From NCBI GenBank assembly GCA_017430235.1, contig JAFRNH010000047.1, positions 1 through 36,284 on the forward strand: a DNA stretch of 36,284 nt, in the 5' to 3' direction. The position numbers were made by a program, and so were the translations under genes. Source of the DNA: Paludibacteraceae bacterium (GTDB lineage: Bacteria; Bacteroidota; Bacteroidia; Bacteroidales; Paludibacteraceae). Below the pieces are notes generated by a model. The model made no database searches, was not told the DNA's origin, and saw nothing but the letters and a program-made list of their open reading frames with translations. Below, in pieces: positions 1-36,284 of the stretch. Position 1 is the stretch's first letter; each line of letters begins with the position of its first letter.

Positions 1-2510
1 AGGATACGACTGTCCACTGCGTCGCTGACATCAAGGCTCCATCCGCACCTGTGGTCAATGCAACATGCGGTGAGGCCACTGTTAGCGGACCTGTCAAGTC
101 AGACAACCCTGCTTGCGAGGGTGATGTAACCTACACATACACCTACACGGACTGTGCGAACCACTCAAACAACTGGGTATACACCTACCACGTAGTCGCA
201 CCAGACTTCAAGGACTCAATGCCTGCTGATAAGGATACGACTGTCCACTGCGTCGCTGACATCAAGGCTCCAACCGCTCCAGTGGTCAATGCAACATGCG
301 GTGAGGCTACTGTTAGCGGACCTGTCAAGTCAGCCGACCCTGCATGCGAGGGTGATGTAACCTACACATACACCTACGCGGACTGTGCTGGTCACTCAAA
401 CAACTGGGTATACACCTACCACGTAGTCGTGCCTGACTTCAGCGACTCTATTCCTGCTGATAAGGATACGACTGTCAACTGTGTGGCTGACATCACGGTT
501 CCTACAGCTCCAACAGTCAATGCTGTTTGCGGTGTGGCAACGGTTAGCGGTCCGGTTAAATCAGACGATCCTGCTTGCGAGGGCGACGTGACTTACACAT
601 ACACTTATACGGACTGTGCGAACCACTCTCACGACTGGGTATACACCTACCATGTAGTGGTGCCTGACTTCAATGATTCTATTCCTGCTGATAAGGATAC
701 GACTGTCAACTGTGTGGCTGACATCACGGTGCCTACAGTTCCAGAAGTGAACGCTGTTTGCGGTGTGGCTGAGATTAGCGGTCCTGTTAAATCAGACGAT
801 CCTACATGCGAAGGTGATGTGACTTACACATACACATATACGGACTGTGCGAACCACTCTCACGACTGGGTATACACTTATCACGTAGTCGTGCCTGACT
901 TCAACGATTCTATCCCAGCCAATGCAGATACAACTGTTAATTGCGTGGCTGACATCACACCGCCTACCGCTCCTGTAGTGAACGCTGTTTGCGGTGTGGC
1001 TACGATTAGCGACCCTAATAAGTCAGACGATCCTGCTTGCCAGGGCGATGTGACATACACTTACACATACACCGACTGTGCAGGTCACTCTCACGACTGG
1101 GTATACACTTACCATGTAGTCGTACCAGACTTCAACGATTCCATCCCAGCCAATGCGGATACAACTGTTAATTGCGTGGCTGACATCACAACACCTACTG
1201 CACCTGTAGTGAACGCTGTTTGCGGTGTGGCTAAGATTAGCGGTCCGATTAAGTCTGACGATCCTGCTTGCGAAGGTGATGTGACTTACACTTACACATA
1301 TACGGATTGTGCAGGTCACTCACACGACTGGGTGTACACTTACCACGTAGTCGTACCTGACTTCAACGATTCTATCCCAGCTAATGCGGATACAACTGTT
1401 AATTGTGTGGCTGACATTACAACACCTGCTGCTCCATCAGTCAACGCAGTTTGCGGTGTGGCTGAGGTTAGTGGTCCGGTTAAGTCAGATAATCCAACTT
1501 GTGAGGGTGATGTAACATACACTTACACATATACGGATTGCGCAGGTCACTCACACGACTGGGTATATACTTACCACGTAGTTGTACCAGACTTCAGTGA
1601 TTCTATTCCAGCCAATGCTGATACGACTGTTAATTGCGTAGCTGACATCACAACTCCTGCCGCTCCAACAGTCAACGCAGTTTGCGGTGTGGCTGAGATT
1701 AGCGGTCCGGTTAAATCAGACGATCCTGCTTGCGAAGGTGATGTGATTTACACTTACACCTATACGGATTGCGCTGGTCACACCAACGACTGGGAATACA
1801 CTTACCACGTAGTCGTTCCAGACTTCAATGATTCTATCCCAGCTAATGCAGATACAACTGTTAATTGCGTGGCTGACATTACAACTCCTACTGCTCCTGC
1901 TGTTAACGCAGTTTGCGGTGTGGCTGATGTTAGTGGTCCAGTTAAGTCAGATAATCCAACTTGCGAGGGTGATGTAACATACACTTACACCTATACGGAT
2001 TGCGCTGGTCACACCAACGACTGGGTATACACTTACCACGTAGTCGTTCCAGACTTCAGTGATTCTATCCCAGCAAATGCTGATACTACTGTTAATTGTG
2101 TGGCTGACATTACAACACCTGCTGCTCCATCAGTCAACGCTGTTTGCGGTGTGGCTGAGGTTAGCGGTCCAGTTGTTAGTGATTCTCCTACTTGCGAGGG
2201 TGATGTCACTTACACATATACTTACACGGATTGTGCAAACCACTCTCACGACTGGGTATACACTTACCATGTAGTAGTTCCAGACTTCAGTGATTCGATC
2301 CCTGCTAATGCGGATACAACTGTCAATTGCGTGGCTGACATCAAGGAGCCTATTGTTCCAACTGTCAATGCAGTTTGCGGTGTCGCAACGGTTAGTGGTC
2401 CTGTAATCAGTGAAGCACCAGAATGTGAAGGTGATGTAACATACACCTATACCTACACTGACTGTGCTAACCACTCTCACGACTGGGTATATACATGTCA
2501 CATTGTTAAG
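1..2510 (+). repeat. Tandem 231-bp coding repeats (11 units plus a partial one)
   Basis: Units start at 51, 282, 513, 744, 975, 1206, 1437, 1668, 1899, 2130 and 2361, exactly 231 bp (77 codons) apart; bases 1-50 are the end of a preceding unit. Each unit reads VNAxCGxAxVSGP, then PxCEGDVTYTYTYTDCA, then WVYTYHVV, then DTTVNCVADI, giving four cysteines per unit and probably an Ig-like fold with disulfides. The left-most copies are almost identical in DNA, while the right-most unit (2361) decays into TCHIVKEN and merges with diverged sequence. This suggests continuing unequal crossover in the array. Confidence 0.95.
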
Positions 2511-5471
2511 GAGAACCCTGTTATCCAAAGTGTTGGACATGAAACAAGTTCAACTATCGCATGTGTTGGTGACACAATCGTTCCAGAAGCACCTAACGCA
2601 ATAAATAGTTGCGGTGAAAATGTAATACCAACATTAAACAAGATTGAAAATTGGGTAGCAGGAAAAGAGAATGTACAAGGAACTGTCACATACGAATATC
2701 ACTATTCTGATTGTGGTTTAAATAGTACATGGAGTTACACCTACACAATCAATGACACAGAGAAACCTAGTATCCAAAGTGCAAGCGACACAACAATGTC
2801 TATCGTTGCATGTGATACGGTTAACTTCTTATCTACGCCAACAGCAATCGACGAATGTGGCGTTGAGAAATTGTACTACAGCATAGATGGAGAAGAATTT
2901 ATCGAATACCAAGGATCCGCTTCACATAACTTCCCTATCGGAACGACAGAAGTTAAGTGGTATGCAACCGATCCAACAGGTAACATATCTGACACATGTG
3001 TACAGAAGGTAACCGTAGTTGATGTCAAGGCACCAACACCTATATGCGATTTGGATACAATCAGAGTTAAGATTACAGAGAATTCAACCTACTTCGATTC
3101 TATCACATATCAAGAGGCTGTAGAAGCAGGATTGAAGGCACCAACCTACGAAGACGAATGTGATGGTACAATTGTAGCAGAAGGTTCACGAGAAGACAAT
3201 CAACCAATGGAGAGCATCTATCCATTAGGTGAGACAATCATCAATTGGACATATACAGACAAGGCAGGCAACAGCAGTCAATGTCCACAAGTCTTGATTG
3301 TTGAAGGCTGGACCATAGAGCCACTCACTTGTCCTGGCACATTAGACGGAAAGGTATTCTCATGTATCGATGATATACCAGAAGCTTACAAGACATTTGA
3401 TGAGTTCAAAGCCAATGGAGGTTACATACCAAACGAAAGAAAGATCATATTAGACTCATTCCGTTCTGAAGACATTCACAACAATGACAGTTGCAATATG
3501 ACTGTAACTCGTATCTATCACGTAACCGATCTTCGTGGCAATGACATCACATGCGAAGAGACTGTATCAGTAAGAGATACAATAGCACCTATCTTCGACA
3601 GAGCATTGCAAGATACTGTGTTAAGTTGTACAGATACTATATTTGACATTATCAGCATCAATGCAACCGACAATTGTGATCCATCTCCAATCATCGAGAT
3701 TAAGGAGACTAACAATAGAAATTTGGATGCTGAGGACTATGCATATTACAATTACGAAATTGTAAGAACATACATTGCAAAAGACCGTTGTGGAAACACT
3801 AGAGAGCAACGTCAGATGATTCTCGTCAGAGATACCATCAGTCCTAAGTTGGATGTTCCAAGCGATTGGGATGAGTACGATTTAGCTGATCTTGAAGGAC
3901 ATTGTACATTCAAGATTCCAAGTTACGCAGAAAAGGTTAAAGCATTTGCTTCAGATAACTGTTCTGAGAGCTTGACAATCGTACAAGTACCAGCAGCAGG
4001 AACTATTGTAAGTGAGCCAACAGATGTTATGATCTATGTATATGACGTAACGGGCAATGTTGACAGTTTGAGCAAGAAAGTATATGTTCAATATGCAAAA
4101 GAGATTGCCAAATTGTATGCAACAAATGTTGATTCATGTATCACCGATGATCAAGGTATTTCATTGGCAAGTCAGAAGATCAGATCAGCATCTGGAAGTC
4201 TCGTAATTATCGACGATTGGACTCATGAGAAAGTAATCATCAATAGTACATTTGCATACGAGTACTATCGTGGCAAGGAGCCTAAGGTTGAGAACTTGAT
4301 GTTCAGTGATAACGAGAAGACCTACTGGCACCTATTTGAGGATGTTGCATCCATCTTCGGTAGTTCGGACAAAGCTGCAGCGGAATTGACGAAGTTGACA
4401 CAACGCAGTGAGTCAGGTTACTACACAATGGTCGTTACCGATACAACGTCAGGATGTTCCGATACAGCTACTATCTTCGTCAACATAAAAGAGCGTCCTA
4501 AGATCTCTCTCGAATCTGCGGTCGTATCCATCTGCGAGAAGAATCAGGTTGACTTAGACCCATACATCAATTGCATTGACAATATGGGAGCAGACAGTTT
4601 GAGAACTTATTGGAAGAAAGATGATCTATTATTTGACTTCAAAGACTCAGTAAGAGGATTAATTTCATACAATGACAATAATCTGTCGGCAGTTCTATAT
4701 GCAGAAAACGAATGTGGTACATCCTCATCACTCAACACGCATTTAGCATTCTGCAATAACACAGGATTCCAAATGACGACGGAGGATTCACTTGCGTTCC
4801 TTGACAATGATTCTATTGCATTAGAATTATTACGAGCTAACCTCTTGTTCTCAAGAGACTCTATCCTCTTCGATGTACACAAGCGTTACAAACCAGAGGA
4901 GATCTTCATTCAAACAGATCCTAACGATCCTGCAAGAATCTGGTTTGGTGAGAGTATCTCATTGTCAGCTGAGACGAGATATGATTACAAACAATTGACA
5001 TGGTACAAAGTGGTTGGAGACTATGACATGAAGGAATTCAACAGTGCAACAGAACACGAAGAGTTTGTCTTCAACAATTGGGATGACAGACCAGACCAAG
5101 TGCTTTCTGTCATAGATCGTGGAGAGAGTACAGAGATTAGCGATTCGCCAATAGACACATCCTACTACTACGTAACCATTACGGATGGTGTATGTCCTTC
5201 TGTACCAAGCGGATTAACACGAGTTGCAGTATTGGATGGTATACCTACCGCCTTTACTCCACATACGAAAGATGGCTTGAATGATGTGTTCATGAAACAT
5301 CATCACGTAGTAATCTTCGACCGATATGGACAAAAGGTATTTGAGGGAGACAATGGATGGGATGGAAGCTTCCGAGGAGGCATAGCTGATCCAGGAGTCT
5401 ACTACCACCAAGTAAGAATGGGTAACGGAACCTACATTACAGGAACCATCGAAATCATTAAGATTAAATGA
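1..5471 (+). CDS. Giant repeat-containing T9SS type B surface protein (5' end outside window)
   Basis: The frame is open from the first base (first whole codon at position 3), so the true start lies upstream; about 1822 residues are visible. Bases 51-2510 encode eleven copies of a 77-residue Cys-containing repeat, and the first 50 bases are the tail of another. After a degenerate repeat come HYR/Ig-like segments (for example GTTEVKWYATDPTGN and GETIINWTYTDKAGN, where domains typically end in a VxD linker). The last ~75 residues match the gliding-motility-type (type B) T9SS sorting domain: AFTPHTKDGLNDVF, then IFDRYGQKVFEG, NGWDGSFRGG, PGVYYHQV. Such domains target proteins for export across the outer membrane through T9SS, so this is probably a cell-surface adhesin or filament. 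The signal peptide is outside the window. A strong hairpin terminator follows the stop. Ligand unknown; class assignment is confident. Confidence 0.9.
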   Translation, partial: DTTVHCVADIKAPSAPVVNATCGEATVSGPVKSDNPACEGDVTYTYTYTDCANHSNNWVYTYHVVAPDFKDSMPADKDTTVHCVADIKAPTAPVVNATCGEATVSGPVKSADPACEGDVTYTYTYADCAGHSNNWVYTYHVVVPDFSDSIPADKDTTVNCVADITVPTAPTVNAVCGVATVSGPVKSDDPACEGDVTYTYTYTDCANHSHDWVYTYHVVVPDFNDSIPADKDTTVNCVADITVPTVPEVNAVCGVAEISGPVKSDDPTCEGDVTYTYTYTDCANHSHDWVYTYHVVVPDFNDSIPANADTTVNCVADITPPTAPVVNAVCGVATISDPNKSDDPACQGDVTYTYTYTDCAGHSHDWVYTYHVVVPDFNDSIPANADTTVNCVADITTPTAPVVNAVCGVAKISGPIKSDDPACEGDVTYTYTYTDCAGHSHDWVYTYHVVVPDFNDSIPANADTTVNCVADITTPAAPSVNAVCGVAEVSGPVKSDNPTCEGDVTYTYTYTDCAGHSHDWVYTYHVVVPDFSDSIPANADTTVNCVADITTPAAPTVNAVCGVAEISGPVKSDDPACEGDVIYTYTYTDCAGHTNDWEYTYHVVVPDFNDSIPANADTTVNCVADITTPTAPAVNAVCGVADVSGPVKSDNPTCEGDVTYTYTYTDCAGHTNDWVYTYHVVVPDFSDSIPANADTTVNCVADITTPAAPSVNAVCGVAEVSGPVVSDSPTCEGDVTYTYTYTDCANHSHDWVYTYHVVVPDFSDSIPANADTTVNCVADIKEPIVPTVNAVCGVATVSGPVISEAPECEGDVTYTYTYTDCANHSHDWVYTCHIVKENPVIQSVGHETSSTIACVGDTIVPEAPNAINSCGENVIPTLNKIENWVAGKENVQGTVTYEYHYSDCGLNSTWSYTYTINDTEKPSIQSASDTTMSIVACDTVNFLSTPTAIDECGVEKLYYSIDGEEFIEYQGSASHNFPIGTTEVKWYATDPTGNISDTCVQKVTVVDVKAPTPICDLDTIRVKITENSTYFDSITYQEAVEAGLKAPTYEDECDGTIVAEGSREDNQPMESIYPLGETIINWTYTDKAGNSSQCPQVLIVEGWTIEPLTCPGTLDGKVFSCIDDIPEAYKTFDEFKANGGYIPNERKIILDSFRSEDIHNNDSCNMTVTRIYHVTDLRGNDITCEETVSVRDTIAPIFDRALQDTVLSCTDTIFDIISINATDNCDPSPIIEIKETNNRNLDAEDYAYYNYEIVRTYIAKDRCGNTREQRQMILVRDTISPKLDVPSDWDEYDLADLEGHCTFKIPSYAEKVKAFASDNCSESLTIVQVPAAGTIVSEPTDVMIYVYDVTGNVDSLSKKVYVQYAKEIAKLYATNVDSCITDDQGISLASQKIRSASGSLVIIDDWTHEKVIINSTFAYEYYRGKEPKVENLMFSDNEKTYWHLFEDVASIFGSSDKAAAELTKLTQRSESGYYTMVVTDTTSGCSDTATIFVNIKERPKISLESAVVSICEKNQVDLDPYINCIDNMGADSLRTYWKKDDLLFDFKDSVRGLISYNDNNLSAVLYAENECGTSSSLNTHLAFCNNTGFQMTTEDSLAFLDNDSIALELLRANLLFSRDSILFDVHKRYKPEEIFIQTDPNDPARIWFGESISLSAETRYDYKQLTWYKVVGDYDMKEFNSATEHEEFVFNNWDDRPDQVLSVIDRGESTEISDSPIDTSYYYVTITDGVCPSVPSGLTRVAVLDGIPTAFTPHTKDGLNDVFMKHHHVVIFDRYGQKVFEGDNGWDGSFRGGIADPGVYYHQVRMGNGTYITGTIEIIKIK

Positions 5472-5481
5472 TAATTCATAC

Positions 5482-5528
5482 GAGGGGGGGTCAAGATTTT
5501 TCCGAGCTTGACACCCCCTCAAACTTTA
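5482..5528 (+). terminator. Strong intrinsic terminator after the giant surface protein
   Basis: A stem of about 13 bp, GAGGGGG..GTCAAG pairing with CTTGACACCCCCTC, encloses an ~11-nt loop and is followed by AAACTTT. It lies 11 bases after the stop codon at 5469-5471. Confidence 0.8.
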
Positions 5529-5654
5529 TCTGTACCAGAGCAAAACTATAAACATCAACGATACATTTAACCTATCGACAGAATTTTAAAATAAATCATT
5601 TTCTCTACCCACAAGAAAACTTTATTTGAGAATACGAATTTGTCACAAAATCAC

Positions 5655-5662
5655 TATCTTTG
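5655..5662 (+). promoter_or_regulatory. Bacteroidetes-type -7 promoter box (TATCTTTG) of the proline operon
   Basis: TATCTTTG matches the TAnnTTTG -7 consensus of the Bacteroidetes primary sigma factor and lies 35 bases before the proC start codon. No well-spaced -33 TTTG is seen. Its position rules out the longer in-frame start at 5626, which lies upstream of the box. Confidence 0.65.
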
Positions 5663-5697
5663 CACGATTTAAGAAATGTATTAATAATTTTCGTCTT

Positions 5698-6474
5698 ATG
5701 AAAATAGCATTCATCGGCGCCGGCAATATGGGAGGCGCCATCGTAAAAGGCTTATACCTTAGCAAGGCATGTAAAGCAGACGAACTTTTCGTTGCTGATG
5801 CCAGTGAGGAGACATTAAAGAACATCTCCAAGATTAACAAGAACATTTTCATTACCACAAACAACTGCGAAGCTGCTAAAAAAGCAGATTACATTATTAT
5901 TGCAGTTAAGCCATGGTTGGTGGATACTGTTCTTGATGGTATTAAATCCGCTATTAACCCTCATCAGACGATTATTTCCATTGCTGCAGGAGTTGAATTA
6001 AGTCACATTGCAGAAAAAATCGGAAAGAACTATTCTTTGTTCAGAGTGTTGCCAAACACAGCGGTTGCACTTCTTGCAGGAATGAATTTTGTCAGTTCAC
6101 TCAATGCAAGTCAGGAGCAAGAATCCTTTGTTTTAGGTCTTTTCAACAAGTTAGGTCGGGCTATTACCATTCCTGAGAAACAAATGAGTGCATTCACAAA
6201 CGTATCCTCTTGCGGAATTGCTTACGCACTACGTTACTTACGTGCAGCTACAGAAGGAGCTGTCGAGTTAGGTATTCGACCAGACATAGCACAAGAAGTG
6301 ATTGCACAAACCATGATTGGAGCGGCAGAGTTAATTCTTAAGAACAAAACAAATGCAGAATTTGAGATAGACAAAGTCACCACACCTGGTGGATGGACAA
6401 TCAAGGGGCTTAATGCAATGGAAGAGTACGGCTTCACCAACGCCGTCATCAAAGGCATTAAAGCGAACAATTAA
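5698..6474 (+). CDS. proC: Pyrroline-5-carboxylate reductase
   Basis: 258 residues, normal for the family. The enzyme reduces 1-pyrroline-5-carboxylate to proline with NAD(P)H, the last step of proline synthesis, in the cytoplasm. The N-terminus MKIAFIGAGNMGG is the Rossmann dinucleotide-binding loop, and a C-terminal TTPGGWTIKGL corresponds to the P5CR signature. I chose the ATG at 5698 because the Rossmann strand begins there and the -7 box lies between it and the upstream in-frame start. It is first in a run with a regulator, an acyl-CoA ligase, proB and proA, all on the same strand with gaps of 9-34 bases, so one transcript probably supplies the complete glutamate-to-proline route. Confidence 0.95.
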   Translation: MKIAFIGAGNMGGAIVKGLYLSKACKADELFVADASEETLKNISKINKNIFITTNNCEAAKKADYIIIAVKPWLVDTVLDGIKSAINPHQTIISIAAGVELSHIAEKIGKNYSLFRVLPNTAVALLAGMNFVSSLNASQEQESFVLGLFNKLGRAITIPEKQMSAFTNVSSCGIAYALRYLRAATEGAVELGIRPDIAQEVIAQTMIGAAELILKNKTNAEFEIDKVTTPGGWTIKGLNAMEEYGFTNAVIKGIKANN

Positions 6475-6508
6475 CTCACGTATAACCTTCACTAACTTAT
6501 ATATTTTT

Positions 6509-7060
6509 ATGGTAAACGAACAAATCAAACAAATAGCTTTGCGCATGAAAGGTTTGCGTGAAGATCTTGAGATGACAGTAGAGCAAATGGCAGAGATTTG
6601 TGCCATTGAACCTTCTGAATACGCTGCCTACGAAAGTGGAGAGAAAGACATTCCTGTCAGCATTCTTCACCGAATTTCGCAGAAGTGTAACATTGAGATG
6701 ACAGCTCTTCTTTTTGGAGAAGACCCTCACATGAACACCTATTACCTCACACGTAAAGGGAAAGGTACTGCCATGGAACGCACAAAAGCCTACAAATACC
6801 AATCTTTGGCTGCTGGATTTATCGATCGCAAGGCTGATCCGTTCATCGTAACAGTAGAACCTAACGATGCACCTATTCACCTAAATTCACACCCAGGTCA
6901 AGAGTTCAACATGGTATTGGAAGGCAGTATGCTCATCAGTATCAACGGGAAAGAGCTCACACTCAACGAAGGAGACAGCATCTACTTCGACTCAAATAAA
7001 CTTCACGGAATGAAGGCGTTAAACAACAAAACCGTCAAATTCCTCGCAATCATTTTATAA
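6509..7060 (+). CDS. XRE-family regulator with C-terminal cupin domain
   Basis: 183 residues. Residues ~1-65 form a helix-turn-helix of the XRE type (LREDLEMTVEQMAEIC..YAAYESGEKDIP). Residues ~105-183 form a cupin: HLNSHPGQEFNMVLEG, GKELTLNEGDSIYFDSNKLHG, with candidate metal-ligand histidines and glutamate. HTH-cupin proteins of this layout (PuuR-like) are small-molecule-responsive regulators; the ligand here is unknown. The start is the ATG at 6509, 34 bases after proC; the longer open frame upstream overlaps proC and has no HTH sequence. Its place directly before an acyl-CoA ligase suggests that it may sense the ligase substrate or product. Regulation of the proline genes is possible but is only inferred from position. 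Confidence 0.88.
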   Translation: MVNEQIKQIALRMKGLREDLEMTVEQMAEICAIEPSEYAAYESGEKDIPVSILHRISQKCNIEMTALLFGEDPHMNTYYLTRKGKGTAMERTKAYKYQSLAAGFIDRKADPFIVTVEPNDAPIHLNSHPGQEFNMVLEGSMLISINGKELTLNEGDSIYFDSNKLHGMKALNNKTVKFLAIIL

Positions 7061-7084
7061 TCGATTTTTTTCAAAGCTACATAT

Positions 7085-8734
7085 ATGGTAGAACGATTTG
7101 TCAATAGAGTGAAGTTCGATTCTTACGAGGACTTCAAAGAGAACTTTAAACTAGTAGTACCTGATCACTTCAACTTCGGATATGACGTTGTGGATGAATG
7201 GGCAAAAGAAGAACCCAACAAAGTGGCGCTTTGTTGGACAAACGACAAGGGAGAGCACATTGATTTCACGTTTGCTGATATGAAACGCGAAACAGACAAA
7301 ACGGCCGCTTATTTTCAATCGTTAGGTATTGGTAAGGGTGACATGGTGATGCTTATCCTTAAACGTCGCTATGAATTCTGGTTTTCCATCATTGCTCTTC
7401 ATAAAATTGGTGCAGTTGTCATTCCTGCCACTCACCTTTTAACGAAAAAAGATATTGTTTATCGTTGTAATGCGGCAGATATCAAAGCAATCGTTGCTTA
7501 CGGAGATGAGATTATCACAACGCACGTCAACGATTCTGTGGCAGAATCTCCATCATTAAAATTCAGAATCTCCATTGGTCCTCTCGTTCCAGAGGGATGG
7601 GAAGATTTCCACAAAGGAATAAATTCTGCACCTGCTTTCGTGCCACCTGCACGTAACGACAACGATGATATGATGTTGCTATACTTCACATCAGGAACAA
7701 CTGGCAACCCTAAGATGGTGGTTCACTCATTCACCTACCCTCTTGGTCACATCGTAACGGGTAAATATTGGCACAACTTGAATGAGAACTGCCTACACCT
7801 CACAGTTGCCGATACAGGATGGGGTAAATGTGCATGGGGTAAACTTTATGGACAATGGATTTCTGGTGCAACCGTTTTCGTGTACGACCACGTAAAATTC
7901 AACCCTGCCGATATGCTCGCTATCATAGAGAAATATCATATCAATTCATTCTGTGCACCTCCAACCGTCTTCCGTTTCATGATGAAAGAGGGTCTGAAGA
8001 ACTACGACCTATCCTCCTTGAAGCAATGCTTCATTGCAGGAGAACCATTGAACCCAGTTATCTATCAAGATTTCTACAACGAGACTGGCATCAAATTGAT
8101 GGAAGGATTTGGACAAACAGAAACCGTTGTTTCCATTGCCACCTTCCCATGGATGGAGCCAAAACCAGGTTCTATGGGAAGACCTAATCCAATCTTCGAC
8201 GTCGATTTGATCGCTCCTGACGGTCATTCTGTAGAGGATGGAGAACATGGAGAGGTTGTCTTCCGTCTCAAAGGTGGTCACCAAATCGGTCTTTTCTTAG
8301 GATATTACCGAGACCAAGAAAAGACAAACGAATGCATTGCAGGTGGTGTATATCACACAGGTGATATTGCATGGCGTGATGAGGATGGATATTTCTGGTT
8401 TGTCGGACGTACAGATGATGTCATCAAGAGCTCCGGTTACCGCATCGGTCCATTCGAAGTAGAAAGTGCATTGCTTACCCACCCAGCCGTTTTGGAGTGC
8501 GCCATCACAGGTGTTCCTGACGAAATCCGTGGACAAGTGGTGAAAGCAACCATCGTTTTAACAAAAGAATACAAAGGCAAGGGTGATGCCGACTTAATCA
8601 AAAACATTCAAGATTACGTTAAGAAAACGACAGCGCCTTACAAATATCCTCGTATCATAGAATTCGTGGACGAAATGCCTAAGACCATCAGTGGTAAGAT
8701 CAAACGTTCCGAATTGAGAGATAACAAGAAATAA
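7085..8734 (+). CDS. AMP-forming acyl-CoA synthetase (acetyl-/medium-chain type)
   Basis: 549 residues, ANL superfamily. It activates a carboxylic acid as acyl-AMP and then forms acyl-CoA. Visible core motifs: the P-loop-like YFTSGTTGNPKMV (~residues 197-209), EGFGQTETV, YHTGDIAWRDEDGYFWFVGR, the hinge region DDVIKSSGYRIGPFEVE, and the catalytic lysine motif PKTISGKIKRSELR at the C-terminus. The overall pattern is closest to acetyl-CoA synthetase-like and ACSM-like medium-chain acid:CoA ligases; the exact acid cannot be read from sequence. It sits 24 bases after the cupin regulator and 9 before proB, so it is translated from the same mRNA as the proline enzymes. No link between this reaction and proline synthesis is obvious. 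Confidence 0.88.
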   Translation: MVERFVNRVKFDSYEDFKENFKLVVPDHFNFGYDVVDEWAKEEPNKVALCWTNDKGEHIDFTFADMKRETDKTAAYFQSLGIGKGDMVMLILKRRYEFWFSIIALHKIGAVVIPATHLLTKKDIVYRCNAADIKAIVAYGDEIITTHVNDSVAESPSLKFRISIGPLVPEGWEDFHKGINSAPAFVPPARNDNDDMMLLYFTSGTTGNPKMVVHSFTYPLGHIVTGKYWHNLNENCLHLTVADTGWGKCAWGKLYGQWISGATVFVYDHVKFNPADMLAIIEKYHINSFCAPPTVFRFMMKEGLKNYDLSSLKQCFIAGEPLNPVIYQDFYNETGIKLMEGFGQTETVVSIATFPWMEPKPGSMGRPNPIFDVDLIAPDGHSVEDGEHGEVVFRLKGGHQIGLFLGYYRDQEKTNECIAGGVYHTGDIAWRDEDGYFWFVGRTDDVIKSSGYRIGPFEVESALLTHPAVLECAITGVPDEIRGQVVKATIVLTKEYKGKGDADLIKNIQDYVKKTTAPYKYPRIIEFVDEMPKTISGKIKRSELRDNKK

Positions 8735-8743
8735 GAATAGAGA

Positions 8744-9820
8744 ATGAAGAAACGCATTGCAGTAAAGATTGGGAGTAACGTATTAGCTGCGAAAGAGGGA
8801 GGATTGGATTTATCCCGAATCAAGCAGATTGTTTCCCAAGTGTCAACTTTGCACAAGCAAGGATTTGAAATCATCATGGTTTCATCCGGTGCTGTGGCAG
8901 CCGGTCGTTCGTTGATTACGGACGACAAGTTGGATGCTGTTTCTGCTCGTCAATTATTCTCTGCCATTGGGCAAGCGAAGTTAATCAACCATTACCATAC
9001 CTTCTTCGAAGAGGAAGGTTTGGTTTGCGGTCAAGTACTAACCACCAAAGAGAGTCTCAGTACACGTTCCCACTACCTAAATCAGCGCAACTGCATGGAG
9101 GTGATGTTACAACACGGGGTGGTGCCTATCGTCAACGAGAATGACACCATTTCGGTCACCGAACTAATGTTCACCGACAACGACGAATTGTCTGGTATGG
9201 TAGCAACAATGATGGGGGCGGAGAAATTAATCATACTGAGTAACATCGATGGTATTTACAATGGCAATCCGTCTGATGCAAATTCTTCCGTCATTCGGGA
9301 AGTATACCCAGGCAAACGAGATCTTTCCAACTATATACAGACCTCCAAGTCATCCTATGGAAGAGGGGGCATGCAAACAAAAACTCACATAGCAAGTAAA
9401 GTGGCTGACGAGGGACTTGAGGTAATCATTGCCAATGGAAAGAAAGATGACATTCTATTAAAACTATTAACCTCAGACGAGGATGTGGTCTGCACACGTT
9501 TTCTACCTTCCAAAGAGCCAGCCACTAGCATCAAAAAGTGGATTGCGCATAGCGACGGATTCGCACGTGGAAAGGTCATCATCAACGAAGGAGCCAAGCA
9601 AGCCTTGATAGAAGGAGATTCAGCATCATCCGTCTTGTTCGTCGGAGTGGTAAGAATCGATGGAGATTTTGAAAAAGATGATATAGTGAAAGTAATGGAC
9701 GAAGAGGGCAATCAACTCGGTGTGGGTAAAGCACAATACAAAAGTGACGATGCACGGAAATTGATTGGTAAAAAGGGCAAGAAACCGATTATCCATTGCG
9801 ATTACTTATATTTGTTTTAA
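8744..9820 (+). CDS. proB: Glutamate 5-kinase with PUA domain
   Basis: 358 residues. Phosphorylates glutamate to gamma-glutamyl phosphate, the first and usually feedback-controlled step of proline synthesis. The amino-acid kinase fold is marked by AVKIGSNVL near the N-terminus, [17 protein letters not shown] and [12 protein letters not shown]; residues ~270-358 are the PUA domain ([13 protein letters not shown]..). It starts 9 bases after the acyl-CoA ligase and is followed 19 bases later by proA, the usual partner, whose enzyme takes the labile acyl phosphate. Length and domain order are typical. Confidence 0.95.
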
Positions 9821-9839
9821 TCTAAATTACGTCAGAAAC

Positions 9840-11081
9840 ATGGATCTAACAACTATATTCAAAGATGTACAAACTGCATCCAAAAGCCTCAACAAGGTAA
9901 CAGACAGTCAGATCAATAACATATTGAACTCACTGGCAGATGAGGCAGAGAAACAAGTCGACTACATTTTATCTGAAAATCAAAAAGATTTGGACAAAAT
10001 GGAGAAAAGCAACCCTATGTATGATAGATTGATGCTAACCGAAGAGCGTATCAAAGGTATAGCGTCCGATATCAGAAATGTTGCCACTCTCCCCTCTCCT
10101 CTTGGAAGAACATTAAAAGAGACTGAACGTCCGAATGGATTAAAGATAAAAAAGATCAGTGTTCCCATGGGTGTGATTGGCATTATATACGAAGCTAGAC
10201 CTAATGTTAGTTTCGATGTCTTTTCCATCTGTTTCAAATCTGGCAATGCATGTATCTTGAAGGGAGGAACCGATGCCTACAATTCAAACGTAGCCATCGT
10301 AAACATCATCCATTCTGTTCTTAAAAAGAACGGATTAAACGAAAACATTGTAGCCTTATTACCAGCAGGACGTGAAGCCACCGGAGAGTTGCTAAATGCA
10401 GTGGGATATGTTGATTTAATCATACCAAGAGGTAGCGCAGGACTCATCAAATTTGTAAGAGAAAATGCCATGGTTCCAGTTATCGAAACAGGTGCCGGAG
10501 TATGCCACACATACATTGATGAAGAGTGCGACCTTACAATTGGAGCCAATGCCATCTTTAACGGCAAGACGCGTCGTCCAAGTGTCTGCAACACACTCGA
10601 CTGTGTTTTGATCAACGAAAAGAGGTTAAACGATCTTCCTTTCTTATGCGAGAAACTGGCTACTAAGAATGTGATTATCTATGCCGACGAAGCATCATAC
10701 AAAGCATTGGAAGGAAAATATCCTTATTTGGAACACGCCACACCAGAGCACTTCGGACTGGAATTCATGTCATTGAAGATGGCCATTCGAACCGTAAAAG
10801 ACATTCATGCCGCATTGGAGCATATTGCACAATATAGTTCAAAACATAGCGAAGCCATCATCAGTACGAATGAAAAAAACATCGCATTGTTCGATCAGAT
10901 GGTGGATGCTGCATGCGTCTATACAAACACATCTACTGCATGGACGGATGGAGCACAATTCGGACTAGGCGCAGAGATCGGTATCTCCACTCAAAAAATG
11001 CATGCTCGTGGTCCTATGGCATTGGAGGAACTCACCACCTGCAAATGGATTATCAAGGGAAATGGTCAGGTAAGAAGTTAA
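9840..11081 (+). CDS. proA: Gamma-glutamyl phosphate reductase
   Basis: 413 residues. NADPH-dependent reduction of gamma-glutamyl phosphate to glutamate-5-semialdehyde, which cyclises to the substrate of ProC. Aldehyde-dehydrogenase fold: [36 protein letters not shown], and the catalytic cysteine in [10 protein letters not shown] chose ATG 9840 (MDLTTIF) rather than the earlier in-frame start at 9765, which would overlap the 3' end of proB. This is the last gene of the operon; a textbook terminator follows 22 bases after the stop. Confidence 0.95.
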
Positions 11082-11102
11082 TCTCACAATTCTCAAATAT
11101 AC

Positions 11103-11137
11103 AAGCATCGGTTTTGAGAAACCGATGCTTTTTTTTA
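11103..11137 (+). terminator. Intrinsic terminator of the proline operon
   Basis: A perfect 12-bp stem, AAGCATCGGTTT with AAACCGATGCTT, has a TGAG tetraloop and runs directly into a T tract. Confidence 0.92.
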
Positions 11138-11172
11138 TCAAAAAGCAAATCATAAAAATACCCAATAGAAAC

Positions 11173-11203
11173 TTGCAAAAAGAAATTATTTTCTTTACTT
11201 TAG
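11173..11203 (+). promoter_or_regulatory. Candidate promoter of the GlsB-like gene
   Basis: TTG at 11173-11175 and TACTTTAG at 11196-11203 are 20 bases apart, close to the Bacteroidetes -33/-7 layout with one mismatch in the -7 box (TAnnTTTG). The predicted leader to the ATG at 11272 is ~60 nt and very A/T-rich. Confidence 0.4.
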
Positions 11204-11271
11204 TCGTGTAATAATCAATCGGATTTTTCAAAAAAAAATCTGAAAAGTCAAACAATTTAATTTAATTAAAC

Positions 11272-11514
11272 ATGGAAGGAATATTATTATCACTATTGCT
11301 TGGTGCCATAGCAGGATTCTTAGGCAGCAAAATTTTCTCTGGTTCAGGTAAGGGACTTATACTAGACATTATCATTGGTATCGTCGGAGGAGTTTTAGGC
11401 GGTTGGATTTTTAGTATATTGGGAATCAGCTTCGGAGGTATCATCGGTCAATTAATTGTAGCCGTATTGGGTGCCATCCTTTTATTATGGATTATATCCA
11501 AGCTAAAATTATAA
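11272..11514 (+). CDS. GlsB/YeaQ/YmgE-family small membrane protein
   Basis: 80 residues, almost entirely hydrophobic and glycine-rich, with three predicted membrane segments: ILLSLLLGAIAGFLGSKIF, LILDIIIGIVGGVLGGWIF and IIGQLIVAVLGAILLLWIIS. The pattern GAIAGFLGSKI..G.G.....IIIGIVGGVLGGWIF is that of the transglycosylase-associated (GlsB/YeaQ/YmgE) family, small inner-membrane proteins often induced by stress; their biochemical role is not settled and the transglycosylase name is historical. It is monocistronic, with its own terminator. Confidence 0.88.
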   Translation: MEGILLSLLLGAIAGFLGSKIFSGSGKGLILDIIIGIVGGVLGGWIFSILGISFGGIIGQLIVAVLGAILLLWIISKLKL

Positions 11515-11535
11515 TTCTTTCTTGTTAGAAGGCAC

Positions 11536-11564
11536 AAAAGACGTACAATCGTACGTCTTTTTTT
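11536..11564 (+). terminator. Intrinsic terminator of the GlsB-like gene
   Basis: AAAAGACGTAC pairs perfectly with GTACGTCTTTT around an AATC loop and continues in T residues, 22 bases after the stop codon. Confidence 0.9.
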
Positions 11565-11646
11565 ATGAAATATTATAGAGCACACCATAAGAAAAGATTT
11601 CACAAAAGTTCCCATCGTTTTTATCATAAATAAGAGAATAAAGGCG

Positions 11647-11654
11647 TACCTTTG
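11647..11654 (+). promoter_or_regulatory. -7 promoter box (TACCTTTG) of the BASS-like transporter
   Basis: TACCTTTG fits TAnnTTTG and lies 27 bases before the ATG at 11681, giving a leader of roughly 20 nt. The next in-frame start upstream (TTG 11666) would be almost leaderless. Confidence 0.6.
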
Positions 11655-11680
11655 CACGTCTTTATTTGTACATAATATAT

Positions 11681-12643
11681 ATGATTAACTTTTTAAAAAC
11701 CTATGCCCTGTTCATCTCAATGATGATAGGTATTGTATTCCACTCCATATTCACCGATATCTCTTTCATCACGAAATATTTCATGGATGAACCCCTGAAA
11801 GACATTACCTTTATCACCAAATACATGCTGTTCGTTATGTTGTTCATCGTCTATTGCAAAGTAGACATTCGACAATTCAGATGGAAGCCATGGCACATTT
11901 ACCTACTAATCATACAATTCACCGTTTGCATGCTTGTCTATCTACTATTTTTCAAGTTTGACATAAACGTAGCGGAAGGAGCCTTAATATGCCTTATCGC
12001 GCCAACTGCCACATCAGCGCCAGTCATTACGGGATTATTGGGTGGTAATGTGGAGGGACTAATCACATATAGCATCTCCAGCAACTTATTAGTGGCTATT
12101 TTCGCCCCATTCTATTTCTCATTGATTGGTGCACACGGAGCAGGTGTGGAGGGACTCACCTTCCTACAATCTTTCTACATCATCTGCGGCAAAGCCTTTC
12201 CTTTGATCTTCGGACCATTCTTATTGGCAGCCATTCTCAAATTAATCATTCCTTCCATTCACGATTATTTCAAGAAGAAACAAGGTATCTCTTTTTGGTT
12301 ATGGACCATCGCATTGGTATTACTAATGGCACGAACAACAACAGATTTGATGAACTTAGACAGAAATCAAATCTACTCTGCCTTCAACATTGCTATTGTC
12401 TCATTAATAACCTGTATGGCACAATTCACATTCGGTCGTCGAATTGGAAAGAAATATCATAATAAGGTAGCCAGCGGACAAGCCTACGGACAAAAGAACA
12501 CCATTCTGGCTATCTGGATGGCTCAAACCTTCTTCTCTCCTATCGTTGCCATCGCACCCGCCACATACGTTTTATGGCAAAACCTCATCAATTCCTATCA
12601 GTTATACAAACACAGACGAGGAAGGAGAAAAGACCAAGATTAA
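11681..12643 (+). CDS. BASS-family (bile acid:sodium symporter-like) membrane transporter
   Basis: 320 residues with about nine or ten hydrophobic segments. The motif IAPTATSAPVITGLLGGN in the middle and GQKNTILAIWMAQ near the C-terminus are the two discontinuous-helix regions characteristic of the bile acid:Na+ symporter (BASS/SBF) fold, which binds sodium and an organic anion. Bacterial members move pantoate, pyruvate, bile acids or other carboxylates, and the substrate here cannot be assigned. A hydrophilic basic tail (KHRRGRRKDQD) ends the protein, as expected for a cytoplasmic C-terminus. It is transcribed alone and converges with the activase-like gene; a stem-loop usable from both sides separates them. 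Confidence 0.8.
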   Translation: MINFLKTYALFISMMIGIVFHSIFTDISFITKYFMDEPLKDITFITKYMLFVMLFIVYCKVDIRQFRWKPWHIYLLIIQFTVCMLVYLLFFKFDINVAEGALICLIAPTATSAPVITGLLGGNVEGLITYSISSNLLVAIFAPFYFSLIGAHGAGVEGLTFLQSFYIICGKAFPLIFGPFLLAAILKLIIPSIHDYFKKKQGISFWLWTIALVLLMARTTTDLMNLDRNQIYSAFNIAIVSLITCMAQFTFGRRIGKKYHNKVASGQAYGQKNTILAIWMAQTFFSPIVAIAPATYVLWQNLINSYQLYKHRRGRRKDQD

Positions 12644-12673
12644 TCGTTATCTTCATTCCAAAAACAAAAAACC

Positions 12674-12702
12674 TTCGAATAGACATCTATTCGAAAGTTT
12701 TC
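12674..12702. terminator. Bidirectional terminator between convergent genes
   Basis: TTCGAATAG and CTATTCGAA form a 9-bp stem around ACAT. An A-rich run lies on the left and TTTT on the right, so the hairpin can end transcripts from both the transporter and the activase gene. Confidence 0.75.
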
Positions 12703-12739
12703 CTATATGCTATAAAATGATCTTTAGCTAGGTTCTAAC

Positions 12740-15700
12740 TCACTTCTTTTTTATTTGGGATTGTGCCGCTTTAGCTATAAAGTGAAGACGATTAAGCACA
12801 TTCACCTCACTCACACCACCATCAAAATCCAAGAAGAGAATATTCATATCTGGATATATATCTTTTACCTTCTTTTCAATACCCTTTGAGATGACATGAT
12901 TAGCAATACATCCGAATGGCTGCAAACTAATAGCCGCATTGATGCCACGCTCTGCAAACGAAGCCAACTCTGCAGGGATAAGCCAACCTTCACCAAACTG
13001 AGCAGCCAAACTAACTATCTTCTCTGCACGTTTAGCCTCCTCGTGGATATTCGCTATCTTCTCATAATAACGGAACTTGGAAGCTGCCTTATCTACCTTT
13101 TTCTCTATTCTTCGAATCATGCTTTCGCCCAACAATGTCAGCATTCTCTGCTTAAGGGAGCGTTTCACATCCAAGTAGCTGGTTTCATTAAACTTAGCAT
13201 TCGGGAAGTATTGAGTGAAAAACTCATTTAAGGAAGGGATAACCGGTTCAATACCCTCATGCACCAACCAATCCACTACATGTTGATGTCCAAAGGAATT
13301 ATATTTAATGAAGATTTCACCCACAATACCGATTCTTGGCACAGCTTTGGTCTGTGTAATAGCTTCGAATTTTAAAGCAGCCTCTTCCAAATACTTCAAC
13401 AACTGACTCGTTTTTTTCAACGGAATGCAAGAGACTCCTTTCTGAATATATTCATCCTTGATTTTCTCAGCCGCACCTTTCTCTTTTTCACGGACAGCCG
13501 CTGCATAATACATTTTTGCGATAGCATCCGAATAGAAAAGCATATACAAAGTGATCTTAGCAGCCTTCTTAATATCAGGAGTGAAACCAGACTGTTCGTT
13601 GATGGTGTTCATAATAGAGACCGACACCACTGGTATATTCTCATAGCCAGCAGTTATCAGAGCTTTTTTAATCAACGCGATGTAATTCGTCGCTCTACAC
13701 TGACCACCCGTCTGAGTTATCGCAAATGTTATATTATTAGGATCATATTTGCCTGATTCCAATGCACGGATACAATCACCCACCACAAGCGTAGCAGGAT
13801 AACAGATCTCGTTATTAGCATATTTCAATCCCAATCGAGCCGATTCTGCATCACTCGATGGCATGTTCTCCATTTCGTAGCCCATCAGTTTAAACACTGC
13901 AGGGATAAACGGTGAATGGAACTCAGAGAAGAACGGAACTAGAATCTTTCTCTTTCCTCTATCTGAGACTGTATATTCAGGAGTTGTCTTAAACGGTGAT
14001 TTAGCCGCTTCTATACCTTCATGCTTGAATTTCAGTGATTCAATCAAAGAGCGAATACGCAAACGAAGAGAACCTGCATTATTCACATCATCCACCTTCA
14101 GCAAGGTCAAGTTCTTACCTCCCTGTTTCAATATATCACTCACCTCATCCAAGATAAAGGCATCCGGACCGCAACCAAAGGAGGTCAACTGAACAAAATG
14201 AACATTTTTATCCGTATTGGCTACCCATTGAGCAGCCTTCATGATTCGGTTCATATAAGACCATTGTGGGATGATATGAGAATTGGCAATCGATTCATCC
14301 ACTCCACGAACCACATCTTCCGTGATGACATCCACGCCAAATGAGGTGATGATCTCAGAGACCTTATGTTGAATAAGCGGGTCATTATGATATGGACGAC
14401 CAGCCAAAAGAATCACAAAACGATTCTCCTTCTCGGCCTTATCCAATAGTTGTACAGCTTTATCATGAATAGATTTCACATAGCTGTTTTTAGCCTCCTT
14501 TGCCATTTGAAAGGCTTTTTGAAAAATCTGCTCGTCGTATTGATCTTTCAACAACTGAGAAAGATACAATCGGCACGACTTCATCAATAACGTATCATCC
14601 TTGAAATTGATGACAGGGGCATCCAGCGGAATGTTGTATTTCGCCTTCGTATTGATGGCGCTTTTCAATACATCCGAATAACCAGCCACCACCGGACAGT
14701 TGTAACTATTATTGGATTTAGGTTCCATCTCCTCGTATACCACATACGGGAAGAAGATGCGATCCACCTTTTTAGATACCAAATCAAAGATATGTCCATG
14801 AACCAACTTAGCTGGAAAACAGATGTTATCAGCCATCACTGTGTTCAATCCGGACTCATAAATCTTAAATGTTGAACGAGCGGACTTCTTCACCTCAATA
14901 CCACATTGAGAGAAGAGGATGTACCAGAACTGATAATTCTCATACATATTCAAAACACGAGGGATACCGATGGTGAGAAGCGGATTCTTCACCATACCCT
15001 TCGTACTGCTTTTGAAGGCTTGTTCACTCTTATATAGACTAAGGTTGAAGGCAACACGACCCTTCTCACCCTTATTGGTATAAACTTTTTCGCACTTATT
15101 ACCTGAATAATAGGTTTTGCCATTGGCAAACACATTTTTCAGAATCTGGCAATTATTTTCACAACCCACGCAACGCATAGGTTCCACCGTGTATTCTTTC
15201 AAGTCAACCACCTCGTCCAAGAGTCTGTTCATTGGTTGAGTCTGACCTACTGAAACTTCAGTTCTCTGCTTAGCAAAAAGAGCAGCTCCGTATGCACCCA
15301 TCAATTCTGGGTAGTTAGAGACCACAACTGTTTTGCCTGTAGAGCATTCGAAAGCACGTACCACAGCTTTATTACGCATTGTACCACCCTGAAGGACGAT
15401 ATGGTCTCCGAGTTCATCCATACTCTTCAGTTTCAACACCTTATACAAGCAGTTTTTTACTACTGAGTAGGCCAAACCAGCAGAGATATCATCCAATGGA
15501 GCGCCTTCACGCAAGCATTGTTTTACCTTTGAATTCATAAAGACAGTACAACGTGTACCTAGGTCAGAAGGGTTCTGACTTTTGCATGCTCTATCAACAA
15601 ATTCTGCGATCGGGCATTCCAACGACTTCGCAAAGCTATCAATAAACGAACCGCAACCAGAAGAGCAAGCTTCATTGATTTCCAATCGATTGATAGCCCC

Positions 15701-17047
15701 TTTATCAACAAAGATAGCCTTCATATCCTGGCCACCAATGTCCAAAATGAACGAAACCTTTGGATTTAATTTATATGCAGCTGTATAATGAGCGATTGTC
15801 TCCACCATACCATAGTCAAGTTCGAAGGCTGTTTTGATCAATTCTTCTCCATAACCTGTGGAACAACCTGAAATAACATTCAATTTTTTCCCTTTTGATC
15901 GAGCTTCTTCCAACAATACTGTCAAACCCTCCTTTACAGTTTCCAATGGTTTACCACCATTTTTCTTGTAGAAGGTAAAGAAGATTCGCTCCTGCTGATC
16001 CATTGCCACCACCTTAGTGGTAGTAGAACCAGAATCGATACCGATATAGCAATTCTCATCTGTCAAATCAGCTATATCGACCTTTTCTATTTTATTTTTT
16101 TCTTTTGATAGAACCCACTCATTAAATTCCTGTTCGTTTTCAAACAATGGATTCAATCCCGATTTAGCGATGCCAACGGTTCCTTTGTTTTTTGAGAACA
16201 ATTCGATATAATCATCAATCGTCATCTGTTTGGCATTTGCCTCAACAGACAAAGAGGCACCCCATGCAGGGATGACGGAGGCGTGTTCGCATAAGATCAC
16301 ATTATCTTCTGTCATGGACAATTTCTCCATCAGAAGTTTCTTCAAAGCAGGGATAAAAGCGAACGGTCCGCCACAAAGGAAAAGTTGCGGTTTGATATCG
16401 CATCCACGAGACAATGTGGAAACGACCTGAGTGACAACAGCATTGAAGATGGATGCTGCAATATTCTCTCGACTAACATTCAAACTAATCAGGTTTTGTA
16501 TGTCTGTCTTAGAAAAGACACCACATCGAGAAGCTATCGGATAGATCGTATCCGCATGCATGGCCATCTCACTCAATTCAGACACATTCACAGCAAGTAT
16601 TGCCGCCATTTGATCAATAAAAGCACCCGTACCTCCCGCACAGTTACCATTCATACGGATATCAGGTTGAAGTTGCTTGTTAAAGAAGATCATTTTGCTA
16701 TCTTCACCACCTATATCGATAAGTGTCTTTGTCAACGGATACTTACTCTCTATCACCTTGGTTGCAGCTACAACCTCCTGAACAAATGGAAGTTGAAACC
16801 GTTCTGACAATCCCATACCTGCAGAACCCGTCGCGCAAAAAGAGACCATGACATTCCCCATAGAAGCCTTCATCTTCGTCAAAGACGTTAGAAGAGTTCC
16901 AGGAATATCTGCATGATGTCTGTTATAATCTTTGTAGACAACATCACCCTTTGTGTCTATTGCCACCAGTTTCAAAGTGGTAGAACCGGCATCTAATCCT
17001 ATTCGGCACAAGCCCTTATCATTCATCAAATTTACAATGTTTTGCAT
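12740..17047 (-). CDS. Giant 2-hydroxyacyl-CoA dehydratase activase-like protein (two BadF/BcrA domains, DUF2229, dehydratase-like part)
   Basis: About 1435 residues. Two ASKHA ATPase domains occur in tandem: RIGLDAGSTTLKLVAID with NGNCAGGTGAFIDQMA, and CYIGIDSGSTTTKVVAMD with NEACSSGCGSFIDSFA. Each contains the cysteine that in activases such as HgdC ligates a shared [4Fe-4S] cluster. A cysteine-rich linker (MRCVGCENNCQ) leads into the DUF2229 and HgdD-like dehydratase component regions (FPAKLVHGHIFDLV, CYPATLVVGDC, GGQCRATNYIALIKKA). Fused proteins of this kind are widespread in anaerobes and lack an assigned substrate. I start at ATG 17047 because the -7 box at 17066-17073 would lie inside a protein starting at the next upstream codon. 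No separate dehydratase subunits lie nearby. Confidence 0.85.
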   Translation of the reverse strand: MQNIVNLMNDKGLCRIGLDAGSTTLKLVAIDTKGDVVYKDYNRHHADIPGTLLTSLTKMKASMGNVMVSFCATGSAGMGLSERFQLPFVQEVVAATKVIESKYPLTKTLIDIGGEDSKMIFFNKQLQPDIRMNGNCAGGTGAFIDQMAAILAVNVSELSEMAMHADTIYPIASRCGVFSKTDIQNLISLNVSRENIAASIFNAVVTQVVSTLSRGCDIKPQLFLCGGPFAFIPALKKLLMEKLSMTEDNVILCEHASVIPAWGASLSVEANAKQMTIDDYIELFSKNKGTVGIAKSGLNPLFENEQEFNEWVLSKEKNKIEKVDIADLTDENCYIGIDSGSTTTKVVAMDQQERIFFTFYKKNGGKPLETVKEGLTVLLEEARSKGKKLNVISGCSTGYGEELIKTAFELDYGMVETIAHYTAAYKLNPKVSFILDIGGQDMKAIFVDKGAINRLEINEACSSGCGSFIDSFAKSLECPIAEFVDRACKSQNPSDLGTRCTVFMNSKVKQCLREGAPLDDISAGLAYSVVKNCLYKVLKLKSMDELGDHIVLQGGTMRNKAVVRAFECSTGKTVVVSNYPELMGAYGAALFAKQRTEVSVGQTQPMNRLLDEVVDLKEYTVEPMRCVGCENNCQILKNVFANGKTYYSGNKCEKVYTNKGEKGRVAFNLSLYKSEQAFKSSTKGMVKNPLLTIGIPRVLNMYENYQFWYILFSQCGIEVKKSARSTFKIYESGLNTVMADNICFPAKLVHGHIFDLVSKKVDRIFFPYVVYEEMEPKSNNSYNCPVVAGYSDVLKSAINTKAKYNIPLDAPVINFKDDTLLMKSCRLYLSQLLKDQYDEQIFQKAFQMAKEAKNSYVKSIHDKAVQLLDKAEKENRFVILLAGRPYHNDPLIQHKVSEIITSFGVDVITEDVVRGVDESIANSHIIPQWSYMNRIMKAAQWVANTDKNVHFVQLTSFGCGPDAFILDEVSDILKQGGKNLTLLKVDDVNNAGSLRLRIRSLIESLKFKHEGIEAAKSPFKTTPEYTVSDRGKRKILVPFFSEFHSPFIPAVFKLMGYEMENMPSSDAESARLGLKYANNEICYPATLVVGDCIRALESGKYDPNNITFAITQTGGQCRATNYIALIKKALITAGYENIPVVSVSIMNTINEQSGFTPDIKKAAKITLYMLFYSDAIAKMYYAAAVREKEKGAAEKIKDEYIQKGVSCIPLKKTSQLLKYLEEAALKFEAITQTKAVPRIGIVGEIFIKYNSFGHQHVVDWLVHEGIEPVIPSLNEFFTQYFPNAKFNETSYLDVKRSLKQRMLTLLGESMIRRIEKKVDKAASKFRYYEKIANIHEEAKRAEKIVSLAAQFGEGWLIPAELASFAERGINAAISLQPFGCIANHVISKGIEKKVKDIYPDMNILFLDFDGGVSEVNVLNRLHFIAKAAQSQIKKK

Positions 17048-17065
17048 AAGAATATAATTCGTCTG

Positions 17066-17073
17066 CAAAGTTA
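17066..17073 (-). promoter_or_regulatory. -7 promoter box (TAACTTTG, minus strand) of the activase-like gene
   Basis: On the minus strand TAACTTTG matches TAnnTTTG, with a start codon 18 bases downstream. It fixes the start of the gene at 17047. Confidence 0.65.
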
Positions 17074-17108
17074 CAACTTTTTTTTCGGGCAAAAAATCTT
17101 TTCACTGC

Positions 17109-17146
17109 AAAAAGAAAAGACTACCAGTTTTTCACTGATAGTCTTT
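17109..17146 (-). terminator. Terminator of the thr/PGM-like transcript (minus strand)
   Basis: Read on the minus strand, AAAGACTATCAGT pairs over 13 bp (one G-U) with ACTGGTAGTCTTT around GAAAA and ends in TCTTTTT. It lies ~55 bases after the stop of the PGM-like gene and just upstream of the promoter of the next gene. Confidence 0.85.
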
Positions 17147-17177
17147 CTAAATCATGCTGTTTGACGGTTGGTCACCA

Positions 17178-17203
17178 TAGAGACGCAATGCATTGCGTCT
17201 CTA
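17178..17203. repeat. 26-bp perfect palindrome overlapping a stop codon
   Basis: TAGAGACGCAATG is followed directly by its reverse complement CATTGCGTCTCTA. The outer TAG on the minus strand is the stop codon of the PGM-like gene. Its form (short, perfect, intergenic) is that of a dispersed palindromic element; only this copy lies in the window. Confidence 0.8.
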
Positions 17204-18409
17204 CAAATTTAGCAACGCATGCATAAACTCATCACCCTCCAAAACGCCATAAGCTCCTTTCTTAGCAGACTCTTCATCATATTGTTGTACGGAATCTGGT
17301 TCGATGCCTGGATAATAGATTAAGAACGGTATAGGGGCTGATATATGTGTCTTCAATCGACATGGAGTCGGATGATCAGGAAGAATAGCGATGGTCACTG
17401 GTTCATTCCACTTAGAAACCTCTTCATAAATAGGCTTCACCACACGATTTTCCAGATATTCAACCGTCTTCAATTTAAGTTCCACATTTCCTTCATGACC
17501 AGCTTCGTCACTTGCCTCAATATGTAAATAGACAAAATCGTTTTCTCTTAACGCATCAATAGTTGCCTGGGTTTTCCCTTCATAATTGGTATCATAGAGT
17601 CCGGTGGCACCTTCCACCTCAATACTCTTCAATCCGGCATACACACCGATTCCTTTTATCAGATCGACAGCGGAGATAACAGCACCACTCTTCAACCCGT
17701 ATAATTGCATCAAGGTTTTCATCTCTGGTTTATAACCTGCAGACCATGGCCAGATGCTATTGGCTGGGTCTTTTCCTTCTGCCACACGCTTCTTATTTAC
17801 TGGATGTTCGGGAAGAATCTCCATCGAACGAAGAATCAGATCATTCAACAAGCGTGCCGTCTCTTCTGCTTCTGGACAATCTGCCTTCACCATCACATCC
17901 TTGTAAGGGGTACCTGGCACATCGTGAGGAGGGGTACATGACACATGTTTGTTTCCTCCTTTGATTTTTAACAGATGACGATAGGAAACCCCTGGGAAGA
18001 AGCGCACCTTATCATCCCCCAACTTCTCGTTCAGATAGCTGATGAGTTGATAAGCCTCCTCGTTAGAGATATGACCTGCGGAGTGATTTTTAATCTTTCC
18101 ATCTTGTACGCAGATGATATTGCAACGCATAGCCATCTCGCCTGGTTCAATCTCAACACCCATGCTGGCAGCCTCGAGTGAGCCACGACCTTCGAACACT
18201 TTCGCCACATCATAACCCATAACCGTCAGATTGGCAATTTCACTACCTGGGTGGAAACCAGCAGGGACGGTTGCCAACAATCCGTTGCGTCCCTTCTTAG
18301 CCAACAGATCCATCGTCGGAGTATTAGCAGCTTGCAGTATCGTCTTATTTCCTAATGAAGGAATCGGCTCATCGGCCATTCCATCTCCTAATATAATTAA
18401 ATACTTCAT
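17201..18409 (-). CDS. Phosphoglycerate-mutase-like metalloenzyme, proposed homoserine kinase
   Basis: 402 residues, family of cofactor-independent phosphoglycerate mutase ApgM (alkaline phosphatase superfamily). Visible metal and active-site motifs: LIILGDGMADEP at the N-terminus, HPGSEIANLTVMGYD with the serine nucleophile region, HIEASDEAGHEGN and LPDHPTPCRL. Members of this size next to homoserine dehydrogenase form the 'proposed homoserine kinase' subgroup, thought to replace ThrB in Bacteroidetes and other anaerobes by making O-phosphohomoserine. Here the gene follows thrA by 50 bases, and no GHMP-type thrB is present in the window, which supports that role. Threonine synthase (thrC), often the third gene, is absent from this locus. 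Plain phosphoglycerate mutase activity is the alternative. A hairpin lies directly before its start. Confidence 0.82.
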   Translation of the reverse strand: MKYLIILGDGMADEPIPSLGNKTILQAANTPTMDLLAKKGRNGLLATVPAGFHPGSEIANLTVMGYDVAKVFEGRGSLEAASMGVEIEPGEMAMRCNIICVQDGKIKNHSAGHISNEEAYQLISYLNEKLGDDKVRFFPGVSYRHLLKIKGGNKHVSCTPPHDVPGTPYKDVMVKADCPEAEETARLLNDLILRSMEILPEHPVNKKRVAEGKDPANSIWPWSAGYKPEMKTLMQLYGLKSGAVISAVDLIKGIGVYAGLKSIEVEGATGLYDTNYEGKTQATIDALRENDFVYLHIEASDEAGHEGNVELKLKTVEYLENRVVKPIYEEVSKWNEPVTIAILPDHPTPCRLKTHISAPIPFLIYYPGIEPDSVQQYDEESAKKGAYGVLEGDEFMHALLNL

Positions 18410-18423
18410 GTTTTTTATGCATT

Positions 18424-18450
18424 AAAAAAGTCCCGCATTTGCAGGACTTT
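18424..18450 (-). terminator. Hairpin with U-tract between thrA and the PGM-like gene
   Basis: On the minus strand AAAGTCCTGC pairs with GCGGGACTTT (one G-U) around AAAT and is followed by T residues. It starts ~10 bases after the thrA stop and ends ~14 bases before the next ATG, too close for an independent promoter in between. It may be a leaky terminator or processing stem that sets the ratio of the two products. Confidence 0.7.
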
Positions 18451-18459
18451 CTATTGTTA

Positions 18460-20883
18460 TTATCGAATATTAGCAATACTTATGATATCAGCGAAAACGC
18501 CAGCCGCCGTAACAGCCGCTCCTGCTCCGTATCCACGTATCATCATCGGATCTTGATAACGAGCCGTATTGATGATGATTAAGTTATTGCTACCTTTCAA
18601 ATCAAAGAATGGATGAGAAGGTCCGACCGCTTGCAAACCAACGCTCGTCTTTCCATTTTCCAGCTTAGCCACGAAGCAGAAGTGTTTACCTTCAGCCTCA
18701 ACAGCCTTACGTTTCTCTTCGAAAATGGCATCATAACCCTCTACCTTCTTCCAGAAGTCGTCCAATGAACCTTCGAAGAAGTCAGTTGGGATAAACAAGT
18801 TCTTCTCCACGTCGTCTTGTTCTACACGAATACCCGATTCACGCGCCAAGATAACCAACTTACGAATAACATCCTTACCGCTCAAATCGATACGAGGATC
18901 TGGTTCTGCAAAACGAGCTTCCATAGCCATTCTGATGGCCTTACTCAACGGGATATCCTTGCTAATCGTATTGAAGATGAAGTTTAATGTACCAGAAAGG
19001 ACAGCCTCCAACTTCACGATTCTATCACCGCTGAAAATCAAATCATTGATGGTGTTGATAATTGGCAAACCAGCACCCACATTTGTTTCATACAAATATT
19101 TGATACCACGTTTACGAGCGATATTCTTCAACTCCATGTAATTGTCATAATCACCGGAAGCTGCAATCTTATTGGCAGCGACCACTGAAATATTGTGAAG
19201 GAGTAAGTCTTTGTAGATACCAGCAATAGCGCCACTTGCCGTACAATCGACAAATACGCAGTTGTAGATATTCAAATCAATCAAAGCCTGTTTGATGATT
19301 TCTGGAGTAGATGTCTTACCAGCCTTCAGCAATTCATTATATTGAGTCAAATCTATACCATCACGATCCAAGATGTAATTGCTAACATCAGCGATACCGA
19401 TTACCTTTACCATCAAGTTGTTTTGTTTCATCAACAACTCTCTTTGAGTATGCAATTGTTCCAACAAGCTACCACCGACGGTACCCGTACCAACAACGAA
19501 CAAGTTTAATTGCTGATATTCAGAGAGGAAGAATGATTCATGGATACAGTTCAACGCTTTTCTAAGGTCAACACGCTTCACAACGCAAGAGATGTTTGTC
19601 TCGGCAGACCCTTGAGCCAATGCGATGATGTTGATATTATTACGACCTAGTGCATTGAAGAGTTTACCTGCAGTACCTGTTGTTTGCTTCATATTATCAC
19701 CTACGATAGCAATCGTAGCCAAATCTTTCTCTGCAGTAATGGTATTGATAGCACCCATTGACATCTCCTCGGTGAACTCCTCACCTAGAAGGTCCATAAC
19801 CTTTTCTGCATCATCAGCCTGAACGCCAATAGAAATGGAGCTACCAGAAGAAGCCTGAGAAACGAAGAATGTATGGATTCCATTGTAATCCAATTTCATG
19901 AAGATACGACCATTCACATTATGAACGTTCATCATACCCATTCCTTGGATAGTCACCAAAGCAGTATTTTCAATAGAAGAGATACCCTTGATGGTTTTTT
20001 CGTCCTTCACATCTGTTGAGATAAGCGTACCCAACTCATCAGGACGATTGATATTCATAATCTGAATAGGAATATTAGCCACGCAAGCCGGATAGATGGT
20101 TGGAGGGAATATGACAGTTGCGCCAAAGTTACAAAGTTCCATTGCCTCAGAATAACTAAGGTGGTCAATCTTATAAGCTTTGCGAGTAACATCAGGGTCA
20201 GCCGTCATGAATCCATCCGTTGTCTTCCAGATTTCTATTTTCGAAGCGCCCAATGCGGCAGCGATAAGTGCGGCAGTATAGTCAGAACCACCACGACCTA
20301 ATGTAGTAACATCTGCAGAGTCAACATCAGAAGCGATGAAACCTGGCACTACGACACGATTGTTTGACAAGGAGGAGAACTCCTCTTTGATTAATTTATA
20401 AGTTAATTCATAATCAACGTTGACATTGCCAAGAGAGTCGCTCGTCTTGATGAAATTGCGAGAATCCAAGCATTGGGCATCAATAAAATAGCTAACGAAC
20501 AAAGAAGCAATGCGTTCTCCATACGAAAGGATAGCATCTTCTGTTTTTGTAGTTAAATCCTTGATTAGGTAGACACCCTTTAGGATATTCTGCAACTCCT
20601 CATGTAAAGAGTCGATCTCTTTTTGTGCTTTCTCTTTCGATGAGACAGGCAAGCAACCTTCTAACAATTGATTGTGAGTGGTAATTATTGCATTCAGTTT
20701 TTCTGTATATGAAGCATTTCCTTGCGCAGCCAATGTGGTAGTCTCCACCAACATATCTGTGACATTTTCTACTGCTGAAACAACAATCACAACTGGCTCT
20801 TTAACGCCTTCAACAATTTTCTTGACCTGCTGCAAGTTTTTTATGGAGCCTACGGACGCTCCACCAAATTTTAAGACTTTCAT
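18460..20883 (-). CDS. thrA: Bifunctional aspartokinase / homoserine dehydrogenase
   Basis: 807 residues, the size of ThrA/MetL. Residues ~1-290 are aspartokinase (MKVLKFGGASV, TTLGRGGSDYTAALIAAALGA, TTDGFMTADPDV). Residues ~300-450 hold ACT-type regulatory repeats (VTIQGMGMMNVHNVNGRIF, IAIVGDNMKQTTGTAGKLF), suggesting feedback control by threonine. Residues ~460-807 are homoserine dehydrogenase (NLFVVGTGTVGGSLLEQL, VAANKIAASGDYDNY, GAGLPIINTINDLI, EPDPRIDLSGKDV). It catalyses the first and third steps from aspartate to threonine. The start at 20883 fits the MKVLKFGG family start. The gene leads a two-gene operon with the proposed homoserine kinase. Confidence 0.95.
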   Translation of the reverse strand: MKVLKFGGASVGSIKNLQQVKKIVEGVKEPVVIVVSAVENVTDMLVETTTLAAQGNASYTEKLNAIITTHNQLLEGCLPVSSKEKAQKEIDSLHEELQNILKGVYLIKDLTTKTEDAILSYGERIASLFVSYFIDAQCLDSRNFIKTSDSLGNVNVDYELTYKLIKEEFSSLSNNRVVVPGFIASDVDSADVTTLGRGGSDYTAALIAAALGASKIEIWKTTDGFMTADPDVTRKAYKIDHLSYSEAMELCNFGATVIFPPTIYPACVANIPIQIMNINRPDELGTLISTDVKDEKTIKGISSIENTALVTIQGMGMMNVHNVNGRIFMKLDYNGIHTFFVSQASSGSSISIGVQADDAEKVMDLLGEEFTEEMSMGAINTITAEKDLATIAIVGDNMKQTTGTAGKLFNALGRNNINIIALAQGSAETNISCVVKRVDLRKALNCIHESFFLSEYQQLNLFVVGTGTVGGSLLEQLHTQRELLMKQNNLMVKVIGIADVSNYILDRDGIDLTQYNELLKAGKTSTPEIIKQALIDLNIYNCVFVDCTASGAIAGIYKDLLLHNISVVAANKIAASGDYDNYMELKNIARKRGIKYLYETNVGAGLPIINTINDLIFSGDRIVKLEAVLSGTLNFIFNTISKDIPLSKAIRMAMEARFAEPDPRIDLSGKDVIRKLVILARESGIRVEQDDVEKNLFIPTDFFEGSLDDFWKKVEGYDAIFEEKRKAVEAEGKHFCFVAKLENGKTSVGLQAVGPSHPFFDLKGSNNLIIINTARYQDPMMIRGYGAGAAVTAAGVFADIISIANIR

Positions 20884-20938
20884 ACTTTTTGTAATTACGT
20901 TAAGGGACTACAATTTCCCAATTAAAATTTATAATTTG

Positions 20939-20969
20939 CAAAGATAGCAACTTTTTCAACCAAATACAA
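20939..20969 (-). promoter_or_regulatory. Promoter of thrA (-33 TTG, 20-base spacer, -7 TATCTTTG)
   Basis: On the minus strand TTG (20967-20969) is separated by 20 bases from TATCTTTG (20939-20946), a near-ideal Bacteroidetes promoter. The leader to the ATG at 20883 is ~50 nt with no leader peptide or attenuator visible. Confidence 0.75.
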
Positions 20970-21047
20970 TAACTATAAAGTTAATAACAACAAATAAAGG
21001 GAAAAGATTTTGTATTCGAAGAATGGAGGCCGTAAAAATATTTAGAT

Positions 21048-21055
21048 TATCTTTG
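21048..21055 (+). promoter_or_regulatory. -7 promoter box (TATCTTTG) of the small glycine-zipper gene
   Basis: TATCTTTG matches the consensus and predicts transcription from about 21062, an ~88-nt leader. It points away from the thrA promoter, so the two units are divergent. Confidence 0.55.
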
Positions 21056-21060
21056 GAAAG

Positions 21061-21077
21061 TTGTTCATAATGAACAA
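21061..21077 (+). promoter_or_regulatory. Operator-like dyad at the predicted transcription start
   Basis: TTGTTCAT-A-ATGAACAA is a perfect 8+1+8 inverted repeat starting 6 bases after the -7 box and covering the predicted +1. That is the position of a repressor site, although a 5'-end hairpin of the mRNA is also possible. No cognate regulator is identified. Confidence 0.45.
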
Positions 21078-21149
21078 TATTTCAGTTCGCTTCTTAAGGT
21101 ACTTGCGGATGCTGAAAACAACATAAAAAAACAATAAAACCATTACCAC

Positions 21150-21500
21150 ATGGAGAATCTTGATTTAGAGGAAACAAGTGAAGAAAAAAAGACCTCAGCC
21201 AACACAGTCGAACAAATGCTATTCAAAAACGATTTGCGCGACACGCTTAATGATGTTGCGAATTCCATCAACGGGGAGTCTTCTGATGTGGCAACCGATG
21301 TGGTGACGGATCAGGCAACGGATCAAATTGCCGAGCAAGTTATCAGTCAGGTTGCCGAAGAGTCCGTTGGTCAGGCTGCAAGTGAAGCTGTTGGTGAAGC
21401 TGTTGGTCAGACTGCAGGTGAAGCTGTAGGTGAAGCATCTGGTTCTACTATAGGAGAAATTGTCTCGGGCATAATCGGAAGTTTATTTGATGGTGTGTAG
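21150..21500 (+). CDS. Small acidic protein with C-terminal glycine-zipper repeats (unknown function)
   Basis: 116 residues, not recognised. Residues 1-50 are hydrophilic and acidic (MENLDLEETSEEKKTS..). Residues ~50-75 repeat short V-T-D-Q-A-T-D-Q segments. Residues ~75-116 place glycine at every fourth position (AVGEAVGQTAGEAVGEASG, then STIGEIVSGIIGSLFDGV). Such GxxxG runs favour close helix packing or membrane insertion. No signal peptide is visible. Its own -7 box and operator-like dyad support expression. The stop lies 25 bases from the converging PorP stop, with only a weak GGAG/CTCC hairpin and T-rich stretch between them. Internal repetition suggests expansion by slippage. It could be a membrane-associated helper, a bacteriocin-like peptide or a structural protein. 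Confidence 0.6.
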   Translation: MENLDLEETSEEKKTSANTVEQMLFKNDLRDTLNDVANSINGESSDVATDVVTDQATDQIAEQVISQVAEESVGQAASEAVGEAVGQTAGEAVGEASGSTIGEIVSGIIGSLFDGV

Positions 21501-21524
21501 GGAATGGAGAGGGGACTCCTTCTT

Positions 21525-22457
21525 TTATTCAAAGAAATCCCCGCCATATACCGCAGTAGCCGTCTTCTTTCTTTCCAATGAATAAGAAAGCATCACCTCA
21601 TGAGATGTGGCAGCTATGTTATGAATCCTTCCTATACCAATATCAAAGGTATATCCTAAGCGGAAACGTTTGTATTCTGCACCCAACGTGATGGCCAACG
21701 GATTGGACTTAAATCCTGATGACATATCGGGATGCCACGTCAGACCCGCCCAAATGAAACGATCATAAAAACCTGTCACATTCACCTCAAGCAAATTCAC
21801 CTTCTTGTGATGCATGTAAGTCAACATCGGCGCTACATCCCATTTTTCATCCACCTTAAACAGATAACGTCCATATAGATAGATGTGTTGTCCAGGCACA
21901 AAGGTCGATGTCTTTCCACTGATCAAATGTGTGACAGAGGCACCCACCAATAGGTTCTCCTTCATAATGAATTCAACTCCGAAATCCATATCGGGACGTG
22001 TTTCATTCTCATCATCCGGCATAAAATCTTCACTCAACTCTGCTTCACTCTCCACCTTATACTTGTTCAAATCAAAATGAGAGACCAACACGCCAAAGCC
22101 TAAACCAAAAGAGACCAACATGTCATCACGCCATCGCAGGCCATAAGAGTAGTCGGCTTTCACACTAGTAAAGCCTCTTGCAATACCCAAATGATCATAA
22201 GAAACAGATAGACCAATACCTGAGTTCCATTTATCCACAAATGTATGTGCATTGGCAAGGAAAGTTTTGGGCGCATCCTCCATTCCTGCATATTGGAAAT
22301 GACCTAACAGGAAGAGGTCCACATCTTCTACGTTACCAATACCCGCTGGATTCTTGTTAATACGAGAATAAAACTGTTGTGAAAGAAGCAACTCTTGTTG
22401 TGCATTCACTACGAATCCTAATGAAAGGAGACTAATCAATACTAATATTTTTTTCAT
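21525..22457 (-). CDS. PorP/SprF-family T9SS outer-membrane protein
   Basis: 310 residues. A signal peptide (MKKILVLISLLSLGFVVNAQ) is followed by QELLLSQQFYSRINKNPAGIG and then a run of beta strands ending in a typical outer-membrane terminus, the pattern of the PorP/SprF family. These membrane barrels act as anchors or channels for particular T9SS type B substrates and are usually encoded beside them. I start at ATG 22457, not the in-frame ATG at 22490, because the signal peptide begins there and the upstream start would overlap the preceding gene. GGGGAGGAA just upstream resembles a Shine-Dalgarno site, unusual in this phylum. It is the last gene of a three-gene operon whose first gene encodes the likely client. 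Confidence 0.9.
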   Translation of the reverse strand: MKKILVLISLLSLGFVVNAQQELLLSQQFYSRINKNPAGIGNVEDVDLFLLGHFQYAGMEDAPKTFLANAHTFVDKWNSGIGLSVSYDHLGIARGFTSVKADYSYGLRWRDDMLVSFGLGFGVLVSHFDLNKYKVESEAELSEDFMPDDENETRPDMDFGVEFIMKENLLVGASVTHLISGKTSTFVPGQHIYLYGRYLFKVDEKWDVAPMLTYMHHKKVNLLEVNVTGFYDRFIWAGLTWHPDMSSGFKSNPLAITLGAEYKRFRLGYTFDIGIGRIHNIAATSHEVMLSYSLERKKTATAVYGGDFFE

Positions 22458-22476
22458 CTTACGTTCCTCCCCTTTT

Positions 22477-23784
22477 TTATTCGTTATCATCTTCTATAAT
22501 TTTCACCTCCACACGACGGTTCTGTTCATGTTCCGGTTCCGTCTGTGCATCCTTCACAATCAGTTCTGTCTCACCCTTTCCTACTGGAATAAGGGTAGAA
22601 GCATCCACACCTCGTTTTATCAACAAATCACGTACGTATTTCGCACGCTTTTCCGACAAGCGTAGGTTATAGTCATCATCCGCACGACTATCCGTGTGTC
22701 CGCTGATTTCAAACTTAGCTCCTGGATACTCAGCCATGGCAGAAAGCAATTCATCCAACTGTGCCTCATATTCGGGTTTCATATCATACTTGTCCAAGTC
22801 GAAAAAGAAGAGCACCCAATGGAATCCCTTCGGTTCGTCGAGGGTTGCCAGTGGTTCCAAATCCATATCTGGTGCAAAACCAATCAAGACCGATGAGTAG
22901 ATATCATCTGATCCATGTCCATCTTCGCGGTTAGAAAGGAAGAAGGCTGATCCATCATCACTGCCGAATGCCACGTTATAATCATCCGCAGAGGAATTCA
23001 CCACCTCAGAAAGAGGAATCGCAGGTCCCCATTCAGTTGCCTTCTTTGTTTTCTTCGCATAGTAGATATCCAAACCTCCGTAACCTCCTTCCCTATTTGA
23101 TGCAAAATATAAAAGAGTATCACCCACCACCAGCGGATAATCCTCATCAGAAGTGGTGGCGTTGGATTCTGACACCAATGTCGGGCGACTCCACACCTTG
23201 TCGGACACCTGATCTACATACCATATATCTCGTCCTCCCTTTCCTGCCTTAAATTCTCCTGAGAAATAGAGTCGCTTACCATCCTGACTCAATGAAGGAT
23301 TGTAAAAACCAGAAGCACCACGACCCACCTGCACCCAGCGAGCCACTGCCAAGGAGGAGTTCTTATACGATAACGGTTGCTTCATCACACCTTGTATCTG
23401 AAGCATCTCCACATTCGTCCATTTATCATTTTCCCATGAGGCAACAAACAAATCATTTTTACCTGTCTCCCCTGGTTTGGAAAAATAGAGTTTATTGTGA
23501 TGTGCATCATAAGCAAACGTACCCTCAATTCCCAAATTCATCAATTCCTTGCATGGTGTGATTTTATCAATCATATAATTCTGATTGGGAACGAATGAAT
23601 AAGCAGTATCATTTCTAAAAAAGACCAACGTGCCATTTTTATAAGGGGAGATTGGCAACTCCTTTGCTGATGTATTAATATCAGAGGATTCGAAATAGGA
23701 TATACCTCCCATCAGTCTCTTCTCCACAGCATACGATCCTAAGACGAATACCATCAATAATGTCGATATCAAAATCTTCTTCAT
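22477..23784 (-). CDS. OmpA-family protein with PD40 beta-propeller repeats
   Basis: 435 residues. Signal peptide MKKILISTLLMVFVLGSYA; residues ~60-310 hold PD40/WD40-like blades (RLYFSGEFKAGKGGRDIWYV, LLYFASNREGGYGGLDIYYA, AFFLSNREDGHGSDDIYSS). Residues ~325-430 are the OmpA C-terminal peptidoglycan-binding domain (ISGHTDSRADDDYNLRLSEKRA..). It is therefore a periplasmic or outer-membrane-attached protein. P. gingivalis PorE combines similar modules with a TPR domain, which is not seen here. It lies between a type B substrate (gap 21 bases) and PorP/SprF (gap 19 bases), and probably ties the secretion or attachment unit to the cell wall. Confidence 0.9.
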   Translation of the reverse strand: MKKILISTLLMVFVLGSYAVEKRLMGGISYFESSDINTSAKELPISPYKNGTLVFFRNDTAYSFVPNQNYMIDKITPCKELMNLGIEGTFAYDAHHNKLYFSKPGETGKNDLFVASWENDKWTNVEMLQIQGVMKQPLSYKNSSLAVARWVQVGRGASGFYNPSLSQDGKRLYFSGEFKAGKGGRDIWYVDQVSDKVWSRPTLVSESNATTSDEDYPLVVGDTLLYFASNREGGYGGLDIYYAKKTKKATEWGPAIPLSEVVNSSADDYNVAFGSDDGSAFFLSNREDGHGSDDIYSSVLIGFAPDMDLEPLATLDEPKGFHWVLFFFDLDKYDMKPEYEAQLDELLSAMAEYPGAKFEISGHTDSRADDDYNLRLSEKRAKYVRDLLIKRGVDASTLIPVGKGETELIVKDAQTEPEHEQNRRVEVKIIEDDNE

Positions 23785-23805
23785 ATATCTTTAGACTTTA
23801 TGATT

Positions 23806-26805
23806 CTACTTAAATTTACCAACTTCAAGTGTGCCCTTACGGATCTCTCCATTCGGCATGAATACTCTATAATAGTATGTGCCAGGTTCAGCCAGATCCC
23901 CTTTATAGGTAGCATCCCATCCGTTATCGCCCTCAAATATCAACTGATGATAACGATTGAAAATCTCCACTCGAAGTCCCCTTCCCAACAAGAAGGTGTT
24001 ATTCAACTCCTCTTTTCCATCATTGTGTGGCGTAATCAAATTAGGAATCACTAAATCCACATTGACCACCACCTTATCCGATGGATCCACACATCCATAT
24101 CCCTCTTTGGAGGAGATATAATAAGACAATTCTCCATTTTGTGTTGGAACGAACTGCCATGAAGTCGCCTTTTCCGACATGAATTCCACTTGTTTTTTCG
24201 TGCTCTCTTCATGCCAAACCAACGAGTCTCCATCATATCCATCCAAATCGATGTCAAACTTCACAGCTTCACCCAGTGATAGGTTATCGCTTGATACGAG
24301 TTGCAAATCCAATTTGCCATGAGGTCGCACACGCACTGATGAAATATTCGTGTTTTCCCAACTCTTCTTATCAGACAATGACTTGATGCAACCACCATCT
24401 ATTGCACGCACCTCGAACGAGTAGGTTTCCGCCTCTTCGAAAAGGCCATCCACCACACCTCTGACATAGTAGAATGTATCCGTGCGTGTCGTGTCGACAA
24501 GTTTTCCATCATAATACCAGTAGTACAAAGATGGATGGATGAAAGAGAGATCTGGTGTGGCAACCGCCATGGCACTATCCTCTCCCAAACAGATAACCGG
24601 GGTTGTATTCAGCACCATCTCATAAGGTTTTGAGACATACACAACCATCTGATCATCTATCGTATATACTGTTGTACAACTCAAATCCACCTCTTTGCCC
24701 TCGCCCAATGCAGTCACCACCGACTTATCAGAAGCAACAATAACACGGAATGAGGTGTTACCCTTCAGTTTCTCTGTGGCAGTCACCTCGATGACACTAT
24801 CTTTCGTAACAGAGCCATAATTTATCCATTTGTTCTCTGTCTCTTCATTTCGATATTGAAACAGATATTTAGGTTCTCCGATATAAGTCTCCAATCCCTC
24901 TTCATTGTATGCCACCAACTCAAACTTATCATTCAAACAAGCAGCATGATAAGAAGAGTGGGCTCTATCACGAGTAACAAGTTTTACTCTCGGATAACAC
25001 AATGTGACGGAGATATCATCCAACAATATATCATTTCCCCAATTAGCACCTCCAGGTGCATTGTTATACAATCGGAAGGTATAATCCTGAGCTTCCGCTA
25101 AGAAGCGGAATGACAAGTTCGCCCATGAATCGCGCGCCAAGGAGCCTTTGCGTTGATGGATATCTCCCGAAGCAATGGAATAGACCACTTTACCATCTGG
25201 GTCGATAATCTCCATTCGTACATTAACAGGAGTTTCAGAGCCCTCTTTATATACCGCATTATTGATAAAGGCATTGAAGATAACCCATACACCCTTCGAC
25301 TTACTCAACTCACAATTCAAAGACATCTTTCGTTCATAAATCATAGCGCCTTCCAACCCTGCTTTGCAGTTAACAAAGAGCATAGCACCATCTTTATCAT
25401 CGGCAGTATGATCCTCTGCCTCCCAATAGTCTCTATCGGCATAGTTCTTTTTTCCATCTCCTTTATATGGATTGTTTGTAATGATGTAATAACCATCTTC
25501 CAAACGGTATTTTGAACACCAATCACGTGTGTTATTAATAAAATTCGGATCGAAAGCGCCATACTGATGTTCCTTCACATAATTGAACGGATCGGGTGCC
25601 CAATAGCCCTCTATCGTTGCAGTCTTGCCCGATGCTGAGTCAACAATACTATTTTTATATTCATGACCCAACGCATCCACGTAGGTTCTTGCCGATGAGA
25701 ACGAACCAAAATCATCATTCCACAAATACTCTGAAGAAAACTTATCCGTATCCACCAAATAGATCTTTCGAATGGCTATTATCTCAGTAGAATAGGCTGT
25801 ATCCTTTTTGCCAGAGTATTTTGACGTTCCTGTCACCCTCACTCTATATTCTGCACTAACAGTTGGAGAGAATTCACTCAGTGTACCATTCGTCATCTTT
25901 TTCAAATCACTCCACTCAATTTTTTCAGACGCTCTTTCCAATGACTTGTATTGCAATGTGAATTTAGGTGTTCCTTCGAACGACTCCGTTATAGCGGTCA
26001 ATGAGACGGTTCCACCCTCCCTCACTTCAAACTCAAGATCATTGAATCGATGAGACTCCTCGCCCTCTTTTGCTGAGAAATGGACCTCCGGCTTCTTAAA
26101 GGAGATTAAAATCGGTGCTGATACCACTTCACGACTCACACTGACCACCGAATCATTATCTGGACTCACCTCATCATAGGTAATAACACTCTTTAATGCA
26201 AACAACGTACTATCTTTCGATAATGTTGAAGTATACTCTTGTGACGTGGCATTTCTTATATCACTCCACGTATCACCCCTATCCGTGCTCTTCATCCATT
26301 GATACGAGTACGATGCCGAATCAACAGAAGAACACCCCACTCCCGACAGTGTAAACTCTTCCGTAGGAGATGTGATAATAGAAGACCCAGACGAGATGGA
26401 TGCCTTAGCCGTATAGAAAGAGTCGGTTGGAACAGCGCCGACAATTTCGTATGGAAAGACTCTCATGTTAATATAAAAAGTATAATTCCACGACTGAGAG
26501 GAACCCGCACTGCAACGCCATGCCGGTTCATCTCCATTTCCTTCGTAATAGATAGCCGAGATTTTTGAAACAAGTTCGGATCGTCCCATAGGAACGCCGT
26601 CCTTTAAAATTTGGAATTGTGCAGGCGACCAATTATTGAAATAGGCATTCACCATCGCAACCGTACCACATTCGTCTGCATCCGTCACCTTATAACTTGA
26701 CAATGCATACCAATTAGACAATGACAATGTCTGTCCCGCTGCAAACAATGAGCTACATAGGAATAATAAAGTCATCCATTTTTTTAGCAAAGAATTTCGA
26801 TTCAT
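23806..26805 (-). CDS. Large secreted T9SS type B substrate with jelly-roll-like module
   Basis: 999 residues. Signal peptide MNRNSLLKKWMTLLFLCSSLFAAGQ. Residues ~150-360 read as Ig/fibronectin-like domains (YSYQWMKSTDRGDTWSDI, YRVRVTGTSKYSG). Residues ~440-615 look like a MAM/CBM-type jelly roll (ANLSFRFLAEAQDYTFRLYN, NDILLDDISVTLC). More Ig-like repeats follow. The C-terminus is a type B sorting domain: IPNLITPHNDGKEELNNTF, VEIFNRYHQLIFEG, NGWDATYKG, PGTYYYRVF. It shares the terminal FEGDNGWD..YKG/FRGG..PG.YYY pattern with the giant protein at the left edge. First gene of the operon with the OmpA/PD40 protein and PorP/SprF, which are its likely export or anchoring partners. Its ligand is unknown. 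Confidence 0.85.
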   Translation of the reverse strand: MNRNSLLKKWMTLLFLCSSLFAAGQTLSLSNWYALSSYKVTDADECGTVAMVNAYFNNWSPAQFQILKDGVPMGRSELVSKISAIYYEGNGDEPAWRCSAGSSQSWNYTFYINMRVFPYEIVGAVPTDSFYTAKASISSGSSIITSPTEEFTLSGVGCSSVDSASYSYQWMKSTDRGDTWSDIRNATSQEYTSTLSKDSTLFALKSVITYDEVSPDNDSVVSVSREVVSAPILISFKKPEVHFSAKEGEESHRFNDLEFEVREGGTVSLTAITESFEGTPKFTLQYKSLERASEKIEWSDLKKMTNGTLSEFSPTVSAEYRVRVTGTSKYSGKKDTAYSTEIIAIRKIYLVDTDKFSSEYLWNDDFGSFSSARTYVDALGHEYKNSIVDSASGKTATIEGYWAPDPFNYVKEHQYGAFDPNFINNTRDWCSKYRLEDGYYIITNNPYKGDGKKNYADRDYWEAEDHTADDKDGAMLFVNCKAGLEGAMIYERKMSLNCELSKSKGVWVIFNAFINNAVYKEGSETPVNVRMEIIDPDGKVVYSIASGDIHQRKGSLARDSWANLSFRFLAEAQDYTFRLYNNAPGGANWGNDILLDDISVTLCYPRVKLVTRDRAHSSYHAACLNDKFELVAYNEEGLETYIGEPKYLFQYRNEETENKWINYGSVTKDSVIEVTATEKLKGNTSFRVIVASDKSVVTALGEGKEVDLSCTTVYTIDDQMVVYVSKPYEMVLNTTPVICLGEDSAMAVATPDLSFIHPSLYYWYYDGKLVDTTRTDTFYYVRGVVDGLFEEAETYSFEVRAIDGGCIKSLSDKKSWENTNISSVRVRPHGKLDLQLVSSDNLSLGEAVKFDIDLDGYDGDSLVWHEESTKKQVEFMSEKATSWQFVPTQNGELSYYISSKEGYGCVDPSDKVVVNVDLVIPNLITPHNDGKEELNNTFLLGRGLRVEIFNRYHQLIFEGDNGWDATYKGDLAEPGTYYYRVFMPNGEIRKGTLEVGKFK

Positions 26806-26859
26806 TAATACATAAGTTTTCTAGTTTCACAATAACATTACTCTATGTGCAATGATGTT

Positions 26860-26867
26860 CAAAGATA
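26860..26867 (-). promoter_or_regulatory. -7 promoter box (TATCTTTG, minus strand) of the T9SS operon
   Basis: TATCTTTG on the minus strand lies 54 bases before the ATG at 26805; no clear -33 element is seen. It is the only promoter-like box in front of the three-gene unit. Confidence 0.55.
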
Positions 26868-26979
26868 ATCAATATTTTTTTAAGATGAGTTCTATAACTT
26901 CACTGTTTTGAAAAAAAATCTTCAAACAGGCCACGGAAATTTCATTTAACTTTCCTTGCATAGTTAAAAACACTTGTCT

Positions 26980-27031
26980 TTGGGGCAGAAAGGCCTATTC
27001 GCTTAATGTACGGGCGAATAGCATTCGCCCC
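26980..27031. repeat. Palindromic intergenic element with alternative stems
   Basis: GGGCGAAT (27012-27019) and ATTCGCCC (27023-27030) form a stem around AGC. CTATTCGC (26995-27002) can instead pair with GCGAATAG (27014-27021), so two stems compete. The flanks GGGGCAG and CCCC also match. Its form suggests a dispersed repeat; no second copy lies in the window. Confidence 0.5.
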
Positions 27032-27180
27032 GCTTCATCAACAATCTGCCATTAATACGTGAAAATAAAATGGTTGAGACATCTATCAATACGAAAAGAT
27101 TCATTGAATTGAAGCATTGAAACAAAAATCTTACCTTTTGCTCAATTATTACACTTCCCTTACTTATAAATGCCTTAAAA

Positions 27181-27209
27181 TTGCGTACTATTTAATTGTA
27201 TTATTTTTG
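27181..27209 (+). promoter_or_regulatory. Candidate promoter of the esterase/GH43 gene
   Basis: TTG at 27181-27183 and TATTTTTG at 27202-27209 (spacer 18) fit the Bacteroidetes pattern. The leader to the ATG at 27354 would be ~140 nt. The box is A/T-rich, so a chance match is possible. Confidence 0.45.
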
Positions 27210-27353
27210 ATGTGTGTGTGTATTAATACCATTTTATGTTAATTATTAGGCCATTTGCCTCAACGAGTACCATTATTACTCAAGCTGGCAACTGACTTAA
27301 TCTAATTATATCATAAAATCATAAAAAGAAAAGAACCAAATATATTATATATC

Positions 27354-30300
27354 ATGAAAAGACTTTACAAAACTGCACTACTAACAGCAATCGGAGCAAT
27401 GCTATCCGCAACTGCTATTGCTCAAAATCTTCCTGGTGTAAGAAGTACCATCAAAGTGAACGGCAAGGACCGTACCATTGATGTGTATGCACCAAGTGGA
27501 ATGGGCGAAAATCGTCCAATGGTTATCTCTGCTCACGGTATGGGGCAAGATATAGACTATCAGAAAAAACAGTCTCGTTGGGACCAAGTGGCCGATACGG
27601 CAAAATTCCTTGTTGTCTATCCACAATCGAATGGATCTACATGGGATTTGGCTGCCAATGGCGCTGACATCGCCTTCATCAAGGCAATCATCAATGCGAT
27701 GAGTTCGCAGTATAAAATCGACTTGAAACGTGTCTATATGTCTGGTTTCTCCATGGGTGGTATGCTCACCTATTCTGTGGCAAACAACATGGCAGACCAG
27801 ATCGCTGCATGCGCTCCTGTCTCTGGTTACCCAATCGGTGACATGACAGCCAAACCTTCTCGTCCAATTCCTATTATCCATACCAATGGTGATGCCGACG
27901 ATGTAGTACACTACGAGCCATGGAAGGGTACCTTCAACGGTATGTACCAAGAACAACAAGGTGCTTATGCACAGGCATCAGCTTGGGCAAAGGCAAACGG
28001 TTGTGACGACACTCCTGTCGAATCAGTCATTGACGGTGCTGCCACTCGCTATGTATGGAAGAACGGTAAGTGTGGCGTTGAGGTTTGCTTGAACAAGATC
28101 TATGGCAAAGGTCACTGGCCATCTAACGACAAGTACCATTCCGTTCGTGAAATCTGGAAATTCCTTCGTCGCTTCTCATTGGATTGTGGTTCCTCATCTT
28201 TAGAACCAGTTGAGCCAGAAGAGGTTGGTCCGTACAATGAAAAGCCAGCATCCATCCCTGGTAAGATCGAGGCTGAGGAGTATGACCTAGGCGGACAAGG
28301 CGTCTCTTACAATGATATGGATTCAGAAAACCGTGGCGAGGCCTTCCGTAACGACGGTGTGGATATTTACGCAGCTGCAACTGGTTATTCTATCGGTTAC
28401 AACCAAGAGGGTGAATGGCTGAACTATACAGTTGATGTGAAAGAGACCTCCAAATATACGGTTTCCATCTCTGCTGCTACAGACAATGCAACAGCTTCCT
28501 TCCAACTCTTGATTGATGGGAAGGCAGTCACTGGCGAGATTTCCGCTCCTAATACAGGTAACTTTAAAGATTACAGAACTGTTATCACCCGCACAAGCGA
28601 GATCTCTGCTGGTCAACACACACTCCAGCTAAAGATCACTAGCAGTTGGCTTGATATCGACTACATGACGTTTGAGAAATACGAATCAAATGGTAATGAC
28701 CCTTATGATGACAATGGTTGTGTGATTGGCAAGCGTGATGCAGTTGAGTTGGCATCTGTCTTCTCTTCCATCGCTCTAAGCAATGTGAACCCTAAAGTGA
28801 AACCAACCACCTACCACAATCCAATCATGACGCAACGTTATGGCGCAGACCCTTGTGCGATGGTTTACGGCGACTCTGTTTATATCTACATGACCCATGA
28901 TATCTACGAGTACGATAGCAATGGTAAAATCAAGAAAAACGAATATGGTAAGATTACCGAGATTGTCTGTCTTTCCTCTGCCGATCTTGTAAACTGGACA
29001 GACCATGGACCAATGAAGGTAGCAGGACAAGGAGGTATCTCCAAGGCAGGAAACTCATGGGCACCAACAGCTTGTCATGTGAAGATGAACGGCAAAGAGC
29101 GTTTCTTCCTATACTTTGCTAATGGCGGTAACGGTATCTATGTTGTAGCTAGTGACACTCCTTACGGACCATGGGAGGATGTGAAGAATGGACAAGGATT
29201 GATCACCCGTTCGATGCAGAACTGTAATGTTGATTGGTTGTTCGACCCAGCCGTTCTTGTAGATGATGATGGTACAGGTTACATCTATTTCGGTGGAGGT
29301 GTACCACAAGGTCGTAATGCGGATCCTGGTACCGCCCGTGTCGCTAAGCTTGGCAAGGACTTCATCAGCATCGATGGTACCGCACAAACGTTGAATCCGC
29401 CTTACTTATTCGAGGATGCAGGTATCAACAAGATTGGCAACAACTATGTTTACTCATATTGTACGAACTGGAACACAGGAGGCAACAACATCGGTATCAA
29501 CAATGCAGTCATTGCCACAATGATTTCCACAAATCCGTTGAGAGGTTTTAGTTTCGACCGCAAGGTGTTTGATAATCCATCCAGATGGTTGGGTGATAAT
29601 GGTAACAACCACCACTCGTTCTTCAAGTTCAAGGACAAATGGTATATTACCTATCATAGTCAGTGGATACAGAACCAGATTGGTGTCGAGGGTGGATACC
29701 GTAGTTCGCATGTTGATTATGCCAATGTGGATGAGTCAGCAGGAAAGATTCTTGGTGTAAATGCAGGAACTACGACGGGAGTTGATCAGGTTGTTCCTGT
29801 AGATGGAACCAAGAACATCCAAGCTGAGTGTTTCGCATGGCAGAGCGGAATTGAAGTAAACTATGTTGGCAAATCAACCAATATGGCTGTTAAAGGTAAG
29901 AATGGATCATGGATTGGACTATGTGGTGTATTAGCTAAGGATGTAAATAAGTTTAAAGCACGTGTTTCTGCACCATGTGGAGGAGCCATCCGAATTTCGA
30001 CGGGTTCTGCCGACGGTCCAGTTATCGGATACTTGAACATAGAGGCCAACAGTTCATTTGAGGAGTTCACTTGTGATTTGACATCCGATATTCCAACAGC
30101 GAAAAACCTGTTCTTTACTTTCAGTGGAGAGTTGACGTTTGATTCATGGAATATGTTCTATGAAGAATCATCCAGCAACAGAGAAGTAGAAGACGCTACC
30201 GCTATGCTGACGGTGGTACCAAATCCAGCCAAGGATGTTGTTACAGTAAGCGGATTGAATGTAGGTGAGATTGTCACCATCACATCAACAACAGGAGTTG

Positions 30301-30416
30301 TAGAGAAAGTTTTCGTAGCAGAATCAGAAAATGCAGAAGTTGTTGTTTCAGATCTTTCCGCAGGCGTTTATTTCATCTCGAATAGTGTCAATTCTGTCAA
30401 GTTGATTAAGTACTAA
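27354..30416 (+). CDS. Secreted multidomain hemicellulase: CE1-type esterase, CBM6, GH43, T9SS type A tail
   Basis: 1020 residues. Signal peptide to ~Ala23 (..ATAIAQ). Residues ~28-278 are an alpha/beta-hydrolase esterase of the CE1/feruloyl-acetylxylan/LpqC type: nucleophile Ser133 in GFSMGG, candidate Asp182/183 in NGDADDVVHY, His254 in GKGHWP. Residues ~300-442 are CBM6-like (IPGKIEAEEYD..., SWLDIDYMTFE). Residues ~485-790 are a GH43 five-bladed propeller with Asp499 (RYGADPCAMVYG) as likely base, Asp631 (WLFDPAVLVDDDG) as likely pKa modulator and Glu687 (LFEDAGINK) as likely acid. Residues ~820-935 are another CBM6-like module. Residues ~950-1020 are a type A T9SS tail (VVPNPAKDVVTVSG..LSAGVYFIS..VKLIKY). 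It likely removes acyl and arabinosyl or xylosyl decorations from arabinoxylan at the cell surface. A terminator follows. Confidence 0.9.
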   Translation: MKRLYKTALLTAIGAMLSATAIAQNLPGVRSTIKVNGKDRTIDVYAPSGMGENRPMVISAHGMGQDIDYQKKQSRWDQVADTAKFLVVYPQSNGSTWDLAANGADIAFIKAIINAMSSQYKIDLKRVYMSGFSMGGMLTYSVANNMADQIAACAPVSGYPIGDMTAKPSRPIPIIHTNGDADDVVHYEPWKGTFNGMYQEQQGAYAQASAWAKANGCDDTPVESVIDGAATRYVWKNGKCGVEVCLNKIYGKGHWPSNDKYHSVREIWKFLRRFSLDCGSSSLEPVEPEEVGPYNEKPASIPGKIEAEEYDLGGQGVSYNDMDSENRGEAFRNDGVDIYAAATGYSIGYNQEGEWLNYTVDVKETSKYTVSISAATDNATASFQLLIDGKAVTGEISAPNTGNFKDYRTVITRTSEISAGQHTLQLKITSSWLDIDYMTFEKYESNGNDPYDDNGCVIGKRDAVELASVFSSIALSNVNPKVKPTTYHNPIMTQRYGADPCAMVYGDSVYIYMTHDIYEYDSNGKIKKNEYGKITEIVCLSSADLVNWTDHGPMKVAGQGGISKAGNSWAPTACHVKMNGKERFFLYFANGGNGIYVVASDTPYGPWEDVKNGQGLITRSMQNCNVDWLFDPAVLVDDDGTGYIYFGGGVPQGRNADPGTARVAKLGKDFISIDGTAQTLNPPYLFEDAGINKIGNNYVYSYCTNWNTGGNNIGINNAVIATMISTNPLRGFSFDRKVFDNPSRWLGDNGNNHHSFFKFKDKWYITYHSQWIQNQIGVEGGYRSSHVDYANVDESAGKILGVNAGTTTGVDQVVPVDGTKNIQAECFAWQSGIEVNYVGKSTNMAVKGKNGSWIGLCGVLAKDVNKFKARVSAPCGGAIRISTGSADGPVIGYLNIEANSSFEEFTCDLTSDIPTAKNLFFTFSGELTFDSWNMFYEESSSNREVEDATAMLTVVPNPAKDVVTVSGLNVGEIVTITSTTGVVEKVFVAESENAEVVVSDLSAGVYFISNSVNSVKLIKY

Positions 30417-30436
30417 AATTTGAAATATCAAGTAAG

Positions 30437-30472
30437 AATAGCGATGGCAATTATGTCATCGCTATTTTTTTT
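30437..30472 (+). terminator. Intrinsic terminator after the GH43 enzyme
   Basis: AATAGCGATG pairs with CATCGCTATT over 10 bp around a ~10-nt loop and runs into a long T tract, 20 bases after the stop. Confidence 0.9.
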
Positions 30473-30504
30473 GTGGATGAATAATTGATGGAGCAAAAGC
30501 ATGC

Positions 30505-30645
30505 GTTAGCCTGAAAGGCTGCAACAGATAAAGCCCAGGGCAACGCCCTGTGGGTGATGATGAAGCGTATGATCCCTACCAGCCTGAAGGGCTGGGACAG
30601 AAAAATTCCTAGTGTAGTTATATTTTCCTACATTTGTGTAGGGTG
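30505..30645 (+). repeat. REP-like intergenic element, copy A, with promoter-like end
   Basis: Three small hairpins (AGCCTGAAAGGCT; AGGGC-AAC-GCCCT; AGCCTGAAGGGCT) are followed by GACAGAAAAATT and by TGTAG..10 nt..CTACATTTG. The last part contains TACATTTG (30629-30636), a -7-type box, 66 bases before the GNAT start codon. Copy B downstream of that gene shares AGCCCAGGGCAACGCCCT, ACAGAAAAATT and the TGTAG/CTACATTTG end in the same orientation. Confidence 0.75.
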
Positions 30646-30701
30646 GTCGATGACCATTCAATTCCAGTGTGAATTTAGAAACACAAACAAAACGAATTAA
30701 T

Positions 30702-31253
30702 ATGGAAAGACCGATAGACATAGCACTTGAATCATTAAAAGACGATGATCGGAAACAATTTATCCGTGACAATCAAGAAGCATTTAAATACGGTGCGACG
30801 CAGGAGTTTGGTATGCGGGATGACCACCTTGATGAGGATGGAGAAATTATCAGTAGAGAGGCCATTGAGAGTTCTATTGATGCGGAAAGTGCGGAGACGT
30901 ACCGCATTATTTGTGATGGCAAGAAGGTAGGAGGTGTGGTCATTTGTATAGATGACGAGACGCACATTGGACATTTGGATTTGCTTTTTGTCTTGCCTCA
31001 TGTCCATAGTCGAGGCATAGGTTTTGCGACATGGAAGGCAATTGAGCGAATGCATCCCGAAATTCAGGTATGGGAAACGGTAACACCCTATTTTGAGAAG
31101 CGTAACATCCACTTCTATGTGAACCGTTGTGGTTTTCACATCGTTGAGTTCTACAACAGCCATCATCCAGATCCCAATGATCCTGAGAGTGGAGCGGATG
31201 ATCAAGATGGCATGTTTCGGTTTAGAAAAGTGATTTATTCCCCTTCGATTTAA
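30702..31253 (+). CDS. GNAT-family N-acetyltransferase
   Basis: 183 residues. The central motif LDLLFVLPHVHSRGIGFATWKAIE contains the acetyl-CoA pyrophosphate loop (R/Q-x-x-G-x-G/A), preceded by a beta strand VGGVVICIDDETHIG and followed by YFEKRNIHFYVNRCGFHIVEF, the usual GNAT C-terminal part. It probably transfers an acetyl group from acetyl-CoA to an amine; the substrate is unknown. I chose ATG 30702 (MERPIDIAL); an in-frame GTG-type start at 30669 is nearer the repeat. The gene stands alone between two copies of a REP-like element, and the promoter-like box of copy A is the only visible promoter. Confidence 0.85.
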   Translation: MERPIDIALESLKDDDRKQFIRDNQEAFKYGATQEFGMRDDHLDEDGEIISREAIESSIDAESAETYRIICDGKKVGGVVICIDDETHIGHLDLLFVLPHVHSRGIGFATWKAIERMHPEIQVWETVTPYFEKRNIHFYVNRCGFHIVEFYNSHHPDPNDPESGADDQDGMFRFRKVIYSPSI

Positions 31254-31267
31254 TAGGAAAAGACACC

Positions 31268-31363
31268 TCAGTCTGAACGGCTTAGCCCAGGGCAACGCCC
31301 TATGGTTCATGGAACAGAAAAATTTCATAATGTAGTTATAATTTTCTACATTTGCGTAAACGA
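31268..31363 (+). repeat. REP-like intergenic element, copy B, with promoter-like end
   Basis: A shorter version of copy A with the same order: AGTCTGAACGGCT, AGCCCAGGGCAACGCCCT, GGAACAGAAAAATTT, then TGTAG..CTACATTTG containing TACATTTG (31347-31354). It points towards the structured RNA region and the ART-like gene. Confidence 0.75.
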
Positions 31364-31609
31364 TAGATTTTTAAGTTTAATTCTAATAAAAGAGTTATAA
31401 GAAACAGAAAAAATTTTAAACTAACATATTATTAATCATAGCGTTTGCTATTTATTCAGCACTGCTCCGAAACCTGAGAAATTTCATTAGCAATAGTTGC
31501 GAATAAGTCTGCGAACGTCTACGCTTTGCGTGGACGCGACTTATCAACTATTGCGGGCAATCTCAGGGCCTCTGGAGCGTGGATAAGGATGTGTCCACGC
31601 TTCTTTTTT
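31361..31609 (+). ncRNA. Candidate structured RNA or leader (~250 nt)
   Basis: Between a promoter-like box (31347-31354) and a terminator (31576-31609) lies a rod-like fold. GCTCC (31464-31468) pairs with GGAGC (31574-31578), CCTGAGA (31473-31479) with TCTCAGG (31561-31567), and GCAATAGTTG (31490-31499) with CAACTATTGC (31545-31554). Inside these, ATAAGTC (31503-31509) pairs with GACTTAT (31538-31544), and CGTCTACGC (31516-31524) with GCGTGGACG (31528-31536), closed by TTT. TTGCGGGCAATC (31551-31562) can alternatively pair with GATTGCCCGCAA (31620-31631) beyond the terminator. It may be a free small RNA or a switchable leader of the gene pair that follows. No known family is recognised; ends are estimates. 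Confidence 0.5.
31576..31609 (+). terminator. Terminator hairpin upstream of the ART-like gene
   Basis: AGCGTGGA pairs with TCCACGCT around a 10-nt loop and is followed by TCTTTTTT. It stands 62 bases before the ATG at 31671. The only promoter-like box seen lies upstream of it, so transcripts of the next gene would have to pass this site. Its 5' edge (31576-31578) overlaps the outermost stem of the rod fold, so those two pairings exclude each other locally. Confidence 0.7.
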
Positions 31610-31670
31610 GCCTCAACGTGATTGCCCGCAAGCTGAGTTGAAAAGCAGAACGTCATAAATGTAGGACAAA

Positions 31671-33335
31671 ATGGATTTTATAGTCATCATTGGGGTTTTG
31701 AGTATAGCTTTTGGAGCTATGGGAATCGTATTAATTAGATTAAAAAACAAGCACTTACAGGAAGTTAATAACAATATAGAGAAAACTTATCCTCTTGCAT
31801 ACAACGACTATCTTCGGGGAAATAATATTGTCAAATCCAAAATCAAACACTCTGATTTAAAAAAAATAGCCAGTCGACAAAAAGAAGATTGGGAAGAGGA
31901 AGAGTTTAAACTTCAACAAAAAATAAAAAGAGAAAAAGATATTGAAGATCAATGCAGAAGAATTCAGAAAAATTATCCAAAAGGATTCAAAAAATGGAGG
32001 TTGTATAATAGTAACCCATCATACGACCAAATTGTTTTAAACGAGTGGAAAATAAAAGATTATGAAAGCTTTATCAAATTATCCAAAAAGTTTGTTAAAT
32101 GGGAAGAGGAACAACGCAAATATACTGATGAATGCTACCAAGTATCAAAAAATGCATTAAATGGCTTTGGTCGTTACCATTATGATGTGCCTTTTTTTAA
32201 AATGGATGAAGATGGCAATGAAGTTAGCGGCGAATATAAAGTTTGGCAGTTTTTTGCTGACTCGTATTGTCTTGAATGTGATTTGGATTATACTGGTTTT
32301 GAATCAATTAGAGAGAAAGCAAATATTATTGAAGAATTAAAAAAATGTGAGAGATACTACGCTACCTCTATTTTCGATAGAATAAAAGACTTCCTTATAC
32401 AACTTAGCAAAAGCTACAAATTGTCGATTTATTTATGTTCGAACAATACTGGTTGGTCTGTAGAAAATCTCGAATTTCACTATAAAGAATTGATTGATTT
32501 TCAAATTATTGATGAAATTTATAGTAGTTTATCTAAAGGAACATTCAAATATGATTATTATCCAAGATTGAAAAACAGGCATATTGTTATTATTGATATC
32601 CAAACGAATAATAAGCAATTAAAAACGATTTGTGAGAATATCATAAAAACAAATCAAAAGAAACAGCCACTAATTACTTACATCAGTCTACTTAAAGAAC
32701 TCGACAGAAATGAAATGACATCTTTGATATCTAAGAGGAGAAAACAAGGAAAGGAAGGACAAAAGAGAAAGGAATCTAAAGAAAAGATAGAACTTCATAA
32801 ATTCAAAATAGAAAAAAAGAGAATCTTGGAACTATTACAAAATAATGGCATACAATGTTTTTATCATTTTACGGCAATTGAGAATTTGGATTCTATTAGA
32901 AAACTTGGCGGTTTGTATTCTTGGTGGCATTTAAAACAAAATGCTATTTCTGTTCCTTATTTTGGCGGTTCAGTGTTAGGACAAGAGTTAGATGTGAAAT
33001 TTGGTTTGCAAGATTATGTCAGATTGTCTTTTTGTAATGACCATCCAATGATTTATAGGCTCAGACAGGCTGGTAAACAATTAGCTTTGCTCAAAATTAT
33101 GATAGAAGTAGCCACTTGGAAAGATACTCTTTTTTCTGATGTAAATGCTACAGACAGCAACCATAGTCATGGAGGTTCTTTGTCCGATTTACAAAAAGTG
33201 AATTTTAATGCAGTGAAACGGAATTATGTCAGAAGAGATGATGATGATTTCAAGTTTCATCAGGCAGAGGTTATGGTAAAAAATTTTGTACCAATTGAAT
33301 ATATTATAAATATAGATAGTCCGTTGTTATTATGA
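31671..33335 (+). CDS. Membrane/coiled-coil protein with C-terminal DarT-like ADP-ribosyltransferase domain
   Basis: 554 residues. One N-terminal membrane segment (MDFIVIIGVLSIAFGAMGIVLI) precedes a charged, helix-rich stretch of ~360 residues that I do not recognise. Residues ~392-551 resemble DarT (DUF4433), which ADP-ribosylates DNA bases: CFYHFTAIENLDSIRKLGGLYS (NAD-binding His399 and the GGL turn), LQDYVRLSFCNDHPMIYRL (DarT-typical DYVxxxF..HPM), and FHQAEVMVKNFVPIEYI with candidate catalytic Glu533. DarT itself is ~200 residues, so the long membrane-linked N-terminus is unusual. It overlaps the next gene by ATGA, as toxin and antitoxin genes often do. A/T-rich codon use differs from the housekeeping genes and suggests transfer. 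Domain call is moderately sure; DNA as target is inferred. Confidence 0.7.
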   Translation: MDFIVIIGVLSIAFGAMGIVLIRLKNKHLQEVNNNIEKTYPLAYNDYLRGNNIVKSKIKHSDLKKIASRQKEDWEEEEFKLQQKIKREKDIEDQCRRIQKNYPKGFKKWRLYNSNPSYDQIVLNEWKIKDYESFIKLSKKFVKWEEEQRKYTDECYQVSKNALNGFGRYHYDVPFFKMDEDGNEVSGEYKVWQFFADSYCLECDLDYTGFESIREKANIIEELKKCERYYATSIFDRIKDFLIQLSKSYKLSIYLCSNNTGWSVENLEFHYKELIDFQIIDEIYSSLSKGTFKYDYYPRLKNRHIVIIDIQTNNKQLKTICENIIKTNQKKQPLITYISLLKELDRNEMTSLISKRRKQGKEGQKRKESKEKIELHKFKIEKKRILELLQNNGIQCFYHFTAIENLDSIRKLGGLYSWWHLKQNAISVPYFGGSVLGQELDVKFGLQDYVRLSFCNDHPMIYRLRQAGKQLALLKIMIEVATWKDTLFSDVNATDSNHSHGGSLSDLQKVNFNAVKRNYVRRDDDDFKFHQAEVMVKNFVPIEYIINIDSPLLL

Positions 33336-34156
33336 TGAATATTTTTATAGCAAATAAAAAAAGTAAAGTGGAAAGTATTAAGAAAAAATATCCTAATGCT
33401 TCGATTTTTGACATTACTTCAAAATCAGAATATCCTATTTTACAAAGATTGAGTCCATTTTATCCTCATGGAAATATCCCAGTACCAGGTATGCCAAAAG
33501 AAAAAGCATCGTGTGTCGAAGCGGTGTGGCAGGGGTTGAAAGTATTTGAGGGGTGTGGGGTTGATCTTACAGTATTGCACAATGACACAATGAAAAATAT
33601 CAAACGTACTGTTAAAAAGTTTGGGAAACCTTTAGGACATCAGTACGGAGATAAAATATTAAATTATGCGGATGCTCGTTGGAAAATATATTTGCCAACC
33701 TTTTTGTATATGCTTGAGAATGTTGAATCTGTACAAGAATCGCTTCGAAAAATCAAGGAAAGATTGCAAAAAAAAGATGTGGTATTTCTCGATTATAATA
33801 CAAATTGCAATGTTTCCGATTATTCAAAACCGCTATCGCATGCTTGTCTTGTGAAATTATATCTTGAGGGGAAATATCCAACAAGTGTTAATAGAGCAGA
33901 ATATGAAGCAGAAGGCAAAAAAAATATAGCTTCTTACAATAATGTTGATGAGTTGATTGCCGCTATAGAAGGCCACCCAAAGTTTAACGTGAAAAAACAT
34001 GGTGATTATATCGAAAAAATAAAACACATGTCAAAAATTGATATGACAATCATAATGAAGATGAACGGGAAAAAGAAAGATGCATGGAAAACTATTGTCA
34101 ATGATATTCGACAAAACAAATCCGGTGCAGTCCAATTAACTCTTGATTTCACATGA
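33332..34156 (+). CDS. Partner of the ART-like protein, possible NADAR-like antitoxin (function unproven)
   Basis: 274 residues, not firmly recognised. Residues ~40-75 read LSPFYPHGNIPVPG..ASCVEAVWQGLKVFEG, which recalls the YPFSNFYP..EhxxQxxKF layout of NADAR domains, enzymes that remove ADP-ribose from DNA guanine in DarT-NADAR pairs. LDYNTNCNVSDYSKPLSHACLV (~148-169) is another likely active-site stretch. The C-terminal 60 residues are basic (HMSKIDMTIIMKMNGKKKDAW). The start codon lies inside the stop region of the ART-like gene (ATGATG overlap), implying translational coupling and joint function. The toxin-then-antitoxin order and overlap match darTG. It could also be a second effector. 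Confidence 0.6.
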   Translation: MMNIFIANKKSKVESIKKKYPNASIFDITSKSEYPILQRLSPFYPHGNIPVPGMPKEKASCVEAVWQGLKVFEGCGVDLTVLHNDTMKNIKRTVKKFGKPLGHQYGDKILNYADARWKIYLPTFLYMLENVESVQESLRKIKERLQKKDVVFLDYNTNCNVSDYSKPLSHACLVKLYLEGKYPTSVNRAEYEAEGKKNIASYNNVDELIAAIEGHPKFNVKKHGDYIEKIKHMSKIDMTIIMKMNGKKKDAWKTIVNDIRQNKSGAVQLTLDFT

Positions 34157-34235
34157 TTCTCTCGCAGCAGAACCACCTGCTCCATATGGGAATTAACCCT
34201 GTTTTTATAGAAAAATACAAGAGATTTGTCGGACG

Positions 34236-34260
34236 GGAACTTCAACAAACCATAAGTTCC
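34236..34260 (+). terminator. Weak hairpin after the ART-like pair
   Basis: GGAACTT and AAGTTCC pair over 7 bp with an 11-nt loop and are followed by an A/T-rich tract without a clean T run. The remainder of the ~270-base gap before the ORF6N array shows only the promoter listed next. Confidence 0.35.
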
Positions 34261-34375
34261 TGCCCTTAATTATTTATATTTTGTGTTTCCGAATAACATT
34301 CACTCAGTTTTCTCATCCTTCCATCAACCTTTTCATTAACCATAAACAAGTGCTGTTGATTTCATAAAATAAAGT

Positions 34376-34405
34376 TTTGCCTCCGAATAATTTTCTGTAA
34401 ATTTG
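34376..34405 (+). promoter_or_regulatory. Promoter in front of the ORF6N array
   Basis: TTTG (34376-34379), an 18-base spacer and TAAATTTG (34398-34405) fit the Bacteroidetes promoter. It precedes only the first array member; the later copies begin 20-100 bases after the previous unit and share a different short leader. Confidence 0.6.
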
Positions 34406-34428
34406 ACACTCGAAAAATGATGTCTGTA

Positions 34429-34761
34429 ATGGAAAAGAAAGAAATCACAACCATTCAAAACAAAATTTTACTGATTCGTAACCAGCAGGTTATGTTAGAC
34501 CGAGACATTGCTGAATTGTATGGAGTGGAGACCAAAATCTTGAACCAAGCGGTAAAAAGAAGTGCCGAAAGGTTTCCTGATAGATTTATGTTTCAATTGA
34601 CCAAAGAAGAACAGTCTGAAATCGATTCTTCTTCTTTAAGGTCACAATTTGTGACCTTAAAGAATGATACGGTGAATTTAAGAGGCAAACATTCTAAGTA
34701 TTTGTCTTATGCTTTCACAGAGCAAGGTGTTGCGGGTTCCTACAATTTTGCTTTCCGTTGA
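34429..34761 (+). CDS. Short ORF6N-domain protein (array copy 1)
   Basis: 110 residues from ATG 34429 (MEKKEITTIQ), the start that aligns with the other copies; ATGs at 34417 and 34420 would be nearly leaderless. The ORF6N DNA-binding domain, common in phage and mobile-element proteins, is complete: IQNKILLIRNQQVMLDRDIAELYGVETK..LNQAVKRSAERFPDRFMFQLTKEE, and then LRSQFVTLKND and YAFTEQG. After FTEQGVA the frame switches to GSYNFAFR and stops, while the full-length copy continues for ~190 residues. This might be a deliberate short form (DNA-binding domain alone, a natural competitor) or a truncated gene. It is the only copy behind a promoter. It diverges from copies 2-4, which are nearly identical to each other. 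Confidence 0.75.
   Translation: MEKKEITTIQNKILLIRNQQVMLDRDIAELYGVETKILNQAVKRSAERFPDRFMFQLTKEEQSEIDSSSLRSQFVTLKNDTVNLRGKHSKYLSYAFTEQGVAGSYNFAFR
34632..34664 (+). repeat. 33-nt perfect palindrome inside ORF6N copy 1
   Basis: TTCTTTAAGGTCACAA-T-TTGTGACCTTAAAGAA, 16-bp arms with a single central base. The core encodes RSQFVTL, but the outer arms pair as well, beyond what the motif requires. Confidence 0.95.
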
Positions 34762-34780
34762 ACAATGAGGGATTTATAGT

Positions 34781-34813
34781 GAAATGGAAGTCGCAATATG
34801 CGACTTCCATTTC
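34781..34813 (+). repeat. Stem-loop in the 3' tail of ORF6N copy 1
   Basis: GAAATGGAAGTCGCA-ATA-TGCGACTTCCATTTC, a perfect 15-bp stem ~20 bases after the stop, followed by CTCCTAAAATGTTTTTTT. It may terminate transcription, although the T run starts ~9 bases after the stem, or be a recombination or repeat end. Confidence 0.85.
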
Positions 34814-34862
34814 TCCTAAAATGTTTTTTTGACCATGTTTTAACTAAAAACCCATAAGAAAA

Positions 34863-35747
34863 ATGACACCAATAGAAGTAAAAAACATCCAAAACAAAAT
34901 TTTACTGATTCGTAACCAACAGGTTATGATAGATAGAGACATTGCGGAATTATATGGAGTGGAGACCAAAGCCTTGAACCAAGCGGTAAAAAGAAATGCC
35001 GAAAGGTTTCCTGATAGATTTATGTTTCAATTGACGAAGGAAGAGGCTTCTTGTTATTTTTCAAGGTCACAAATTGTGACCTTGAAAAATAACACAGATA
35101 GTCGAGGCAAAAATATAAAGTACTTGCCTTATGCTTTCACAGAGCAAGGTGTTGCAATGTTATCATCAGTGTTGCGTAGTCCAACAGCCGTTCAAGTAAG
35201 TATCAAGATAATGGACGCTTTCGTCGCCATGCGCAAATTTCTTTTGTCGAATGCGCAGATCTTTCAGCGACTCGACTCGCTTGAAATTCATCGCATAGAA
35301 TCCGATAAGCGTATTGACGAACTATTCACACGAATGGACCGATATAAAATTGATGACACCCAAGGCATCTTCTTTCAAGGTCAGATATTCGATGCATACG
35401 CTAAATTCCAGAGTTTTATCGCACAAGCCCAGAAAGAGATTGTGCTGATAGACAACTATGTGGATATCACAGTGCTCGAACGCCTTTCGACCAAGAACAA
35501 TGGCGTGGACGTCATCATCTACACCTTGCCCAACACGAGACTGACAACGCAGGATGTCCGCAGTTTCAATGCGCAGTATCCTACACTTACGGTAAGACAC
35601 ACCACATCGATGCATGACCGCTTTCTGATTATCGATAACAGTATCCTTTATCACCTCGGTGCTTCACTCAAAGACCTTGGTAGGAAATGCTTCGCCTTCG
35701 AACTGTTTGATGCGAGTTTCATATCTGATATTTTAGACAAAGTTTAA
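34863..35747 (+). CDS. ORF6N-domain protein with C-terminal PLD-like domain (array copy 2, full length)
   Basis: 294 residues. Residues ~8-95 are the ORF6N domain (IQNKILLIRNQQVMIDRDIAELYGVETK..FPDRFMFQLTKEE..RSQIVTLKNN). Then come YLPYAFTEQGVAMLSSVLRS and a helical linker (~105-165, LDSLEIHRIESDKRIDELF). Residues ~170-294 form a phospholipase-D-like half domain: KEIVLIDNYVDITVLERLS, SMHDRFLIIDNSILYHLGASLKDLG, with the single HxxxxxxD (HDRFLIID) of this subgroup. ORF6N-PLD proteins are common in Bacteroidetes; their role is unknown, but DNA binding plus a nuclease-like fold suggests defence or mobile-element biology. The 3' two thirds appear richer in G/C than the 5' part, as if two pieces had been joined. 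It follows copy 1 by ~100 bases. Confidence 0.85.
   Translation: MTPIEVKNIQNKILLIRNQQVMIDRDIAELYGVETKALNQAVKRNAERFPDRFMFQLTKEEASCYFSRSQIVTLKNNTDSRGKNIKYLPYAFTEQGVAMLSSVLRSPTAVQVSIKIMDAFVAMRKFLLSNAQIFQRLDSLEIHRIESDKRIDELFTRMDRYKIDDTQGIFFQGQIFDAYAKFQSFIAQAQKEIVLIDNYVDITVLERLSTKNNGVDVIIYTLPNTRLTTQDVRSFNAQYPTLTVRHTTSMHDRFLIIDNSILYHLGASLKDLGRKCFAFELFDASFISDILDKV
35052..35094 (+). repeat. 43-nt perfect palindrome inside ORF6N copy 2
   Basis: The arms are 21 bases each with one central A: the left arm ends ..TTTTTCAAGGTCACAA and the right begins TTGTGACCTTGAAAAA... Compared with copy 1, the arm reads TTCAAGG/CCTTGAA instead of TTTAAGG/CCTTAAA, so both sides changed together. Confidence 0.95.
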
Positions 35748-35766
35748 CTAAAAACCCATAAGAAAA

Positions 35767-36087
35767 ATGATGCCAATAGAAGTGACAACCATCCAAAACA
35801 AAATTTTACTGATTCGTAACCAACAGGTTATGATAGATAGAGACATTGCGGAATTGTATGGAGTGGAGACCAAAGCCTTGAACCAAGCGGTAAAAAGAAA
35901 TGCCGAAAGATTTCCTGATAGATTTATGTTTCAATTGACGAAGGAAGAGGCTTCTTGTTATTTTTCAAGGTCACAAATTGTGACCTTGAAAAATAACACA
36001 GATAGTCGAGGCAAAAATATAAAGTACTTGCCTTATGCTTTCACGGAACAAGGGGTTGCGTGTTCCTACAATTTTGCTTTCCGTTGA
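35767..36087 (+). CDS. Short ORF6N-domain protein (array copy 3)
   Basis: 106 residues, starting 19 bases after the stop of copy 2. The ORF6N part is almost identical to copy 2 (..RSQIVTLKNNTDSRGKNIKYLPYAFTEQGVA) but the frame then reads CSYNFAFR and stops, exactly as in copy 1 (GSYNFAFR). The C-terminal PLD-like domain is missing. Sharing the same ending and 3' tail with the otherwise diverged copy 1 means that the truncation point is not a random mutation but a junction copied between units. It is either expressed as a short form or a remnant of recombination. Confidence 0.75.
   Translation: MMPIEVTTIQNKILLIRNQQVMIDRDIAELYGVETKALNQAVKRNAERFPDRFMFQLTKEEASCYFSRSQIVTLKNNTDSRGKNIKYLPYAFTEQGVACSYNFAFR
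35956..35998 (+). repeat. 43-nt perfect palindrome inside ORF6N copy 3
   Basis: Same sequence and placement as in copy 2, shifted by 904 bases: 21-base arms around a central A. Confidence 0.95.
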
Positions 36088-36104
36088 ACAATGAGGAATT
36101 TATA

Positions 36105-36141
36105 GAGAAATGGAAGTCGCAATATGCGACTTCCATTTCTC
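36105..36141 (+). repeat. Stem-loop in the 3' tail of ORF6N copy 3
   Basis: A 17-bp perfect stem around ATA: left arm GAGAAATGGAAGTCGCA, right arm its reverse complement. The stem is two base pairs longer than in copy 1 (copy 1 has GTGAAATGG, where T faces T), followed by CTAAAATGTTTTTT. Confidence 0.85.
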
Positions 36142-36187
36142 CTAAAATGTTTTTTGACCATGTTTTAACTAAAAATCCATAAGAAAA

Positions 36188-36284
36188 ATGATGCCAATAG
36201 AAGTAACAACCATTCAAAACAAAATTTTACTGATTCGTAACCAACAAGTTATGATAGATAGAGACATCGCGGAATTGTATGGAG
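36188..36284 (+). CDS. ORF6N-domain protein (array copy 4, cut by window edge)
   Basis: Starts with ATGATG at 36188 after the shared AACTAAAAATCCATAAG leader and reads MMPIEVTTIQNKILLIRNQQ, then VMIDRDIAELYG, to the end of the window. It is nearly identical to copies 2 and 3. Whether it is short or full length cannot be seen. Confidence 0.85.
   Translation, partial: MMPIEVTTIQNKILLIRNQQVMIDRDIAELYG

What the first reader, a model, noticed from the sequence alone, without database searches (positions are those of the whole stretch)
31361..34156. Structured RNA or switchable leader in front of a DarT-like / NADAR-like gene pair
The sequence shows a promoter-like box, a ~115-nt rod of nested perfect stems, a terminator hairpin and then two overlapping genes. 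The only promoter-like box lies before the terminator, so the toxin-like gene seems to depend on read-through. A 12-bp inverted repeat (31551-31562 with 31620-31631) encloses the terminator, which could allow switching. Known DarT systems are two-protein modules; an RNA element in front would be new. Alternatively the RNA is itself a third component.
Basis: partly seen in the sequence, partly recalled or inferred. Interest (0 to 1): 0.85.

Follow-up and report, generated by a model that had tools for sequence, protein, structure and literature searches.

The report
Shared RNA switch before defence genes
The folded RNA in front of this toxin-like gene pair belongs to a large, apparently uncatalogued family of gene-leader RNAs in Bacteroidia bacteria that look like on/off switches placed ahead of DNA-defence genes and cell-surface genes.

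Summary
At 31438-31631, between a Bacteroidota promoter box (TACATTTG, 31347-31354) and the ATG at 31671, lies a strongly covarying RNA: hairpin H0, long-range helices P1 and P2, a rod, a terminator whose 5' arm contains the P1 3' strand, and a post-terminator strand (P3) that can replace P2. It is not specific to DarT. A covariance model matches 305 of 358 genomes of the family and 47 of 149 drawn from the order, own genome included. In 134 of 138 testable loci the longest downstream frame is on the same strand, with its first ATG 200-270 nt after the model start in 98 of 134. Loci fetched with an exact 20-mer mostly precede DNA methyltransferase/R-M genes; in distant loci 28 of 47 genes look secreted. 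Of 8 relatives of the DarT protein, none shows it; 6 have enough upstream sequence to tell. No Rfam family reaches its gathering score on it. Best reading: an unrecognised class of multi-state transcription-attenuation leader, here acquired by a DarT-NADAR-type operon. Trigger and direction of control are unknown. 'Switchable leader' is supported; 'third component of DarT' is not.

The parts
31347..31354 (+). Bacteroidota -7 promoter box TAnnTTTG (TACATTTG); start of transcription inferred near 31359
   Evidence: over all loci a TAnnTTTG box lies within 150 nt upstream in 53 of 77, 16 of 28 and 30 of 41, against 5.8, 2.8 and 3.9 in base-shuffled upstream sequence; box position -12 to -5 from passages of PMC9723704
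31420..31459 (+). conserved 5' box: ACTAACATATTATTAATC, hairpin H0, then UUUAUUC
   Evidence: most conserved part across copies
31438..31451 (+). hairpin H0 AUAGC-GUUU-GCUAU
   Evidence: closing pair swaps U-A to A-U in 2 of 12 genus copies and in distant copies (AU 18, UA 5 of 28); absent from the minimum-energy fold at several transcript lengths in the window
31464..31468 (+). P1 5' strand (pairs with 31574-31578): proposed antiterminator
   Evidence: all 6 modelled P1 pairs show changes on both sides
31473..31479 (+). P2 5' strand CCUGAGA (pairs with 31561-31567)
31490..31554 (+). rod: 31490-31499/31545-31554, 31503-31509/31538-31544, 31517-31524/31528-31535
31500..31507 (+). rod 5' internal segment CGAAUAAG, complementary to the box UUUAUUC (alternative helix P0)
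   Evidence: forms first in prefix folds; pairing depends on the partner in the distant set, not significantly in the near set
31561..31567 (+). P2 3' strand UCUCAGG
31574..31609 (+). intrinsic terminator GGAGCGUGGA/UCCACGCUUC plus U6; its 5' arm contains the P1 3' strand 31574-31578; 31582-31587 and 31593-31600 can also pair with rod 3' strand 31540-31545 and 31528-31535
31551..31562 (+). P3 5' arm UUGCGGGCAAUC
   Evidence: partner-swap z 15.4 (near), 6.6 (far); 10.0 and 4.2 after clustering
31620..31631 (+). P3 3' arm GAUUGCCCGCAA, after the terminator
31671..33335 (+). 554-aa protein with C-terminal DarT domain (residues 398-548)
33332..34156 (+). 274-aa DUF6939 / NADAR-DarT1-like protein

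Best explanation
31438-31631 is a copy of a widespread cis-acting leader RNA of Bacteroidia that works as a transcription-attenuation switch by successive strand exchange. Shown by sequence: it lies in the 5' leader, it is held by covarying helices H0, P1, P2 and rod, and it carries a terminator whose 5' arm overlaps the P1 3' strand. Predicted by folding growing transcripts: box-rod5 (P0) forms first and is replaced by the rod; P1/P2 then form. In the window P1 and the terminator are about 2 kcal/mol apart (terminator favoured) when the U-run is made. After read-through, P3 replaces P2. Inferred: P1/P2 is the read-through (ON) state; holding P0, or destabilising P1/P2, lets the terminator form (local hairpin, or rod 3' strand paired with the terminator region) and turns the gene OFF. 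An unidentified ligand, protein, RNA or polymerase-speed signal sets the ratio. The element is a portable regulator of accessory genes (R-M/defence, surface, polysaccharide-modifying); here it governs a DarT-NADAR-type operon.
For: Covariation: A2, 81 rows, 94.0% of cells paired, 37 of 48 pairs changed on both sides, score 0.541 against 0.207 shuffled and 0.06-0.09 slid; A4, 28 distant rows, score 0.597 against 0.183. Position: same strand in 134 of 138; ATG at 200-270 nt in 98 of 134; longest upstream frame on the same strand in only 33 of 65 and 14 of 22. Promoter boxes upstream, and TAnnTTTG in only 1 of 146 just after the element. P1/terminator overlap of at least 3 nt in 54 of 81. Prefix folding in the window and in 145 loci: P0 first in 66/76 and 63/69; P1 formed in 76/76 and 68/69; P2 lost to P3 in 62/76 and 16/69. 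Partner-swap tests on representatives under 80% identity: far set n=42, P0 z 7.7, rod3 x T z 8.6, P3 z 4.2; near set n=16, P3 z 10.0, rod3 x T z 5.1; four negative controls z -0.9 to 1.3.
Against: No expression data. 20 of 81 loci show no P1/terminator overlap and 3 more gave no hairpin by my finder. At the U-run P1 is kept in the minimum-energy fold of 61 of 76 near and 56 of 69 far loci, so a default OFF state is not predicted; in the window itself the terminator wins instead, and at one length (31632) P0 reappears with only part of the rod. P0 is not significant in the near set after clustering (z 1.6, n=16), where the box hardly varies. In 28 of 69 distant loci the local terminator fold is weaker than -5 kcal/mol (these were counted only where the rod3 duplex is stronger than -12), and no U-run of four was found in 10 of 76 and 7 of 69. 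P3 forms in only 17 of 69 distant loci. The rod3-terminator helix, though partner-dependent, never appears in the prefix folds (0 of 76, 0 of 69). Gene calls are mechanical.
Confidence: 0.72

Rival explanations
1. A metabolite or second-messenger riboswitch: the P1-P2-rod core binds a small molecule, and gene choice (defence plus surface) reflects that signal. This would be one way of running the attenuator above.
For: Compact covarying core with conserved unpaired positions at the P1/P2 junction, terminator switching, many copies per genome (up to 17 matches in one genome).
Against: No common metabolic theme among downstream genes; no Rfam riboswitch match.
Confidence: 0.3
2. A protein-dependent antitermination leader (like RfaH-ops, UpxY or LoaP sites): a factor binds the near-invariant H0 box and carries RNA polymerase through the terminator.
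For: The 5' box is the most conserved part and occurs alone, without the rod, directly before two DUF1016 genes; RfaH-type regulation of surface genes is recalled, not tested.
Against: Only one NusG-domain protein was found in the own genome (genome 88% complete), so a NusG paralogue is not evident; other factor types are not excluded and other genomes were not searched for it.
Confidence: 0.25
3. Third component of the DarT-NADAR system (RNA antitoxin or guide).
For: It lies directly in front of the pair.
Against: Not found at any of 8 relatives of the DarT protein, 6 of them with enough upstream sequence; present before unrelated genes.
Confidence: 0.03
4. Mobile palindromic repeat (MITE/REP-like) that happens to lie upstream of genes.
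For: Multi-copy in genomes, sometimes near contig ends; in G011 a DUF1016 gene lies between two copies of the 5' box; own copies C12 and C92a are 91% identical.
Against: Fixed strand and spacing to the downstream ATG, compensatory changes, other own-genome pairs 36-73% identical.
Confidence: 0.04

Closest known systems
Transcription-attenuation leaders and terminator-type riboswitches in general
   Same: promoter, structured RNA with mutually exclusive antiterminator and terminator, then the gene
   Different: no match to any of 4227 Rfam 15 families at gathering score in the window or 16 near loci apart from a tRNA elsewhere, nor at E<=1 in 20 distant loci apart from a tRNA; stands before many unrelated accessory genes
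RfaH/ops (JUMPstart), UpxY and LoaP antitermination leaders (recalled; search listing only)
   Same: leader element shared by surface or accessory operons, with a conserved hairpin
   Different: no NusG paralogue seen in the own genome; a large covarying rod and P1/P2 core is present
Flavo-1 RNA (RF01705) and other Bacteroidetes motifs of Weinberg 2010 (PMC2864571, passages)
   Same: structured RNA in Bacteroidetes
   Different: no Rfam hit to Flavo-1, Bacteroidales-1 or others even at E<=1 on 20 distant loci
DarT1-NADAR (DarTG1) toxin-antitoxin (PMC11543638, passages)
   Same: DarT-domain gene overlapping a NADAR-type gene
   Different: about 400 residues before the DarT domain; second protein is DUF6939-type with only a modest NADAR-DarT1 score; RNA leader in front

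Membership tests
Transcription-attenuation leader RNA | Structured RNA supported by compensatory changes | tested here: met
Transcription-attenuation leader RNA | Lies between promoter and start codon, same strand, regular spacing | tested here: met
Transcription-attenuation leader RNA | Terminator mutually exclusive with an upstream helix | tested here: met
   window: P1 3' strand 31574-31578 is inside the terminator 5' arm; at least 3-nt overlap in 54 of 81 loci, none in 20
Transcription-attenuation leader RNA | Regulated read-through | not testable with these tools
   needs RNA 3'-end mapping or in vitro transcription
Known Rfam RNA family | Match at gathering score | tested here: not met
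   Searches (gathering; E<=10) gave five matches far below gathering; (E<=1) only a tRNA
Metabolite riboswitch | Ligand binding | not testable with these tools
   none
Metabolite riboswitch | Downstream genes share a metabolic theme | tested here: not met
   R-M, surface, acyltransferase, lipoprotein genes
NusG-paralogue (RfaH/UpxY/LoaP) antitermination | A specialised NusG paralogue in the genome | tested here: not met
   one PF02357 match in the own genome, 88% complete; other genomes not searched
DarT1-NADAR toxin-antitoxin | DarT and NADAR domains in an overlapping gene pair | tested here: met
   PF14487 and PF22397 over cut-off; NCBIfam toxin_DarT equivalog not reached, 49.8 of 150 bits
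DarT1-NADAR toxin-antitoxin | Toxicity and its reversal | not testable with these tools
   none
MITE/REP repeat | Orientation and spacing independent of genes, near-identical copies | tested here: not met
   (one own-genome pair at 91% is the exception)

The most novel reading that the evidence does not exclude
One ancient Bacteroidia RNA switch class acts as a common control layer for the cell's outward-facing and immune genes (R-M, helicase-type defence, DarT, adhesin-like and secreted proteins, SusC-like receptors, surface-modifying acyltransferases), read out by three strand exchanges and set by a single unknown signal, so that defence and surface are switched, or diversified between cells, together.
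Probability: 0.3. Interest if true: 0.95.

Novelty: new variant of a known kind. Interest (0 to 1): 0.85.

Why it matters
How Bacteroidia control their many R-M and defence operons is, to my knowledge, poorly understood. A single, strongly covarying RNA leader matched in 305 of 358 genomes of one family, and without an Rfam model as searched here, would give a directly testable regulon of defence and surface genes, a new RNA fold with several alternative pairings, and perhaps a new ligand or factor. It also explains the finding without invoking a new toxin-antitoxin component.

Tried and rejected
RNA as third DarT component: rejected. The first test used loci with about 1.5 kb of flank, which for some genes did not reach the start; I repeated it on longer stretches: 0 of 8 at E<=1, with 2 of 8 too near a contig end to judge. 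Unique rod: rejected. Rfam families: none at gathering; E-value mode gave only weak or tRNA matches. tRNA/tmRNA in the window: none. Phage or plasmid origin: no blastn match of the element in plasmids or phages, and no exact 20-mer in IMG/VR. NusG paralogue: not seen in the own genome. Plasmid hits to the DarT protein (8 records) cover only 28-30% of it, the C-terminal domain; phages none. The rod 3'-strand x terminator helix depends on its partner but never wins in minimum-energy prefix folds (0 of 145), so it stays a hypothesis. Literature: nine answered searches over open-licence PMC papers listed nothing that describes this leader. PMC9723704, PMC8040213, PMC2864571 and PMC11543638 were seen only as passages (plus the outline and abstract of the first); other papers only as search listings. 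Subscription journals and preprints were not searched.

Alignments A2, A4, A5 and A8 were fitted to model R1. The 40 loci of A5 were picked by me from the printed, capped lists; A4 is the loci those searches and chose to hold (28). Some rows are the same contigs (150 rows, 147 distinct, 62 representatives under 80% identity). One search scored at most 7 candidates per genome, at most 18. Of 81 A2 matches, 8 gave no downstream ORF and were dropped from the gene tally; in A5 2 of 41 rows and in A4 1 of 28 gave none. In the swap tests 5 of 150 rows were left out for short segments, in the clustered version 4 of 62.
Full report
Observation. The window region folds far better than shuffles (z -5.9). 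The first gene ends in a DarT domain and the second is DUF6939/NADAR-like.

The element is not unique. BLAST of 31420-31680 against the own genome gave four further places. In the genus, 12 of 16 genomes, own included, had a match. I read 20 genus-level places with their surroundings. Most full copies stand upstream, on the same strand, of genes such as DNA methyltransferases, HsdM, type III and type IIG R-M genes, a DEAD/HNH helicase or a PLD-type helicase (names by reading the sequence). Exceptions: own_C92a faces a convergent gene, own_C92b is a fragment, and two places (G011a, G010) have only the 5' box, directly before a DUF1016 gene.

Structure. From 12 copies I built model R1. All six P1 pairs and five of seven P2 pairs show changes on both sides. 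R1 found the element in each of the 80 loci fetched by the 20-mer (81 matches, four of them cut off or short), and there the structure scores 0.541 against 0.207 for shuffles and 0.06-0.09 for slid partners. In 28 loci from the order and phylum searches it scores 0.597 against 0.183. With the caveat that these alignments were fitted to the model, this is an RNA constraint.

Distribution. R1 matched 305 of 358 genomes of the family at E<=0.01 (27 of 33 genera; at most 7 candidates scored per genome), 47 of 149 drawn from the order at E<=1e-4 and 11 of 148 drawn from the phylum at E<=0.001, the ten others all of the same class; the own genome is in each count. The exact 20-mer was not found in IMG/VR.

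Position. Of 150 aligned loci, 138 had at least 500 nt downstream. The longest frame there is on the same strand in 134 of 138 (73/74, 24/24, 37/40), and its first ATG is 200-270 nt from the model start in 98 of 134 (61/73, 14/24, 23/37). The longest upstream frame is on the same strand in 33 of 65 and 14 of 22. A TAnnTTTG box lies within 150 nt upstream in 53 of 77, 16 of 28 and 30 of 41, against 5.8, 2.8 and 3.9 for base shuffles; within 60 nt after the element it occurs in 1 of 146.

Genes. In the 20-mer set, 73 of 81 matches gave a downstream ORF. Pfam matched N6_N4_Mtase in 17, N6_Mtase in 14, Eco57I in 11, EcoRI_methylase in 10, HSDR_N_2 in 5, C5 DNA_methylase in 4 and MethyltransfD12 in 4 of 73; families can overlap within a protein. 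By BLAST clustering, 53 of 73 fall in eight clusters that I assign to DNA methyltransferases from these hits and motifs; the assignment is mine. Of the 66 upstream neighbours scanned, no DNA methyltransferase family is among those shared by two or more members; YhcG/DUF1016 is the commonest (6 of 66); 62 of the 87 families found were not listed. From 20 family-level loci that I picked from the printed list, 19 ORFs were scanned: methyltransferase, Mrr or ResIII domains appear beside acyltransferases, BspA-type LRR and secreted proteins. In 47 downstream proteins from the order and phylum loci only a few R-M families appear, and 28 of 47 have signal-peptide-like N termini by a crude rule, against 8 of 73 and 7 of 19 in the other sets. 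The own-genome copy on C50 stands before a lipoprotein-like gene and a 555-aa secreted-looking protein.

DarT link. Of 200 family genomes searched with the 554-aa protein, 9 including the own one had a match. R1 found no element at the 8 others, first with short flanks, then at E<=1 on longer stretches. Six of the 8 have at least 880 nt upstream of the first ATG; two lie 180-189 nt from a contig end and cannot be judged. L260 holds a long DarT-type gene followed by a NADAR-like gene (by reading), without the leader. L263 matches only the N-terminal part. So the leader is a portable module and not a fixed part of the DarT system.

Switching. In the window, folding of growing transcripts from 31361 gives P0 (12 pairs) at 31520, the rod at 31560, P1 and P2 at 31580, the terminator instead of P1 at 31604, and P3 instead of P2 from 31628; at 31632 alone P0 returns with part of the rod, and H0 comes and goes. 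With P1+P2 forced the RNA to 31609 is -70.5 kcal/mol, with the terminator forced -72.7. In 145 loci P0 comes first in 66/76 and 63/69, then rod, P1 and P2; P1 is kept at the U-run in 61/76 and 56/69; P2 gives way to P3 in 62/76 near but only 16/69 far loci. Swapping partners between loci, on representatives under 80% identity, supports rod3 x terminator region (z 5.1 near, 8.6 far) and P3 (z 10.0 near, 4.2 far) in both sets, and P0 in the far set only (z 7.7; near z 1.6, not significant). Four negative controls lie between z -0.9 and 1.3. These are minimum-energy calculations, not kinetics.

Mechanism. The best-supported reading is an attenuator with an antiterminator (P1/P2) and a terminator that share a strand, preceded by an early competitor (P0) and followed by a further helix (P3). 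Which state dominates in cells, and what shifts it, is unknown. A ligand, a factor binding the conserved H0 box, or polymerase speed remain open. A NusG paralogue was not found in the own genome.

Novelty. No Rfam 15 family reached its gathering score in the window or, on the element, in 16 near loci; E-value searches of the window element and 20 distant loci gave only weak or tRNA matches. Nine literature searches listed no description of it. As a kind, attenuator leaders are known; the class, its breadth and its attachment to defence and surface genes appear new.

Noticed in passing
L033 (G011), L040 (G010), L006/L007 (own genome); 11 of 81 A2 loci: DUF1016/YhcG-like nuclease genes recur beside the leader: 11 of 81 A2 loci have a tblastn match, 9 of them upstream on the same strand, one downstream, one upstream on the other strand. 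In G011 the gene lies between two near-identical ~60-nt copies of the leader's 5' box, as if inserted or duplicated there.
   Followed up: partly
31671-32800: The N-terminal ~370 residues of the window DarT protein recur in G008 (L263) in a 615-aa protein with a different, phosphoribosyltransferase-like C terminus (by reading), so this region may be a separate module.
   Followed up: no
34417-36087: Three tandem ORF6N genes; the first and third end in the same sequence (SYNFAFR) where the middle one continues; the middle one matches PADLOC candidate PDC-S05.
   Followed up: no
31270-31320: Short G+C-rich inverted sequence (GCCCAGGGCAACGCCCTATGG) just after the GNAT gene, possibly its terminator or a REP-like repeat.
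   Followed up: no
L269 3432-3616 (own genome C50): A fifth full-length own-genome match precedes a lipoprotein-like gene and a 555-aa secreted-looking protein that may be MACPF-like (by reading).
   Followed up: partly
G373, G403, G435: Genomes with 17, 14 and 13 matches, some near contig ends; five G373 copies compared are 66-81% identical.
   Followed up: partly
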